DNA from: Acinetobacter sp. CS-2
GTDB lineage: Bacteria; Pseudomonadota; Gammaproteobacteria; Pseudomonadales; Moraxellaceae
NCBI RefSeq assembly: GCF_016599715.1
Contig: NZ_CP067019.1
Location: 2,418,001 to 2,482,000, forward strand
Reading direction: 5' to 3'
DNA length: 64,000 nucleotides
Below, piece by piece: positions 1-64,000 of this stretch; the stretch's first letter is position 1; each line of letters starts with the position of its first letter. The notes below the pieces were generated by a model. That model did no database searches. It worked only from the letters and a program-made list of their open reading frames with translations, and was not told the origin of the DNA. Position numbers and translations under genes: made by a program.

Positions 1-795
1 ATAATTCCAAATAGAGGAGTCCTGCAAGGCACTAAGACCTTTTTGTGTGAGATTTTTATTGGCTATAAACTTCTCATTCTCAAGTATCCCGTATCGTTTG
101 AGAATATCTAGCTGATTCAAATCAAAAACCCCTAGGTACTCAATTTTTTCTCTAATCTCACTTGATGAATACTCAGGTAAAATATGCACCAGTAACAAAA
201 CGGTATAATCTAGTTGATTCAGCGTATAGGTATTAACAGCCTCAATAACAGGAACTTCATCTGACTTGGTACCACAATGATCAAGAAACCAAGTCAACCA
301 CGCTTTCACTTGATTCGCCGCATCAAGTAGGTTCACTGACCATAGAGGTAAAGTTGTCACCGCAAAGACACCACTATTCGAATGTCTTCGTATATAACGG
401 GTATGAACTAAATCACCTATATGATGTTGTGCTGGCTCATAACTACCACGATATCCACTTAATGCCTGTAATATTTCTGATTGCAATATTTGAAACTCAA
501 AGGCATCATGTTCACAGATCGCATGTTCACTATATTCAAGCGTCCAATCTAATCCCAAAGTCGTTTGCTTACAGAGTTCCATCAACTGTTCATGAGGTTC
601 AAGTATCAAGAGTGCACAGCCTGCCTGTTGAGACCAATCTACATAAAAATGAATATTGTCTATATTCAGCTCTTTCGCACTAACGAGTAATACCCCAGAT
701 AGAGGTAATACCTGACCTGCAATTTCAGGCTTGATCAACCGTTTTAAAATACGGCCTTTGCTCACACCTGATAAATATTCAGAGAGAAAAATCAA
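1..795 (-). CDS. Unknown protein of the methylation-linked operon, 3' part off the left edge
   Basis: An open frame runs from a TTG at 795 off the window, giving about 265 residues without a stop. A GGGGGA purine run lies just ahead of the TTG, and the gap to the stop of the ATPase gene is 14 bases, so the two are probably translated together. The translation starts IFLSEYLSGVSKGRILKRL and later contains DLVHTRYIRRHSN. I do not recognise the family: there is no Walker motif, methylase motif or nuclease signature in the visible part, and no membrane segment. Its place as the next gene after a large ATPase in an operon with two methylases suggests a partner in the same system, but that is inference. 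The start is uncertain because the frame is open slightly further upstream without an ATG. Confidence 0.6.
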   Translation of the reverse strand, partial: MIFLSEYLSGVSKGRILKRLIKPEIAGQVLPLSGVLLVSAKELNIDNIHFYVDWSQQAGCALLILEPHEQLMELCKQTTLGLDWTLEYSEHAICEHDAFEFQILQSEILQALSGYRGSYEPAQHHIGDLVHTRYIRRHSNSGVFAVTTLPLWSVNLLDAANQVKAWLTWFLDHCGTKSDEVPVIEAVNTYTLNQLDYTVLLLVHILPEYSSSEIREKIEYLGVFDLNQLDILKRYGILENEKFIANKNLTQKGLSALQDSSIWNY

Positions 796-809
796 AGCCT
801 TCCCCCTGA

Positions 810-3800
810 CTAATACGCAAAAGATAATTTAATTTTTAAGATCCCAGCTTCAACTAATTTTTGCTGTTGCTCTACGCTCAATGGAATCTGCTCTTGATTG
901 TTTGAAATAGCATCATGTGCTTTTTTCCAAGTTGGTAAATCAAGCCCTAAAGGGTTTAGAACTTCCTCTGCTTGTGTAGCCCACTGCTTCAATTTTTCGT
1001 TACATGCTTTTTCTAAATCTTTGAGACTAAGTGCACCTAGCTCATTTTCATCTATAAAGTTTTGATGATTTACTTGCCCCACAAACAATGGCTTTAAGCT
1101 TGGAAATTCCTGCCGCAACAAATTAATTTTTTCATTTTTATAAGTTGTACAGTGATTTTCAATTACTAACAATTTACTTGCAACAGAAGAGTTTAATTGC
1201 TGCCGAACAGTATTGTAAAAGCGATCAGCTATACCTTCCAAAGAAGAAAAATCCCCTTTTTGCATTTGTTCTCGATATTTTTCACGGTACTTATCTACAT
1301 CCTCCTCTATATAACTCAGACTTTCTTCCAAAATTGAAATACGGTCTTCAATTTCTTCTAGATTCTCTAAGTCAGAAGAGAACTGGGCTAATGCCTCAGC
1401 ACCAGACAACTTAACTGTCAATTCTTGAACTTTAGAGCGATGCTTTTCTAAGTTTGAAATAATAGTTTCATGTAGCTCCAAACATTTATTGTAGTTCGGA
1501 ACTATATAACCAGTCGAAATATGACCAATATCCTTTGGAATATTCGTATAAACATCTAGTCCAACTTCATCCGCAAGCTCTAATAGTTTCTTATCCGCTT
1601 CAACAAAATTCATTGTCCGCAGTGCATGGATAAAGGTATCACTACTTGCTTGAATTTGTTTTTTCGCTGTTTCACTAGGATTCTCATTATTTAAAACAGC
1701 ATCAACAATATTACCAATAGTATTTAGACACTTCTTAAAAATTAATACCGAACAATCATGATGCGCTTGAGCATCTGCTTCCATGATGTCAATCAGCGCC
1801 ATACTGCGCACTTTGATTTTATAACAAGCGGCTTGTACTTTTTCTGCATAAAGCGTTGCTTGTTGTACTCTTTCATAAAGAGACAACTGCCGATCAGCAA
1901 TATCTAAAGTATTTACATCTCTTAATGCTGTCTTTTGTAGATATAGTGGTTTGACTTTTTCAACCAAAGAAAGGATTTCCGTCCTTTGCTTTAAAAGTGG
2001 TTTAATTTTAAGAACATCATCTTTAGAAACGATACGCTCTAATGACTCGGTTGCAACTTTGAGTTGCCCAAATAAATTTTTCGCTTGGCTTAAGCGATCT
2101 TTTGCCTCTACCGTTTGAACCCCTAAGGTTGTACTGTTTAGCGGTGCAAAATGATGTTGAATTTGATCATAACCATAGGTCGTTGCAAGTATCTCTATTT
2201 GCTTTGCATAGCTATCTTCTGCCTTACCCTCAAACCATAATTGTGCCTCTTCAATCATGTTTGCAAGCTTTACTACTGGATATGTCTTCCAAATAGCTTT
2301 ATGTGCTGTCGGGTCCTGAATCTCGATTAAATGTAATTGATTACACCACCACATCCAGTCATCAAAAACATGTTTACTGGTGTTTTTTGTAAATCCGACA
2401 TAACCAAAATACCAGGCTTGTTCTGCTTTTTCTAAGCTCCACGTGTTCTCAGCTTTATCTAAGCTGGCAAGGTTGGCAAAAAAGATAGGGATATCTGCCA
2501 CACTCAGTTGCGGTGTATCTAAATTCAAGAACAAGCCAGCATGTTCATGTTTCTGATAACCTTTCGCCTCATAGGCTAACGGTACTTTAAGTTTATTTAA
2601 AACATTCTCAACTTCTTTAACATCGACATCCTTGAAGGATGCCGAAAGAATAGCAGTACGTTCTTTCTGCTCTATGGCCAATTGATACCATGCTTTGAAT
2701 AGAATACTACGCTCTTCTTCTGATAACTTTCCATCTATGCGTAATGGCCAAGCAATTTGACCTTTACTATTCAGATGCTGTCGCCAATTTAAAATAGCCT
2801 GTTGAACATTGTCCGCAATACCTTTTAATTTGTTTTTAAACTTTTTAATAAAACTGTCTAAATTCAAGTTAATCTTGTATTTTTTACATACTTCTAGATC
2901 TAGACCAATACGTTCCAACTGGTCCACTTCGGTTGGATTTATATAATGCAGCAGTATTGCATCCCGCAATGTGTCCTCGGCATCTAAACGAATGTATTGC
3001 TCATACAGATTTACGGAGGCCGTTAAAGCCAAAATAGGCGTACGCCCAAACTGTCTACAATATTCTGCTGAAAACTCATGAAGTGCATCAAGTTCTTGAC
3101 GATTGCTTGACCAAGCGAATAATGCTTTCCCTTTATGATGCAACTTCAATGAATCTAAGGTAATCAAACCATTGCTTGGTTCGGTCAAAATTACCAGACC
3201 ATTCGCCTTACTATTTGCTGAGGTTGGATAAATAGATTGATTATAAGACCAATTCACATCCAACAAACGAATAAGACCTGTCACACGTGTTGCAAGCTTT
3301 AATAAAGGTTGCTGACTACTTTTTTGCTGCAACTCATCCAAGGCTTTTTCTAGCCCATCACTCATACTCGGCTCTTTAAAAATTAAAGAGTTTTGCTGAG
3401 CACTTTTATAACGAATATCTAAATTCATCAGCATCGAGATGCTTGGGCCAATATGTGTTGCTTCCTCTTCCGGAAGTTCCAAAGATTGACCGACAATACT
3501 TTGCCACAAAGCATCTGCTGCAAATTCAACAGCAGGATGATCGTAAAGTAGATTTAATAAATACTTAAATTCGATTTTCGATAAAGGAATCAAGAAAGCT
3601 TGTTTGCCTTCATGATTCTGCTCTCGGATAGAGAATGTTTTTAAGTTATCCAGTAATGTCTCTAAACTTAAAACTTGCTCAACAGCAGGATATAACCATT
3701 CATCGTTCTTTTCACGAACGAACTTTGCCTGTTCTAATGCTTTACGACAATCTAAACGATCTAAGTAAATCAGCTTATATCGTGCTGCCACAGGTTCTTG

Positions 3801-5087
3801 ATGTTCATTCTTTAATGCAAATATTGCATCTGCATTTTTCATTTCAGCAAGCGGTAGTGGCAATTGACCATATAACAATGTTTGGCATTGTTTCAGAAGT
3901 TCTTGGTCACGGGATTGTATCCCTTTAATCGCTCCGTTATCGAGTACATGTTTTTCCACACGTCCAGAGCCCTCTAAAACAGCATTAAATAATTCACCGA
4001 TATCTGCAACGTCTTTATTGGCTTGTCTATATTGCTCTAATACAGCATCAATATTCGCCATGATGACATTAAACCAACCAAAGTTAGCTGCACTCATCGC
4101 ATAAGCTGCTTCAACCAATCCTATTGGATAGTCGTAGGTGAGTTTCTTTTGCTCTTTAAGTTTTTCAACGTAGTCGGACACATCAGCAAATGCGTTGTGT
4201 TCAAGCTCGACTAATTCAAAGCGTCGAGCAACTGACTGAATCTCTCGAAGTTGTTGCCCCAACAGCGGTGAGCATAAAGCAACATAACGTAACCATGGCA
4301 GTTTACGGCGGGGATCTTCTTCTTTAATTGCCTTACCAATGAGGCGAATCGCTTGCCCATCTAAACGCTGATTATTGTCATCTTCCAAACCAAATGAAGC
4401 TGCTTCAGCAACGGTTTCTAATTCATCTAATACAATTAAAATATATTGGATACCAAATGTTTTAATATATTCATAAGCTTGCTGAACCAAACCTACAACT
4501 AGATTCACCTCTTCATAAAGTGTTTCTTCAGAATGCTTTTTATCAAGTTGTAATATCTCAGCTAACTTTTGTGAAGAAAAGCCAATTGGTTTTAAACGCT
4601 GATAGGCCTGACTCGCAATTGCGCTTTGAATGGAATGATCAAATTCTTGGGTGGCAAGTGGGAGTAAAGCTTTATACAAGCCATAAGCAAACCAGTTATC
4701 TGAGTTTTGATAATCTGATGCCACCTGTGAATAGCGAATATATAACGCTAAATATTCATCACGTTTAGCTTGATCAAACAGTGTTTGGTCCTGTAATTGA
4801 CCTTTTTCATCACGTACAAACCAACCTTTCGATGATTCGTTAATTTGTGCAATCAGTTCATGACCTAGGCGAGATTTACCACGCCCCCATTCTGCTTCTA
4901 CAGCAAATACATGAGCAAACTGCTCTTCGTTATGATCGACCGTCTGAATAAAGGTTTTAAAGCGTTTAAAGAACCGACTTTGACCAACCAATGGATCACG
5001 CGGTGGATAATCAGACACACCCGTTGCAGCCCAACGATGTTGCTGTACCAAATTTGTGATCATGTCGTTATCAAGTTCTAAACGCAT
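810..5087 (-). CDS. Large P-loop ATPase with C-terminal coiled coil (defence-system type)
   Basis: This 1425-residue protein has a Walker A motif AEWGRGKS at residues 65-72 and a Walker B motif ILIVLDE at about 216-222, so an N-terminal NTPase domain is clear. The first 60 residues include DPLVGQSRFFKRF, like the N-terminal lead of AAA-type ATPases. The middle is not recognised. The last third is rich in Glu, Lys and Leu, with heptad-like stretches near residues 1215-1290, predicting coiled coil. The ATG is preceded by GAGGG seven bases away. Size and layout recall the large ATPases of BREX (BrxC) and related phage-defence operons, and the neighbours (HsdM, HsdS) agree, but I see no sequence proof of BrxC homology. 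It likely acts in the cytoplasm, using ATP to couple methylation-based self recognition to an effector. That role is inferred. Confidence 0.75.
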   Translation of the reverse strand: MRLELDNDMITNLVQQHRWAATGVSDYPPRDPLVGQSRFFKRFKTFIQTVDHNEEQFAHVFAVEAEWGRGKSRLGHELIAQINESSKGWFVRDEKGQLQDQTLFDQAKRDEYLALYIRYSQVASDYQNSDNWFAYGLYKALLPLATQEFDHSIQSAIASQAYQRLKPIGFSSQKLAEILQLDKKHSEETLYEEVNLVVGLVQQAYEYIKTFGIQYILIVLDELETVAEAASFGLEDDNNQRLDGQAIRLIGKAIKEEDPRRKLPWLRYVALCSPLLGQQLREIQSVARRFELVELEHNAFADVSDYVEKLKEQKKLTYDYPIGLVEAAYAMSAANFGWFNVIMANIDAVLEQYRQANKDVADIGELFNAVLEGSGRVEKHVLDNGAIKGIQSRDQELLKQCQTLLYGQLPLPLAEMKNADAIFALKNEHQEPVAARYKLIYLDRLDCRKALEQAKFVREKNDEWLYPAVEQVLSLETLLDNLKTFSIREQNHEGKQAFLIPLSKIEFKYLLNLLYDHPAVEFAADALWQSIVGQSLELPEEEATHIGPSISMLMNLDIRYKSAQQNSLIFKEPSMSDGLEKALDELQQKSSQQPLLKLATRVTGLIRLLDVNWSYNQSIYPTSANSKANGLVILTEPSNGLITLDSLKLHHKGKALFAWSSNRQELDALHEFSAEYCRQFGRTPILALTASVNLYEQYIRLDAEDTLRDAILLHYINPTEVDQLERIGLDLEVCKKYKINLNLDSFIKKFKNKLKGIADNVQQAILNWRQHLNSKGQIAWPLRIDGKLSEEERSILFKAWYQLAIEQKERTAILSASFKDVDVKEVENVLNKLKVPLAYEAKGYQKHEHAGLFLNLDTPQLSVADIPIFFANLASLDKAENTWSLEKAEQAWYFGYVGFTKNTSKHVFDDWMWWCNQLHLIEIQDPTAHKAIWKTYPVVKLANMIEEAQLWFEGKAEDSYAKQIEILATTYGYDQIQHHFAPLNSTTLGVQTVEAKDRLSQAKNLFGQLKVATESLERIVSKDDVLKIKPLLKQRTEILSLVEKVKPLYLQKTALRDVNTLDIADRQLSLYERVQQATLYAEKVQAACYKIKVRSMALIDIMEADAQAHHDCSVLIFKKCLNTIGNIVDAVLNNENPSETAKKQIQASSDTFIHALRTMNFVEADKKLLELADEVGLDVYTNIPKDIGHISTGYIVPNYNKCLELHETIISNLEKHRSKVQELTVKLSGAEALAQFSSDLENLEEIEDRISILEESLSYIEEDVDKYREKYREQMQKGDFSSLEGIADRFYNTVRQQLNSSVASKLLVIENHCTTYKNEKINLLRQEFPSLKPLFVGQVNHQNFIDENELGALSLKDLEKACNEKLKQWATQAEEVLNPLGLDLPTWKKAHDAISNNQEQIPLSVEQQQKLVEAGILKIKLSFAY

Positions 5088-5134
5088 GTTTTTTCCCTCA
5101 GAACAATTTCTTTTTAAATGTCTTTAAATACGGT

Positions 5135-6307
5135 TTAATTTTTTGAAAGTAAGTAGTTTTGGCGTAGTTCGAGCACACTGTCTTTAATGACTTGTTGTAT
5201 GTATTTGCTTTTACGGCCAAAAATTGGTGATAACGGTAATCTGTAGCAAGCATCACTAAATATAGGATGACTACTAAATTGCCCTAGCTCCCCCATGCCC
5301 CCATCCCGATATTGCCATAGCTGGAGTTCAAGTGCTTCTTTAATCAACCCTGCTAAAGTTTGCGCTAAATCGTGTGATGTTGGGCAATATGGATAACATG
5401 TTATGCCCACTGTCGTTAAAACTTTCAATATCACATCAGCTAAGGTGCCAACGATAACTTCATCACCTTCTTCACCAATCGCAACGACTTTGACATCACT
5501 TGCTGCATAATGGCTCTGACCTTGCGGCAAGCACAAGTTAAATCCTGCACCATGTTCTACTGCCCAAGCATCTTGGGTATAAACGATTAAAGCCAATAAC
5601 ATCAGCCATGGATTAGCATTTAAAGTATCAAGATACGCTTCACTTTGCCGTGCTGTGATTTGTAGTGCCCAACGATGGCGTGAATAGCCTTGATATTGAG
5701 GTAATACAATAAGTCTTCCTGCCGACCAATTTGTTTCAAAGGCTTTATGCGTTTGATCCATTTCATACAGCACTTGCTCGTCTTTAGGCGTAGCTTGTAA
5801 GTCGTAGGCAAATTTAAGAATTCTCAGCAGAATTGGTAGGGCTAAGTTTTCATGTAATTCACAGCCGAGTAGCTCTCGTTCGAGTTTTGCCAATGGCGTT
5901 GCTTCGAGTTGCGTTGTGGCATCCGTATAGTGAAGTAGCCATTCACTCGCCTCTCCTAATGCTTGGATACGTTGTATGACCACCATCGGGTCCTGCATAT
6001 GTTGTGCTTCTTTACAACGTGCAATGGCTAGATTAATCCAATATTTTCTAATATTTGGATTTAATGCCAGTAAAATCAAATGCCATTCATTCAGCTCCTT
6101 CAATGCCGAATGAATTTGGATCAATTTTGGGGTTAGTGCATAAGCTGAGATGTTTTCGCCATCAAACATCGGCTGCAATAACTGCACAAGCTCAGGGAGA
6201 AGTAAGTCTTTTTGACTTACCTCGATAGCTGTTTGTTGCCATAGATACTTTTGTGCATGTATGGCTTGTTGTGCTTGGGTGAAAATACTAGAAATAAGTG
6301 ATGTCAT
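5135..6307 (-). CDS. Unknown 390-residue protein of the methylation-linked operon
   Basis: A cytoplasmic-looking protein with no signal peptide or membrane segment and no motif I recognise. It is rich in Leu and Gln and probably mostly helical in the N-terminal half; the centre contains SAGRLIVLPQYQGYSRHRW and the C-terminal part ends in a basic stretch. It starts eight bases after the hsdS stop with a GTAGGTGAAAC leader, and the ATPase gene starts 47 bases after its end, so it is in one operon with both. Because it always sits between the specificity subunit and the ATPase here, it may be an adaptor between the methylase complex and the ATPase. That is inference only; I do not assign a function. 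Confidence 0.65.
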   Translation of the reverse strand: MTSLISSIFTQAQQAIHAQKYLWQQTAIEVSQKDLLLPELVQLLQPMFDGENISAYALTPKLIQIHSALKELNEWHLILLALNPNIRKYWINLAIARCKEAQHMQDPMVVIQRIQALGEASEWLLHYTDATTQLEATPLAKLERELLGCELHENLALPILLRILKFAYDLQATPKDEQVLYEMDQTHKAFETNWSAGRLIVLPQYQGYSRHRWALQITARQSEAYLDTLNANPWLMLLALIVYTQDAWAVEHGAGFNLCLPQGQSHYAASDVKVVAIGEEGDEVIVGTLADVILKVLTTVGITCYPYCPTSHDLAQTLAGLIKEALELQLWQYRDGGMGELGQFSSHPIFSDACYRLPLSPIFGRKSKYIQQVIKDSVLELRQNYLLSKN

Positions 6308-6314
6308 GTTTCAC

Positions 6315-7389
6315 CTACTCAAACTCTTTTGCTTGTTCTAGCAGTTCATAAAACTCATCTAAATCTGCAAAGAGTGGTTTACTACCAGCAACAGCATAAC
6401 CATCTTCGGTCATTTTACTTAAGATGGCACGATCTAAACTATTATCACCCTGCTCTAAAGCATTTTGAGCTTGGATCAATTCATCTTCTGTAATTGATCC
6501 ATTAATTAATCCTTCTACGAGAAATTTTGAAATAGAAAGCAAAATTTTTGAGAACCACTGACTTCTATGGTGAACTCTAACTAACTCACCAACAACCTCT
6601 TGACTCTCAATTAAAGGAATAATTAATTGTGCAATCCACTCCTGGGTAATATGAGGTTGGGCGACGCCTGTAGCGAAACTTTCCACTTGTGTATTAACAA
6701 TTTGATGATTAAGCACAAAGTCAAGATAATAAGGATTTAATCGTAAATGTTTTTTTATTCTGAGGCGTGCAATAGTAGAACCTGCGGCCAAATCGTTATT
6801 TAATTCAGGAATAACAACTGCTTTACCAATTGTGCCATCTTTCGAAAATGCAATATCTCCTTTTTCAAGATGGATTTGTGGTTGCTCAATAAATTTCTCT
6901 CTATCTATTGAAACTAATTTTTCAAAATCAATAACACCATTATTGAATTCAACACCTCTCAACAACCAAGGTCCAGATTTTCTATAAAATTCTGTTGTTA
7001 ATCCTTTCCATCCGACCATTGCAGAAATTTCAACCAACTCATTTAAAGGAGCTGTTTTGAAAGATGATTTTTTGATATGCCTTAATATAGCTAATCGCTG
7101 AGGTGAATTATATTTTAAATCTAAACGATTCTCTAATTCGTCTGGTTTTAATTTACCAATTTTACTAACATTTAAAATTTCAGAAGACCAGTGAATTGAG
7201 TCAATAAATATATTTTCAGCTTTAGAAATATAAGATTTGGCAAATAATCTTAATATTTCAGCCTGAGAAACTTTATCACCAATATATTTTTTTATATTGA
7301 TAGAAAAATTTGGTATCAAATAATTTAATATAGAGTTTTCATCATTATAAGAAATCCCTGTATTTGCAATATGTCTACTTTTTTGTTTC
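6315..7389 (-). pseudogene. hsdS: hsdS, C-terminal part (split by ISAba1-type element)
   Basis: This is the second part of a type I specificity subunit. The first residues (LKQKSRHIANTGIS) complete the central conserved region, followed by a second target-recognition domain containing LNELVEISAMVGWKG, DIAFSKDGTIGKAVV and a tail with FATGVAQPHITQEWIAQL, the classic repeat found after each HsdS recognition domain. Removing the insertion and one copy of its 9-bp duplication joins this part in frame to the N-terminal part at 8588-9042, giving 1539 bases and a 512-residue protein, a normal HsdS size. A TTG at 7391 could start a 358-residue fragment with only one recognition domain, so partial function cannot be excluded. 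HsdS sets the DNA sequence methylated by HsdM. Confidence 0.85.
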
Positions 7390-7416
7390 AAAAAGAACCT
7401 CTGTACACGACAAATT

Positions 7417-7953
7417 TCATAGGATCCTTGTCCTATCAGGCTTTTTCTTTCTTAAAATTGCTAGCACTTTCTTAAATTCTTCTTTTTTTCCAAAACCAAT
7501 CAAACGTAGAATAGCCATTTGAACATAGTCCAAACCGTAGCGAAATAAACTTACTGAAAGTCGTCCATGCTTCTTTATTTTTATCGCTTTTTTCCGATCA
7601 TGTTGCCATTCACCTGTTAAATAGCACCAACAGAAACCGATAGCTAGCACTGCTATCAATTTCTTGACTCGTCTAGGGTCTGTTAAACGAGTATTTTCAA
7701 GATTGAATCCACGTCCTTTGAGACAACTAAATAACGTTTCGATTTCCCAGCGTAATGCATAATCACGAATAGCAGAAGCATTAAACATAGGAGAAACAAC
7801 AAGTAAAAGCTCTCCATCTTCTAATCGTAGCGCACTAATATACAGTTTCACTCGACCAACCCAAATACGTCGTTTACGACATTCAGTTTGACCAACTTGA
7901 AGATGACGAAATAAATCACTAATTTTATGATTCTTGGCTAAGTGATTGGTCAC
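7417..7953 (-). CDS. ISAba1-type transposase, second frame (orfB)
   Basis: This 178-residue frame is the C-terminal half of an IS4-family DDE transposase. It contains ALRWEIETLFSCLKGRGFNLE, the Y/R-x-E-containing region that carries the catalytic glutamate, and ends in a basic tail. The first frame stops just after a run of seven A residues (minus strand GTTAAAAAAAC). Slipping back one base on that run joins the frames as RVKKNFIVTNHL, which is the continuous sequence expected for the ISAba1 transposase. The GTG overlap start is therefore probably not used by itself; the functional product should be the fused protein from 8510 to 7417. Confidence 0.88.
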   Translation of the reverse strand: MTNHLAKNHKISDLFRHLQVGQTECRKRRIWVGRVKLYISALRLEDGELLLVVSPMFNASAIRDYALRWEIETLFSCLKGRGFNLENTRLTDPRRVKKLIAVLAIGFCWCYLTGEWQHDRKKAIKIKKHGRLSVSLFRYGLDYVQMAILRLIGFGKKEEFKKVLAILRKKKPDRTRIL

Positions 7954-8510
7954 AATAAAGTTTTTTTAACACGTATACAGAAGTTAATGTCATTTTCAAT
8001 TAACCATGTAAACCATTTCTCACCGATAAATTCTCTGTCTGCAAACACATTCACAATACGATCTTTACCAAAAATGGAGATAAAGCGTTGAATCAAAGCA
8101 ATACGCTCTTTTGTATCTGAATTTCCACGTTTATTGAGCAATGTCCAAACAATAGGTATCGCTATTCCACGATAGACGATGGCTAACATCAAGATATTAA
8201 TATCTCGTTTTCCCCATTTCCAATTAGTTCTATCCAAAGTTAATTGGACTTTATCGAATGAAAATATATTGAAAATTAACTGAGAAATTTGACGATAATC
8301 GAAATACTGATCTGCAAAGAAGCGTTGTATACGTCGATAAAATGATTGTGGTAAGCACTTGATGGGTAAGGCTTTAGATGCAGAAGAAAGATTACATGTC
8401 TGTTTTACAATTAATGCAAGCATAATCAGTGTAAAACATTTTGCATGTGACTTGTTCCACTTTAGATATTTGTTTAAGATGAGATGTAACTCATTGAAAT
8501 GTGTCATCAT
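7950..8510 (-). CDS. ISAba1-type transposase, first frame (orfA)
   Basis: A 186-residue N-terminal half of an IS4-family transposase starting at either of two adjacent ATG codons (8510 or 8507). It contains FDKVQLTLDRTNWKWGKRD, which holds the first catalytic Asp (LDRT), and VNVFADREFIGEKW with the second Asp (ADREF), so the first two acids of the DDE triad are present. The third lies in the following frame, reached by a -1 slip on seven A residues. Together the frames give about 360 residues, usual for ISAba1. The transposase catalyses cut-and-paste movement of the element. Confidence 0.88.
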   Translation of the reverse strand: MMTHFNELHLILNKYLKWNKSHAKCFTLIMLALIVKQTCNLSSASKALPIKCLPQSFYRRIQRFFADQYFDYRQISQLIFNIFSFDKVQLTLDRTNWKWGKRDINILMLAIVYRGIAIPIVWTLLNKRGNSDTKERIALIQRFISIFGKDRIVNVFADREFIGEKWFTWLIENDINFCIRVKKTLL

Positions 8511-8518
8511 ATTCGTCG

Positions 8519-8546
8519 TCAGAAAACAAGTATTATGCCATTATTT
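8519..8546 (+). promoter_or_regulatory. Outward promoter of the ISAba1-type element
   Basis: TCAGAA at 8519-8524 and TTATTT at 8541-8546 are separated by exactly 16 bases. This matches the known outward promoter of ISAba1 (TTAGAA, 16 bases, TTATTT) with one change in the -35 box. It points out of the element to the right, antisense to the N-terminal part of hsdS and to hsdM. Confidence 0.7.
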
Positions 8547-8587
8547 CAATGAGTTATCTTTTTTTGTCGTGTACAAAGAAAAAGAAC

Positions 8588-9042
8588 TTAGTTTGTGAAT
8601 AAGCAATAAAAAATCGTCCATCTAAATCTTTATTTTTGAAAGATAAACGATAACAGCTTCCATTATAAAGATAACCATTTTCACATTCTGAAACTCTAGC
8701 TACACCTTCAGGACCATCAATACATGCTCCCTTAATTAAAATAAGAATATCACCTGTTTTAGCTATTGCTCGGCTATCTTTGTAATACTTAGGGACAAAA
8801 ACACCTATTTCTTGGATATATCCATAACTTAAATCACCACCTCTAATCAAAGGCAAGCCATTATCAAGATATTCATCTGATTTCGGTAAAGCTCCGTAGC
8901 CTGACTTTTTTATATCAATTAAACTATTTAGACTTACAGACCCAAAATTATTCAAAATTAATTCATTATCTATAAAATCTTGTTTATAGAAATCAGCATC
9001 TAAACGATTTCCCAAAAATTCAGGCTTAATAATATTAATCAT
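8588..9042 (-). pseudogene. hsdS: hsdS, N-terminal part (split by ISAba1-type element)
   Basis: The ATG lies two bases after the hsdM stop with GAGGT ahead of it, showing translational coupling to HsdM. The fragment encodes most of the first target-recognition domain: LDADFYKQDFIDNE at the start, then VSLNSLIDIKKSGYGALP, LPLIRGGDLSYGYI and TGDILILIKGACIDGPEGVA, all typical of HsdS recognition domains. The frame then runs into the insertion. In the ancestor it continued in frame into 7389-6315. On its own this fragment has one incomplete recognition domain and lacks the coiled-coil spacers, so it should not form a working S subunit. Confidence 0.88.
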
Positions 9043-9044
9043 TA

Positions 9045-11189
9045 TTAACCTCGCTTATAGGCATTTACAATTGTATCCAAATCATTTGGGACACCTGCGT
9101 TATAGTCTTCAATATTATTTTTCACCAAATAACCCAAAGTATCTGCAACCCCCATAAATACATCAGTTTGTGGTTCGGCTAAAAACTCTTCAGGTTTTTC
9201 TGGGTTCGCTTCTCGTTTTTGTAAATATAAAATAGAGGTTTTAGCACCTGTACCAGACAGCTTAAACGTATCACTCGGTAGAGAAATCACTGCTTTTACA
9301 ATCGCTTTACCACCAACAAACTCGCCAGTTTGCTCATCTTTTTTGCCCATAATATATTCACGGACATAACGATCACCAGAGTTACATAATACTCCGTCTG
9401 GCAACACAATAAACAAGCGACCACCCGGTTTAAGTAATTGCAAACAACGGTCAATAAACAATACAGCAGGGTCAATATTGGCACCGACAGGTTTCCAAAA
9501 ACCTTTATTGTCAGGCTTACTTCCCAGAGCTAAACCACTGACTGTTGGGAATAGACCGTAAAGTGGTTTTTTATCTGAACCGCCCACACGGCGAAGGTCT
9601 GTACGATACCCAGCCCACTTTGGATTGCCATCCACATCTAACTCCAAAGGACCTGTATTTTCCCAACGCATTTTCACATAGTCGTAATATGCATTGTAGC
9701 TGTCTACCGTTTTTTCAGCAGGACGGAAGCCACCTAAAATTTGCTCCATATTGGCTTCATAGACTTTTTTGGACTCACTGCCTTTTTTATCATTCCCAAA
9801 TTTCGGCGTACCAAATGGTGGGTTGGTACAAATTAAATCAAAAGAACATGGTTTTAATGCAGGTGCCGTTAAAGAGTTATCTGTATAGAAAATTTTGGCT
9901 TTAGGTGCACCTTGCAATGCCATATTGACACGTGCCAGCATCACCATACGCGGTGCAGCATCAGCACCAACCAATGATTCATCACGGATTTTCTGTTTTA
10001 ATTTTTGTTTCTCTGCATCGTTTAACCCAACCAATTGTGTATCAATCAAATGGTCAAATTGACTTAAAGCAACTGAACCAAAACCAAAAGAACCACAGGT
10101 TGGATCACAGAAACGGAAATCACCATTCGAGAAACGTGCCATAAACGCATCATCACCTGAAAGATCATGAATCGCCATTTCTACCATAGCCTGCTTAACA
10201 GGATTTGGCGTTAAGTAAACACCTAAACCACCTTTAGATTCGAAATTTGCACGTAAGAATACATCGAATACACGACCCAACAAATCACCTGACACATCAC
10301 CCAAAGTCCCCTGACTCTTCAGCACCTTGCCATCATTAGTCGTTAATTCACCTAAATTTTGAATTGCATCTAACAAATCTTCAAAATTTTTCGGGTTTGC
10401 AAGTCTTAAATGCACTTCATCAGAGAAAATTGCATTCTTAGCACCATCATCACTAATCACAATATAGTCTGGGTGAGTTTTAAATGTGTCAAAAGCATCT
10501 TTGATTTGCTCAACAGCAGTTTCGCCATGTTTTTTTACATATGTTGTATTAAATACATCTGCAAAAAGATGCGTCTTTCCATGACGGTCTGCAAAGCTAA
10601 TATCATTGTGGTAAATACGGAAACTTTCTAAAAAGAGTAGTTTTGCAACTTCTTCAATAATGTCATTTTTATCATTGACCTTATCTTTGGTTACACGGTA
10701 AACATTTTCATGGAAAGCATCAAAACGTTGCATTAAACGTGTATAGATTTTCATAGACCAACGGAAGGTTGGGTCTCGCTCTAAACGCTCAAAACTACGC
10801 ATTTCTTCAAGTGCTGGCAGTTTATCAACCGTATGTGTACCTGTTGAGCCATCACTACCAAATAAACTTAAAATAGCTTGATTACTACTGTCTTTTACTA
10901 CGGCGAATACAGGCCATTCAGTTGTCACATCTTGAAGTAAGGTATATGCAAACTCATCAAATTTTGCAGTATCTGCTACCGTTCCCCAATGCCCATCCGC
11001 CAAGGCAACGAGCATAACTTTTGGTGTAACATTCCCTTCGACCATTCCTTGGATCAGCACAGCCTCAGCAAATTCATGTGCCTCTATGCTTTCTTGTTGC
11101 GCGTTGTAACTTGAAAAATCTTTTTGCAACTGCTCGATAATGTGTTGCAATTGCTCACGCTGTTCAGTTTGTTTTGTATCTTTAGCCAT
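9045..11189 (-). CDS. hsdM: Type I-like N6-adenine DNA methyltransferase (HsdM family)
   Basis: This 714-residue protein has the full set of N6-adenine methylase motifs: GVYLTPNPVKQAM at about 323-335, the SAM-binding loop FCDPTCGSFGFG at about 360-371, and the catalytic NPPF at 456-459. A C-terminal region with GGRLFIVLPDGVLCNSGD follows, as in HsdM. The N-terminal 300 residues are longer than in the smallest HsdM proteins (about 500-530), and hold an additional domain that I do not recognise. It would methylate adenine on a site set by the HsdS encoded two bases downstream. No HsdR-type restriction subunit is visible in the window, so the methylase may serve as the self-marking part of another kind of system. 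Confidence 0.88.
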   Translation of the reverse strand: MAKDTKQTEQREQLQHIIEQLQKDFSSYNAQQESIEAHEFAEAVLIQGMVEGNVTPKVMLVALADGHWGTVADTAKFDEFAYTLLQDVTTEWPVFAVVKDSSNQAILSLFGSDGSTGTHTVDKLPALEEMRSFERLERDPTFRWSMKIYTRLMQRFDAFHENVYRVTKDKVNDKNDIIEEVAKLLFLESFRIYHNDISFADRHGKTHLFADVFNTTYVKKHGETAVEQIKDAFDTFKTHPDYIVISDDGAKNAIFSDEVHLRLANPKNFEDLLDAIQNLGELTTNDGKVLKSQGTLGDVSGDLLGRVFDVFLRANFESKGGLGVYLTPNPVKQAMVEMAIHDLSGDDAFMARFSNGDFRFCDPTCGSFGFGSVALSQFDHLIDTQLVGLNDAEKQKLKQKIRDESLVGADAAPRMVMLARVNMALQGAPKAKIFYTDNSLTAPALKPCSFDLICTNPPFGTPKFGNDKKGSESKKVYEANMEQILGGFRPAEKTVDSYNAYYDYVKMRWENTGPLELDVDGNPKWAGYRTDLRRVGGSDKKPLYGLFPTVSGLALGSKPDNKGFWKPVGANIDPAVLFIDRCLQLLKPGGRLFIVLPDGVLCNSGDRYVREYIMGKKDEQTGEFVGGKAIVKAVISLPSDTFKLSGTGAKTSILYLQKREANPEKPEEFLAEPQTDVFMGVADTLGYLVKNNIEDYNAGVPNDLDTIVNAYKRG

Positions 11190-11215
11190 AGTTCATACAT
11201 CATTCAATAAAGAGA

Positions 11216-11587
11216 TTAGCCCTTAAGCACAACAAAAGGACCTTTAATTTCAAGTTCAGACATATGCTGAACGGTATTTCTAAGCTGTTGTTCAGACATT
11301 CGAACATCGCTTGGTAATCTTTGCAGCATCTGTGCAAGTGGCATTCGCCCACTTGGCGCTTGTTGCAGCAACAATAAAATATGTTGCTCAAGCTTGGGTT
11401 TATCATTTTGCTGAGTACGATCAGACTGACCCACTAGCTTTCTCCATAGCTCTACTTGCTTTGGACCCAAAGCCAAACTTTGCCAAAGTGATCTATGCTC
11501 ATCATAAAAATCATCTAATGGTTTACCATCCACATCAGTAGAATTTAAAATTTTCTGAAGCTGTGTTTTGAGTTGCTGCTGGTCCAT
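11216..11587 (-). CDS. Small unknown protein between the two methylase genes
   Basis: A 123-residue hydrophilic protein, rich in Gln and Leu, that I do not recognise. The C-terminal half (about residues 70-118: KLEQHILLLLQQAPSG, then MSEQQLRNTVQHMSELE, then a short strand GPFVVLKG) has the helix-helix-strand order of a winged-helix fold, so it may bind DNA or a protein partner; this is a guess from pattern alone. It ends 26 bases before the hsdM start and shares its direction, so it belongs to the same transcript. A 131-base gap without visible genes separates it from the upstream short methylase. Confidence 0.6.
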   Translation of the reverse strand: MDQQQLKTQLQKILNSTDVDGKPLDDFYDEHRSLWQSLALGPKQVELWRKLVGQSDRTQQNDKPKLEQHILLLLQQAPSGRMPLAQMLQRLPSDVRMSEQQLRNTVQHMSELEIKGPFVVLKG

Positions 11588-11718
11588 ATCTATCCAGTCG
11601 AATTATTTTACCCTTCGTTACATAGTACAACAATCTGATCATGTCTCATTGATTCCCTAAAGAAAACTGCTTGATTTCTCAACATATAAATCAACCAGCT
11701 CACTTCTCGAATGAAGCT

Positions 11719-13005
11719 TTAACGTGTGTTCTGCCCACATTGTTCCAATAATTTGCGTAGCTTCGCTTGGGCACTGATGAAATTTTGTTCAAGTTCTTGT
11801 AACTTCTGATGCTCTTGAACTAAATCTAAACGTTTGACCTGAATTTCATTAATGAAATATTTATTAAAACTCAAGCTCATATCATTAGATCGAATTTCAT
11901 CAACAGTCACGATCTTACAAACATCTTCATCTACTTTGCCATGAAAAACGGATGCTATATGCTGAAGATCTTCGTCAGAAATTGTTGAACGTAAAACTTT
12001 TCGTTTTACAAACTGACTAATATCAATCAACTTAACGCCTTTGTGCTGCTTCCCGGCCTTATTTAATACCAACAATATTGTCTCAATTTTGCTATGTTGC
12101 ATGAATCCCTTAGGCAATAAAATAATGCTATCAATCCAATCGTTTTCTAATAACTCAGATCTCAAAGCAAGGTCATACCCACCTCTAAACAACCACCCAG
12201 ATGGAACTTGGATAAATGCTTTTCCAGTTTCATTTAATTGGTAAAATGCTTGTTGAATCCATGCACTATCAGAAGCATTGGTTGGCATAATTTTAGATAA
12301 ATGTCTTAAATACAGCGTGCTCTTTAACGCATTTGGATTAATTCGTTCACCAAACGGCGGTGTAGAGATAACCAAATCTACTTCATTGGACAACTCATTT
12401 GCAGTTAATGAATCTTGCAACTGGCAATCTAAACGTTTACCAGCCAATTTAAATAGAACTTCAGCCATCGCAAGTGGTAATTGATTAATGTCTCGAAGAT
12501 AGTAATCTTGAGCATTCATCTTAGAGGCAATCAAACCAATCCCTGAAGCACCATCATAGAAACGATTTACCTGTTGGTCACCAACCAGCACTTTAACTAA
12601 ATTTGCCAAAATTTCATTACTGCTAAAAAATTCATAATTGAATTCATCAGCTAACACCTCAGCTAGTACCTGAGCAACTGCTTTTCCATAGTCTTCAGCA
12701 TTTCCATAACTCGCAAATGCCTCAATGAAAGCTCTGAGGATGATGGAAAACTCAACTTCATCTAGCTTCTCTGTGACCAAAGCATCGATAAACTTCAGAT
12801 CCGTTTCACGTAAGAACTGTTTGATTTCATCTTTTACTTTAGTTTTGCTCAGCTTCTCAAGCGAGCGAGCAAAATCTACATCCATAAAACATACGTAAGC
12901 GGCAAGAGTGACCAGTTCAGGAATATGCTCCGCTTTTTGGAACATATGTAAAGCATCTAAACTTTGTTTAATACGCACTTTCAAATCGAATTGACTATTT
13001 TTCAT
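11719..13005 (-). CDS. Short HsdM-like methyltransferase with altered motif IV
   Basis: About 428 residues from the ATG at 13005, which has GAGGGTG ahead of it (GTG codons at 13020 and 13014 are alternatives). The fold is that of an HsdM-type N6-adenine methylase: a SAM loop FYDGASGIG and motif IV in LVISTPPFGERI. The motif is TPPF, not NPPF or DPPY, and the SAM loop has FYDGASG where FxDPxxGxG is usual. The catalytic Asn/Asp is thus replaced by Thr and the Pro of the SAM loop is lost. It is shorter than the other HsdM. It may be a non-catalytic SAM-binding or DNA-recognition partner of the half-size S protein encoded just upstream, or a weak enzyme. It overlaps or abuts that gene. Confidence 0.75.
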   Translation of the reverse strand: MKNSQFDLKVRIKQSLDALHMFQKAEHIPELVTLAAYVCFMDVDFARSLEKLSKTKVKDEIKQFLRETDLKFIDALVTEKLDEVEFSIILRAFIEAFASYGNAEDYGKAVAQVLAEVLADEFNYEFFSSNEILANLVKVLVGDQQVNRFYDGASGIGLIASKMNAQDYYLRDINQLPLAMAEVLFKLAGKRLDCQLQDSLTANELSNEVDLVISTPPFGERINPNALKSTLYLRHLSKIMPTNASDSAWIQQAFYQLNETGKAFIQVPSGWLFRGGYDLALRSELLENDWIDSIILLPKGFMQHSKIETILLVLNKAGKQHKGVKLIDISQFVKRKVLRSTISDEDLQHIASVFHGKVDEDVCKIVTVDEIRSNDMSLSFNKYFINEIQVKRLDLVQEHQKLQELEQNFISAQAKLRKLLEQCGQNTR

Positions 13006-13016
13006 CTCTGTCACCC

Positions 13017-13616
13017 TCACATCATTAGTTGCTGTAAGCTAGCTTCAACAGTTAATTTCTGTTGCACTTTCAATTTATCCAATAAACCTAGCGCTTCAAT
13101 ATTTGCATAAAATATTGAAGAGATTAGCTTTTGTTGCTCTGCCTCAGGTACATTTATCTCTAAGTTCTTCAAACTTGATATCGATAAACCACGTACCGTT
13201 GAACCAATTGAAATTTCATCCATCAGTGCTTGACCATGACTACTATTAATAAAACTCACAATCACTTCAGGCAAAACACCATCTTTGCAACGAATCACAA
13301 AAATATTAGGCGATGCAATACTTGGAATTTCCAAATCATTCTTTTGAAATATTGCAGCACGAAAATTACTACCTCGTGCCATTAACAGAATGTCATTCTC
13401 TAACAACACATGACCATCTAAACGACCTTGTTCAATACAAACTTTCTTTAGATCATTTTCATTACATTGTACAAGGCCATTTTCTAGTAAGTTATTCCCA
13501 TTTAGACATACTACTTCTATAAAACCAGGTTTAACTTCTGTTATTTCTCGATGATTTGCAGCGCTTAATCCAGACTGAATTGTTGCAAAATGAGTGAGAG
13601 CTTTCTTCTTATTCAT
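13017..13616 (-). CDS. Half-size HsdS-like specificity protein
   Basis: A 199-residue protein resembling one half of HsdS: one target-recognition domain (VVCLNGNNLLENGLVQC, GHVLLENDILLMARGSNFRAAIF) followed by the conserved repeat STVRGLSISSLKNLEINVPEAEQQKLI and a terminal helix for the coiled-coil spacer. Natural half-size S subunits can act as dimers, reading a palindromic site. The ATG has TAGGAG six bases upstream and is the first gene of the operon that runs left past the window edge. It is paired with the short methylase, as the full HsdS is paired with the full HsdM. Confidence 0.82.
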   Translation of the reverse strand: MNKKKALTHFATIQSGLSAANHREITEVKPGFIEVVCLNGNNLLENGLVQCNENDLKKVCIEQGRLDGHVLLENDILLMARGSNFRAAIFQKNDLEIPSIASPNIFVIRCKDGVLPEVIVSFINSSHGQALMDEISIGSTVRGLSISSLKNLEINVPEAEQQKLISSIFYANIEALGLLDKLKVQQKLTVEASLQQLMM

Positions 13617-13635
13617 AAACTACTCCTAATACATT

Positions 13636-13697
13636 TAATTTCGTACATAGTGTACGATTTATAACTTTAATGTATTACGATTTAGGATTATTGTCAA
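13636..13697 (-). promoter_or_regulatory. Promoter with CGTAC palindromic operator for the operon
   Basis: On the minus strand a TTGACA box (13692-13697) is followed 17 bases later by TACATT, a plausible sigma-70 promoter. Just downstream is the palindrome CGTACATAGTGTACG (13642-13656). Further copies of the half-site TCGTA or its inverse occur around it (near 13678 and 13698), so a repressor or controller protein probably binds several half-sites across the promoter. The spacing and boxes are direct observation; the regulator is unknown. Confidence 0.55.
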
Positions 13698-13901
13698 TCG
13701 TACTTCAAATATTATTTTTAAAGAGTATAACAATAAGCCATAAATTGCTGAATAAATTTATTTTTTTATTTTTAAATAACAATCAGCATACCAGTCTAGA
13801 TAACAGACATTAAGAATTAGAGCAAAAAACTCTAGAAAATGTGTTCCTTCATTAGCGTATGTAATCTTTCATTTTTATTCTGAATTTTGTCATTATTAGA
13901 G

Positions 13902-14927
13902 TTAGAAAACACAAATCCCTCCCTGTGCTGGCTCCCACTTCAGCCGACTTCCCAACGTCAAAGTAGCGCAGTTATACGCGTCTTGTAAAAAACCACGGCG
14001 CGTTTGTTCTGTGAAACCTGTTTGTGCGATGAGCGTCTCTCTCAATGGATGATGGCTGGTAATCAGGTATTCATTACGCTTATGTAAGCGCTCCAATAAA
14101 TTAACCGAAGGTAAGCGATCAAATTTACCCTGTTGCCCTCGATTACATTCAGGACATGCTAAGACGAGATTTGCCACCCCATTAATTGGCTTTTGAATAT
14201 CGCAATCTCTTAACTTATGTGGAAAGAAATGATCTACATCGGCTGAATGGGCTTGGAGTTGTTCAATCGTAATAGGGGCAAAACAGTAAAAACAACGGCT
14301 TTTCTGATAACCATTTAAAGCTGACTTTGCCAAGGTCACATTCACTCGTCTAATCTTATTGTCTGCGACCAATATTCCTCGATCATCATGCTGAATCTGA
14401 ACCAAATGCTTTGGGAGATTCATATCCCATGCTGTTTCGACCAATCGCCAACGTGCCTCGGTCTCATCAATCAAATCTAAAGCATTTGGTGCTTCAAACA
14501 ATTTGAAAACCTCATCGGTGAGGATAATACCTTTATGCGATTTACGGGCATCCTCAAAGAACCGCTTTGGCAATTCTTGCTGATGCACATTATGAAAAGC
14601 ATCTATCACATTCACAAAACCAAACTGTACCGTCTTATTAATCAGCGTCTGGTGATCGATCTCACCTAAATTAAATGAGCGACAGAAATCCAAATACTTA
14701 CTCGAACTTGAAGTCGCCTGCTTATCCACTAATTTCAAATGTTCACAGATGTGTCGACTAAAAGGCTCTGCCAATTGATCAAGAGTGACAATGGTATTAC
14801 CCTGTGCCTTGAGTTCATACAATGACTTGGCTAAAGCAAACTTATAAGATGCGACGTTCCGCCCAAAGAGAATAATGGCACGCCAATAATTTTCTAAAGA
14901 GGGTTCAATTTCATAGAATTCGGACAT
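13902..14927 (-). CDS. HNH endonuclease (zinc-finger type)
   Basis: A 341-residue protein. The C-terminal half holds an HNH site framed by zinc-binding pairs: CFYC, then DVDHFFPHKLRD with the first His, then NLVLACPECNRG with the Asn, the second CxxC and the CNRG ending usual for HNH nucleases of defence loci. The N-terminal 200 residues are mostly helical and unrecognised. The start ATG is 19 bases after the stop of the GIY-YIG gene with a weak AGGGA site, so three genes (methyltransferase, GIY-YIG, HNH) form one unit. It probably cuts DNA as the effector of a restriction-type module; the target is not known. The 285 bases between it and the operon to the left are AT-rich and hold that operon's promoter. 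Confidence 0.8.
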   Translation of the reverse strand: MSEFYEIEPSLENYWRAIILFGRNVASYKFALAKSLYELKAQGNTIVTLDQLAEPFSRHICEHLKLVDKQATSSSSKYLDFCRSFNLGEIDHQTLINKTVQFGFVNVIDAFHNVHQQELPKRFFEDARKSHKGIILTDEVFKLFEAPNALDLIDETEARWRLVETAWDMNLPKHLVQIQHDDRGILVADNKIRRVNVTLAKSALNGYQKSRCFYCFAPITIEQLQAHSADVDHFFPHKLRDCDIQKPINGVANLVLACPECNRGQQGKFDRLPSVNLLERLHKRNEYLITSHHPLRETLIAQTGFTEQTRRGFLQDAYNCATLTLGSRLKWEPAQGGICVF

Positions 14928-14945
14928 TTATACATTCCCTATTCG

Positions 14946-15551
14946 CTATGCTGTAACACAGGTACGTTTGCTATGAGACTCATCTGCAATATCCAAAATA
15001 CGTGCTTGATCAATTGCAGCTTTTCTTAGACAAGACAAGCTACTCTTAAATTCATGCTCATTACCCTTAAGATTTAATGGCAATGAAATTTGCTTCAGTA
15101 ATTCTTCTTCAACTATCCAAGGTTCAGGCATGACAATGTAAGAAACAGCAGCATTCTCTTGCATCCATTGATCAAGCCATTGCTCTCCCAAATGAGTGAA
15201 GGTCATCCTTTTACCAGAACCAACACGACGAAGTGGATACCCACTTTGCTCAGCAAGTAATACCCCAAGAGTCCGTCTTAAGGTTGATCCCTCTGCATTA
15301 CCAAAATAATGGGTTCGAATACGTGTCTTTAATGTGGCTTTACTATTCGGCTTGCCCTTTTTGTCAGGCGAAATCCCTGCATAGACCAAAGAATACGCCC
15401 CATATCGAATGCAAGAATCCAAAGGAATATTTACTGGTAAGTTCTTAATCCACCAAAAATAAACACCATGTTCAGCCGGAATATTTTGCTGCTTTTCTTT
15501 GATCTCATGCCTTTGAATAAGATGCGTTGGATAATAGTTAAAACTCATCAT
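14946..15551 (-). CDS. GIY-YIG nuclease-like protein
   Basis: About 201 residues from the ATG pair at 15551/15548, inside the end of the methyltransferase gene (overlap of 14 bases; AAGA lies ahead). The longer frame upstream merely reads the methyltransferase gene in another frame and is not used. The GIY-YIG signature is GVYFWW then SLVYAGISPDKKGKP (a V-Y-F and V-Y-A-G version), followed by LKTRIRTHYFGNAEGSTLRR with the catalytic-type Arg and a helix; the family's conserved Glu may be in WIVEEELL. It lies in an operon with a methyltransferase and an HNH nuclease, giving two different nuclease folds in one unit. Confidence 0.78.
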   Translation of the reverse strand: MMSFNYYPTHLIQRHEIKEKQQNIPAEHGVYFWWIKNLPVNIPLDSCIRYGAYSLVYAGISPDKKGKPNSKATLKTRIRTHYFGNAEGSTLRRTLGVLLAEQSGYPLRRVGSGKRMTFTHLGEQWLDQWMQENAAVSYIVMPEPWIVEEELLKQISLPLNLKGNEHEFKSSLSCLRKAAIDQARILDIADESHSKRTCVTA

Positions 15552-16125
15552 TCTTCCATAAAATATTGAGCCACCGCTCCTCTCGATCCGGTCTCTTATC
15601 CACCGTAATCCACTGATCAACCAAACTGACCTGCTCAAACTGTGCCAAGAGTTCCTGCGCTTGCCGTTCATTCAGATCAGTAAACTCTCGGCCATCCTTT
15701 TCTCGATCTGAACCCCCATATTTAAAAGACATATAAATCACACCAGTAGGCTTTAAGGCGCGAAGTATTTTCTCTAGTACTTCAGCTAATCTACGGCGCT
15801 CACAGTGAAGTAGCGAAGCGCATGCCCAAATACCATCGTAAGCAGCGATTTCATTGAGCTCATAGAAGCTTTGATGTTTCACTTGTATACCTGTCAGCTC
15901 CGTTGCCTTTTTAACCAGGGCTTCAGAGTAGTCGATTGCAGTGACCCGATAGCCTTTATTCTTAAAAGCTAAACTATCTCGTCCCGACCCACAGCCTAGA
16001 TCTAAAACATAGGCATTTTCGGGTAACAAGGCTAGAAATGGCTGGTACAGGCTTTCCATATCGACATTGAGCGTTGAGTAGGTAAATTCTTCTGCATGAT
16101 GGTTGTAATAATCTATTGTTTTCAT
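15538..16125 (-). CDS. Class I SAM-dependent methyltransferase
   Basis: A 195-residue protein from the ATG at 16125 (MKTIDYYNHHAEEF, the usual beginning of this family); a TTG 11 codons upstream is unlikely. Motif I is VLDLGCGSGRDSLAF, motif II ends in AIDYSE, and a post-I region YDGIWACASLLH follows, typical of small Rossmann-fold methyltransferases of the TehB/UbiE type. No DNA-methylase motif (NPPY, PCQ) is present, so it most likely methylates a small molecule or protein, not DNA. Its tight overlap with a GIY-YIG gene and adjacency to an HNH gene suggests a role in the same unit. No clear ribosome site is visible. Confidence 0.8.
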   Translation of the reverse strand: MKTIDYYNHHAEEFTYSTLNVDMESLYQPFLALLPENAYVLDLGCGSGRDSLAFKNKGYRVTAIDYSEALVKKATELTGIQVKHQSFYELNEIAAYDGIWACASLLHCERRRLAEVLEKILRALKPTGVIYMSFKYGGSDREKDGREFTDLNERQAQELLAQFEQVSLVDQWITVDKRPDREERWLNILWKNDEF

Positions 16126-16187
16126 AAATATATTTAAAAAAATAAATTTAAAAAGCAAGGGAGCCTAAGCCCCCCCTCCATAACTCA

Positions 16188-18017
16188 CTAAACGATATTA
16201 TCATCCGATAAAGTCTTTCCCATTACTCTAGAAATAATCATAAGCAGTTGCTGTTGGCGAGCACTAATAAAAGCTTCAAAATCATCGGCTCTTAATAAAT
16301 CGGGTTCAATAAAATGTGTTGCTAGGATTTCGTTCATATTAAAATCATTAATCAACACAGTCTTATGATTTTGCAAATCATTAAGATATTTCGATGGTGC
16401 TTTACCTCCTATCATACGATTTGCTTTATACGAAATTGGTGTTTTATTAAGGATAGAATCATATATTTTGGAAGGCTTACCATTTTCTTCACACCATTTT
16501 TTCGGGAAAATATGGTGAATGTCCAATGCAACTTCTTCGACATCTAAATTTTGAACAGATTCCTTCCAGAAGAAGTCTTGAGCACCCTCTCTTAATACCA
16601 ATGTATTTAGACCTTTATATGCAGCACTCAAGCGAGATCTTAGAGTTTTCAGACGTTGTGCCTGGAATGATGCTTCTTGAATTGTTCTAACCTCATGATC
16701 TGGATTTTGAACCCAATTACTAAAGTCCTCTAGGTCATTGGCAATACGTGTTTCTACGGCGCCACCATAAAGTTCACCAAGCACCCCACACCAGAACCAT
16801 TGGCTTAACTTTTCATAGATTTTTGGTTCTAACCATCGCTCTTTAAGCAAAGTGAGAATTGCTGCTAGAGGTACCAACTGCGTGCGGTATGGTAAATCCT
16901 TAGTAAAGAAAAAACATTCCTTGCGCAAGAACTTAGCAACTAATATAAAACCATATTCAACATCATTCGACCATTTTTCATAATCAGTTAATGACATCCC
17001 CAATATTGCTGCACGCTTTGCACTTACTGCAGAAATAAATTTACCAGTTTTATTGGCTGCAATATCTGCTTTTCTCTGTTCCAATGTACTTAATAAGCTT
17101 ATGGCTTGTAAGTAATCCGTCGGCTCTACCTGCTTTAATATAGATTCTTTATCACTCAATCTTTTAGCACGACCAATAGGATTACGCTCAGGGTGCCCAT
17201 ACCAATCATCTCTGAGGTTATACCCTTCAGCAGCAAATGTCGCTGTAACAAGTTCAAATACAGATAATGGAACACCCCCTGTATTCACTTTTTCAAATAC
17301 CAAACAAACTGCTTCTTTAGAGTTCTCTTTATTTAATTTAATAACCGGTACCGCATACTGTCTAAAGCTTTCAAGAATTTTTTCTCTGAAGTCCATATAT
17401 TCTTGAATTCTGTTTGCATGGTTTCTAAATAAAATTACTTCCCATTCATTGGCATTAAAAATTCGATTACATGGGAAAAAGAATGCTTTGCACTCTTTTT
17501 CCGTGGTAGAAAAATCTAGCTCAATCTCTTCGCCTTGTTCATCGACTACCTTCTTAACATCTCGGCCAAAATTTGTTTTAACAATTTTATCTTCATCTAC
17601 TGAAATAAATGCATCTTCTAAATTTCCACTCAATGCCATTTCAATATCAATATAATAATGACGTTTAATGACTCGACCTTTTTCATCGAAAGTCTTAACT
17701 GGTTTATCCAGTTTCAGCACTTGTGTTAGAGACGTTAAGCGTTGTTGCCCGTCCAAGACCAGCTCTTCAGGCTCTATATCCTTTTTGGCAAGCTCTACAT
17801 TTTCGATTGGACGTACCTGAAATTTTACGTCTCCCCCTGTCTCTAACAGCATCACTGCACCAACAGGAAATGACCTCGCAATACTCACTAATAATGATTT
17901 GATATGAGCGTCATCCCAGACCCAGCCACGTTGAAAGTCTGGTAACTGTAATTTCCCCTCAACAATTTTTTTTAAAATTTCACTTAAGTTTTCTTTGGTA
18001 CTGTCAAAATTACTCAT
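16188..18017 (-). CDS. DUF262/DUF1524 protein (GmrSD-like restriction enzyme)
   Basis: This 609-residue protein has an N-terminal DUF262 (ParB/Srx-like) domain with LPDFQRGWVWDD at about 25-36, VLDGQQRLTSL at about 87-97 and VFEKVNTGG near 240, and a C-terminal DUF1524 HNH domain with LDIHHIFPKKWCEENGK near residue 500. This is the arrangement of GmrSD-type IV restriction enzymes, in which DUF262 uses nucleotides and the HNH site cuts modified phage DNA; SspE of phosphorothioation systems is built similarly. It stands 62 bases upstream of the small methyltransferase, in the same direction, and may share its transcript. A stop-codon-free frame and intact motifs suggest it is functional. Confidence 0.88.
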   Translation of the reverse strand: MSNFDSTKENLSEILKKIVEGKLQLPDFQRGWVWDDAHIKSLLVSIARSFPVGAVMLLETGGDVKFQVRPIENVELAKKDIEPEELVLDGQQRLTSLTQVLKLDKPVKTFDEKGRVIKRHYYIDIEMALSGNLEDAFISVDEDKIVKTNFGRDVKKVVDEQGEEIELDFSTTEKECKAFFFPCNRIFNANEWEVILFRNHANRIQEYMDFREKILESFRQYAVPVIKLNKENSKEAVCLVFEKVNTGGVPLSVFELVTATFAAEGYNLRDDWYGHPERNPIGRAKRLSDKESILKQVEPTDYLQAISLLSTLEQRKADIAANKTGKFISAVSAKRAAILGMSLTDYEKWSNDVEYGFILVAKFLRKECFFFTKDLPYRTQLVPLAAILTLLKERWLEPKIYEKLSQWFWCGVLGELYGGAVETRIANDLEDFSNWVQNPDHEVRTIQEASFQAQRLKTLRSRLSAAYKGLNTLVLREGAQDFFWKESVQNLDVEEVALDIHHIFPKKWCEENGKPSKIYDSILNKTPISYKANRMIGGKAPSKYLNDLQNHKTVLINDFNMNEILATHFIEPDLLRADDFEAFISARQQQLLMIISRVMGKTLSDDNIV

Positions 18018-18186
18018 GTATAAAAAATCACGTATTTATGTTTTAGCTTAAAATACATGACATAAAAAAATTATCAATGAATTACAACGGCCTATTACTA
18101 AAGTTTTAATCCTAATTCCGTTGTGACTCTTCTTAGGCTATTTCCCTTCATAAAAATAAAACTTACTGCTGCTAACCTACAACAAT

Positions 18187-18217
18187 AAAAAGCACATCAA
18201 AACCTTGATGTGCTTTT
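18187..18217 (-). terminator. Intrinsic terminator after the HNH gene
   Basis: A 13-bp stem AAAAGCACATCAA / TTGATGTGCTTTT with a 4-base loop lies just downstream of the broken HNH gene. It ends in T residues on both strands, so it could also stop transcripts from the left. The remaining bases between 18018 and 18186 are AT-rich and show no gene. Confidence 0.75.
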
Positions 18218-18230
18218 ATGCTTGGACTAT

Positions 18231-19352
18231 TTAAGCTCCAAATAAAGCAGCTCTTGCTTCTTCCTCAGTTCGATCCGATTTAAAACGGTTACAGTAAGGG
18301 TGTAAAAGAACTGCATTATCCAAATTTCCATGCCCTCCCATAGCCATCGCAATATAATGATCCACTTCTGTCGAAGGAGAATATAAAAGACCGTCACATA
18401 TACGGCAAAAATTCTGGTTCTGAATATTAAATTTTTGGCGAAGGATCGTCTTTGTTGTTAATGAGAATTTCTGTGCTTTTGGTCTTTCATCTGGCTTTAA
18501 TTCCTCTACAAAGTTAACAATGTCTTGGATCGCTTGCTCATCTCTTATCCCATGGAAACCCGCTTCTAAGTGTTCATTAAAATTCAAATAATCGAATGAT
18601 TTAGACAATGCCAAAATGATTGTATTCAAACTAGATTCATCATCAAAATCAATGGTCACTTTAGAACCAATTTTGATAAACGCCCTATAGACAATTTGTA
18701 GTCGATCATGACCTTTGATCCCACTGCCAAACTTACCCACTGTCTCTGTAGTTGCTATTGGAAAATTAGCAATTAAGGTTTCTACGCTTTTACGGACACT
18801 GGTAAAATGTTGCAGCTTATTTTCATGATGCGATTCTGCAATGATTGCAAACCACGCTAAAAAAGATGTAATTTGAAAGCGGCTATCTTTAAAAAAATAT
18901 AATTGAGGATGTAATCCTAAACTTACATTTCGATTATCACCCTGAGGTTTGGCAATTCTGGATAGAATCGTATACAGTGCTAATAATCGATCAAATACGC
19001 GTTTAGCTTGACCATCTGATTCATCTAAATCCATATCTGAACCATTAGACAGAATATTAAGCAACTCTGTGACCAATCCGATCCGCTTCCCATGTGTTAA
19101 ATCAGTATCTAATAAAATATTTTTAAACAAAAGATTATGAATTTTTTCGCCTAAAACAATGATGCGGTTAATTTCATCTTCGCCCAAATCAATTAAATTC
19201 GCTCTATTGTCATTCAGATAGCAACACGCATAAATTGCATAAAAAGTATCTCTTCCTCTGTTTTTTAAATGAGACTCTTCCCATCTATCTAAACGTTTTG
19301 ATTTAGAATTAATGGACTCAAATGCCTTTCTAGCATCCTCTGGAGAACCAAC
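18231..19352 (-). pseudogene. DUF262-like/HNH gene, C-terminal (HNH) part
   Basis: The open frame extends from about 19352 to 18231 but has no ATG at its 5' end; a TTG at 19187 gives 318 residues. The C-terminus is an HNH site: FCRICDGLLYSPSTEVDHY, AMGGHGNLDNAVLLHPYCNRFKSDR, with CxxC, the DH pair, the Asn and the final CN. Upstream residues (SPEDARKAFESINSKSKRL) resemble the segment that follows the DGGHR/DGQQR domain in DUF262-type proteins, so this is the rear part of the gene whose front is at 19445-19951. A 97-bp palindrome now separates them. An N-terminally shortened HNH protein could still be made from the TTG, but the nucleotide-binding part would be missing. Confidence 0.75.
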
Positions 19353-19449
19353 TATAGCTGATTACTTAATTTAGTAGCACATCAAAAACCTTATAAAATG
19401 GTATTTTACCAATATATTTACGTGCTACAGCCTTTAGAATTTAGCTATA
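19353..19449. repeat. 97-bp nested palindrome interrupting a nuclease gene
   Basis: Three inverted repeats are nested: TATAGCT (19353-19359) with AGCTATA (19443-19449), GTAGCAC (19374-19380) with GTGCTAC (19422-19428), and TGGTA TTT TACCA (19399-19411) at the centre. The coding frame on one side stops inside it and the frame on the other side opens right after it. It looks like a small non-autonomous (MITE-like) insertion, or a structured DNA/RNA element, that broke the gene. No transposase is encoded. Confidence 0.6.
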
Positions 19450-19951
19450 CATGCATAAATCTGATACTTAGTTTTTCGATATTGTCTTTTACTTCCATCA
19501 AACTTGGATCAGCCAATATTTTTTGAAAGTCACAACACTCTCCCAATTTATCTCTGATATATCGAAGGTCTGCTTTTTGTTGATCATCAAAATTTGGAGC
19601 ATTGTCTACCTGCTCATCTGCAAAATAGCGTTTAATCCAGGCAATAAGAAGAGAAACTCTATGACCTCCATCAATCACATAGATATTCCCGTTCTCATCC
19701 ATCCAATAAAGCACTGTGAGCCATGTATTTGGGTTTGACATGCATTCCTGCATAAATTCTACAATTTCTTCCAGACGCCAGTATTCTGTAGAACGTTGAT
19801 TATCTGCTTTATACAAGTGCTCAATAATCTGACTATTTTCTAAATCTTTTACTTTTAACTCAAAATGCCGAGGTTCAAGGGCATATTGAGTTGGAAAAGC
19901 GACCATTGGTTTTCGGTCTAATACATTTTTTAAAATCGTAGTTGTTCCCAT
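19445..19951 (-). pseudogene. DUF262-like/HNH gene, N-terminal part
   Basis: About 168 residues from the ATG at 19951, which has GGGAG seven bases ahead. The fragment contains VIDGGHRVSLLIAWI, equivalent to the DGQQRLTSL motif of DUF262/ParB-like nucleotide-binding domains, and an upstream TEYWRLEEIVEFM that fits the same fold. The frame ends at a TAG inside the 97-bp palindrome, and the next residues of the protein family resume beyond it, in 19352-18231. The intact gene would have made a protein of roughly 540 residues with a nucleotide-binding front and an HNH rear, in the same class as the neighbouring GmrSD-like protein. Confidence 0.72.
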
Positions 19952-20078
19952 GACAGATCTCCCAGTCACGTATTGCGTTAGATATATTTGATTTAAAATT
20001 AAAATGGTCTACTGCATGACAATACGCAGTAGACCAAGGAGATCTTCAAGATGTATTTATAGTAGTATGGCTCATTTT

Positions 20079-20290
20079 TCACCTATGATTATTTGGCCAT
20101 TCATTTCACTTTCCTACGGCGAAATGGTGGCGAGCTAAATAAGTTTAGGAAAACCATTCATAGGGATGGCCGGCTCTAGAGCCACTTACCTAGCCCACCA
20201 TAAAAATGGGCAAAATAAAGCCTATAAGAAACCGTCAGTCTTTTATAACTAATAATTCCTTACCTATGATAAATACAGGTTTCCTACGCC
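20079..20290 (-). ncRNA. Structured region resembling phage C4 antisense RNA
   Basis: The minus strand reads GGTAAGTGGCTCTAGAGCC followed by GGCCATCCC (about 20165-20192), which from memory resembles the core of the C4 antisense RNA of P1/P7-type prophages. The transcript also has AUGGUGG (20201-20195) and a complementary CCACCAU (20130-20124) on either side of the core, as expected for the pairing element. Two direct repeats of the form ACCTATGAT...TTTCCTACG flank the core on the plus strand (20079-20120 and 20260-20290). A TTACAG/CTGTAA hairpin lies just upstream. C4 RNAs silence a downstream gene by antisense pairing; here the downstream gene is the DUF262-like fragment. The rest of the 483-base gap (19970-20452) is otherwise without genes. 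Confidence 0.4.
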
Positions 20291-20452
20291 TGGTTACAGA
20301 TTTCGCTGTAACATCTTTATCTTATGTGCATAAATTCAATTGGTCAAATTTTATGATTAATAAACAATCAATTGATTTTAAATAAACGATTTAATTCTGA
20401 TAAAACTGTTGCTCCAATCAGATATTGGCTTTATTTATAAAATTAAATCTAA

Positions 20453-20722
20453 TTACCTAACCAAGTTGTAAGGCTCATTATTCACATGTATTTGAATAGA
20501 CTGACATCCCGCAGTCTCAATATCTTTTAATGCTTTGTGAATTGCTAAATCAAAACTTACGGCTTTTCTGTCAAACTCTAAATATAAGTTGTTGTTAATT
20601 GAACACAATAAAGCATCATCACAACATGCTTCAAATAACCGTTCCTCAACATAATGATGTGACGCTTTTAAATCCTTGATATAAATTGTAAATTCAAAAT
20701 TCTTTATTGTACTATTCATCAT
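20453..20722 (-). CDS. Small protein, possibly a DNA-binding/antitoxin-like domain
   Basis: An 89-residue protein. The core EERLFEACCDDALLCS (about residues 26-42) followed by LYLEFDRKAVSFDLAIHKALKDIETAG resembles a family of small proteins I recall as having a GCDDA motif, a strand with DFxREA, and a helix ending in AG, often fused to a helix-turn-helix and annotated as DNA-binding. The helix-turn-helix part is not present here, so it may be a short form. It precedes the C4-like region on the same strand and may be co-transcribed with it. The start ATG has AGAGGAATAAATG ahead. Function is not established. Confidence 0.5.
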   Translation of the reverse strand: MMNSTIKNFEFTIYIKDLKASHHYVEERLFEACCDDALLCSINNNLYLEFDRKAVSFDLAIHKALKDIETAGCQSIQIHVNNEPYNLVR

Positions 20723-20851
20723 TTATTCCTCTTTTTGAACAAAAGTCATTTATGACTATTGCAATAGGCTCAAGCAAACATTTTATTTAGATCTTTACCT
20801 ATTTAAAAAAATCAGCTCATGTTATCTTTCTGATAAGGTTTAGGAGGCCAT

Positions 20852-21601
20852 TTGAAACTACAAATCTTGTCTGACACACATAATTCAGAATATCAATTAT
20901 CAAAAGAGGTAGATCTTATCATTCATGCCGGGGATTTTTCGAATCGCCTAAGTGGTGCTATTGAATTTGCAGAAAAATGTAAAAACCTGAATAAGAACTT
21001 TATTTTTGTTTTAGGTAATCATGATTATTACTGCTCAAACTACGATTTAGTCGTGGATTTCTTAAAAGAAAACTATCCTCAAAATGCCTTGCTTGATGAC
21101 AACCATATCAAGATACAGGATAAAATATTTGTTGGCGGTACATTGTTTACGAACTTTCGTTCCAACTCAACTCGTACAACCACTAACGAACTGCAAAAAT
21201 TTAAAGAAGATGCTGAACAATCTATTTATGATTTTGATCAAATCATGATAAGTAGCGATAATCGAACCATAACAGCTGATGACTACATTGCCCTATTTCA
21301 ACGATATCATCAAAATATTATGCAGTTTAGAGGCCAAGATCATGTGATCGTTATTACGCATTTTCCGCCGCATTTAGCTTGTCTTGATCCTTATTGGGGT
21401 AAGCACCCTGTTGCATCAGCGCTTAACCCTTATTTTATTAATGATTTAGATGTCAAAGGCTTTAAGTTATGGATTTCAGGACATACGCATACATCAATTG
21501 ATACTGTAGTCGATGGATGCAGATTAGTGATCAACCCTTTAGGGTATCCTCAGGAGCAAGGAAAAAATGGGTTTAGAGAAAATTTGATCATCCAAATTTA
21601 A
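20852..21601 (+). CDS. Calcineurin-like metallophosphoesterase
   Basis: A 249-residue enzyme with the complete metal-binding motifs of the family: LSDTHN (Asp8, His10), HAGDFS (Asp28), GNHDYY (Asn56, His57, Asp58), THFPPH and SGHTHTS near the C-terminus. It hydrolyses a phosphoester with a two-metal centre; the substrate (nucleotide, nucleic acid or phosphoprotein) is not shown by the sequence. The start is a TTG with AGGAGG just ahead; no in-frame ATG is closer. It is transcribed divergently from the small gene at 20453-20722 over a 129-base spacer. Proteins of this type occur in many islands as stand-alone genes, so a link to the defence genes is possible but unproven. Confidence 0.88.
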   Translation: MKLQILSDTHNSEYQLSKEVDLIIHAGDFSNRLSGAIEFAEKCKNLNKNFIFVLGNHDYYCSNYDLVVDFLKENYPQNALLDDNHIKIQDKIFVGGTLFTNFRSNSTRTTTNELQKFKEDAEQSIYDFDQIMISSDNRTITADDYIALFQRYHQNIMQFRGQDHVIVITHFPPHLACLDPYWGKHPVASALNPYFINDLDVKGFKLWISGHTHTSIDTVVDGCRLVINPLGYPQEQGKNGFRENLIIQI

Positions 21602-21796
21602 AATTTGGTGCTATTTAGAATTAAATCGCAAGAAAAGTAGGCAAAATTTATTTCAAATGATTTAGTTTTAGGAATTAATACCTAATACTAACTTCCTGAT
21701 GCAATACCTCATTACATAATTGAGCTTGCAAAAATGTAAAGTAATCCGATTGAAAATGAAAACAGATAAATCTTCGTTACAAAAACTGGGGGAAAA

Positions 21797-22522
21797 ATGA
21801 AAAAGTTATTCACTATTATATTATCAACATTGAGCATGCTTTTGGGAACAACTTCTGTATCTGCAGCGCTAACTCAACAACAAGAGAATTCAATAATTGA
21901 GAAATATAAGTTAAAACCTCAAATTGATGCAATTGTTCTTGATCTGGTTGGTGGTGAAGCTAACTACGTTACAGGTAAAGATGGGCAACGATATCACATT
22001 CCTTCTTTTATCGATGAAGTGGAAGAAGATAAGTTGGAGGCTAAGCTAGATGAACTTGCAAAAAAGTACGGCATTGTTTATCCGTATATAGCTCAATCTA
22101 ACACTTTCTATCAAATGTTCTATCTCTATTTCAACACACAAGAAGACCGTGAAAAGCTCAATAACGTAAACAATAAGGCAATCTACAAGAGTATCAAAGC
22201 TCTAGAAAAATGTGTTTTGGCCAATACTAACTTGTGTCCAAAGCCAAGTCGTGTAGGTTCATCCTATTTAACCGCTGGTTATATTGAACCGAGTCTTAAA
22301 TGGTTGAATTTCACAGCAGATGCTGGCGATGCTGATTCAGCATTTTTACTAGCACTTCTTCATATAGATAAAATATATATTCCTAAAGACGTTGTAAAAG
22401 CTAAAAAATACTATAAGCAGGCATTTGATCTTTATGTAGCAAACAAAAACTTCTCAGGTGCTAAAGAAGTGGATGAACATTACAAAAATACCTTTGAAGA
22501 TAGTAAAGGTCTTAGTTACTAA
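21797..22522 (+). CDS. Secreted protein with Sel1-like C-terminus
   Basis: A 241-residue protein with a signal peptide (MKKLFTIILSTLSMLLGTTSVSA, cleavage after about residue 24). The ATG follows GGGGGAAAA. A Glu/Lys-rich central helix region is followed by KYGIVYPYIAQ and LANTNLCPKPSR, then a helical repeat FTADAGDADSAFLLALLHIDK and VVKAKKYYKQAFDLY typical of Sel1/TPR-type repeats. Two conserved cysteines (in KCVLANTNLCPKP) may form a disulfide in the periplasm. It is a paralogue of the protein at 22717-23763 (shared YPYI, CxxCPKP-like and AGD segments) and converges on it. Its function is unknown. Confidence 0.75.
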   Translation: MKKLFTIILSTLSMLLGTTSVSAALTQQQENSIIEKYKLKPQIDAIVLDLVGGEANYVTGKDGQRYHIPSFIDEVEEDKLEAKLDELAKKYGIVYPYIAQSNTFYQMFYLYFNTQEDREKLNNVNNKAIYKSIKALEKCVLANTNLCPKPSRVGSSYLTAGYIEPSLKWLNFTADAGDADSAFLLALLHIDKIYIPKDVVKAKKYYKQAFDLYVANKNFSGAKEVDEHYKNTFEDSKGLSY

Positions 22523-22548
22523 ACAGGAGCTATTGATTTTACCAGCTC

Positions 22549-22577
22549 AAACCAGTCTTCTGACTGGTTTATTTTTT
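22549..22577 (+). terminator. Intrinsic terminator after the secreted-protein gene
   Basis: AAACCAGTC, loop TTCT, GACTGGTTT, then ATTTTTTC: a 9-bp stem with a T run on the plus strand. Confidence 0.85.
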
Positions 22578-22664
22578 CTAGTATGCAAAATATGAATTCT
22601 TCTCCATCTATTTTTATTTTCTGACTATATTTCCATAAAAACAGCATCATTGAATCCGCCTCAT

Positions 22665-22698
22665 TAAAAAGGGTAAATAAAATCTATTTACCCTTTTA
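22665..22698 (-). terminator. Intrinsic terminator after the second secreted-protein gene
   Basis: A long stem AAAAGGGTAAATA / TATTTACCCTTTT with a short loop. It has T runs in both directions and ends transcription of the minus-strand gene at 22717. Confidence 0.85.
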
Positions 22699-22716
22699 GG
22701 AGCTTAAGCTTAATAG

Positions 22717-23763
22717 TTATTTATCCCACCAACCATAGAAGTAATCATAATATTGCTTGCCTAAAGTTTTGTTATTCGAATTGGTTGCTGCTCTTTCTGC
22801 ATAATATGCAGCATTACGCAAGCTTGGGCGAAAAGGCTGTTGCTCACCAAGGCGTTGAATTTCAGCCATAGCTAATAACGCTTTAATATCATTTACACCA
22901 CCATTAGCACGGCGATATTCATCATTTGCTTTATCAAAATAGCTAGAAGCTTTTTTCCGATTTATGGTTAAGAGTGCATCACCGATCTTCATGTAGCTTG
23001 CATAATCACCTTTTGCTTCTAATATTTTAAATTGAGCATCAGTAATTTTTGCATTTGTCTGTGGACTATAGAAAAGCTTGTCCTCCCATTTAGGGTCGCG
23101 CTTATTCATAATGGTAGCCCACATAGAATTTGCAGCTTTAAAATCAAATTCACGTAGGTACATTGGGATACTTTTAATGATTAAGTCATCACCCTGTTTC
23201 TTTTCTTCCGATGATGAAGCCATTTCACCCAAAAGAATACCCATCAATGATGTTGTTTCACCGTCACCGGCATCAATCATGTATTTTCCGTATTTAGCGG
23301 CGTTTGGAAAATCTGCTGCACGAATATAGGCTTCAACCAGTCGAACAGGTTTAGGGCATTGCTTAACATCCATCACCACACAACTTTGCAATGCCATCAT
23401 TGCTTTGTTGTAATTTGTATTTGATAAAACTCGACGATCTTCTTTTTCTTTACCATATGTTAAGCCTAGGCCTAAGAGTTCGTAATGATCAATTTGTACT
23501 ATGTATGGATAAGAAATCTGCTGTTCTTCTGCAATTTGGTTCAAGCGTTTAATAATTTTTTCTTCTTCTTTTTCAGCGATCGGCTTAGGGGAACCGGCTT
23601 GACCACCGGCTAATTTATTAGCTAAGTCCTCAATCTCAAAACGAAACTTTGATGTTCGCTTGTTAGCTTCATAACCTGAAATTTTTGCTTTTTCTTCTGC
23701 AGAAACACTCGAACTAATTAGAAAAATGGACGCGACTATTGCTGCTAAAATCTGTTTTTTCAT
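22717..23763 (-). CDS. Secreted protein with TPR/Sel1-like repeats
   Basis: A 348-residue protein with a signal peptide (MKKQILAAIVASIFLISSSVSA, cleavage after about residue 22). After it come a Glu/Lys-rich helix, ISYPYIVQIDHYELL, ALQSCVVMDVKQCPKPVRL, then GKYMIDAGDGETTSLMG, all matching the paralogue at 21797-22522, and about 130 further residues with helical pairs such as SYMKIGDALLTINRKKASSYF and RNAAYYAERAATNSNN in the manner of TPR or Sel1 repeats. Two Cys in the CPKP segment are shared with the paralogue. It probably lies in the periplasm or at the cell surface. The pair is convergent, with one terminator each between them. Confidence 0.75.
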   Translation of the reverse strand: MKKQILAAIVASIFLISSSVSAEEKAKISGYEANKRTSKFRFEIEDLANKLAGGQAGSPKPIAEKEEEKIIKRLNQIAEEQQISYPYIVQIDHYELLGLGLTYGKEKEDRRVLSNTNYNKAMMALQSCVVMDVKQCPKPVRLVEAYIRAADFPNAAKYGKYMIDAGDGETTSLMGILLGEMASSSEEKKQGDDLIIKSIPMYLREFDFKAANSMWATIMNKRDPKWEDKLFYSPQTNAKITDAQFKILEAKGDYASYMKIGDALLTINRKKASSYFDKANDEYRRANGGVNDIKALLAMAEIQRLGEQQPFRPSLRNAAYYAERAATNSNNKTLGKQYYDYFYGWWDK

Positions 23764-23955
23764 TCAACCCTCAAGAAATTATTATGAATTTACAACGAAA
23801 TTATAACTTATACTATTGAGATGTTTTTTTCAGCTTACTAATTATCATATTTTTAAATGCCATACATTAGACTTCCGTCATAAATCAAAAAACGTACAAT
23901 TTATTTGATCTTAAATTAATCAGCAAAATTATTTAATTCAAGGGATAATCCTTGG

Positions 23956-24360
23956 ATGAAATTCAAAGATATTCAAAAATTATCAGACGTTAAGTTTCGT
24001 AGGCTTACCGGTGTTAGTTGGGCTACATTTAACCTCATGTTGGCCGAGCTAAATAAGCATTTACCTCGTCATATTGGTAAAGGACGACCGCATAAATTAC
24101 CGTTGGAAGATCGTTTGCTCTTATGTATAGAATATTGGAGAGAATATCGAACATTTTTCCATCTTGGTATGAGTTACGGTGTATCTGAAACGAGTGCAAT
24201 TCGTATCACACGTGTTATTGAAGATACCTTAATCGGTTCTGGAAAATTTAACTTGCCAAAACAACTTCCTAATCGAGATGAAGTGGATTGGGAAGTTGTT
24301 GTGATTGATGCAACTGAAATATTAGTTCAACGTCCAAAAAAAACAGAAGAAATGGTATAG
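23956..24360 (+). CDS. IS5-family transposase, first frame
   Basis: A 134-residue N-terminal part with a helix-turn-helix-like region (SYGVSETSAIRITRVIED) and VVIDATEILVQRPKK, where the Asp of DATE is the first catalytic acid. The frame is lost just after a run of eight A residues (24336-24343). A slip back by one base there yields KKWYSGKKKRHTFK in the next frame, the usual continuation in this family. Together the frames make one transposase of about 280 residues by programmed frameshift. Confidence 0.85.
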   Translation: MKFKDIQKLSDVKFRRLTGVSWATFNLMLAELNKHLPRHIGKGRPHKLPLEDRLLLCIEYWREYRTFFHLGMSYGVSETSAIRITRVIEDTLIGSGKFNLPKQLPNRDEVDWEVVVIDATEILVQRPKKTEEMV

Positions 24361-24790
24361 CGGTAAAAAAAAGCGACATACCTTTAAATTTCAGCTATCT
24401 ATGCACTATACAACAGGTGAAATACTGAGTGTATGTGGAAGTCATGGAAGCATGCATGATTTTAAAATATTTAAAAAAAGTATGAGGAAATTAAAATTTA
24501 AGCCCTTTTTTATCGTTGATAAGGGGTATTTAGGGATAAAAAAATTGGGTTTTGGATGCCTCATGCCATCTAAAGCAAAGAAAACTGAAAAATTAGATTC
24601 TGAATTAAAAAAGTTAAATAGAGAGATTGGTCGTAGACGAATTCAAGTAGAGCATGTATTTGGAAGGATGAAATGTTTTAAGATTTTATCTTGTGTATAT
24701 AGAAATCGTCGTAAAAGATTAAACCTGCGGTTTAATTTACTTGCTGGCATATACAATTTAGATTGGGTGAAAGATAAACAATTAAATTGA
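24338..24790 (+). CDS. IS5-family transposase, second frame
   Basis: The C-terminal part, read after a -1 slip on eight A residues. It contains FKPFFIVDKGYLGIKKLG with the second catalytic Asp (the DxGY pattern) and RRIQVEHVFGRMKCFKIL with the third acid (the VEHVFGRMK pattern), so the DDE triad is complete across both frames. The first ATG in this frame (24401) is internal and probably not a start. No other stop or indel is seen, so the element looks able to move. Confidence 0.83.
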   Translation, partial: KKQKKWYSGKKKRHTFKFQLSMHYTTGEILSVCGSHGSMHDFKIFKKSMRKLKFKPFFIVDKGYLGIKKLGFGCLMPSKAKKTEKLDSELKKLNREIGRRRIQVEHVFGRMKCFKILSCVYRNRRKRLNLRFNLLAGIYNLDWVKDKQLN

Positions 24791-24923
24791 TTGAAAAATG
24801 ATTTATGAAGGAAGTCTATTATATTTAAATTCATCCTTCTATTAAATTATTTAACGCCGTAGTTGATCATTAAATCTAACTTCAATACAGATATATACCG
24901 ACTAAGAAAAATTTACTTTCTAT

Positions 24924-25199
24924 TTAAAAACCCAACCAAATTGTATCACCTGTAGTTGCATACATAGTCTCAGCAGTTTTTTTTAACATGTCACATTCAT
25001 CAATTTCTATTGCTAAATCATCACACTGAGTATGATCACTGTCATTGATAGAAATTTCGTGCGATTGAACAACTGTACCATGTTGAATGAGTTTAATTCT
25101 ATCTTGTCTTAAAAGTTGCTCACCTCTGTAACTAGCACGCATTTGATTTAGAGCTTGAAGACGCCTTTCATTTGTAGTCATTATTACTTTTCTCGACAT
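24924..25199 (-). CDS. Small hydrophilic protein of unknown function
   Basis: A 91-residue protein from the ATG at 25199, with a good AAGGAG site eight bases ahead. It begins MSRKVIMTTNERRLQALNQM and has a central HGTVVQSHEISIND and a C-terminal TTGDTIWLGF. It has no signal peptide, membrane segment or known motif. The composition is balanced and AT-rich as in its neighbours. It lies next to the IS5-family element and heads a short run of small minus-strand genes; I do not recognise it. Confidence 0.55.
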   Translation of the reverse strand: MSRKVIMTTNERRLQALNQMRASYRGEQLLRQDRIKLIQHGTVVQSHEISINDSDHTQCDDLAIEIDECDMLKKTAETMYATTGDTIWLGF

Positions 25200-25337
25200 C
25201 AATTGTCTCCTTGATTTTTATCTGAAATTAAGATTAATAAATTATGACATAAATTAAAATTGGGTAATGATCTAACTATCCAGCAATCTCGCATTAAAAT
25301 CACGGCGATCAAATAAAATTCACGCAATTTTTAAAAA

Positions 25338-25517
25338 TCAATCCTCAAAAAACTCATTGATATCTTTCTCAGTTCTCACTTTCTTCATGGGAAGTTTATT
25401 TGCTGATTCTAGTATCTTCATGATATGTTCATCCCTTCTTATTTCATCTTGCTGATCTTTTTTTGAGGATTCAGTGGCTATTTTTGCACTATCATTAGAA
25501 AAAAAATGATCTACCAT
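25338..25517 (-). CDS. Small acidic/basic protein, 59 residues
   Basis: The minus-strand frame from the ATG at 25517 to the TGA at 25338-25340 encodes 59 residues, starting MVDHFFSNDSAKIATESSKK. It is rich in Lys, Glu and Asp, and predicted helical, with no membrane segment. A weak AAGG lies ahead, and the start is 10 bases after the end of the upstream gene (25528-25821), indicating an operon. I do not recognise it. It is below usual length cut-offs and easy to miss. Confidence 0.55.
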   Translation of the reverse strand: MVDHFFSNDSAKIATESSKKDQQDEIRRDEHIMKILESANKLPMKKVRTEKDINEFFED

Positions 25518-25527
25518 AATATATACC

Positions 25528-25821
25528 TTACTCTACCGATTGCTTAGTATCTTGACCATCCTTAATCGAAGAGGAACTATCAATTAAAGAATGCCCTCGT
25601 CTTAAAGCCAGTTCTTTTTGTATTTCTTGATCTTTGGCACTTGTATCGCCATGTTTATGTATATATTCAGCTCTTTTTTCCATAAAGTCCCGCTCACGTT
25701 GCTGGACATCAACATTCACTTCATTATTTTGCTTTTGACGAGTAGCTATATAGTTATAGATACCAACGCCGCAAATTACGATTAAAAAGAAACTGAGTTG
25801 CTTCTTGATACCTCTGCTCAC
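25528..25821 (-). CDS. Small single-pass membrane protein
   Basis: A 97-residue protein with a GTG start and AAGGA six bases ahead. Residues 9-24 (LSFFLIVICGVGIYNY) form one membrane segment after a short basic start, followed by a soluble, charged tail (RERDFMEKRAEYIHKHG, KDQEIQKELALRRG). The topology should be N-in with the tail outside. It is unrecognised. It is in an operon with the 59-residue gene downstream. Confidence 0.55.
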   Translation of the reverse strand: MSRGIKKQLSFFLIVICGVGIYNYIATRQKQNNEVNVDVQQRERDFMEKRAEYIHKHGDTSAKDQEIQKELALRRGHSLIDSSSSIKDGQDTKQSVE

Positions 25822-25929
25822 AAAACGTCCTTAAACTTAACTTTTCAACCGAAATTTAGATGAAATTATTGTGATTAATTCAAAAAAAACCAATAAATAC
25901 TTACAGCTTATAGCTCAACACAAAAACCG

Positions 25930-26220
25930 TCACTCATCTCTTAGGTTAAAATCTTTATACTCATGAGCATTATCAGAAAATTTAGCAAAAAAATTATTCC
26001 AAAAAAATAGAAAATTTATTTTTTCTGCATTTTGAATAGGTTCAGGTTCTGCATATCCAATAATCCAAAATGGCGCTGTACTACAAATATCCTCAGGTAT
26101 AAGTTTTTGCTGTGAAGCTGTTTCAGTACTGATAAGATATAAATTATCTTTTAGATGTACAACATGTCCTTTTGAGGCTTCTCGGATACAACGATCAGCA
26201 TCTATATAGAAACATTTCAT
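25930..26220 (-). CDS. Unknown 96-residue protein
   Basis: The ATG at 26220 has a strong GGAGG seven bases ahead and is chosen over the ATG at 26262, which lacks one. The protein begins MKCFYIDADRCIREASKGH and contains HLKDNLYLISTET and APFWIIGYAEPEP. It has two short beta-rich stretches and a charged end; no motif is recognised. It lies just downstream of the large tyrosine recombinase at 26289 and probably belongs to the cargo of that element. Confidence 0.5.
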   Translation of the reverse strand: MKCFYIDADRCIREASKGHVVHLKDNLYLISTETASQQKLIPEDICSTAPFWIIGYAEPEPIQNAEKINFLFFWNNFFAKFSDNAHEYKDFNLRDE

Positions 26221-26288
26221 TGAGCATTCCTCCATTTTTTTAACTAGGCATCCAATTTCCATAATCGTTAAATTATTTAACGCTGCAA

Positions 26289-28142
26289 TTAAGTCTTAGT
26301 TTGATTTATCTTCCATCTCCGATAGACGACTGCTAAAAATAAATCACTCAAAATTTTCTGGCAGGTATTATCTTTATAATTCTTATTACTAATTTTCAGA
26401 CTTATCTCTTTTTTCTTTTTAGCCAATTTCAACTCAGTTTCAATCTCCTTCCATGAACGTTTAGATATTTTTATTTTTTCATGAAAAACTTGCTTATAAA
26501 TGACCTTTAACTCGCGACAGAATTTACCAAAATCCTGATGCTCTTTTTTGCTCTTTATATTCACTTCCATACGTGCATCTATAAGATGTACACGGTACTC
26601 AAAATAGTCAAGGATGAAATGATTTCTCATTAATATATTGAAAATTTTATAATTATTTTCAACTAGTAAATTACCTGTTCGATTTTTATCAATATACTTT
26701 AAGAGCTTGTCCAAAGTGTTATTTGGACTACAGTTTTCATCATGTTGAAAGTGACGATTTGCATAGAGTTTTACAGCTACATCACTCCCTATTGTACTGA
26801 TTAAAGTATCCACCTCTCTACCTGATAGAGCGTTCAAAATATGATTGAAGCTTGCCATAAGCTGACGTCTTACCATCATGTCTTGATCTTCTTCGATCAC
26901 CTCTTGCTCTGCGACATAAGTAATAAAACGATCTGGAAATATCATTTCTTGAATTATTCTCGAGCTTGAATTCAATTTTTCTACAATACTTTTTAGAGTA
27001 ATTTTTTCTGTCACTTGCGATGTATTTAACTGTTTACTAAATAATTTAACCGGCAATAAAGCTCTGACTATTTTTGCAGATACTTTACTCTCTTCTATAC
27101 ATAGCGCATCAGCAACCAATAATGGTCCAAAATGTAAATAATGATTTACCGTCATTTCAATAGAAGAATGCCCCATAAGATGAGCCAGTTTCCTCCATAC
27201 ATCAGTACGAACACCAGTATTATCTAAGCTCGAAAGTAGATAAGTTTTAATTTTGCGAACTTGCTCTGGTGAATAATCAGTCCAAGATTTGATCAGTGAA
27301 TCTGTTCCTTTCAAAATTAAGGAAAGATTAGTCGCAGCAGTGTGCCTAAAGCTGTGAAATGAATAGTCGTGTCCTTGGTTCAACAATAACTGATCAAATA
27401 TCTTCTTAATCAATTGACTCACAGATCGAGGTGAAATACTCCCACCCTCTTCAGAGAAAATCAAACAATCTTTGGCACCTAATGTATTTTGATTAATAGG
27501 CACCTTCATTTTTTTGTTAATCAAATGAATAACTGACATTAACTCAGCTTTAGTCAGTAATTGATCCAGGCACATTCCCCGTTTTGCATTAGTGGTTTTA
27601 ATCTGACGAGTATAATTATTGTGGATAAAAATTTTGCAAATTTCATGTTTTTCATTGATAAAATAATAATGAGGATCATAACCAATTGTTTTATATTTAA
27701 AATTTATCATAGCTAAATCACTTAACTTTAATCCCAAAATTTCATTGAGTCTTAGCCCCGTTCTATACGCAAGGGTACAAATGACTTTAAGTATGTTCTT
27801 CTGGTCTTTGGTCAACTGAGTTTGGACAGCTATTAAATTTTTAAATTGATTAAACATTACTGGAGTAACATAGGACGTTCTACACACTTGCAAATCAGTT
27901 GATTGCAGTTGATCTAAATAATTAACACGAGGAGCACCAAAATTACGTATTAAGCTATTGTGAAATTTTTTTAGATTACTTACCGCATGCCCATAACTAT
28001 TATGTTTAATCTCCCTCCCATTTTGTGAATGTTTTCTGTTTTTCTTGCTACGATCGCCAATGGATTTGACAGCCAAAATATGACTGTAAGAGATGGATCC
28101 GGAAATTTGAACAACTCCTATAAGTGATACTCTGCTCCTCAA
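26289..28142 (-). CDS. Tyrosine recombinase, N-terminally replaced by an IS3-family element
   Basis: This 617-residue frame has a complete tyrosine-recombinase active site: TGLR with Arg131, HSFRH with His263 and Arg266, LMGH with His325, and the nucleophile Tyr335 in TVNHYLHFG. About 280 residues follow the catalytic domain, an unusual C-terminal extension. The first seven codons are IS3 sequence, so the visible start is a fusion and the original N-terminus (with much of the DNA-binding arm domain) is probably lost. It is the third and last large recombinase in a row on this strand. Tyrosine recombinases cut and rejoin DNA at short core sites. Activity of this copy is doubtful. Confidence 0.8.
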   Translation of the reverse strand: MRSRVSLIGVVQISGSISYSHILAVKSIGDRSKKNRKHSQNGREIKHNSYGHAVSNLKKFHNSLIRNFGAPRVNYLDQLQSTDLQVCRTSYVTPVMFNQFKNLIAVQTQLTKDQKNILKVICTLAYRTGLRLNEILGLKLSDLAMINFKYKTIGYDPHYYFINEKHEICKIFIHNNYTRQIKTTNAKRGMCLDQLLTKAELMSVIHLINKKMKVPINQNTLGAKDCLIFSEEGGSISPRSVSQLIKKIFDQLLLNQGHDYSFHSFRHTAATNLSLILKGTDSLIKSWTDYSPEQVRKIKTYLLSSLDNTGVRTDVWRKLAHLMGHSSIEMTVNHYLHFGPLLVADALCIEESKVSAKIVRALLPVKLFSKQLNTSQVTEKITLKSIVEKLNSSSRIIQEMIFPDRFITYVAEQEVIEEDQDMMVRRQLMASFNHILNALSGREVDTLISTIGSDVAVKLYANRHFQHDENCSPNNTLDKLLKYIDKNRTGNLLVENNYKIFNILMRNHFILDYFEYRVHLIDARMEVNIKSKKEHQDFGKFCRELKVIYKQVFHEKIKISKRSWKEIETELKLAKKKKEISLKISNKNYKDNTCQKILSDLFLAVVYRRWKINQTKT

Positions 28143-28176
28143 ATGATGTTATAAACATCAATATATGGAGTATTTT

Positions 28177-28482
28177 ATGGCACGTAGACCAAGAAGAAAT
28201 CATTCAAACGACTTTAAGGCTAAGGTAGCACTTGCTGCGATCAAAGCAGAAAAAACACTTGCTGAATTGAGTTCTGAGTTTGATGTTCATCAAAACCAAA
28301 TTATTGACTGGAAAAATCAATTGATCTCAGCTTCCTCACAAGCTTTCGATCAATCAAAAGCTCCATCAGAACCTCCCATTGATCTTAAAAAGTTACATGC
28401 AAAAATCGGTGAGCAGGCATTAGAAATTGATTTTTTAGAAGGTGTGTTGAAGAAACTGGGCCGCTTCAACCACAAAAGTTAA
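28177..28482 (+). CDS. IS3-family transposase, OrfA
   Basis: About 101 residues from the ATG at 28177 (GGAG six bases ahead). The helix-turn-helix N-terminus (FKAKVALAAIKAEKTLAELSSEF) is followed by a leucine-rich helix (IGEQALEIDFLEGVLKKLG), the standard OrfA layout. OrfB lies in the -1 frame. Confidence 0.85.
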   Translation: MARRPRRNHSNDFKAKVALAAIKAEKTLAELSSEFDVHQNQIIDWKNQLISASSQAFDQSKAPSEPPIDLKKLHAKIGEQALEIDFLEGVLKKLGRFNHKS

Positions 28483-29309
28483 TCGATCACTCACTTCAGA
28501 TTTCAGTATCTAAACAAGCTAAGTTACTGAAAGTCTCTCGTGGTTGTTATTATTATCGCCCAAAACCTGTTAGCTCATCAGATCTGAAGCTGATGCGATG
28601 TATTGATGAATTACATATGCAATATCCTTTTGCAGGCAGTCGTATGATGCGTGATTTGTTGAATCGTCAAGGGCATCATATAGGACGACGTCATACACGT
28701 ACTTTAATGAAGAAAATGGGTATTCAGGCGTTATATTGCAAACCAAATTTAAGCCAGGCTAATCAAGCTCACCGTAAATATCCATATCTGCTCAAAGGAT
28801 TGGCTATTCAGCGCAGTAATCAAGTGTGGTCTACTGATATAACGTATATCCCTATGGCAAAAGGCTTTGTTTATTTATGTGCTGTGATTGATTGGCATAG
28901 CCGCAAGGTACTTGCGCATAGGGTATCGATTAGTATGGAGGTGGATTTTTGTATTTCGGCTTTAAATGAAGCGATTGAAAAATATGGATCACCTGAAATA
29001 TTGAATACAGACCAAGGCAGTCAGTTCACCAGTGATGCATTTATTGATGTATTGAAATCAAATGGCATTCAAATCAGTATGGATGGTAAAGGTCGATGGG
29101 TAGATAATGTGATGGTTGAACGATTATGGCGGAGCGTTAAATATGAAGAGGTGTATCTCAAAGCTTATAGCAGTGTCACAGATGCGAAAAAGCAATTGAG
29201 TGCATATTTTGAGTTTTATAATCTGAAACGACCTCATTCGAGTCTAGACAAAATGACACCAAATGAGTTTTACTATGATCAGCTACCCCAACAAAACAAG
29301 GTGGCTTAA
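28449..29309 (+). CDS. IS3-family transposase, OrfB
   Basis: Read in the -1 frame; slipping near GTTGAAGAAAC joins it to OrfA. The frame is open from 28431, and the first ATG is 28593. The DDE catalytic domain is present: WSTDITYIP (first Asp), LNTDQGSQFTS (second Asp), and SMDGKGRWVDNVMVERLWRS with the Glu of the third position. The protein ends with FYNLKRPHSSLDKMTPNEFYY, typical for IS3-group integrases. No internal stop is present, so the element may be active. Confidence 0.85.
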   Translation, partial: EETGPLQPQKLIDHSLQISVSKQAKLLKVSRGCYYYRPKPVSSSDLKLMRCIDELHMQYPFAGSRMMRDLLNRQGHHIGRRHTRTLMKKMGIQALYCKPNLSQANQAHRKYPYLLKGLAIQRSNQVWSTDITYIPMAKGFVYLCAVIDWHSRKVLAHRVSISMEVDFCISALNEAIEKYGSPEILNTDQGSQFTSDAFIDVLKSNGIQISMDGKGRWVDNVMVERLWRSVKYEEVYLKAYSSVTDAKKQLSAYFEFYNLKRPHSSLDKMTPNEFYYDQLPQQNKVA

Positions 29310-29340
29310 CTAGAGCGGAATATCACTTATAAATACGCTT

Positions 29341-30972
29341 TTAGTTGTTCAAACAAGTGGAACCACCTCTGTAGATCTCTTCAAATTCTTCTTCATCTAT
29401 GGCTTGAAGGTCTAAATCATTACTCACAACATATAGAAAAAGTTCGTCAATAAATGATGATTTATAGGTATCTAAAGAACTCAGCTTAATACCTTTTTTA
29501 TTTTTACCAGAGTCAATCGATTTTATTTCTTTCAGGCACTCCAAATACCAAGTAATCACCACAATCTGAACACTAACAAGAGCGATATCTTTTGACGAGC
29601 TATATTGCTGGGAAGAATAACTGTTTTGAAGCAAGCTAAGATCCTTTGAAAATTCAGCTATAACTTCACTCACACTCACGTTATTAACATCCAAGTTTCT
29701 TACTAAACTCTTTTTAATATCTGCAGCACAGTGATAATCAGTATTCAAATTTCGAATCTGCTCCAACTTAGCCTTCTTCAATTCCGTATAGTAAAAATTA
29801 TCTACAACAGCTTGATTGATGCTCTTTTTTTTAGACGTCTGAGTACTGTGATGTTTATCAATTCCTTCCAGTGCTTTTAAGGATGAATAAGAAAGCGCCG
29901 AGTAATTAAAAACTCCCTTAGATAAAGCAATAAGAAAACCATCTAATGTATTTTTCGTTCCAAAATATTGCACGTAATCTAAATGATCAAAAAGCTTATA
30001 TCTATTCTTTGAAAAAATCTTAATAACAGCATGTTCGTGATCTACATCTTGTAAGCCCGATAAGATTTTTTGATCTAACATTTCCCTATTTAGATTGATT
30101 ATAGAATCAATCAATTGCACCAATTCTTGATCTACTTGTCTTTTTTCTGGTTGTGTTTCTAACTCAATCTCGTTTACAAGTCGAATCAACATCAAAAAAC
30201 TCATTGGGGTCAGATAAATTTGTTTAACTTGGTATGATTTTTCATCGTAAATTAAATTTGCATAAGACGAATTTTCTAGAGGATAACTATATAAGCAAGC
30301 AAATTTTGAAATATCTTTACCATATACCGATACAAGACCACCAGATAATTCAAATGGGGAAACTCTATCGTTCGAATATGTTTCCCTCACTGATTTTAAA
30401 ATTGAGAGCAAATCAGCTCGTGTCCGACATCCACAGTCAAAAATTAGAGCCAATAAGAACTGACGAAATAGAAATTGTTTTTGTTCGAATGTCGTATACG
30501 GATTAAATTTACTTGTCTTAAGCCAATGCGGTAATTGCTTTTGCCAAAAATCATGCAGCTTTAGCTTAAAATCATGTAATTCCCTTCCACTCTGCAGTTT
30601 AGTTTGCGTAGATTCAATATCTTTGATATTAGGTGGGAAAGAGCTGGTTTGAATCAGAGGTATATCATAATTACCAGCCAACCATTGTATCTTTGATTCA
30701 ACCTCATGTTTATTTTGAACACATAAATCTGACCAATATTGCCATCCAGCTTTTAACTCATCAGCATCCAATTTTAGTGATTTGAAGTATTTATTAACTT
30801 TGGCTCTCGCCTTATATATCTTCTCTTTAATTTTATCGTCAAGCTTAAGCTTTAAATTATGCTCCACAACCTCTTCAACTAGCATATTTGAAATACTTTC
30901 AAATATGCTCTTTGCCATAGATTCCAATTCTTGCTTTAATTTTGAAAATTTCTCTAATTTTTCATTATTCAT
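29341..30972 (-). CDS. Middle protein of a recombinase block, 543 residues
   Basis: A 543-residue protein starting at an ATG that overlaps the stop of the upstream 764-residue gene (ATGA overlap), hence translationally coupled. It contains ALIFDCGCRTRADLLSIL near residue 190, which might be a remnant of the Arg-I segment of tyrosine recombinases, but there is no HxxRH, no LGH and no Tyr nucleophile segment. It may be a non-catalytic partner that stabilises a recombinase complex, as seen in other multi-integrase elements. The family is not recognised. The frame ends just before the IS3-family element. Confidence 0.6.
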   Translation of the reverse strand: MNNEKLEKFSKLKQELESMAKSIFESISNMLVEEVVEHNLKLKLDDKIKEKIYKARAKVNKYFKSLKLDADELKAGWQYWSDLCVQNKHEVESKIQWLAGNYDIPLIQTSSFPPNIKDIESTQTKLQSGRELHDFKLKLHDFWQKQLPHWLKTSKFNPYTTFEQKQFLFRQFLLALIFDCGCRTRADLLSILKSVRETYSNDRVSPFELSGGLVSVYGKDISKFACLYSYPLENSSYANLIYDEKSYQVKQIYLTPMSFLMLIRLVNEIELETQPEKRQVDQELVQLIDSIINLNREMLDQKILSGLQDVDHEHAVIKIFSKNRYKLFDHLDYVQYFGTKNTLDGFLIALSKGVFNYSALSYSSLKALEGIDKHHSTQTSKKKSINQAVVDNFYYTELKKAKLEQIRNLNTDYHCAADIKKSLVRNLDVNNVSVSEVIAEFSKDLSLLQNSYSSQQYSSSKDIALVSVQIVVITWYLECLKEIKSIDSGKNKKGIKLSSLDTYKSSFIDELFLYVVSNDLDLQAIDEEEFEEIYRGGSTCLNN

Positions 30973-33263
30973 AAAGAAATCCCCACAGATATTAATTCAA
31001 GATCTTTAAAAAGCTTGCTTAAAGCATCCTGAATTTGAGTTTTGTAAGCATATGGCTGTAAAGATGATGATTTAGAAAATCCAATTTCACCTTGTTGATC
31101 ATGGGCATACCATGACTTGAAAACTGCATCTGGCAAATCAAGGGTATTTCTTACAAAATGTCGAATCCAATTGGGGTATAACGGCCCTATTTCAGGGAAG
31201 TTCCGTGCAAGGTAAGAAGCCACATCTTTCTGAGTTAAAGGACTTATTTTTATATTCATGAATCCTGCATTTTTCTTCCAATAATGAAGATAGTAGTTAT
31301 CCTCACTTTTAGTTAACATCCCTGAATCCATAAGGTCTATAATGAATTTTTCATAAAGCTTTAATTCGTTAGCAAAAAATTCAGTCAGTGGTGAAAAGCG
31401 GCCATGACGTCGTGATTGGCTATTTTTATCATGAATGTAGACTATGCCTGTAATGAAGTCATAGTTCTCCTTGATACTCGATGCAGCAATTGCTGGGCGT
31501 GCTCCTGAGGATAAAAGACAACAAATCCAAATCCAGACACTGAAAGCATTAAATCGTTCTTCAATTGATTTCTTATCTCTCAATACCTCAATGACCTGGT
31601 TGTTCAGTGAATTTAAGAATTTTTTCGCCTGATTAAATGACCAAGCTCGCTGACTTCCTACACGTTCATCACTTTTAGCTTGAATGAATTGAGGACGATC
31701 TAGCACATGACTCTCATGTTTATTCTGAAACCAAAGCCATACGTATTTCTCATACGAATCATTTAACTGTTTATAAGAAAAACCACCGTATGCCAGATCA
31801 GGTTGATGTGAAACTTGTTTACCAATGAGAAAATTCTTTTGTAAATCATCTTCACAAATTCGATGTAAATGAAATGAAAGCTGCGAGGCGATATGAGTAA
31901 CAGATAGATTTCCAATACAATAACCAAAGAAACACTCTTTCAAATACTGATTAAAATCAGTATTTGTGTAGTTATTTAGCTGAGCCTCTTTGATACGATT
32001 AATCCACATTGCAGGGATTTGGAATGCCCAACTAGAATGTTGATTCAGCCTATTCCCTTTTTTTGCAATTTCACCATCTAACCTTTTATTAACATCTGCA
32101 TCAACCGTCCATAAATAATAATCATGACTAGAAGAACGTCTTAATTTCTTAATTTCAAATAGGTAATCGACATATTGAAAGATAACAGGACTCAATCCTG
32201 TAGATAAGGACATCAAGAAACAAGCCGCCATGGCAGATTCTTCTATGTCTTTATTGTCCTGTAGTTCGTCACGTAAGACCTGATAAATAACTTTCAAAAA
32301 AGGTGGGTCAATATAATAAACATTACTCACAGTCGGTTCGTGTACATGATCGAGGTATCGACGCAATACTTGATGATCAACAAAAGAGGATACTCTGCGT
32401 GTACTCTCATCTTGACTAAAATCATATTCACGTTTTTTTATATCTTCATTTTCATCATCATCATCCTTTGCACGAGCATCTGAATAATCCGAGAAGCCTT
32501 CTGTGATCAAAGGTGGGGCAATGAAACTTAAAATAGACACCTCTGTTTCCTCAAGTGAGGGTTGAGCTTTTTTTCTATTCACCTGTACTTTTTCATCATA
32601 GTAGAGATTTTCAACAGCCACCCTATATTCATCTAAATAGCGATTTAATGATTTTTCAATCTGATTATTTTTCTGTGCATTCAAAACTAGACAAGTAGCA
32701 ATTGTTCGGTCTTTGTGATGTTTAGCATAATTACTAAATTCTTTTTTCGAAAGCTTTAATGGATCAATATTTATAATTGCTCTAAAATAGAAAACAAGAT
32801 TGGTTAATACATCATCTACACATTTATCAAAGTTTTTACCCACCACTCTAAGTAATAAGTACAATGTATAGTTTATTCTTTGGACTTTTAATTCTGAATC
32901 ATCAAGCTTCAAAAGCAATCCAGACAAAAACATTACATAATTTAAAATTTCAAAAGTTTTATTATTTATCTCAATTCTAGTACCATTATTTAATTTTTTA
33001 GAATTATTGCATAGTATCGAGATACTCAAAAACCCCAATATATGCTTATATTTAGTTCTTTGCTGATATTCGCAAATATTAAAATACAACATCTCACAGC
33101 GATCTATTAGAATTTCAAAACTATCTTTATCTATAAAATTCAAATGAAAATCTTGAACATATTCAAAATTTAAAACCGCAATTCTTTCACCATATCCAGA
33201 AATTGTTTTCTCAAAATCATTACAATGATTTTCAAGATCTTCCTGATTTAAAATTTCACCCAT
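30969..33263 (-). CDS. Very large tyrosine-recombinase-like protein
   Basis: 764 residues from the ATG at 33263 (GGAG nine bases ahead); a TTG five codons upstream is less likely. The last 190 residues look like a divergent tyrosine-recombinase catalytic domain: SSGARPAIAAS (Arg589), WIRHFVRNTL with His702 and Arg705 (HxxR), and WYAHDQQGEIGF with His721, with Tyr738 or Tyr740 as the possible nucleophile. The His-to-Tyr gap is longer than the usual 9-10, so activity is uncertain. The first 570 residues are unrecognised and contain another STGLSPVIF, maybe a second degenerate copy of the Arg-I segment. It is coupled to the following gene (4-base overlap). Confidence 0.6.
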   Translation of the reverse strand: MGEILNQEDLENHCNDFEKTISGYGERIAVLNFEYVQDFHLNFIDKDSFEILIDRCEMLYFNICEYQQRTKYKHILGFLSISILCNNSKKLNNGTRIEINNKTFEILNYVMFLSGLLLKLDDSELKVQRINYTLYLLLRVVGKNFDKCVDDVLTNLVFYFRAIINIDPLKLSKKEFSNYAKHHKDRTIATCLVLNAQKNNQIEKSLNRYLDEYRVAVENLYYDEKVQVNRKKAQPSLEETEVSILSFIAPPLITEGFSDYSDARAKDDDDENEDIKKREYDFSQDESTRRVSSFVDHQVLRRYLDHVHEPTVSNVYYIDPPFLKVIYQVLRDELQDNKDIEESAMAACFLMSLSTGLSPVIFQYVDYLFEIKKLRRSSSHDYYLWTVDADVNKRLDGEIAKKGNRLNQHSSWAFQIPAMWINRIKEAQLNNYTNTDFNQYLKECFFGYCIGNLSVTHIASQLSFHLHRICEDDLQKNFLIGKQVSHQPDLAYGGFSYKQLNDSYEKYVWLWFQNKHESHVLDRPQFIQAKSDERVGSQRAWSFNQAKKFLNSLNNQVIEVLRDKKSIEERFNAFSVWIWICCLLSSGARPAIAASSIKENYDFITGIVYIHDKNSQSRRHGRFSPLTEFFANELKLYEKFIIDLMDSGMLTKSEDNYYLHYWKKNAGFMNIKISPLTQKDVASYLARNFPEIGPLYPNWIRHFVRNTLDLPDAVFKSWYAHDQQGEIGFSKSSSLQPYAYKTQIQDALSKLFKDLELISVGISL

Positions 33264-33286
33264 TTTAATTAACTCCAAAATAACTC

Positions 33287-33799
33287 TTAATATTCATTAA
33301 AATTCTTAGGCAATTTAAAAAATTTCACAAAATCACTCTTATATAATTTTTCATGATTAGAATATCCACGTTTTTTAAACACCTCCTTATTAATATAAAA
33401 CCTTATTTCCGTCTTATCTTTTTGGTTTAAATATTCAAAAATCCTGTTAAACAAATAATTTCTTGATTCCTTCTTAATTGAAGCACTTTTTAAATAATGA
33501 AAAAGCTCGAACCAAAAAACATAACTTGTTTGAGCCTCAACCCAAACCTTCTGATCTTGCTTGATCGAATCCGGTAAATAAGCACATGCTGTTTTAAAAC
33601 ATTCAATATCGTCACTGATTCGTTTAGCAATTGAAGTAAGTATTTGGCCTTGGACCTTCTTTTGCAGGGTTACACTAGAGCCAGTTTGATTAAGTACAGT
33701 CTTAAGTATGTCCAATTGAGTTTTTTCAACCACAATCTTCGAGTGACTCGTACTACGATGTTTGACTTTTTGCTTTGATTTTGAATATTTTTTGGACAT
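33287..33799 (-). CDS. Small protein at the head of the recombinase block
   Basis: 170 residues from the ATG at 33799, with GGAG six bases ahead. The beginning is strongly basic (MSKKYSKSKQKVKHRSTS), suggesting DNA binding, followed by helices rich in Lys and Glu (EKTQLDILKTVLNQTGS). It ends 23 bases before the ATG of the 764-residue gene. Multi-recombinase elements such as Tn554 carry a small DNA-binding helper next to their recombinases; this gene has that position and character, but no homology is proven. Confidence 0.55.
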   Translation of the reverse strand: MSKKYSKSKQKVKHRSTSHSKIVVEKTQLDILKTVLNQTGSSVTLQKKVQGQILTSIAKRISDDIECFKTACAYLPDSIKQDQKVWVEAQTSYVFWFELFHYLKSASIKKESRNYLFNRIFEYLNQKDKTEIRFYINKEVFKKRGYSNHEKLYKSDFVKFFKLPKNFNEY

Positions 33800-33818
33800 T
33801 ATGAACTCCAAAAATAAT

Positions 33819-34008
33819 GCTCTAAAAATTCAGTTTGGCTTTTTTAGGCGTAGCAAAGCCTAGAGCATAAATTCAAAAAGAATTTAAACTGATGTTATAT
33901 TTAGAGATTATTAAAATTTATTTTCGGGTTGAGATAGTATTTCTTGTTATTGCCTGCTTTTTTATACCTAAATATAATGAGCTTTAAGAACAGGAAAAAC
34001 TATCTCAA
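33819..34008. repeat. Inverted repeats upstream of the recombinase block
   Basis: Two structures are seen in the gap before the block. TTGAGATAGTATTTCTTGTT (33931-33950) and AACAGGAAAAACTATCTCAA (33989-34008) form a 20-bp inverted repeat with 17 matches around a 38-base spacer. A nested hairpin with GCTCTA/TAGAGC and AGGC/GCCT lies at 33819-33866. They could be recombinase or excisionase binding sites or the end of the element; the gap has no gene. Confidence 0.5.
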
Positions 34009-34017
34009 TTTAATTGA

Positions 34018-34263
34018 TTAACGAGACTTTTTTAGATTCTCATGCCATTCAACAATTTCGTTATAATCAAAATAAATTGCGGCTTGACGTTTATCATTTT
34101 GCTTTATTGCTACTGGAAAGTTGGGGTCAGTTTCCCTTAACTCTCTAATGGTCTGTGGGGTAACATCAAGCATCTTACATAATGTTGACTGCTTAATACG
34201 AAGTCTTTCGTCAAGGAATACTTTACCAGTACTCACTTTGACCTCCACTTTATCTTTCTTCAT
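34018..34263 (-). CDS. AlpA-like excisionase/regulator
   Basis: An 81-residue protein with a helix-turn-helix of the MerR/AlpA type: LRIKQSTLCKMLDVTPQTIRELRE then FPVAIKQNDKRQAAIYFDYNEIVEWHENLK. This arrangement is usual for the small AlpA-like regulators that control P4-type integrases and excision of islands. TAGGAGTG lies ahead of the ATG. It stands between the recombinase block and the integrase region and is probably the regulator of one of them. Confidence 0.75.
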   Translation of the reverse strand: MKKDKVEVKVSTGKVFLDERLRIKQSTLCKMLDVTPQTIRELRETDPNFPVAIKQNDKRQAAIYFDYNEIVEWHENLKKSR

Positions 34264-34385
34264 TAGATCACTCCTAACTTCTCTAAGATCTGCGAAGATT
34301 TATACAAATCATTCAAGGTAGGAGTGAACACACCGATTTGATATTTAGGTGACACCTCAGCGTAAACACTTGTTTTATAATTTAT

Positions 34386-35186
34386 TTATTTTTTATCAGT
34401 GACAACATATTGGGGTTTTGGATTTGTTATTTTTTCAATCTCTTTTATAAAAGTCTGGTTGATATCATATTTTCTATCTAAATCCATAGCGCATAATTGA
34501 AATAAATCTGTATGCTTTAAGTTTTTCTCAGTTTTATAATATTTGTTTTCAACATACATAGAACAATAAGCATCAATTATAACCATTATTTTTTTGGGAA
34601 AATCTCCATTTAAATTACTTTTATTAAATTCAGATAATTTTCTCAGATATTCCTCCACATTAGTAAACCCGCCAATATCTTCATCATTTTCAATAGAAAA
34701 ATTATTATTTATAGCCTTTTCATTCTCCAACCCACCAAGAAGATTTAATAAACATTTTCTTTCAACAAATAAATTATTCATTTTTAAATTAAGATCTAAA
34801 TTTATTTTTTTAGAAAAAAATTCTCCAAATTTTGCAGGTAAATTAATATTACTTGGCCCATTTAACAAGCAGACCAATTCATCACCATTAATAGCAGTGT
34901 TTACTATAAATTCACTCTTTAAATCTAAACTCCTAACAATATTATAGATATTTTTTATGTTAAAAGCCTTGTTATCTAGTTTTAGATATCCTTCATACCT
35001 AACAACTTCAAAAATATTTTTATCTAAATCCTTACAATCAACTTGATTATCTGTTAGACCAACAAATCCATCATAATAAAAATATAAGTTTAGATTAGAG
35101 CTCTTAATAGCATCTACAATTTCTGCTCCATAAATATCATTTGCTTTTAGTTCTTCTAACTTTTCAATTATTGGTAATAAAGTCAT
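34386..35186 (-). CDS. Unknown island protein, 266 residues
   Basis: A soluble, mainly helical protein with no recognised motif (near the end KHTDLFQLCAMDLDRKYDINQ). It lies just downstream of the integrase terminator, with no clear ribosome site, so the start at 35186 is uncertain. The AT-rich coding is like that of the rest of the island. Its function is not known; proteins of this type are common beside P4-type integrases. Confidence 0.55.
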   Translation of the reverse strand: MTLLPIIEKLEELKANDIYGAEIVDAIKSSNLNLYFYYDGFVGLTDNQVDCKDLDKNIFEVVRYEGYLKLDNKAFNIKNIYNIVRSLDLKSEFIVNTAINGDELVCLLNGPSNINLPAKFGEFFSKKINLDLNLKMNNLFVERKCLLNLLGGLENEKAINNNFSIENDEDIGGFTNVEEYLRKLSEFNKSNLNGDFPKKIMVIIDAYCSMYVENKYYKTEKNLKHTDLFQLCAMDLDRKYDINQTFIKEIEKITNPKPQYVVTDKK

Positions 35187-35220
35187 AAAAAAGGTAAGGT
35201 TTGTTGATAACCTTACCTTT
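35187..35220 (-). terminator. Intrinsic terminator of the integrase gene
   Basis: The 12-bp stem AAAGGTAAGGTT / AACCTTACCTTT with a 7-base loop is followed by T residues on the minus strand. It lies 40 bases after the integrase stop. Confidence 0.82.
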
Positions 35221-35260
35221 ATAATGCCTATTAGACATTTTGTGAAAATTATTGAGTTTT

Positions 35261-36460
35261 TTATGCTGAAATTTTATCCAAATGATCAGCATATTCCTGC
35301 ATTATCACTACACGTTGAGGCAAATACTTCGCTTTATTATATTTACCCTCAACACCGCCTTTTACATGTGCAAGTGAAAATTCAACATGTCGTTCATCAT
35401 AATCATGTTCATTAAGAATCGTTGATGCGATATGCCTAAATCCATGCGGTGTTTGACGACCTTGATATCCCAAACGACGTAAAGCCATTATGAATACAGT
35501 TTCTGAAGCAGGTTCGCTTGGATTCAATCTACTCGGAAACAAATATTCACTTTTAGGATTAAGCTCTTTCAACCGTAGTAATAATTTACAGACTTGCTTT
35601 GACAATGGGACTATGTGCTCACGTCTTTTTTTCATTCGCTCAGCTGGAATAGACCATAACTTCTTTTCTAAATTAAATTCACTCCAGGTCGCTTCTCTAA
35701 GTTCAGAAGGTCTGCAGAATAGATAGCTTAAAAGCATTAGGCCTATTCTAGTGTCTTCTGTCGGATATCTACGAATTGTTCTAAGCAATTCAGGAACGTC
35801 TTCTGTTCGTACATGGGGCATACTTTTGGGAGTAGCTGGTTCTAGATATTTATGTATACCTTCAAGCGGATTATATTCTATGCGCCCTGTAACCTTTGCT
35901 AAATTATAAATATCCCGACACATTGTTAAAATTCTCTTAACCTGTTCGTTAATACCTTGCTCAGCTTGGATACTTCTTAAATGATTGAACCATTCAACGG
36001 CCAAAATCGTATCAAAAGGCCTATGACCAAACTTAGGAAAAATATGTTTTTCCAAAGCACCTTTATTTCTTACAAAAGTCCCTTCGACCCAACTTCCTTT
36101 ACGGATTTCCAACCATTCTTGTGCGAGAGCCTTAAATAAATCTTTGCGCTCATTCAACTCTTTTTCTTGAAATTGTTTCTTAGTAAAAACTGGATTTTTA
36201 CCATCAACAATATCATTAAGTAATTCCCGAGCTTTTTTTCTTGCCTTAGCACCTGATATTAGCGGATAAGAGCCCAAACTAATCCAAGACCATTTTCCAT
36301 CTTCTTTTTTATACCGAAAAACCCAAGATTTTTTCCCACTTGGAGCAACCCTAAAATAAAGATTTTCGCTGTCTTTAATTCGGTACTCACTTGCCTCAGG
36401 TTCTAGATTTTCCAATGCTGTATCAGCGATCGGAAAACGCTTTATTTGTGTCCGCTTCAT
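35261..36460 (-). CDS. int: P4-type tyrosine integrase of the island
   Basis: A 399-residue integrase. The N-terminal DUF4102-type arm-binding domain (YRIKDSENLYFRVAPSGKKSW and ISLGSYPLISGAKARKKA) is typical of P4-like integrases. The catalytic residues are Arg250 (FCRPSELR), His339 and Arg342 (HGFRH), His365 and Tyr374 (LAHVKGGVEGKY, with the KYNKAKY pattern). It is encoded 1.2 kb from the ssrA 3' end, the usual attB of such islands. Its upstream region contains repeated TGTACAC-type sites and is split by an IS903-type element, so expression of the integrase may have changed. It should catalyse integration and excision of the island. Confidence 0.92.
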   Translation of the reverse strand: MKRTQIKRFPIADTALENLEPEASEYRIKDSENLYFRVAPSGKKSWVFRYKKEDGKWSWISLGSYPLISGAKARKKARELLNDIVDGKNPVFTKKQFQEKELNERKDLFKALAQEWLEIRKGSWVEGTFVRNKGALEKHIFPKFGHRPFDTILAVEWFNHLRSIQAEQGINEQVKRILTMCRDIYNLAKVTGRIEYNPLEGIHKYLEPATPKSMPHVRTEDVPELLRTIRRYPTEDTRIGLMLLSYLFCRPSELREATWSEFNLEKKLWSIPAERMKKRREHIVPLSKQVCKLLLRLKELNPKSEYLFPSRLNPSEPASETVFIMALRRLGYQGRQTPHGFRHIASTILNEHDYDERHVEFSLAHVKGGVEGKYNKAKYLPQRVVIMQEYADHLDKISA

Positions 36461-36498
36461 GATTTGTACACATCCAGTTCAATTTTTCCGCTGTGTAC

Positions 36499-37537
36499 GG
36501 CTTTGTTGCACAAACCTAGCATCAAAAGCTTATTCAGCAATATAATTTCAAAATGAATAAGCCTGCCTCTAAAATCTACCGTACAACCAATTGGTCATCC
36601 TATAACCGAGCCTTAATTAACCGAGGTAATATTTCCATTTGGTTTGATCCAAAGACTCAGTGGTATGCACAATCACAAGGCAAGCAAGGTCGAAATCAAA
36701 CCTACTCCGATACAGCGATTCAATGCTGCTTAATGATCAAATTACTATTCCGACTCTCTTTACGTATGGTCACAGGTTTTGTTCAAAGTCTGATTAAACT
36801 CTCTGGATTAGATTGGACAGCTCCGGATTATTCCACCCTTTGTCGTAGACAAAAGCATATTGATATTGCGATTAGCTATCAAAAAAGTAGTGATGGACTG
36901 CATCTACTCGTAGACTCTACTGGTTTGAAGTTTCTTGGTGAAGGTGAATGGAAACGCAAGAAACATGGGGCTGAATATCGTCGCCAATGGCGTAAGCTTC
37001 ACATTGCTATAGATGCTAAAACCCTGCAAATACGTGCAGTACAACTCACCACAAATAATGTCAGTGATTCTCAAGTACTCGAAGATTTACTTGCTCAAAT
37101 TCCCTTGGATGAACCAATTGATTCTGTTTATACAGATGGTGCTTATGACACAAAGCACTGCCGAAAAGTCATTTTAGATCGAGATGCACATGCGATCATT
37201 CCACCTAGAAAGAATGCAAAGCCTTGGAAGGATCAGCAAGCGAGGTCTATAGAGCGGAACGAATTATTAAAGACAGTCAAACGGCTAGGCAGATCGCTTT
37301 GGAAAAAGTGGTCTGGTTATCACCGTCGAAGTTTGGTTGAAACCAAGATGCATTGCATCAAATTATTAGGCGATAAATTAACAGCGCGGAGTTTTCCAAG
37401 TCAGGTGAATGAGATCCATGCACGCATGGCAGTTTTGAATAAATTCACAGAATTAGGTCGCCCTCATACCCAAGTTGTCTCTTAAATTTGAGTAGCTTAA
37501 GGGAACTCAGCCTTTCAAACCTTTATGCAACAAAGCC
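36499..37537 (+). mobile_element. IS5-family (IS903-type) insertion sequence, 1039 bp
   Basis: Ends GGCTTTGTTGCA... and ...GCAACAAAGCC are inverted, flanked by a perfect 9-bp duplication GCTGTGTAC (36490-36498 and 37538-37546). The terminal sequence, length and 9-bp duplication fit the IS903 group of the IS5 family. It lies between int and ssrA. Confidence 0.92.
36553..37485 (+). CDS. IS903-type transposase
   Basis: A 310-residue DDE transposase of the IS5 family, IS903 group. Catalytic segments are LLVDSTGLKFLG (first Asp), VYTDGAYDTKHCRK (second Asp) and YHRRSLVETKMHCIKLLG (Arg and Glu, third acid). The N-terminus TTNWSSYNRALINRGNISIW is the standard beginning of this group. A full-length frame without stops suggests that the element is active. 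Confidence 0.9.
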   Translation: MNKPASKIYRTTNWSSYNRALINRGNISIWFDPKTQWYAQSQGKQGRNQTYSDTAIQCCLMIKLLFRLSLRMVTGFVQSLIKLSGLDWTAPDYSTLCRRQKHIDIAISYQKSSDGLHLLVDSTGLKFLGEGEWKRKKHGAEYRRQWRKLHIAIDAKTLQIRAVQLTTNNVSDSQVLEDLLAQIPLDEPIDSVYTDGAYDTKHCRKVILDRDAHAIIPPRKNAKPWKDQQARSIERNELLKTVKRLGRSLWKKWSGYHRRSLVETKMHCIKLLGDKLTARSFPSQVNEIHARMAVLNKFTELGRPHTQVVS

Positions 37538-37606
37538 GCTGTGTACACCCTACGTGTACAGCTTCACTTCAAAATGTTCTTAAATGATATGCAATGATCT
37601 TAAAAC

Positions 37607-37640
37607 AAAAAAGGCTTGAACCCTTAGGATTCAAGCCTTT
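37607..37640 (-). terminator. Intrinsic terminator of ssrA
   Basis: The stem AAAGGCTTGAA / TTCAAGCCTTT with a 9-base loop is followed by TTT on the minus strand. A second perfect inverted repeat CGAAGATCTT / AAGATCTTCG lies at 37644-37665, between it and the ssrA end. Confidence 0.8.
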
Positions 37641-37682
37641 AGCCGAAGATCTTTGAAGATCTTCGAATTTACTTTTGAATTT

Positions 37683-38042
37683 TGGTGGAGGTGGCGGGAG
37701 TTGAACCCGCGTCCGCCAGCACTACGCTCGAGAATACTACATGCTTAGATATCGTCTATTGTTTTAACTCTTTGTGACCCGACGAACAGGGTACAAATCG
37801 CGATCCTCTAAGTTTAGTACAAAGCCCCGAGGCTTGGCTTTATACGGACTTGTGTGCGTGCGCTTCAGTCGGACTCTCTAACCACAAGTATTCGGAGAGG
37901 CGGACAAGCTGCCCTTAGGCAGCTAGAGCGTATGATTCGTCGTTTGCGACTATTAAAATGCAAATTTGATTTACGAGAGAAAATGCGCTCTCGACATGCA
38001 TCTATGAGTTTCATCACCAGCGTCGAAGCCAGAAACACCCCC
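37683..38042 (-). ncRNA. ssrA: tmRNA (SsrA), 360 nt
   Basis: The minus strand begins GGGGGTGTTTCTGGCTTCG, the usual 5' start of tmRNA, and ends GGGTTCAACTCCCGCC ACCTCCACCA with the T-arm and CCA tail. The tag frame starts GCA AAC GAC GAA and reads ANDESYALAA then TAA, so the peptide tag is ANDESYALAA; the last residues LAA are the classic ClpXP signal. A hairpin AGCTGCC / GGCAGCT follows the stop. tmRNA rescues stalled ribosomes and marks the products for proteolysis. Its 3' end is the likely attachment site of the island whose integrase is next to it. Two overlapping open frames in this region are not proteins. Confidence 0.96.
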
Positions 38043-38173
38043 AAAGTAGACCGCAATCATAACATAAATGTTCAAACCCGCAGTGCGTTTTTTAAACATT
38101 TACACAAACAGATGCGATTAATTTAATAATTGCGTTAATATTTTATTTTTCAAGTCCTATAAAAGAAAAAATT

Positions 38174-38787
38174 ATGAGCTATTTACTTGCACTCGATCAG
38201 GGAACCACCTCTAGCCGTGCGATCATCTTTAATGAACAGGGAAAAGTTCAAGCAACAGCTCAGCGTGAAATACATATCTCTACCCCACATTCAGGCTGGG
38301 TAGAACAGGATGCACAGGAAATCTGGACCACACAAATTGCAGTTGTGCAGCAGGCCCTCGCCTCGGCCCGTATTCTGGCAAAAGATATCAAAGCCATTGG
38401 ACTGACCAATCAGCGTGAAACCACCGTGGTTTGGGATAAGCGCACGGGCAAACCGCTTGCCCCTGCAATTGTCTGGCAAGACCGCCGTGCAACTGAATGG
38501 TGTAATCAGCTCCTGCAAAAAAATTTACAGAATAAAATCCAGCAGAAAACCGGTTTATTGATTGACCCTTATTTCAGTGCCGGAAAACTGGTCTGGTTGC
38601 TGGAAAATATCGAAGGTCTGCGTGATCTAGCACAACAGGGACATGTGGCTTTTGGAACAGTCGATAGCTGGCTGATGTGGAATTTAACCCAAGGTGCAGA
38701 ACATGTCATTGAAGCCAGCAATGCCTCCCGTACTATGCTGATGAATCTGCAAACTCAGGCCTGGGATGAAGAATTGCTACAGCTGTT
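38174..38787 (+). pseudogene. glpK: glpK, 5' part (split by IS1-family element)
   Basis: The N-terminal 204 residues of glycerol kinase: LALDQGTTSSRAIIF (phosphate loop), GWVEQDAQEIW, GLTNQRETTVVWD, PAIVWQDRRATEWC and GTVDSWLMWNLT, all typical of GlpK. The sequence stops at the insertion and the next codons are IS1. Joining it with 39584-40454 restores 1485 bases and a 494-residue enzyme, the usual GlpK length. GlpK phosphorylates glycerol to glycerol 3-phosphate, the first step of its use. In the present form it should be inactive. Confidence 0.93.
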
Positions 38788-39575
38788 GGTGGTGTATCAA
38801 AAAGTATGCTAAAAAAAAGCAGGTTGAGTTTTGATAAAATAGAGAAATGCAAATAACTCTAGAAATCAAATGTCCAACCTGCCTCAGTGACAATATAAAG
38901 AAAAATGGCATCAAAGTAGATGGGAAACAGAACTACCAATGCAAAGACTGCAAACGTCAGTTTATTGGTGACCATGCTCTGAGCTATCTAGGATGTAATT
39001 CTGGCATTACTCGTAAAATATTACAGTTAATGGTCAGAGGCAGCGGTATACGAGATATCGCTGAAGTTGAGCGCATTAGTATCGGTAAAGTCTTACGGAC
39101 TTTAACTGAATCGGCCTATCAAATTCAGCCTAAACAAAGTCATTATGAATCTCTCGAAGTAGATGAATTCTGGACTTTTGTTGGAAATAAAAATAATAAA
39201 CAATGGCTTATTTACGCTTACCATCGAGAAACAGGTGAGATTGTTGCTTATGTTTGGGGTAAGAGAGATTTAGCTACAGTCCAAAGGTTGAAGACAAAGC
39301 TTAAACAATTAGGTATTCACTACACCCGAATTGCAAGTGATCATTGGGACAGTTTCATCACTGCTTTTAAAAACTGCAAGCAAAGTATTGGTAAGTTTTT
39401 TACTGTAGGAATTGAAGGTAATAATTGCAAAATAAGGCATCGAATAAGGCGTGGTTTTAGAAGAAGTTGTAATTTCTCCAAAAAGCTTGAAAACCATTTT
39501 AAAGCCTTCGACTTAACCTTCTTTTACATCAATAATGGCTTCATTTAATGTCAGCATACTTTTTAAAACACCACC
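38788..39575 (+). mobile_element. IS1-family insertion sequence, 788 bp
   Basis: Inverted ends GGTGGTGT(A/T)T(C/T)AAAAAGTATGCT (about 23 bases, two differences) and an 8-bp duplication CAGCTGTT (38780-38787 and 39576-39583). The family is shown by its length, the GGTGGTGT-type end and the transposase. It splits glpK in frame. Confidence 0.93.
38847..39548 (+). CDS. IS1-family transposase (single frame)
   Basis: A 233-residue protein with an N-terminal zinc-finger-like part (CPTCLSDNIKKNG, then CKDCKRQFIG), a helix-turn-helix, and the catalytic SLEVDEFWTFVGNK, ASDHWDSF and RIRRGFRRSCNFSKKLENH segments of the IS1 DDE domain. Unlike classic IS1, the transposase is in one open frame without a frameshift. 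No stop interrupts it, so the copy may be active. Confidence 0.9.
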   Translation: MQITLEIKCPTCLSDNIKKNGIKVDGKQNYQCKDCKRQFIGDHALSYLGCNSGITRKILQLMVRGSGIRDIAEVERISIGKVLRTLTESAYQIQPKQSHYESLEVDEFWTFVGNKNNKQWLIYAYHRETGEIVAYVWGKRDLATVQRLKTKLKQLGIHYTRIASDHWDSFITAFKNCKQSIGKFFTVGIEGNNCKIRHRIRRGFRRSCNFSKKLENHFKAFDLTFFYINNGFI

Positions 39576-39583
39576 CAGCTGTT

Positions 39584-40454
39584 TAATATCCCGCGTTCAG
39601 TTCTGCCGCAAATTATTGCTTCGGATAGCTATATGGCAGACACGGCTACAGGTTTATTGGGCGCAAATATCCCAATTATGGGAATTTTGGGCGATCAGCA
39701 ATCGGCCCTGTTTGGCCAGTCCTGCTTTGAAGTGGGTAGTGCAAAAAATACCTATGGCACGGGTTGCTTCATGCTGTTCAATACGGGGCATCAGGTGCAA
39801 TTTAGCCACAACAAGCTCTTGAGCACCTTAGCTTGGCAATGTCATGAAAAAACCACTTATGCACTGGAAGGCAGTGTATTTATGGCGGGTGCCATTGTGC
39901 AATGGTTACGTGATGGTTTAGGGATTATTCAAAACAGTCGTGAAGTCGAACAGCTGGCTTGTCAGGTAAAAGATACCGACGGCGTAGTTTTGGTGCCGGC
40001 TTTTACCGGACTCGGTGCTCCGCATTGGGACAGTGATGCCCGAGCCCTGCTCTGCGGCATGTCCCGTGGGACCAATAAAGCCCATATTGCCCGTGCAGCT
40101 TTGGAATCGATAGCCTTTCAGGTCTCCGATGTCCTGATGGCCATGCAATCCGATATTACCCATCCCTTAAAAGAACTGCGCGTCGATGGCGGTGCAAGTA
40201 GCAATGACATGCTGATGCAGTTTCAGGCAGATATGTTAAATGTGCCGGTATTGCGTCCTAAAATGCTGGAATCTACCGCTTGGGGTGCAGCAGCCATGGC
40301 CGGATTAAAAGCTGGCGTATTTTCCAGCATGTCAGATATTTCTGCATCATGGCAACTGGAGTGGGCTTTTGAACCCAATATGAATCAAGACCAGCGCCAA
40401 TTTCATCTAAACAAATGGCAAACTGCATTAAAGCGGGCTAAATCAGATATTTAA
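39584..40454 (+). pseudogene. glpK: glpK, 3' part
   Basis: The C-terminal 290 residues of glycerol kinase, including GILGDQQSALFGQ, AKNTYGTGCFMLFNTG, LVPAFTGLGAPHWD and ELRVDGGASSNDMLMQFQAD, the conserved ATP- and glycerol-binding segments of GlpK. After the IS is removed, the codons continue LLQLFNIPRSVLPQ without a change. A shorter frame could begin at the ATG at 39633 but would lack the whole N-terminal domain and cannot work. The gene ends with a terminator shared with the efflux operon. Confidence 0.93.
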
Positions 40455-40475
40455 TATCTTCATATCCAAGATAAT

Positions 40476-40504
40476 AAAAAACCGCTTCGAAAAGCGGTTT
40501 TTTA
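40476..40504. terminator. Shared terminator between glpK and the efflux operon
   Basis: A stem AAAAACCGCTT / AAGCGGTTTTT with loop CGAA and T runs on both strands. It separates two convergent transcripts. Confidence 0.87.
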
Positions 40505-42034
40505 TTAATGTGCATGTCCACCACCGGTGACACCGTTTTTGGGTTTTGGACATAGCCAGATAATCAGTGCGGCAAAAATAAACACCAGCGCCAGAATTAA
40601 AAACACATGGTTAGCAGATAAGGTAGACGCTTCTTTATCGACCAGACTCGAGATATAGCCCAAACTGCTTTCTGGACTCATTCCTCTTTGGGTCAGGATA
40701 TTTTGCACTTCATCCATATGCAGGCTTCCTGCCATCTCGCTACGTGCCACTTTGCCATGATCATCCCAAATGGTAACGGCAATCGACGCTCCAATTGCCC
40801 CGGCCATGGTTCTGAGGAAGTTCATCAAACCGGCAGCAGAAGCCATTTCTTGCGGCAATACTGAAGCCAGAGCCATATTGGAGAGTGGAATAAAGAAAAA
40901 CGGTACGGCAAAACCTTGCAAGATTTGCGGCAATGCCAAGGCCATAAAGTCGGCTTCAGTAGTCCAGAAGGCCCGCATCAGGGTCACCCCGCCCAGCAGA
41001 CATAAACCAAAACTGGCCAAAGCCCGCTGATCATATTTGGTCGCCAGTTTGGCCACAATGGGCGACATCAGCAAACTGCCAAAACCCATGGTGGTAGTCA
41101 AATAACCGGCCCAAGTGGCGGTATAGCCCAGATTCACCTGTAACCATTGTGGAATCATGACAATACTGCCAAAGAAAGCCCCAAAACCAAAAGCCAAGGC
41201 CAAGACGGAAATGGTAAATCCACGATATTTAAAGATCTGGATATTCACTACCGGATGACGCTCGGTGAGTTCCCAAATGGTAAAAACGATGAGCCCGATC
41301 AAGGCAATCATGGCCAAAATGACAATAAAGGGATGATTAAACCAGTCATACTCATGGCCTAAATCCAGCATCAGCTGCAATGCCCCAATCCATAAAATCA
41401 GCAGCAATAATCCGCCCATATCAATTTTGAGTGTATTGGTTTTCGTTTCAGCAGATTTCAGCAAACGCATAGCAGCAAATGCACAGCCCAACCCGACCGG
41501 GATATTGATAAAGAAAATCCAGTGCCATGACCAGTTATCACTAATAGTCCCGCCCAGAATTGGCCCCAAAATGGGTCCCACAACCGTAGTCATGGCCCAC
41601 ATGCCCATCGCCTGCGACTGTTTCTCCGGTGGGAAAATACGCATCAGCAAGGTTTGGCTGAGTGGCATAATCGGCCCACCAAACAGGCCTTGTCCAATTC
41701 GGCAAAATACCAGCATTTCCAGACTGGTGGATAAACCGCATAACACAGAAAACAGGGTAAAACCGAACAGGCTGATGACAAAGATCCGAACCGTGCCAAA
41801 GCGCCCCGCCAACCAGCCGGTTAAAGGCACACAAATGGCTTCGGCAACGGCATAGGAAGTAATCACCCAGGTGCCTTGCGATGCAGAAACCGCAAGACTG
41901 CCGGTAATATGCGGAACCGAAACATTGGCAATGGTCATGTCCAGCACGACCATAAAGTTGGCAAAGGCCAGTACAAATGCCGCCAGAAGCAGGCGGCCGC
42001 CAGTCAAGTTCGGTATAGGAGCGTAGTTCTTCAT
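40505..42034 (-). CDS. emrB: MFS multidrug transporter, DHA2 family (EmrB-like)
   Basis: A 509-residue inner-membrane protein with 14 predicted membrane segments. It contains DMTIANVSVPHITGSLAVS (motif D1 of the 14-TMS drug exporters), WVITSYAVAEAICVPLTGWL, and WLAGRFGTVRIFV (motif A). This is the DHA2 proton antiporter fold of EmrB. The gene starts six bases after the end of emrA (42041) with the same direction, so both form an EmrAB-type pump that, with an outer-membrane channel, exports hydrophobic drugs. No regulator gene is adjacent in the window. Confidence 0.88.
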   Translation of the reverse strand: MKNYAPIPNLTGGRLLLAAFVLAFANFMVVLDMTIANVSVPHITGSLAVSASQGTWVITSYAVAEAICVPLTGWLAGRFGTVRIFVISLFGFTLFSVLCGLSTSLEMLVFCRIGQGLFGGPIMPLSQTLLMRIFPPEKQSQAMGMWAMTTVVGPILGPILGGTISDNWSWHWIFFINIPVGLGCAFAAMRLLKSAETKTNTLKIDMGGLLLLILWIGALQLMLDLGHEYDWFNHPFIVILAMIALIGLIVFTIWELTERHPVVNIQIFKYRGFTISVLALAFGFGAFFGSIVMIPQWLQVNLGYTATWAGYLTTTMGFGSLLMSPIVAKLATKYDQRALASFGLCLLGGVTLMRAFWTTEADFMALALPQILQGFAVPFFFIPLSNMALASVLPQEMASAAGLMNFLRTMAGAIGASIAVTIWDDHGKVARSEMAGSLHMDEVQNILTQRGMSPESSLGYISSLVDKEASTLSANHVFLILALVFIFAALIIWLCPKPKNGVTGGGHAH

Positions 42035-42040
42035 AAATGA

Positions 42041-43192
42041 CTACTTCGAAGACAAATCGATCTTCGCTTCCATAGACAGCCCCACCCGTAACGGATGTTC
42101 AGCCAGTTCTTTGGGATCAAGCTTGATGCGAACCGGCAAGCGCTGAACCACCTTAATCCAGTTACCTGTCGCATTTTGTGCCGGAATCAATGCAAAGGCG
42201 GAACCGGTTCCGCCAGAGAAGCCTTGTACTGTGCCGTGATACTCGACTGAATCTCCGTACAGGTCAGAGGTTAAGACTGCTTTTTGACCGGGACGGACTT
42301 TTTCCAGCTGACTTTCTTTAAAATTGGCATCGACATACAGTTGTGAGGTCGGCACCACCATCATCAAGACAGTACCCGGTGCCACACGCTGACCAACCTG
42401 AATATTACGGCGTGTCACGACGCCATCAAATGGTGCCTTGATTTCAGTACGCTCCACATCTAACACAGCCTGCTTTAATTTGGCCTGTGCCACCAAAACA
42501 TCAGGCGTGCTATTTTCATTGGCGCCGCGAATCAGTGCTTCATTGGCCGCCAAATTGCTTTGTGCCGCTTTTTGGCTGGATTTAGCTTGTGCCAAACCGG
42601 CTTGAGCCGATTCATAAACCGCTTTGGCGGTATTCAGTGCGCTTTGTGCCGTACTGAGTTCTTCTTTAGAAATGGCGCCAGAGGCACTGAGTTTTTCACG
42701 ACGGCTTAAGTCATCTTGTGCCTTATCCATTTCAGCTTTGGCCTCGGCCACTTTGGCTTCAGCACTATGAATGGCATCATCACTGACAAAAATTTGTGAA
42801 TTCAGTGAGCTGCTATTGGCTTGCGTCTGTTTATATTGACGCTGTGCCTTGACCAGTTCTGCTTTGGCTGCAGCAAGAGCAATTTCTGCATCGCGCTGAT
42901 CAACACGAACCAGCAACTGACCTTTTTTGACCGTTTGAGTATCACTGACCAATACCTGTTCAACCTGTCCAGTCACCATAGAAGTGATTGAGGCCGTTTC
43001 TGCACCTACATAGGCATTATCGGTATCGACAGAATGATTGAAAAATAATGTCCAGATGGCATATAAAATCACAGCAAGGATTAAAATCAGTGCCACAAAT
43101 CCCAAAGCCTTTTTTCGTTTTGCCTTGAGTTGCTGGTCAGTCACCTGTTCAGACTGTTGAGCATCTGGCGGCGTAATTTGAACATCTGTCAT
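42041..43192 (-). CDS. emrA: Membrane-fusion protein of the efflux pump (EmrA-like)
   Basis: A 383-residue periplasmic adaptor anchored by one N-terminal membrane segment (LGFVALILILAVILYAIWTLFF at about 30-51). HlyD-family order follows: a lipoyl part (VDTDNAYVGAETASI, VKKGQLLVRVDQRDAEI), a long alpha-helical hairpin rich in Ala, Lys and Gln, the second lipoyl part (TEIKAPFDGVVTRRNIQVGQ), and a beta-barrel ending with VGLSMEAKIDL. It connects EmrB with the outer-membrane channel. It is the first gene of the operon; 256 non-coding bases (43193-43448) lie upstream and include its promoter region. Confidence 0.88.
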   Translation of the reverse strand: MTDVQITPPDAQQSEQVTDQQLKAKRKKALGFVALILILAVILYAIWTLFFNHSVDTDNAYVGAETASITSMVTGQVEQVLVSDTQTVKKGQLLVRVDQRDAEIALAAAKAELVKAQRQYKQTQANSSSLNSQIFVSDDAIHSAEAKVAEAKAEMDKAQDDLSRREKLSASGAISKEELSTAQSALNTAKAVYESAQAGLAQAKSSQKAAQSNLAANEALIRGANENSTPDVLVAQAKLKQAVLDVERTEIKAPFDGVVTRRNIQVGQRVAPGTVLMMVVPTSQLYVDANFKESQLEKVRPGQKAVLTSDLYGDSVEYHGTVQGFSGGTGSAFALIPAQNATGNWIKVVQRLPVRIKLDPKELAEHPLRVGLSMEAKIDLSSK

Positions 43193-43448
43193 GCATGTTT
43201 CCTAAATCCAACAGCCCCCATCAGCAAGCAGCCCTGATCTGCCACCTTGACAATAGGCATCTAGATCGTAGTAAGCTCATCTTGATGGGACGTTATTCTT
43301 GTAAAAATTTTTGATGCATTTTAAGAGTAAAAAATCATATTTTGAGAATAAAAATGTAACTCACCAGTTTCCAAAACAAATTCGGTACCAGATTTTCATT
43401 CAATGCCACATATTGACCTGACTTCTGCTTAGCTGGCTTCAAACAAGT

Positions 43449-43949
43449 TTAATAAGCATAAGAAGCGATGGCGGTTGCAATCGCTTTGCCTTCATCATTG
43501 ACTAAGGTCATGCGCATGGTGCAACCTTTCCGACCTAAACGCAAAGTCTCGGCACGTGCAGTAAAAGAATTGCCGCGACCCGGTGCAAGATAATCGACCC
43601 GCATATCAACTGTTGCCAAACGGGATACCTTCTTAATCGTCTCGGGCAAATCATCAGGAGTGGCTTTCTTGTACAGCTCCCCCATGGCCACAATCCCGCC
43701 AATACTGTCTAAAATGGTCGCCGCAACACCGCCATGCAAAATCTGAAATGCCACATTGCCAATCATATACGGCTGCATGTCGATATGGGCTTCAATCTGC
43801 CCATCTACCACCCGCATGTTCATGCCATTGTGCTGAAAAAAAGGAGATTTATTAAAAGCCTTGCATAACTGGTTCAGCAATACATCAATATCAACTTTCG
43901 AGCCGAAATGTATATGACCGGTCCAACTTTTTTCTGTTTCGTTTACCAT
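43449..43949 (-). CDS. PaaI-type acyl-CoA thioesterase (hotdog fold)
   Basis: A 166-residue hotdog-fold protein. HGGVAATILDSIGGIVAM carries the usual HGG substrate-loop motif, followed by TVDMRVDYLAPGRGNSFTARAE and MTLVNDEGKAIATAIASY, as in the PaaI/YdiI thioesterase family. It probably hydrolyses acyl-CoA thioesters in the cytoplasm; the natural substrate cannot be told. It is transcribed away from hemB, with a gap of 102 bases. Confidence 0.82.
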   Translation of the reverse strand: MVNETEKSWTGHIHFGSKVDIDVLLNQLCKAFNKSPFFQHNGMNMRVVDGQIEAHIDMQPYMIGNVAFQILHGGVAATILDSIGGIVAMGELYKKATPDDLPETIKKVSRLATVDMRVDYLAPGRGNSFTARAETLRLGRKGCTMRMTLVNDEGKAIATAIASYAY

Positions 43950-44009
43950 TCGCTCGAATTTCCTGATTGAATAAAAATCTGTTAAACATCACCCAAAAAC
44001 ATATTCTAG

Positions 44010-45065
<1,056 letters not shown>

Positions 45066-45083
45066 GGATTTGTGGTCTAAGCG

Positions 45084-46208
45084 ATGAAAATTGCCATTAT
45101 TGGAGCAGGCATTAGCGGTCTGCTGTCTGCTCTAGAGCTGGTGGAACAGGGATGTTCCGTGATGATTTTCGATCAGCAGCAGGCAGGAAAAGCTGCCTCT
45201 TGGGCGGGTGGAGGGATTCTCTCCCCGATGTATCCGTGGCGCTATCCGCAAGCCGTAAATCAGCTGGCGCAATATGGCAAATCATTGTATTTAGACTGGA
45301 ATAAAAAGTTAAAGCTTGTTTCAGGCATTGATTTTGAAATTCATGAAAGCGGTATGCTGATTTTTGATGAAGCTGATTTTGAAAGCGGTCTGAATTATGC
45401 CGAGCAGTTTCAGGAACCAATGCAGCAATGTGAATATTTACAACAGGAACAGATTGAACAGCTAAATCCTTTTATTGACGCCAAATTTCAACACGCCATT
45501 TATTTCCCCCAGATTGCCAATGTCAGAAACCCGCGCTTACTGCAATCCATGGTTGCCTATTTAAAGCAGCATCCACAAGTCGAATTTATTGAGCACTGCC
45601 CGATTGAGCAGTTCAATATCGCCAATGGCCAAGTGCAGTCCATAGCTGCTAAAAATGGCAAAACTTATGATGCAGATCAGTTTGTTATCACCACCGGCGC
45701 ATGGTCGCAGTGCTGGTCTGAACAACTGGATCTTGAGATTCCAGTTCGTCCGGTTCAGGGACAGATGGTGCTGTTTAAAACCCCGGCAAACTGGTTGCCA
45801 ACCATGTGCATGAATGATGTGATGTATTTAATTCCACGTCTAGACGGTCATGTGGTCTGTGGTTCCAGCATGGCGGATTGCGGTTTTGACACCACCCCAA
45901 CAGTAGCAACCAAACAGAAAATTTTAGAAGCCTGTTTCGAGATGGTGCCCGAACTGGCAGCGTTCCCTATCGAAAAACAGTGGGCTGGTTTAAGACCCGG
46001 CTCCCCAACGGGTATTCCTTACATCGGGAAAATACCCGAGATGAAGAATTTGTGGGCCAACTTTGGACATTTCCGTAACGGCTTATGTATGGGGCCTGCC
46101 TCTGCACAATTGCTCAGACAGCTGATGCTGGGCCAAACTCCTCTCGTAAACCCAGCAGCTTATAGCCCTGCTCGTCTCAAATCTGAAGCAGAGTTAATAG
46201 TTCACTAA
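45084..46208 (+). CDS. thiO: Glycine oxidase-like FAD enzyme (ThiO)
   Basis: A 374-residue flavoprotein of the D-amino-acid-oxidase/ThiO family. It begins with the FAD-binding KIAIIGAGISGLLSALELVEQG, followed by AASWAGGGILSPMYPW, and has near the C-terminus WAGLRPGSPTGIPYIGK and FGHFRNGLCMGPASA, the GLRP and HFRNG features of ThiO. It makes imino-glycine for the thiazole part of thiamine. It is in one unit with hemB, and the last 15 bases overlap the end of the convergent gene at 46194. Confidence 0.85.
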   Translation: MKIAIIGAGISGLLSALELVEQGCSVMIFDQQQAGKAASWAGGGILSPMYPWRYPQAVNQLAQYGKSLYLDWNKKLKLVSGIDFEIHESGMLIFDEADFESGLNYAEQFQEPMQQCEYLQQEQIEQLNPFIDAKFQHAIYFPQIANVRNPRLLQSMVAYLKQHPQVEFIEHCPIEQFNIANGQVQSIAAKNGKTYDADQFVITTGAWSQCWSEQLDLEIPVRPVQGQMVLFKTPANWLPTMCMNDVMYLIPRLDGHVVCGSSMADCGFDTTPTVATKQKILEACFEMVPELAAFPIEKQWAGLRPGSPTGIPYIGKIPEMKNLWANFGHFRNGLCMGPASAQLLRQLMLGQTPLVNPAAYSPARLKSEAELIVH

Positions 46209-47117
46209 TATCTCTTCTAAAGCGCTGTTCAAGGTCGGATATTTAAACTCAAAACCGGCCTCTTGCAGGGCTATGGACGCGACATATTGACCATTTAATA
46301 CCAGTTGTGACTGCTCACCCAGCATCCATCGCAAAACGAAAGCCGGTAAAAAGAACACAGGTTTACGTTTTAAAACTTGTGCCGCTGTTTTGACAAACTG
46401 CACTTGCAAGACTTTTTCAGGTGACACAAGATTAAATATTTGTGCTTCAGTTTCATTGAGCATTAAAAATTCGATGGCACGCAGCACATCTTGCACATGC
46501 ACCCAAACTACGGGTTGCCGCCCGTGTCCAATCCGTCCCACCAAATTCAGTTTAATGGGGAATAACATACGCGGCAAAATTCCGCCATTTTTCCCAAATA
46601 CAATGCCAAGACGAATAATCTTGGTTTTTTGCTGCGTAAAACTGAGGGCTGCCTGCTCCCATAACTGGCACAATTCCGACATAAAAATAGACTGTGGTGC
46701 AGACTGTTCTGTATATGTTTCTAACCATTGTTCAGTCGGATCTATACCATAGTATCCGACTGCAGAACCGGAAATAATCCGCTTTGGAAAAATCTGTCTT
46801 TTTCCCAGGTATCGATAGAGCTGCTGCGTGGTTTCTACCCGGCTCTTCATCAGTTGTTGTTTTCTTTTCGCTGTCCAGCGTCCCTGTCCAATACTTTCAC
46901 CAGCCAGGTTGATGACATAATCAATGCGGTCGGTTTTCAGCTCATCTAAATGCTGAATCCAGGTCAGATCGGGATGATTTGAGCGTTTATTTTTCTGGCG
47001 GGTCAGCCCCACCACGGCATAATCACGAGCCAGCAAATAAGGCAACAGATGCGAGCCGATAAAACCACTGCCGCCGGTAATCAAGACACATGCTTTTTGC
47101 ATTTTAGACGTACTCAT
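46194..47117 (-). CDS. TIGR01777-type epimerase (SDR family)
   Basis: A 307-residue protein with the Rossmann dinucleotide loop ITGGSGFIGSHLLPYLL, INLAGESIGQGRWT (the NLAG motif of this family), and SGSAVGYYGIDPTEQW where Tyr replaces the usual YxxxK region. It continues with IRLGIVFGKNGGILPRMLFPIKL and a C-terminal DUF1731-type tail. The E. coli member is YfcH, of unknown reaction; NAD(P)-dependent sugar modification is likely. The gene is convergent with thiO. Confidence 0.83.
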   Translation of the reverse strand: MSTSKMQKACVLITGGSGFIGSHLLPYLLARDYAVVGLTRQKNKRSNHPDLTWIQHLDELKTDRIDYVINLAGESIGQGRWTAKRKQQLMKSRVETTQQLYRYLGKRQIFPKRIISGSAVGYYGIDPTEQWLETYTEQSAPQSIFMSELCQLWEQAALSFTQQKTKIIRLGIVFGKNGGILPRMLFPIKLNLVGRIGHGRQPVVWVHVQDVLRAIEFLMLNETEAQIFNLVSPEKVLQVQFVKTAAQVLKRKPVFFLPAFVLRWMLGEQSQLVLNGQYVASIALQEAGFEFKYPTLNSALEEILVNY

Positions 47118-47173
47118 GTTTTTCTTATCTATAGATCAAGATGGTATAAAACTCAAGCCTACATCAGGGTCGT

Positions 47174-47617
47174 TTAGCCAAACATTTTTTGCGCCATGCG
47201 CTGCGCCTGTTTACCATAAAACCAATAGGTCAAAAGATAAAGTGGAATGGCAATCAGCAAAACCATGATCAGCACCATACTCATAAATTGCGGATTTTTG
47301 AGATATAAAAGAAAATTCTGCCAAACTTCGGGATCATTCTTGGCAAAAAGGACAATGCCGAGTAATAAAAAGGCCAGGTTATAGCCCCAGAAAATCAGGC
47401 TAAATCCCAAAGTAATTTTTTTTTGTTCTTGAGCAGTTGGTGCTCGTCGTTGTTGTTTTAAAAACTTATACAGCACTAAAATCATGGCTGTTAAATAAGG
47501 CACGATGGTCAAAATGCCACCCATGCCGGTTGGCAGTAAAGCAGCCAATACACCACAGATACAGGTAAAAATAAAACAGAAGAGAAAAAACCATAAAAAA
47601 TATCGGGTTAATGACAC
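47174..47617 (-). CDS. Small membrane protein (ABZJ_00895-type)
   Basis: A 147-residue protein with four hydrophobic segments (about 7-27, 35-48, 68-90, 108-130), thus an inner-membrane protein. It matches from memory the family called ABZJ_00895, common in Acinetobacter, with the sequence RAPTAQEQKKITLGFSLIFW between segments 2 and 3. Its function is not known. It lies 57 bases downstream-facing of the epimerase gene in the same direction and may be independent. Confidence 0.65.
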   Translation of the reverse strand: MSLTRYFLWFFLFCFIFTCICGVLAALLPTGMGGILTIVPYLTAMILVLYKFLKQQRRAPTAQEQKKITLGFSLIFWGYNLAFLLLGIVLFAKNDPEVWQNFLLYLKNPQFMSMVLIMVLLIAIPLYLLTYWFYGKQAQRMAQKMFG

Positions 47618-47716
47618 AATGAGCCTGCATAAGCAACTTTTAGATGATCAGTATAAAAAAAAATGAGTTTTTTTTCATTTTATTGTCAACCAATCTGTAA
47701 AGCTCTGCGTTATATA

Positions 47717-47895
47717 AGGTATGAAGTTCATGAACCGTTAATTTGTACCGGCATCCACAATATTTTCGGTGAACTTTTCTAAAGCAATAAACTTGGTTTC
47801 AGGTTTTAGTGAGGAACAGCAGCCCAAGCTAAAACTTGCAACAGATTTTTTGACCGACGATTTCATCATCACTCGAATCGTCGGTCTTTTATTTT
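47717..47895 (+). ncRNA. Candidate small RNA with a strong plus-strand terminator
   Basis: Both flanking genes point left, yet the gap holds a strong plus-strand terminator: GACCGACGATT (47852-47862), loop of 13, AATCGTCGGTC (47876-47886), then TTTTATTTT. On the minus strand the stem is followed by A residues, so it is plus-specific. A TATATAAGG box near 47713 may be a -10 element. A 71-codon frame (47769-47984) crosses the terminator and has no ribosome site, so it is not accepted as a gene. The rest of the gap 47618-48016 shows nothing else. Confidence 0.4.
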
Positions 47896-48016
47896 CTACA
47901 TTCTATTTTAATCCTAACGTTCAGTCTGGGAATAGATCTATGTCTTGCATAAATCACTCTTTTTATAAAATAACAAATGAGTAAACCATTCAAAATTGAT
48001 TTACCCATGCCGTGAT

Positions 48017-48640
48017 TTATTTCATCCCAAAGATTAACTTCAATCCCAACAGCGTCATAATGCCACCAGCAGCACGGTCAAAAGCGGCTTTAAATTTCAA
48101 ATAGACACGACGTGGCTTTTCCGCCGACAAGGCCACTGCAACCAGTGAGCACCAGGCTGCATCAATAAAGAAACACAGTAGCGGCAACACAAAATAATAA
48201 TAGGTCGGAATTTCTTTGGGTAAAAGTGCGGTAAAAATACTGGCCAGCACAATCGCAATTTTTGGATTGGAAAGCTGGGTAATTAAGCCCGTGGTGAAGG
48301 CACGGCGCAATGACATCTGAGTGTGTGAATTAGGGGCAGATTCAATCGGTTCTTTAGCATGTTTAATAATTTTAAACGCCAGCCAGAGTAGATATACGCC
48401 ACCGCAGATTTTTAAAGCCAGATAGGCAGATGGCACCGCCAATAGAAATGCCTGTAATCCAAGTACGGCCAACAAGCCAAAAATAGCAGCGCCTGTGCCT
48501 GTACCTAAAGCGGTAAACAAACCATGCTTGCGTGAAATCCCAATTGAATTTTTAGCGACATAAATCGAAGTCGGTCCAGGACTCATTGCACCTAACATTA
48601 AAGCAAATGCAATTGAGCCCAAAATCCAAAATGATTCCAC
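48017..48640 (-). CDS. LysE/RhtB-family amino acid exporter
   Basis: 207 residues from a GTG at 48640 (GTAGGTGG ahead), preferred to the ATG at 48712 since the extra 24 residues are not part of this family. It has about six membrane segments and the LysE-family motif GAMSPGPTSIYVAKNSIGISRKHGLFTALGTG near the N-terminus, where PGP is the hallmark. It exports an amino acid such as homoserine, threonine or lysine from the cytoplasm; the substrate is not known. It is a stand-alone gene. Confidence 0.83.
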   Translation of the reverse strand: MESFWILGSIAFALMLGAMSPGPTSIYVAKNSIGISRKHGLFTALGTGTGAAIFGLLAVLGLQAFLLAVPSAYLALKICGGVYLLWLAFKIIKHAKEPIESAPNSHTQMSLRRAFTTGLITQLSNPKIAIVLASIFTALLPKEIPTYYYFVLPLLCFFIDAAWCSLVAVALSAEKPRRVYLKFKAAFDRAAGGIMTLLGLKLIFGMK

Positions 48641-48712
48641 AAGTCCACCTACTGAAATTAATTCCGCGGCAATTTTACAATTTAAAAGGCTGAATATCTC
48701 CCTGAATTTCAC

Positions 48713-49060
48713 CTCTTTTTCAGAATTTCACCGCATCATTCACCAAGAATTAAATAAATCACCTAATAAATCCCTAAGGAGGCAATCAAATCCCTCATTT
48801 ATTAGATAAAATGAACAGAAGTATGGCTACTGCGTAGCGAGAGATATGGGAGAATATAAAATAAAGGTTTATATGGTAAAAGATCGTTACAGTTACAATG
48901 AAATTGGCTGCATACATATATTTTTATGACAGTACTCAAATAGAAAAAAAATCCGCCCAGCATTTCAGTAATAATTTTTTAGATACATATAAATTCAGAC
49001 CTGCCAATTGGCAGGTCAAGCTTGATTTAGCGCGAGATTAAATATCGGTTTCAGCTCAGT
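48713..49060. other. Gene-free gap with a perfect 20-bp palindrome
   Basis: No gene is seen here. GACCTGCCAATTGGCAGGTC (48998-49017) is a perfect palindrome without a following T run, so it is more like a protein-binding site or a bare hairpin than a terminator. A 9-bp inverted repeat CTAATAAAT / ATTTATTAG lies at 48763-48805. Confidence 0.5.
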
Positions 49061-49252
49061 TTACTCTTGAGCTATTGGCTGTATTTCACGTGCGCCAAGC
49101 GGCGCAAGCCTATAATCTTGATCATGCACCGGCACACCGCCAATAATCATGCTACGAACTTCGGTTTTTGGCTTGTTATAATCATCTTTCGCATCACATG
49201 CTGTCAGCAATAGCAGCACGCAAACAAATAAACCCACGGATAGCGTCTTCAT
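49061..49252 (-). CDS. Small lipoprotein
   Basis: A 63-residue protein from the ATG at 49252 with AAGAGG seven bases ahead. The signal peptide MKTLSVGLFVCVLLLLTAC ends in the lipobox LLTAC, so Cys19 would be lipid-modified; Asp at +2 (CDAK) suggests retention in the inner membrane. The mature part is only about 45 residues, with VRSMIIGGVPVHDQDYRL. It is similar in design to small Acinetobacter lipoproteins, and its function is unknown. Confidence 0.72.
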   Translation of the reverse strand: MKTLSVGLFVCVLLLLTACDAKDDYNKPKTEVRSMIIGGVPVHDQDYRLAPLGAREIQPIAQE

Positions 49253-49509
49253 CACATATCCTCTTTTTCATCATTGTTATATCTTTTAGATTAACACTAA
49301 TGAGTATTTTTCAATCATTATTTTTATCATTTTAATTCAATCATTTAAGATATATTTACAAATAAGATCTCTATAAATATGAGCAAGAACAAAAATCTTC
49401 AATAACTATTGTCAGGTCACTCCTTATATTAAAATATCACTTTGATGATCCTGATGAAAACAGCGTGCCATAGATCATCCTATTTTACGTACAATACAGT
49501 CTCATATTT

Positions 49510-50406
49510 ATGGACCATAATGAAATGTTTGACCATATTGCCCAGTCAGTCACTTATCAGCACATTCAGCTGAATGCCCCCGTTACAGTGACTGTGAAGT
49601 GTTTGGATCAGATTCATCCTCAAATTTCGGGCAACAAGTTTTTTAAACTGAAATACAATTTTCTGGAAGCAGAGCAGCAAGGCTTTAAAAAAGTCCTAAC
49701 TTTTGGCGGTGCCTACTCCAATCATATTGCTGCCACCGCTTATGCAGCACATTTGTTTGGCTTTGCCAGTGTAGGCATTATTCGCGGTGAAGAACTCAAA
49801 GATAAAGCACTCAATCCTACCCTTGCCACAGCGCAACAATCTGGTATGCAACTGCATTTTGTCTCCCGCCAACAATATCGTGAAAAAACCAGTTCTGAAT
49901 TTCTCGAACAATTACAACAAAGCTATCCAGAGCATTACATCATTCCCGAAGGTGGAACCAATTCTCTTTCCATTCAGGGCTGCAAGGAAATTTTAACAGC
50001 CGGAGACCAACACAATTATGATGTGATCTGCTGTGCCGTTGGAACAGGCGGAACAATTACAGGATTAATTGAAGCCAGTGCTGCTCATCAAACCGTGCTG
50101 GGTTTTTCAGCCTTAAAAGGCGATTTTTTAAAGTCGGATGTCAAACAATGGACGACAAAGAAAAACTGGAAAATCACCGATGCCTATTGCTGTGGCGGTT
50201 ATGCCAAAACCAGTCCTGAGCTATTACAGTTTATGCAGTGCTTTGAAGCCGAACACCACATTCCTTTAGAGCAGGTTTATACTGCGAAGATGATGTATGG
50301 ACTGATGGATTTAGTTGCCCAAAACCATTTTCCGGCAGGCAGCCGCATTCTGGTCATTCATACAGGCGGTCTGCAAGGTCGGCATCCAGATGCAGATCTA
50401 TCCTGA
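49510..50406 (+). CDS. PLP-dependent deaminase (ACC deaminase / D-cysteine desulfhydrase family)
   Basis: A 298-residue protein of the tryptophan-synthase-beta PLP family. ISGNKFFKLKYNFLEA carries the PLP-binding lysine, and GGAYSNHIAATAYAAHLFG, PEGGTNSLSIQGCKEI and VGTGGTITGLIEAS are the phosphate and substrate loops. The closest families are 1-aminocyclopropane-1-carboxylate deaminases and D-cysteine desulfhydrases, so it probably breaks down D-cysteine or a related amino acid. The substrate cannot be settled from sequence. Upstream are 254 bases without a gene. Confidence 0.82.
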   Translation: MDHNEMFDHIAQSVTYQHIQLNAPVTVTVKCLDQIHPQISGNKFFKLKYNFLEAEQQGFKKVLTFGGAYSNHIAATAYAAHLFGFASVGIIRGEELKDKALNPTLATAQQSGMQLHFVSRQQYREKTSSEFLEQLQQSYPEHYIIPEGGTNSLSIQGCKEILTAGDQHNYDVICCAVGTGGTITGLIEASAAHQTVLGFSALKGDFLKSDVKQWTTKKNWKITDAYCCGGYAKTSPELLQFMQCFEAEHHIPLEQVYTAKMMYGLMDLVAQNHFPAGSRILVIHTGGLQGRHPDADLS

Positions 50407-50460
50407 AATTGAGCGCAAAATTGTCTATAATGCCCTGTTTTTATCTCCCGCGGGTTGCTC

Positions 50461-51660
50461 ATGTCTACAAATCAGTATGATGTCATTGTTTTAGGTGCAG
50501 GTGCATCCGGTCTGATGTTGGCATACATGGCAGCCCAGCGTGGTCGTAAAGTTTTAGTACTGGAAAAAGCCAACAAGGTGGGTAAAAAAATCCTGATGTC
50601 CGGTGGCGGTAAATGTAATTTTACCAATCTGTACGTCGAGCCTGAAAACTACATTTCACATAACCCGCACTTCGTAATCTCGGCCTTAAGCCGCTATACC
50701 AACTGGGACTTTATTGGTCTGGTATGTGAACACGGTATTGAATATGAAGAACGTAAACACGGTCAGTTATTTACCTTAAACGGCGCCAAAGAAATTTTGG
50801 CCATGCTGCTGGCTGAATGTGACAAAACCGGCCTGGTCGACATTAAAACCAGCTGTGAAGTCAAAGCAGTGACGGCTGTGGATGAGCAAGGTTTTCAAGT
50901 CGCGACTACTTCAGGTTATTTCCAGGCTGAATCTGTGGTTGTGGCAACAGGTGGTTTGTCTGTTCCTACACTTGGCGGCTCGGGTATTGGTTATGAGATT
51001 GCCAAACAGTTTGGCCATCATGTACACCCGACCCGTGCAGGCTTGGTACCCTTTACTTTTTCCGACCAGTTTAAAGAAGTGACCACCCGTTTAAGCGGTA
51101 ATGCGGTCGATGCCACCCTATCCAATAATTTAAACAGTTTTACTGAAGCCTTGCTGTTTACCCATCGTGGATTAAGTGGTCCAAGTTCCTTACAGCTTTC
51201 TAACTACTGGAATGTCGGTCAAAGCTTTAATATCAATTTTCTGCCTTACCTCGACTTGGTAGAATTTTTTAAAGCTAAAAAATCCAGCCAGCCTAAAGTG
51301 CTGCTACGTACCCTGTTGAATGAGCATTTGCCAAAAAGTGTGGTGCTGGAACTGCAAAATCTCATATGGGCAGAACTTGCCGATACAGCGATCGGTAATT
51401 TGAGCGACGATAAACTGGAACAGATTGCCAAACATCTACAGCATTTTGAAGTGAAACCGTCTGGAACTGAAGGCTACCGGACTGCGGAAGTGACTTTGGG
51501 TGGTGTCGATACTACTGAAGTATCATCAAAGACCATGGAAAGCAAGAAACAGAAAGGCTTGTACTTTGTCGGTGAAGTTCTGGATGTGTCAGGTCATTTA
51601 GGTGGTTTTAATTTTCAATGGGCATGGGCGTCTGCCCATGCCGCATCACAATACGTTTAA
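50461..51660 (+). CDS. HI0933/YhiN-type FAD-dependent oxidoreductase
   Basis: A 399-residue flavoprotein from the ATG at 50461. The FAD loop VIVLGAGASGLMLAYMAAQRG, KANKVGKKILMSGGGKCNFTN (the typical GKKILMSGGGKCNFTN), VVATGGLSVPTLGGSGIGYEIA and the end GEVLDVSGHLGGFNFQWAWASA are those of the HI0933/YhiN family. Its natural role is uncertain; relatives are thought to act on tRNA/rRNA modification or anaerobic metabolism. It follows the deaminase gene by 54 bases and may share its promoter. Confidence 0.85.
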   Translation: MSTNQYDVIVLGAGASGLMLAYMAAQRGRKVLVLEKANKVGKKILMSGGGKCNFTNLYVEPENYISHNPHFVISALSRYTNWDFIGLVCEHGIEYEERKHGQLFTLNGAKEILAMLLAECDKTGLVDIKTSCEVKAVTAVDEQGFQVATTSGYFQAESVVVATGGLSVPTLGGSGIGYEIAKQFGHHVHPTRAGLVPFTFSDQFKEVTTRLSGNAVDATLSNNLNSFTEALLFTHRGLSGPSSLQLSNYWNVGQSFNINFLPYLDLVEFFKAKKSSQPKVLLRTLLNEHLPKSVVLELQNLIWAELADTAIGNLSDDKLEQIAKHLQHFEVKPSGTEGYRTAEVTLGGVDTTEVSSKTMESKKQKGLYFVGEVLDVSGHLGGFNFQWAWASAHAASQYV

Positions 51661-51673
51661 CACGAAGATAATC

Positions 51674-51832
51674 TTATTCCAGATAATCCGTGCGTAATAA
51701 ATAAACCTGTTTATTCTGCTGTATACGTGCAATGGCAAGATCCATTTTTGCAATTGTTTCAGTTACATCAGCAGGTTTATTTCCCAGTATTATTTGAGTC
51801 GCCAATTTATTTATGACTTTAACTAATAACAT
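51674..51832 (-). CDS. Small unknown protein, 52 residues
   Basis: The ATG at 51832 has AAGGAG seven bases ahead and is chosen over an ATG 11 codons upstream. The protein begins MLLVKVINKLATQIILGNKPADV and is predicted mainly helical. It converges on the oxidoreductase gene with a 13-base gap. I do not recognise it. A 141-base gap follows to the next small gene. Confidence 0.55.
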   Translation of the reverse strand: MLLVKVINKLATQIILGNKPADVTETIAKMDLAIARIQQNKQVYLLRTDYLE

Positions 51833-52006
51833 TACTTTTCTCCTTTTATTATTAAATTCATACATCCCAGTATGAGCGGCACATATTTCATTAATATGAA
51901 TCTAAATATTTAAATTTTATGAAATAGTTAATTTATAAATAGCATAAATAAAATTTAAAAACGATTGTTTTTTAACTATTTCTCATTTTTTTATGGATTG
52001 AGCTGC

Positions 52007-52144
52007 TCACTCTGCCTGCTGCATCTGTTCACCTGCCTGCTTGGTTTTGGTAAGGACAAACTTATAGGCACTGATAAAGAATCCTACGGTAATGCCAGCA
52101 ATGACAATGGGTGCAATAAACTTATTGGCTGATTTTTTAGTCAT
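52007..52144 (-). CDS. Small membrane peptide, 45 residues
   Basis: ATG at 52144 with AGGAG six bases ahead; stop TGA at 52007-52009. The sequence begins MTKKSANKFIAPIVIAGITV and has one membrane segment (IAPIVIAGITVGFFISAYKF), then a basic/Gln-rich tail. Conserved-looking start signals make it a real small gene, but its role is unknown. Confidence 0.55.
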   Translation of the reverse strand: MTKKSANKFIAPIVIAGITVGFFISAYKFVLTKTKQAGEQMQQAE

Positions 52145-52294
52145 TTAGATCTCCTGTTACCAATTAGCGGGAAGCATTTATCCAGAATTATGACAACGCA
52201 TTTTTTAACGGATTTAAAGCTTAAAGTAGAAAATCAGGTCATTTTACTGACTGCTTCTTAATAATAGACTAGCAAAAAGCATGCCCATCTGTTG

Positions 52295-52325
52295 TGCACA
52301 AACAAAGCCCAGCTTTGTTTGTGCA
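52295..52325. repeat. Perfect 14-bp inverted repeat hairpin
   Basis: TGCACAAACAAAGC, loop CCA, GCTTTGTTTGTGCA. It lies just downstream of the mechanosensitive channel gene, but no T run follows on either strand, so it is a weak terminator at best. Confidence 0.6.
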
Positions 52326-52354
52326 TTTGTAGCGGATTTTTCTGCTTCTAGCGA

Positions 52355-54211
52355 TTATTTTTTATCATCACTGGAGCTAGGATTATTTGGACCTTTGTCA
52401 CTCTTAAGATCGACATCAGACTCTTTTTCCCCTGTGGATCCAAAAGGATTATTTACTGGCGGGTGCTTGGGATCAACACGGACAGAATCTGGAACACTCT
52501 GATCTGAATCAATTTTTTGTGCCTCTTGTGGTGCAGTGGTTAATGAGGCCGGAGTTGGGTTGGATAAATCAGGAGTCAAAACATTTTTTTGATCAGCCTC
52601 TGGAAAGTCGGGCTCTGTAAGCGGTTTGGACAAATCGGAAGATGGTGCCGCTCCCCCGTCCATTTCCAGTTCAGAAGATTTATCTACCGACGCACCAGAA
52701 CCTGATCTTGAACTTTCCTGATGCGGATTAGGCTGCTTCGCCTCTTTTTTGCATTTATCAATCAAGTCGGTCAAGACACGTTGTGCTGGATCTCGCCCAC
52801 CTAAACCAAAAGCCAATGCGAAGGCAACAGCGACGGCTCCCAAGGTTAAACCGAAGGCCAGATTGACGATGGAATCGGCAATACCCATTGCACGCAACCC
52901 CATAGCAATCACCAGTCCCATAATCAATATACGAACCAGATTTGCCAGCCAGCGTGAACTGACATATTCACCTCGTCCAATCACTTGGGCGACCAGATTA
53001 GCAAGCCAGAAGCCAATCATCAGAATCACTGCACCGAGCAGGATATTGGCACCGAACTGGATAAACATCGAAATCAGTGCACTGATCTGCTCAAAACCAA
53101 GCCGGTTCGCTGCTTCAGATACCGCAAACAACATGGTAAAGAACACAATCAGGTAACCAATAATTGAAGATACTTTGGTCTTGCCTAAAAAGCGTTGTGC
53201 ATCCATTTTGGCAGGAATTTCATCCACGCCCGTTCCAGAGACAATGTCTACCACCAGTTTAGCCACAAAGCGCGATACCACATAAGCCAGAATAAGAATC
53301 AGAGCCGCTGCAATAATATGCGGAATGGCATTCATGATTTCGTACAACATGGCTGTGGCCGGTTGTGAAATTGCCTGAATGCCTAAAGCTTCGAAGGCAA
53401 TAATTAGGGCGGTAATGATAATAATCGCAAAGACAAATGAGCCCAGTACCTGTGACAGATTAGAATTTTTAAACATCCCGATTTTCTGGGCATGTTGCTG
53501 GAGATTCAAACTGCCCACCAGACCTTCAACAATACCGCATACAATTTTTGCCAGAATATAACCAACAAATACAATCACAGCAGCAATAAAGATATTCGGC
53601 AAGAATGAAACAACTTCATTCACCATGTTCTGTACTGGAACAAGCAAGCCGGTTAAGCCTAAAATAGACAGTACAATTGGCAGGAACAATAACAAAATCA
53701 GCCAATACACAATCTCGCTAATGTTTTGGCTAATAGGACTGATGCCCACATCAGCACTTAATTTTTCGTCCAGTTCAGTTCTGTCCAACAGTTTTTGTAG
53801 CCCCATCTTGACCAGATTTGCTACAATCCAGCCAATAAAACCGACCGCAATAGCCGCCAAAAGTTGAGGAATAAATAACAGGAATTGCTGAATCATATTG
53901 CTAAATGGCCCACTCACGCTGGTGAGATTCAGCACATTAAAAGCACCTATAACGGCAATGATCATCACGATCCAAAAGACAATACGCGAAACAATGCTTT
54001 CAATATTGGCGCGATGTCCTGTCGCACCCGAAAGTCTTTGATTTGTTCCAAGCTTTTGTAAAACTTTTTTAATTCCTGCCGCAATAATAAGGGCAACAAT
54101 CCAACCTATGATTAAAATGGCGATGGCAGCGAGAATAGGATGAAACTGATTCCAATAATACATCGCATCAAATTCACCCCCTCTAGGGCCTCCAGAAAAA
54201 TACTCATTCAT
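52355..54211 (-). CDS. Mechanosensitive ion channel protein
   Basis: A 618-residue inner-membrane protein with repeated helix pairs such as ILIIGWIVALIIAAGIKKVLQKLG, IAVGFIGWIVANLVKMGLQKLLDR and VGYILAKIVCGIVEGLVG (the TM_helix repeat of the MscS-related group). A final conserved segment AVAVAFALAFGLGGRDPAQRVL is like the channel-lining part of MscS proteins. The last 120 residues are disordered, rich in Pro, Ser, Asp and Lys. It is expected to open under membrane tension and release solutes. It is transcribed alone. Confidence 0.82.
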   Translation of the reverse strand: MNEYFSGGPRGGEFDAMYYWNQFHPILAAIAILIIGWIVALIIAAGIKKVLQKLGTNQRLSGATGHRANIESIVSRIVFWIVMIIAVIGAFNVLNLTSVSGPFSNMIQQFLLFIPQLLAAIAVGFIGWIVANLVKMGLQKLLDRTELDEKLSADVGISPISQNISEIVYWLILLLFLPIVLSILGLTGLLVPVQNMVNEVVSFLPNIFIAAVIVFVGYILAKIVCGIVEGLVGSLNLQQHAQKIGMFKNSNLSQVLGSFVFAIIIITALIIAFEALGIQAISQPATAMLYEIMNAIPHIIAAALILILAYVVSRFVAKLVVDIVSGTGVDEIPAKMDAQRFLGKTKVSSIIGYLIVFFTMLFAVSEAANRLGFEQISALISMFIQFGANILLGAVILMIGFWLANLVAQVIGRGEYVSSRWLANLVRILIMGLVIAMGLRAMGIADSIVNLAFGLTLGAVAVAFALAFGLGGRDPAQRVLTDLIDKCKKEAKQPNPHQESSRSGSGASVDKSSELEMDGGAAPSSDLSKPLTEPDFPEADQKNVLTPDLSNPTPASLTTAPQEAQKIDSDQSVPDSVRVDPKHPPVNNPFGSTGEKESDVDLKSDKGPNNPSSSDDKK

Positions 54212-54376
54212 ATTGTCATGTCCTCTTGTTATTACTTATTGAATTTCTATAGATGAATACTGGGTTATGTTGGCTCAGTTCACCCTAAAATGATGAAGTT
54301 AAGAACACATTAGAATTCGATTATTTTTTATTCAATACAAACCAGCATAAATACAACAAAAGCGCACATTAGATTG

Positions 54377-54410
54377 CAAAAAAGCCCTAATCCTTTCAAA
54401 TTAGAGCTTT
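54377..54410 (-). terminator. Intrinsic terminator after the small membrane-protein gene
   Basis: The stem AGCTCTAAT / ATTAGGGCT with a short loop, followed by TTTTTT on the minus strand. Confidence 0.78.
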
Positions 54411-54445
54411 AAATGAATGATTTGAATCCCTACTGATTTTTGTTA

Positions 54446-54778
54446 CTAATGCCTGTCCCCACCATTATCGGCAGCCTCACCTATTGCACTTTTTTCACCC
54501 GGTTCTGTTACAGTATCGGCATCTGTAGCGACTGCCTCATCTGTTGCCGTTGCAGTACCGGTAGTGGCGGTATTATTTGGTGTGGCAGGTTGGGCACTAG
54601 GGTCAGGATGTCCTGGAGGAGCATTTGATGATTGCGGTTTAGTATAGGCAAACATGTAAACCAGTACGGCAATGAAGAATACACCCACAAGAAGGAGGAT
54701 ATACACTGGCAAACGTTTTTTCTGAGATCTTTCTTCTTCACTCGTAACATGAGGCGGTTTATTAAAATCATGTGTCAT
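54446..54778 (-). CDS. Small single-pass membrane protein with a Thr/Ala-rich tail
   Basis: A 110-residue protein. Residues 25-45 (VYILLLVGVFFIAVLVYMFAY) form a membrane segment; the N-terminus is charged and cytoplasmic, and the remaining part is low-complexity (Pro, Ala, Thr, Asp) and likely periplasmic. I do not recognise it. It is followed by a terminator and stands apart from the channel gene. Confidence 0.6.
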   Translation of the reverse strand: MTHDFNKPPHVTSEEERSQKKRLPVYILLLVGVFFIAVLVYMFAYTKPQSSNAPPGHPDPSAQPATPNNTATTGTATATDEAVATDADTVTEPGEKSAIGEAADNGGDRH

Positions 54779-55210
54779 GTTTTTTCCCCTTTTTTTATCT
54801 CATTCCATGTATTTATATTAACCATATTTCCTGATGAATTATGTATAAAAGCATAGTGACATGGTGAAGACTTGTAATTTTCACTTAAAAAACAGCAATT
54901 CAGAAAACAGCTGTTTAAATATTTTAAGGCAAGAAGATTGTGTCGATTCAATTTTCAGTCAGGCTATCATTCTTTTCTATAGCTCTTTTAATATTACTGC
55001 TGCTGTTGCTTTTATCGCAGTAAAGAGGACTTTTATTCCATTTTTATATCTGGAGCAAGACACTATTATTTTACTTTAAGCCCCAGCAAAATTTAACCAT
55101 GCAAAAGATAGGGGTTTAAGTTGCGGTTTTTAAAATAAGAAAATTAACCGATTTTTAAACCTGTCTAAGCTTTCATGATGAAACATGCTTTAGGTGCTGA
55201 AAGGCTTAAA
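54779..55210. other. Gap without a recognised gene
   Basis: A 72-codon frame at 54861-55079 has no ribosome site and no recognisable content; I do not accept it as a gene. The rest shows no RNA gene or clear repeat. Confidence 0.5.
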
Positions 55211-55675
55211 ATGAGCTATAATTATGCACCGTTTTTCATGCTGCTTAACTTTATGGCGTATCGTCAGCAATCTGTAACGCTTGATTTGGACACTGACGTC
55301 ACTCATCAATGTTGTTTGCATTACACTCGTGATGAACATCTCATTGGAATTATTGAATTTAGTAAACCAAGTTATGTGCTTAAATGGGGTGATCTGGAAT
55401 ATTTCCGCCGTCGTACCGAAGAATTTTCTGTGATGCCGTTTCCTGAATGCATCAATGCCATGGTGATCGACATTCGCAATATTGCCCCGTTCATAGACAA
55501 TGAAGTACCCATTATTCCTTGGCGCTTACTAGAAGAAGAATGTCCGATCCGTCTGGTGGTTCCCCAAGAACGACTTGAACATTATGCCGGTATATTTGAA
55601 CCTACCTGGCTGACCAGCGATGTGGAAACTGCAATTCAGGAAATCCGCGAATTTATTGATATGTTTGTCCACTAA
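55211..55675 (+). CDS. Unknown protein, 154 residues
   Basis: The ATG at 55211 has AAAGG six bases ahead and is preferred to the ATG at 55175. The protein contains VLKWGDLEYFRRRTEEFSVM and IDNEVPIIPWRLLEEECPIRLVV, with a mixed alpha/beta profile; no signal peptide or membrane segment. It is probably a cytoplasmic protein of a family limited to Acinetobacter and relatives; I do not know its function. Confidence 0.55.
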   Translation: MSYNYAPFFMLLNFMAYRQQSVTLDLDTDVTHQCCLHYTRDEHLIGIIEFSKPSYVLKWGDLEYFRRRTEEFSVMPFPECINAMVIDIRNIAPFIDNEVPIIPWRLLEEECPIRLVVPQERLEHYAGIFEPTWLTSDVETAIQEIREFIDMFVH

Positions 55676-55687
55676 ACTACTTCAATC

Positions 55688-55713
55688 AAAAACCTCCTGT
55701 ACGGAGGTTTTTT
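55688..55713 (+). terminator. Intrinsic terminator
   Basis: AAAAACCTCC, loop TGTA, GGAGGTTTTTTT: strong, ending the 154-residue gene. Confidence 0.88.
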
Positions 55714-55726
55714 TATGCCTAAAGAA

Positions 55727-55827
55727 AGTCCCCCTTAGAAAAAGGGGGATTTAGGGGGATTCAATTTTCACGAGATAAATTATTCCTTTTAATCCCTCCT
55801 AACCTCCCTTTAAAAAGGGAGGAACTC
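55727..55827. repeat. REP-like inverted repeat pair (C/T-rich and G/A-rich)
   Basis: Two modules: AGTCCCCCTT...AAGGGGGATT (55727-55762) and AATCCCTCCTAACCTCCCTTT...AAAGGGAGG (55791-55827). They are related to each other in opposite orientation. Similar CCCCCTAAATCCCCC repeats are spread in Acinetobacter genomes. They lie in the gap between two convergent genes. Confidence 0.7.
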
Positions 55828-55836
55828 TAAATGCGA

Positions 55837-56598
55837 TTACCAATAATTTTCGACCGCAATATTACCTTCACCACGGCGGTTCATTTTCAAGCCACGTGCT
55901 TTTAATGCTTCTTTGGTATCTTCCACCATTTGTGGGTTACCGCAAAGCATCACATGACTGGTATCTACATTGAATTGTAGCCCTACCGCTTTTTCCAGTT
56001 CACCATTTTCAATCAATACCGGTAAACGGTCATGCAACGTTGCATCGGGATTCCGGGTAATAATCGGGACAAATTTAAAGCCCGTATGACCTTCGCCAAA
56101 GGTTTCAGCTATTTCCTGAATACGCTCGACATAAGCCAGTTCGGCTTCCGTACGCACACTATAAACCAGATTGATCTTTTGATATTTCGACCAGGTTTCA
56201 AAGTCTTGTAGCATGGAAATAAACGGTGCCAAACCTGTGCCAGTCGCGAGTAGCCACAAGTCATGCGGTAATGGGAGCTGATAACGCGCCAAGGTTAAAA
56301 AACCATAAGGAATTTTTTCCAGGTACAGCTCATCACCGATCTGTAAATGTTGCAGGTTAGATGTAAATGCACCATCTGGCACCACAATTGAAAAGAACTC
56401 CAGGGTTTCATCAAAGGGAGATGACACCACGGAATAAGCCCGAACCACCAGTTCATCGCCCACTTTTAGGCCAATACGTGCAAACTGCCCTGCAGTAAAT
56501 TTAAAATGTGCAGGTCGTGTCATGGTAAAACTGAATAAGGTATTGGTCCAGCGATGTACAGATAAAACTTTTTCTAAGCTAAATTTTTCAATTGACAT
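55837..56598 (-). CDS. fpr: Ferredoxin/flavodoxin-NADP reductase
   Basis: A 253-residue class II bacterial ferredoxin-NADP reductase. VRAYSVVSSPFDETLEFFSI is the FAD site (RxYS), TGTGLAPFISMLQDFE the NADP site, and the C-terminus ENYW ends in the aromatic residue of this subclass. It exchanges electrons between NADPH and ferredoxin or flavodoxin, important for oxidative stress and iron-sulfur enzymes. A divergently transcribed LysR gene lies 85 bases away, as with fpr and finR in Pseudomonas, so LysR control of fpr is likely. Confidence 0.9.
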   Translation of the reverse strand: MSIEKFSLEKVLSVHRWTNTLFSFTMTRPAHFKFTAGQFARIGLKVGDELVVRAYSVVSSPFDETLEFFSIVVPDGAFTSNLQHLQIGDELYLEKIPYGFLTLARYQLPLPHDLWLLATGTGLAPFISMLQDFETWSKYQKINLVYSVRTEAELAYVERIQEIAETFGEGHTGFKFVPIITRNPDATLHDRLPVLIENGELEKAVGLQFNVDTSHVMLCGNPQMVEDTKEALKARGLKMNRRGEGNIAVENYW

Positions 56599-56683
56599 GA
56601 TTTCAACGTGGCATGAAAGACTGTGCTCATGGTAGCATGACCATATAATTTATTAATATTTTTTAAATGTTAAGGCTCTATTC

Positions 56684-57562
56684 ATGCGCATGACCTTACG
56701 CCAGTTGGCTGTTTTTGTAGCAGTTGCACAAGAAGGCACAGTAACCAAAGCCAGCGATGCTGTCAAACTCACGCAAAGTGCTGCAAGTATGGCTTTAGCA
56801 GATTTGGAAGATGGCTTGGGTGCACCTCTATTCGACCGTCTTGGTAAGCGTCTGCAACTCAATGATTTAGGTCGTTTTCTACTTCCTCAAGCACTAGAAA
56901 TTTTAGGTCGCTGCGAAGCTTTTGAACAGGCGGCTAAAGGTGAATTACAAAGTATTGACCTGCGCCTGGGGGCAACCTTAACCATTAGCGATTACCTGAT
57001 GCCAGACCTGATGGCAGACTTTTTGCAAATTCAGCCGCAAGCACATTTGCAGTTGCAAGTAGGTAACACCCGTCAGATGATTGAAGCAGTCAACCAGTTC
57101 CAGCTGGATTTAGCCTTAATTGAAGGGTCCTGTCATTTGCCACAGCTGCAGTGTATACACTGGCGCGATGATGAACTGGCGGTATGCTGTTCACCAGAGC
57201 ATCCATTGGCAAAACTGGACCGCGCAATTACCGCTAAAGATTTTGACCATGTCGAATGGATTTTACGTGAAGAAGGTTCAGGGACCCGTGAGGTGTTTGA
57301 CAATGCCATTTTAAAAGACCTGCCAGATGCCAATATCCGCCTCACTTTAGGCCATAATGAAGCGATTTTAAAAATTGTGGCGGGAGGTATCGGGATGTCT
57401 TGTATTTCCAAACTCGCCATTGAACCTTTACGTGAAAAAGGTCAGCTGGTCATTTTAGAAACCCCTTTCTGGCAACTGACCCGTCCTTTATTCATGCTAG
57501 TACATCGTCAGAAATATCAGGGACCTGGCCTTAAAGCCTTTATGAAATTCTGTGAAGAATAA
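56684..57562 (+). CDS. LysR-family regulator (FinR-like position)
   Basis: A 292-residue LysR-type regulator. The helix-turn-helix TLRQLAVFVAVAQEGTVTKASDAVKLTQSAAS is at the N-terminus, followed by the linker helix and a periplasmic-binding-type effector domain (DLALIEGSC, EEGSGTREVFDNA). It is divergent from fpr. In Pseudomonas, FinR in the same arrangement activates fpr under redox stress; assignment here is by context. The effector is unknown. Confidence 0.82.
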   Translation: MRMTLRQLAVFVAVAQEGTVTKASDAVKLTQSAASMALADLEDGLGAPLFDRLGKRLQLNDLGRFLLPQALEILGRCEAFEQAAKGELQSIDLRLGATLTISDYLMPDLMADFLQIQPQAHLQLQVGNTRQMIEAVNQFQLDLALIEGSCHLPQLQCIHWRDDELAVCCSPEHPLAKLDRAITAKDFDHVEWILREEGSGTREVFDNAILKDLPDANIRLTLGHNEAILKIVAGGIGMSCISKLAIEPLREKGQLVILETPFWQLTRPLFMLVHRQKYQGPGLKAFMKFCEE

Positions 57563-57571
57563 AAAACGATT

Positions 57572-57600
57572 TAAAAAAAGCTCCATTTAGGCGCTTTTTT
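57572..57600. terminator. Intrinsic terminator between two convergent genes
   Basis: AAAAAAAGC, loop TCCATTTAG, GCTTTTTTT with T runs on the plus strand. Confidence 0.7.
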
Positions 57601-57602
57601 TA

Positions 57603-58337
57603 TTACCAGCGTGAATCATTTTCACACGGTATACCGTCACCATCACCATCCATCTTATGATGTGGACAGTTTTGTACATACCACACAGCTTCTGCTCTTG
57701 AATTCATTTGACTGCAATGTTGCCGTTCATCACATTTAAATTGTGCTGTTGCTAATCTCACCCCATTTTGCTGATCAATACTGGCATTAATTTTTTCCGA
57801 GCGCGGTTTAGTGGTATTGTAAGTTTCACCTGCCAGATTACGCTGCCCCTGCTCCGACAAAACTGCTTCCGGTAAATCCCCCAGTGCTTCTCGCTGTTCT
57901 GACACAATGCGCTGTTGCTCTATAATCAACTGTTGCGCTTTCAGCTGCTCTGCCGTGCGATAATCCTGATATTGACCATAACCGATCACAGCAAGCAGTG
58001 CCAGAATGATCAAGGCAATAGCGGACAAGATTCGGCCTTTATATGAAACCTTATTATAACGTGGTGAAGCAGTTTTCTTTTTTGCACCTGCTGGTTTGGT
58101 AGCTATACTCTCCGCTGAGGCAGACTGTAGGTCCAGTCGTACAATACGGTCGGCTTTAAACTTGCCGTCATCTTCCACAATAATAAATTTTAGCTTCTCT
58201 CCGACTTTAGGTTCGATAGTGCTATTGGGCACATCTTTAATGTGAAAGAAAATATCTTTCACTTCCCCTTCCTCTACTGCAATAAATCCAAAACCGCGCT
58301 CTGCGTTATAAGTTTTGACTTTCCCCTGAACAAACAT
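57603..58337 (-). CDS. Cold-shock-domain protein with membrane segment and excalibur domain
   Basis: 244 residues from the ATG at 58337 (MFVQGKVKTYNAERGFGFIA). The longer frame upstream reads through a terminator and is not used. The N-terminal 70 residues are a cold-shock domain (RGFGFI, DIFFHI). A basic region and one membrane segment (ILSAIALIILALLAVIGYGQ) follow, then a helix rich in Gln and finally an excalibur calcium-binding-like domain with CPHHKMDGDGDGIPCE. The order implies a cytoplasmic nucleic-acid-binding part and an outer calcium-binding part. The gene lies next to a second cold-shock protein. Confidence 0.78.
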   Translation of the reverse strand: MFVQGKVKTYNAERGFGFIAVEEGEVKDIFFHIKDVPNSTIEPKVGEKLKFIIVEDDGKFKADRIVRLDLQSASAESIATKPAGAKKKTASPRYNKVSYKGRILSAIALIILALLAVIGYGQYQDYRTAEQLKAQQLIIEQQRIVSEQREALGDLPEAVLSEQGQRNLAGETYNTTKPRSEKINASIDQQNGVRLATAQFKCDERQHCSQMNSRAEAVWYVQNCPHHKMDGDGDGIPCENDSRW

Positions 58338-58376
58338 AAAACACTCTTTTTCATTTATATTTTTCATTATTATAAT

Positions 58377-58402
58377 AAAAAAGAGGCCCAAAAGCCTCTT
58401 TT
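58377..58402 (-). terminator. Intrinsic terminator after the small cold-shock gene
   Basis: AAAAGAGGC, short loop, GCCTCTTTTTT on the minus strand. The same stem family is reused after upp. Confidence 0.82.
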
Positions 58403-58460
58403 CCAATGATTGTCAAAAGCAACCCTGAACATCATCATGCTGCAATCAAAAGCAGAAGCC

Positions 58461-58754
58461 TCAACCTCGAAAATTCGACAACAAGGCGGATGTAATCGAT
58501 TTATTATGTTCAGATACTTTCGATTTTTTTGCTTTTGCTGAGTGATCTGCAACACGTTCTATACGAACGGCCTTAAACTTGTCACCATTCTTAACAGCCG
58601 CAAATTTTACCCGTTCATTACGTTTCGGTTCGCCTTCTGCCGCAGGGAAATCTGAAATATGAAAGAAAATATCCCCTTCAGCCGAACCAATAAAACCAAA
58701 GCCTTTTTCAGGGTCATACTTTTTGATTTTACCCTGATGTAATTCATCTTTCAT
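58461..58754 (-). CDS. Cold-shock domain protein
   Basis: A 97-residue protein with a cold-shock domain over residues 6-69: QGKIKKYDPEKGFGFIGS (RNP1-like) and DIFFHISDFP (RNP2-like), then NERVKFAAVKNGDKFKAVRI and a short basic tail. It binds single-stranded RNA or DNA. Conserved aromatic residues of both RNP motifs are present. It may be independent, since a terminator separates it from the gene downstream. Confidence 0.85.
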   Translation of the reverse strand: MKDELHQGKIKKYDPEKGFGFIGSAEGDIFFHISDFPAAEGEPKRNERVKFAAVKNGDKFKAVRIERVADHSAKAKKSKVSEHNKSITSALLSNFRG

Positions 58755-58795
58755 GCTGCTGCCCTATGCTAAAAAATGTCATGTTTACAGTATAT

Positions 58796-58822
58796 AAAAA
58801 AAGAGGCCTGAAGCCTCTTTTA
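58796..58822 (-). terminator. Intrinsic terminator of upp
   Basis: AAAAGAGGC, loop TTCA, GGCCTCTTTTTTT on the minus strand. Confidence 0.87.
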
Positions 58823-58837
58823 ATTTGTCTTCCAGGC

Positions 58838-59473
58838 TCAGTCTTTTTGCACTGAACCGAAAATTTTATCGCCTGCATCGCCAAGACCCGGAACGATATA
58901 ACCATTTTCGTTGAGACCGTCATCAATAGCTGCTGTGAAAATAGTCACATCCGGATGTTCTTCTTCTACTTTTTTAATACCTTCGGGTGCAGCCACTAAA
59001 ACCATGACACGAATATCTTTACAACCACTTGCCTTCAATACATCAATGGCTGCGACCAATGAAGAACCGGTTGCCAACATCGGGTCGATAATCATCGCCA
59101 AACGGTTCTGTACATCGGGAACCAGTTTTTTATAGTAAGTACGTGCTTGCAAAGTTTCTTCATCACGCTCAAGACCCAGTACAGATACTTTTGCGCTTGG
59201 AATCAGGTTCAGGAAACCATCTAACATGCCAATACCGGCACGTAGAATTGGCACAACGGTAATTTTTTTACCCGCAATACGGTCTACACTCACTTTGCCA
59301 TTCCAGCCATCAATTTCATGCTCACACATTGGTAAGTCTTTGGTTGCTTCATAAGTCAGAAGCATGGTCACTTCTTGCGCTAGTTCGCGGAAATTTTTTG
59401 TACTAATGTCTGCACGACGTAGCAAACCAAGTTTATGTCGAATGAGCGGATGACGGATTTCATGAATAGCCAC
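58838..59473 (-). CDS. upp: Uracil phosphoribosyltransferase
   Basis: A 211-residue enzyme that converts uracil and PRPP to UMP in pyrimidine salvage. Typical motifs are [24 protein letters not shown] at the start, [36 protein letters not shown] (the PRPP loop) and the end [16 protein letters not shown]. The length and features are normal. It is a single-gene unit ended by a hairpin with a T run. Confidence 0.96.
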
Positions 59474-59540
59474 GGGAGAGCACCTAAAAGATGAGATAAA
59501 ATTTCAGCTATTATAAATGTTTTTTATATCTCTTATAAAC

Positions 59541-59571
59541 CAAAAAGCCCCCTATGAAAGGAGGCTTTTTC
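59541..59571 (-). terminator. Intrinsic terminator of the nuo operon
   Basis: AAAAAGCC / GGCTTTTT stem with an inner CCT/AGG pair, then a T run on the minus strand, 25 bases after the nuoN stop. Confidence 0.85.
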
Positions 59572-59595
59572 GAAAAAACTTATAGTTTTTTTAGA

Positions 59596-61089
59596 TTACT
59601 GTTGAGATAGCATGAAATGCAATGGAGATAAAATCTCCGCTTGAAGCGCCAATTTGATGATTGGATCAGGATAAACACCAATGATCAATACAGCCAATGC
59701 CGCAGCAAGCACCATAATACCACCCACTTTCTGACCCCAATGTTTGTCGGCATCAATACGTGGCGTATCTGGCGGAGTCATGTACATCACCACCATCACA
59801 CGAAGGTAATAGTACAGACCAATACCTGAACCTACTACAATCATGGCAGCAAGGAACCAGTGCTGGGTTGTTACCGCAGCCATCACCACCAGGAACTTAC
59901 CAATGAAGCCTGCAGTCAATGGAATACCTGCAAGAGACAACATCATGACAGTCAAGGTCGCAGTCAATACTGGACGGCGCCAGAACAAACCACGGTAATC
60001 TGCCAGACTTTGTGCTTCATCTGCATTGTTATACGGACTAGACATCAACGCGACAACACCAAATGCACCAATCGTCGTCAATACATAAGTGATTACGTAT
60101 ACAGATACGTTACCCAGGCTTGCATAAGTCATGCTGATTAAACCAATCAGCAAATAACCAAAGTGCGCAATTGAAGAGTAACCCAGAATACGTTTCAGGT
60201 TGACTTGACGTACTGCAAGGAAGTTACCCACCAGAATAGAAAGCACCGCAATAATCGTGATGATCGTTACGATTGAATCTACCAGGATTGCGCCTGAAGC
60301 AAGTAAATAACGTACAAACAGACCAATGGTTGCCACTTTAGCCACAGTCGCAAGGAATGTTGCGATTGGCGCTGGAGCACCTGCATACACGTCTGGCGTC
60401 CATTTATGGAATGGCGCAAGAGACAATTTAAATGCCACGGCAAAAACGATTAAGCCTAGACCTAAAATCACCATTGGCTGTTTGATGGCTTGCATCAAGG
60501 CCTGAACATTGTCATAGAAAGACAATGAACCGGTATAAGCATAGATATATGCCATGCCCATCAACAACATTGCAGAAGCAGTTGCTGAAAGAACAAGGTA
60601 TTTAATACCCGCTTCTAGCGATTGTGAACGTTGGTGTGTATAAGCCAAAAGACCGTATACAGGAATCGACATTAGCTCAAGGCTAATGAAGAAAGATGCA
60701 TAATGAGAACTTGCCACCATCAGCATTGCGCCCGCTACCGAGCACAGCATCAGGATATACAGTTCTTCACGGTTATCTTGATAGCTTTCAATATAAGCAT
60801 GTGACAAGGTACAGCAAGCCAGTGCAGCAATCAGAATGACCAATTGGTACAGCAAGGTAAATGGGTCAAGCATAAACATGCCCATCACGTTCGCTGGTGC
60901 AAAAGCACCACCGAACATTGCAATCAGGACATAGGCTGCAGCAAGGTTCAAGCCGACTACAGAGGCTGTTGCAATTAAATTATGGTTACGTTTAATTGCA
61001 ATGAGAAGCATCACTACGATCGCAGTTAAAGCCACGATCATCACAGGAGCTAATGGCATAAGCTCGGAAAATGACATTGTGAAGTTCAT
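59596..61089 (-). CDS. nuoN: NADH-quinone oxidoreductase subunit N
   Basis: A 497-residue antiporter-like membrane subunit of complex I, with about 14 membrane segments. FFISLELMSIPVYGLLAY has the conserved Glu of the proton channel, and VAFKLSLAPFHKWTPDVYAGAP the key Lys and the family signature. It takes part in proton pumping linked to NADH oxidation. It is the last gene of the nuo operon, starting four bases after the end of nuoM. Confidence 0.95.
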   Translation of the reverse strand: MNFTMSFSELMPLAPVMIVALTAIVVMLLIAIKRNHNLIATASVVGLNLAAAYVLIAMFGGAFAPANVMGMFMLDPFTLLYQLVILIAALACCTLSHAYIESYQDNREELYILMLCSVAGAMLMVASSHYASFFISLELMSIPVYGLLAYTHQRSQSLEAGIKYLVLSATASAMLLMGMAYIYAYTGSLSFYDNVQALMQAIKQPMVILGLGLIVFAVAFKLSLAPFHKWTPDVYAGAPAPIATFLATVAKVATIGLFVRYLLASGAILVDSIVTIITIIAVLSILVGNFLAVRQVNLKRILGYSSIAHFGYLLIGLISMTYASLGNVSVYVITYVLTTIGAFGVVALMSSPYNNADEAQSLADYRGLFWRRPVLTATLTVMMLSLAGIPLTAGFIGKFLVVMAAVTTQHWFLAAMIVVGSGIGLYYYLRVMVVMYMTPPDTPRIDADKHWGQKVGGIMVLAAALAVLIIGVYPDPIIKLALQAEILSPLHFMLSQQ

Positions 61090-61092
61090 GGC

Positions 61093-62703
61093 TTATTGGA
61101 TCTCCACATTTTGTTGAGATACGACCTGTTGAGTCGCATCGACAACTTCTTGAACTGGGATATAGCTGTTTGCTAACCACGCCATGCTTGAATTTGAAAT
61201 ATCAAGGAAGCTTTGTGGATAGATACCGAGCCATAGTAGACCAAAAGCACACACTAACAAAATAACAATCTCACGCGCATTCAAGTCTTTCAATGGGCTT
61301 GTATAATTTTGTTTTTGCTCTTCATTTGGCGTACCAAACAATGCTTTGTGAATCAGGATCAAGCCATAAAGACCTGCCAATACCAAGCTGGTCGCTGCCA
61401 CAATGGTAAAGGCTGGGAATTTGTTGAATGAACCCATCAAAATCAGGAATTCACCAATAAAGTTACCTAAACCTGGAATACCGACAAGCGCAGCAATAAA
61501 GAACATCAGGAAGAAAGCAAGGTACGGGAATTGACCGCGCATACCACCCATTAAACGTAAGTCGCGCGTATGAACACGCTCGTACACTTGACCACACATA
61601 ATGAACAAGGCAGCAGATGACAGGCCATGTGCCAGCATCATGATCATTAAGCCTTGGAAAGTCAGGATATTACCTGCGTAAAGTGCAAGTAATACAAAGC
61701 CCATGTGCGAAATAGAAGTATACGCCAGCAAACGTTTCATATCGGTTTGCTGGAAAGCACACCAGGCACCGTAGAACACACCGACTAAACCGAAGATGAT
61801 CGCGATATCTGCAAACTGTGCAGAAGCCGCCGGGAAGAATGGCATAACAAAACGAAGCAGACCGTATGCAGCAGTCTTAATCAGGATACCTGCCAAGTCG
61901 ACAGAACCGGCTGTCGGTGCTTGAGCATGCGCATCTGGTAACCAGCCGTGCAATGGGAACACTGGAAGTTTTACAGCGAAACCGATGAACATACAGATCA
62001 TCAAGGCATAAGCCACTGATGGCAACTGTGCATCAAGCGTATTCGCCACACCTAACAGGTAGTTGTAATCGAAGCCGATCATGCCCGTCATCATGTATCC
62101 GTAAACCACAAGGCCTAGAATACCGATCAACATGATCAAACCTGCTACCTGGGTATAGATGAAGAACTTGGTCGCAGCATAAACGCGTGACTTACCGTCT
62201 GCTCCCTTATGACCCCATAAGGCAATCAGGAAGTAGATTGGTACCAGCATCATCTCCCAGAAGAAGAAGAACAGGAACAAGTCAATCGCAAGGAATACAC
62301 CGATCACACCACCCAAAGACCATAAAAGGTTTAAGTGGAAGAAACCAACGTTCTTTTGAATCTCACCCCATGAACAGCCCACTGCAAGTACACCCAGTAA
62401 TGCAGTCAAGCCAACCATAAGAAGTGAAAGACCATCCACCGCAAGGTGAATGTTAATGCCAAGGGTGGAAATCCAAGGCAGCATGAATTCGGCAGACCAA
62501 GTTGGAACTTTTGCGCCGAGTTCATAGTGATAAGTACCGGAATTCCAAAGCGCAACGGTTAAGCCCAAAGTAATGAGCATACCGAATAACGCAATGTAAC
62601 GCGGTAGTTTGTCGTCGAGCTTGTCGACGATCCAGCATACAAAACCTGCAATGAACGGTACGAGGATCAGCGCGGGTAAAATCCAGTTGTTTGTGATTTC
62701 CAT
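61093..62703 (-). CDS. nuoM: NADH-quinone oxidoreductase subunit M
   Basis: A 536-residue antiporter-like membrane subunit. FFFFWEMMLVPIYFLIALWG contains the conserved Glu, FIGFAVKLPVFPLHGWLPDAHA the Lys and the family signature. Its C-terminal segment reaches far towards subunits N and L. It lies one base after nuoL, so the three are translated together. Confidence 0.95.
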   Translation of the reverse strand: MEITNNWILPALILVPFIAGFVCWIVDKLDDKLPRYIALFGMLITLGLTVALWNSGTYHYELGAKVPTWSAEFMLPWISTLGINIHLAVDGLSLLMVGLTALLGVLAVGCSWGEIQKNVGFFHLNLLWSLGGVIGVFLAIDLFLFFFFWEMMLVPIYFLIALWGHKGADGKSRVYAATKFFIYTQVAGLIMLIGILGLVVYGYMMTGMIGFDYNYLLGVANTLDAQLPSVAYALMICMFIGFAVKLPVFPLHGWLPDAHAQAPTAGSVDLAGILIKTAAYGLLRFVMPFFPAASAQFADIAIIFGLVGVFYGAWCAFQQTDMKRLLAYTSISHMGFVLLALYAGNILTFQGLMIMMLAHGLSSAALFIMCGQVYERVHTRDLRLMGGMRGQFPYLAFFLMFFIAALVGIPGLGNFIGEFLILMGSFNKFPAFTIVAATSLVLAGLYGLILIHKALFGTPNEEQKQNYTSPLKDLNAREIVILLVCAFGLLWLGIYPQSFLDISNSSMAWLANSYIPVQEVVDATQQVVSQQNVEIQ

Positions 62704-62704
62704 C

Positions 62705-64000
62705 TTATTTCCCCACTACCTGAATCACGATCAGGATCATCAGCAATACCACTACACCGAGTGACATACTTGATGCGTATTCACGCAATGAACCTGTTTG
62801 ACGTGAGCTGGTGAAGCTATGACCACCTTTAACAATGGCAGGAAGCACTAACCACAGGCCGTCAATCGGATCACGACCTAAAATTTTCGCGATAAGCAAA
62901 TATGGTTGTACAAATACGATGTTATACAACGCATCAAAACCAAGTGCATTACGGCAGATATTGGCAAGACCGGCACCCAATGAAGTACGGGCAAAACCTT
63001 TCACTGCATTATAAGCAAAGACAAATAATACAATACCTACTACAAGACCAGCCAATGCAATACCCACAGCGGTATATTCAGCACCATGTACACCTGCTTC
63101 AAGCGCTTCAGGAATAACGAAAGCTGGAATATTGGCTTTGGTTAATGCAGCTTCTACTGGTGCTTTCAAGAAGTAAGCCAAGCCAGTTGAAAGTACCGCC
63201 AAGATACCCAACGGAGCCCAATAAGTTGCACCTTTGATTTCGTGATAAGGCGTGTTTTCTTTACCAAAGAATACAACCCAGATTAAACGGAATGTATAGA
63301 TTGATGTTAAGAATGCACCCGCAACACCTGTCCAGTATAAACAATTATATATAGGAAGATTTGCAATGTGGCTTTGTGCCCAAACTGCACCAAGGATGGC
63401 ATCTTTCGAGAAGAAGCCGATGGTCAAGAATGGAATGGCTGCCAATGCACCACCACCAATTGCGAAGCAGGCAAACAGGAATTTGTTATGTTTGAACAAA
63501 CCACCCATTTTGAAAATGTTTTGTTCGTGATGGTAAGCCAGAATCACCGCACCAGAAGACAAGAACAATAATGCCTTAAAGAATGCGTGTGAAAGCATGT
63601 GGAACAGACCCGCTTGGTATGCTTCAGCACCTACAGCCATAAACATATAACCGAGCTGACTCATGGTTGAGTAAGCCAAGATACGTTTGATGTCAGTTTG
63701 AACCAAGGCAGCAAAACCAGCCACAATCAATGTTACCGCACCAGTGATCGAGATAAACATCATCACTTCTGGTGTCATTTCAAACACCGAGAACATACGG
63801 CAGCACAGGTAAACACCAGCAGTAACCATTGTTGCAGCATGGATCAACGCAGAAACAGGTGTAGGACCTGCCATTGCATCAGCCAACCATGTTTGTAATG
63901 GAATTTGCGCAGATTTACCGGCAGCACCCAGGAACAACATTAAAGATGTCCAGATCGCAAGTGAATGGTCACCCGCTAATACTTGAGGTGCATTGGCAAC
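62705..64000 (-). CDS. nuoL: NADH-quinone oxidoreductase subunit L, 5' part off the right edge
   Basis: The C-terminal 431 residues of NuoL; the frame continues past the right edge (codons for APQVLAGDHSLAIW are still open at 64000). FLGAAGKSAQIPLQTWLADAMAGPTPVSALIHAATMVTAGVYL is the signature of this subunit. The long amphipathic helix near the C-terminus, which runs along the membrane arm of complex I, lies in the last 130 residues. Upstream nuo genes are outside the window. Confidence 0.95.
   Translation of the reverse strand, partial: VANAPQVLAGDHSLAIWTSLMLFLGAAGKSAQIPLQTWLADAMAGPTPVSALIHAATMVTAGVYLCCRMFSVFEMTPEVMMFISITGAVTLIVAGFAALVQTDIKRILAYSTMSQLGYMFMAVGAEAYQAGLFHMLSHAFFKALLFLSSGAVILAYHHEQNIFKMGGLFKHNKFLFACFAIGGGALAAIPFLTIGFFSKDAILGAVWAQSHIANLPIYNCLYWTGVAGAFLTSIYTFRLIWVVFFGKENTPYHEIKGATYWAPLGILAVLSTGLAYFLKAPVEAALTKANIPAFVIPEALEAGVHGAEYTAVGIALAGLVVGIVLFVFAYNAVKGFARTSLGAGLANICRNALGFDALYNIVFVQPYLLIAKILGRDPIDGLWLVLPAIVKGGHSFTSSRQTGSLREYASSMSLGVVVLLMILIVIQVVGK

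Follow-up and report, generated by a model that had tools for sequence, protein, structure and literature searches.

How could an operon that encodes the methyltransferase and specificity subunits of a type I restriction-modification (R-M) system beside a giant ATPase, with no recognizable HsdR, act on foreign DNA, and does it belong to any described system? The question arises from a stretch of the Acinetobacter sp. CS-2 genome (the window; 64,000 nucleotides, G000:C1:2418001-2482000) in which a preliminary description recognized a single minus-strand run of genes, with at least one further protein past the edge. The open reading frame (ORF) listing of the window confirms the single run, and flanking DNA fetched to the left completes the cut protein (275 aa in full); the operon is nevertheless longer than described, continuing for ∼5 kb through four further minus-strand genes that encode p378, HerA, p199, and a Ser/Thr kinase. 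The core comprises ten genes in the order p123, HsdM, HsdS, p390, 1425-aa ATPase, p275, p378, HerA, p199, and Ser/Thr kinase, of which six, one of them edge-cut, lie in the window (Table 1). Judged from its sequence, this operon is probably an uncatalogued, conserved anti-phage system that follows a MADS- or BREX-like logic with distinct parts.

Table 1. Features of the CS-2 operon and its local accessory genes. Positions refer to the window unless the contig is named.
Feature	Position	Strand	Remarks
Half-HsdS, 199 aa	13017..13616	-	Local accessory, non-core; one specificity half; PADLOC Specificity_I 2e-12
Short HsdM-like, 433 aa	11719..13020	-	Local accessory; TPPF for NPPF; Pfam N6_Mtase 4.4e-37
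p123, 123 aa	11216..11587	-	Core gene 1; no family match
HsdM adenine methyltransferase, 714 aa	9045..11189	-	Core; PADLOC MTase_I PDLC03023, 1313.8 bits over 1-714
5' piece of split hsdS	8554..9042	-	Core; ORF terminates within the insertion sequence
ISAba33, 1180 bp	7399..8578	-	In hsdS; transposase as two ORFs; 9-bp repeats at 7390-7398 and 8579-8587
3' piece of split hsdS, 358-aa ORF from insertion border	6315..7391	-	PADLOC Specificity_I 5.2e-49
p390, 390 aa	5135..6307	-	Core gene 4; no family match
KAP-like P-loop ATPase, 1425 aa	810..5087	-	Core; loose Walker A, weak KAP match, coiled coil
p275, 275 aa, edge-cut	1..795; full gene G000:C1:2417968-2418795	-	Core
p378, NurA-like (predicted), 378 aa	contig 2416825-2417961, left of window	-	Core
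HerA, 561 aa	contig 2415138-2416823, left of window	-	Core; Pfam DUF87 2.4e-45
p199, nuclease-like, 199 aa	contig 2414591-2415190, left of window	-	Core
Ser/Thr kinase, 490 aa	contig 2413122-2414594, left of window	-	Core; Pkinase 3.1e-34

The hsdS gene, previously read as encoding a full HsdS, is in fact two ORFs separated by an insertion sequence. Identical stretches of nine bases border the element on both sides, its ends appear by eye to be imperfect inverted repeats, and its full-length sequence shares 100% identity with elements annotated as ISAba33 on Acinetobacter plasmids. Because hsdS is split by ISAba33, the CS-2 copy is probably defective and inactive. The other genes of the operon stay open although S is split, which suggests, from this one genome, that restriction or cutting, like that of type I enzymes, depends on S as well. 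Motif IV of the core HsdM is intact (NPPF), and the pattern [ND]PP[FYW] is present in 62/62 relatives; HsdM and HsdS encoded together, a type I R-M feature, are thus present, with S interrupted in CS-2.

Conservation was assessed by scanning genome_contigs (one genome per species, 84,980 species) with an alignment of 29 ATPases by way of two short peptide patterns. The scan, which loci with neither pattern escape, yielded 68 loci from Pseudomonadota, Bacillota, Cyanobacteriota, Planctomycetota, Acidobacteriota, Verrucomicrobia, and Fibrobacterota, among others. After 17 loci with too short a flank on one side were set aside, profile searches of the ORFs of the remaining 51 recovered the exact ten-gene order on one strand in 45, distributed over several phyla. 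The gene order, which the preliminary description had proposed to look for in other genomes, is thus conserved in unrelated ones, and its retention in 45 of 51 loci is more than chance. Among the six deviating loci, L028 and L039 contain all ten genes and were sorted as swapped, a long p378 ORF overlapping p275; L029 and L060 have parts missing; and L071 and L073 belong to a divergent branch. Genes of the size of p390 and p275 stand at matching places in L072 and L073, undetected by the profiles. In this branch (L071-L074), the two loci long enough to display the layout (L072 and L073) have M, two proteins (∼500-550 and 360 aa), the ATPase, and p378, then S, which here sits ahead of HerA, followed by p199 and the kinase; the branch is perhaps a second type of system.

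A tree of the ATPase, built from 69 rows by a quick method, clusters the sequences largely by phylum. A Fibrobacter row (L019) falls within Pseudomonadota with a support of 99, and one planctomycete row (L040) falls within Pseudomonadota that are mostly alphaproteobacteria; the two misplaced rows suggest transfer or an error in the binning of metagenome-assembled genomes (MAGs). Within groups the system is rare, being found in 1/369 class genomes and 2/149 genus genomes; the ATPase of the one other genus member that has it is 86% identical to that of CS-2, like that of A. lactucae. Scoring of 8000 candidates gave 360 ATPase homologues, and a relative was found in none of 72,556 plasmids.

Coverage of the E. 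coli core reaches 80% or more in 207 of 5,426 complete genomes of this species, among them that of the common laboratory strain E. coli W, in which 0/10 core genes are marked as pseudogenes; a search with HsdM alone found 218, of which 209 have 80% coverage. The four E. coli loci that were read lie in an island between nan genes on one side and an integrase gene, a pseudogene in two of the four, on the other, with fim past the nan genes in the three loci having longer flanks. Genes for a phosphorothioated-DNA-binding endonuclease, McrB, and McrC precede the core in all four; McrB has an internal stop in one locus, and the broken McrB was excluded from the identity comparison. S is only 34-68% identical in 4/6 locus pairs, whereas the other compared genes are 94-100% identical, indicating that specificity is swapped while the machine is held constant.

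The slot upstream of p123 varies. In CS-2 it holds a half-HsdS and a short HsdM, and the earlier impression that the latter is altered is borne out by its motif IV, TPPF vs NPPF in the 714-aa HsdM. Contrary to what had been supposed, two methylase/specificity pairs are not a property of the system: the short M occurs in 1/149 genomes of the genus, that of the window itself (E 1e-40), its best match among the ORFs of 71 loci is E 0.2 or worse, and its closest plasmid relative is only 30% identical. By sequence, the half-HsdS and short HsdM are a local addition outside the core, and may possibly be an inactive methylase pair that serves as a sensor. At other loci the slot is filled by another HsdS-like gene or by McrBC, or contains nothing recognized. 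An additional HsdS-like gene precedes p123 in 24/45 complete loci and is lacking in 21/45; the four such genes that were scanned (from L021, L038, L063, and the short contig L051, which is not one of the 45) all match Specificity_I, with best E values from 0.0013 to 2.5e-19. McrBC occupies the slot in the E. coli loci read and in all four other enterobacterial loci. A McrBC census (PMC11090510) promises a further paper devoted to McrBC linked to methylases, and the enterobacterial version might be treated there. In the Fibrobacter MAG L019, McrBC (L019:19945-23474) stands after the kinase and not before p123, with a PDC-S02 candidate upstream.

Six of the ten core proteins lack a match both in PADLOC (2023), at E 0.001, and in NCBIfam (2026), at E 0.01, and five of those six have no PADLOC match even at E 1; the PADLOC scoring proposed earlier therefore leaves these six unmatched, while HsdM, HerA, and the kinase match mad models. 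The likeness of the 1425-aa ATPase to BrxC that had been suggested is one of size alone. A loose Walker A motif, G.GK[ST], is present in 68/68 relatives; the KAP P-loop match is weak at most and found in 6/29 family members; and a PADLOC scan of 29 ATPases gave a single weak match to PDC-S20. In profile searches of the PDB, which the preliminary description had also recommended, the C-terminal part of the ATPase matches solely coiled-coil chains (best E 0.004), and p123, p390, p275, p378, and p199 match nothing better than E 0.1, the best values being E 0.27 for p123 and E 0.64 for p390.

The proteins encoded to the left of the window point to a pump and a nuclease. HerA adjoins p378, for which a structure search found a NurA fold, so that the HerA-NurA pair is present at the level of predicted fold. 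Alignment of the p378 profile with those of six NurA proteins in hhalign gave nothing significant, the NurA of L088 searched singly in the PDB returned no NurA chain, and no NurA turned up when 120 genomes of the phylum were scanned for it. The first catalytic Asp of NurA is Asp49 in T. kodakarensis, according to the accessible text of PMC12977600. Position 59 of p378, its probable equivalent by alignment offsets, is S/A/V/T/G, with Asp in 0/35 sequences. Residues E68, D82, E98, and E100 of p199 are invariant (36/36), a set of the form E..D..ExE that we take to resemble the active-site residues of BamHI, and p199 probably has a restriction-endonuclease-like fold. The active-site motifs of the kinase are likewise conserved among relatives. 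HerA of CS-2 and of E. coli, which belong to two orders, have 92% protein identity (L002:17138-18823 vs L004:29168-30853), against a range of 39-73% across the seven others examined. Recent transfer of HerA was considered as the cause of this identity and rejected, since its third codon positions have diverged as in the other genes (44% identical vs 34-44%), which argues that HerA is under very strong constraint.

Membership in type I R-M, BREX, and MADS was rejected in each case because a defining feature was not found. HsdR is absent from the PADLOC matches listed for the operon proteins (the best 25 for some of them), as are PglZ and BrxL even when the left-hand genes are included, in agreement with the preliminary description, whose view of a methylation-linked multi-gene locus is supported. 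Type I R-M systems share HsdM and a swappable HsdS with the operon and differ in having HsdR, where here a HerA-based set is encoded. Methylation and a large ATPase are common to BREX, but BrxC too is missing from the matches listed, PglX is represented only by a generic methylase match of the short M (0.0003), and PglW only by a generic kinase match. TdpAB and HerA-NurA complexes differ from this operon, which has a type I adenine methylase plus eight further core genes. Tdp systems use phosphorothioation, and no phosphorothioation enzyme was found among the Pfam matches of ten scanned proteins. HerA/FtsK capture systems and BRC are likewise proposed to act in defence with a HerA translocase, a large ATPase, and a nuclease; in the accessible parts of their descriptions (PMC10853773, PMC12839542), however, the sets are DndFGH, D5-helicase, Orc/Cdc6, and PglZ/DUF6079, and none of them combines HsdM with a separate HsdS and a stand-alone kinase. 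No description of the ten-gene set was found in the accessible literature searched, a body exclusive of subscription papers and preprints.

We favor, with a probability of about 0.55, a self-marking anti-invader system in which unmarked DNA is attacked by a motor and nuclease. On the basis of their families, HsdM and HsdS would methylate adenines where S directs, thereby marking the host chromosome. The giant KAP-like ATPase, together with p390, p275, and p123, may act as sensor and loader for unmethylated or replicating invader DNA, recognizing it probably through S and then loading a HerA ring. By analogy with HerA-NurA complexes, that ring would be a HerA hexamer capped by a dimer of the NurA-fold p378 and would pump DNA. 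The cuts would be made by p199, and phosphorylation by the Ser/Thr kinase could turn the complex on or off. Tentatively, and with the odds somewhat against it, the operon may further stand for a widespread class of its own among restriction machines, one that combines type I self-marking, a HerA ring with a probably inactivated NurA feeding a BamHI-like nuclease, control by a KAP-like ATPase and a kinase, and interchangeable upstream sensors (second HsdS, McrBC, or half-S/M). If correct, these proposals would describe a conserved ten-gene methylation-guided system with six genes lacking a model in the PADLOC and NCBIfam libraries used, would connect pumps of the HerA-NurA type, familiar from end resection in archaea, with a modification-dependent system of bacteria, and would offer a testable answer to how restriction might proceed without HsdR or PglZ.

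That the operon is instead a distant type of MADS, the same system diverged past present models, appears unlikely. Matches to a methylase, a specificity subunit, a Ser/Thr kinase, and a HerA-like ATPase are common to both (HerA to mad8, 3.8e-25; kinase to mad6, 8.9e-46; HsdM to mad2, 2.2e-19), and the second HsdS-like gene of the Firmicutes locus L063 matches mad5 (1.6e-22). These domains are, however, common to many systems, and the scores of HsdM and the kinase are far under the curated NCBIfam cut-offs (MAD2, 109.6 bits vs 720; MAD6, 123.3 vs 460). The NurA-fold and nuclease-like partners also set the ten-gene operon apart. Although remote homology to MAD1, MAD3, MAD4, or MAD7 is possible, p123, p390, the ATPase, p275, p378, and p199 have no mad match at E 1, with the presence of mad1, mad3, and mad4 models assumed from the numbering, and mad7 (PDLC04139) was not found in the CS-2 genome. 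MADS is represented in this comparison by models rather than by a locus, MAD2 exceeding its cut-off in 0/369 genomes, and in eight regions surrounding weak hits to mad7 or MAD2 only parts of the set are present.

An abortive infection system centered on the kinase, in which sensing of invader DNA would lead the Ser/Thr kinase to kill or stall the host and the nuclease-like protein would be structural, seems similarly improbable. Killing or stalling of the host by a kinase has likewise been proposed for Pgl. The conserved active-site motifs of the kinase would fit such a role, and its best PADLOC match is PD-T4-6 (4.8e-46), but that match spans mainly the kinase domain, and the invariant active-site-like residues of p199 would not be required in a purely structural protein. 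Least probable by far is an isolated type I methylase that happens to adjoin an unrelated repair or mobility module of HerA and kinase. HsdM/HsdS and HerA do occur alone elsewhere, and archaeal HerA and NurA work as a pair in end resection, as stated in the accessible text of PMC12977600, but both halves keep one order in 45/51 loci, and the rare, patchy spread noted above is unlike that of a repair pathway.

Other genes with matches to defence models lie near the CS-2 operon. Past the kinase, on the opposite strand, is a PsyrTA-type toxin-antitoxin/defence pair (L002:10840-15051) with PsyrT in two ORFs and a transposase-like ORF between them. On the other side, a 609-aa protein encoded at 16188-18017 of the window matches PADLOC PDC-M55C (1.7e-27) and HEC-05 (7.1e-21) and is a candidate defence gene adjoining the operon.
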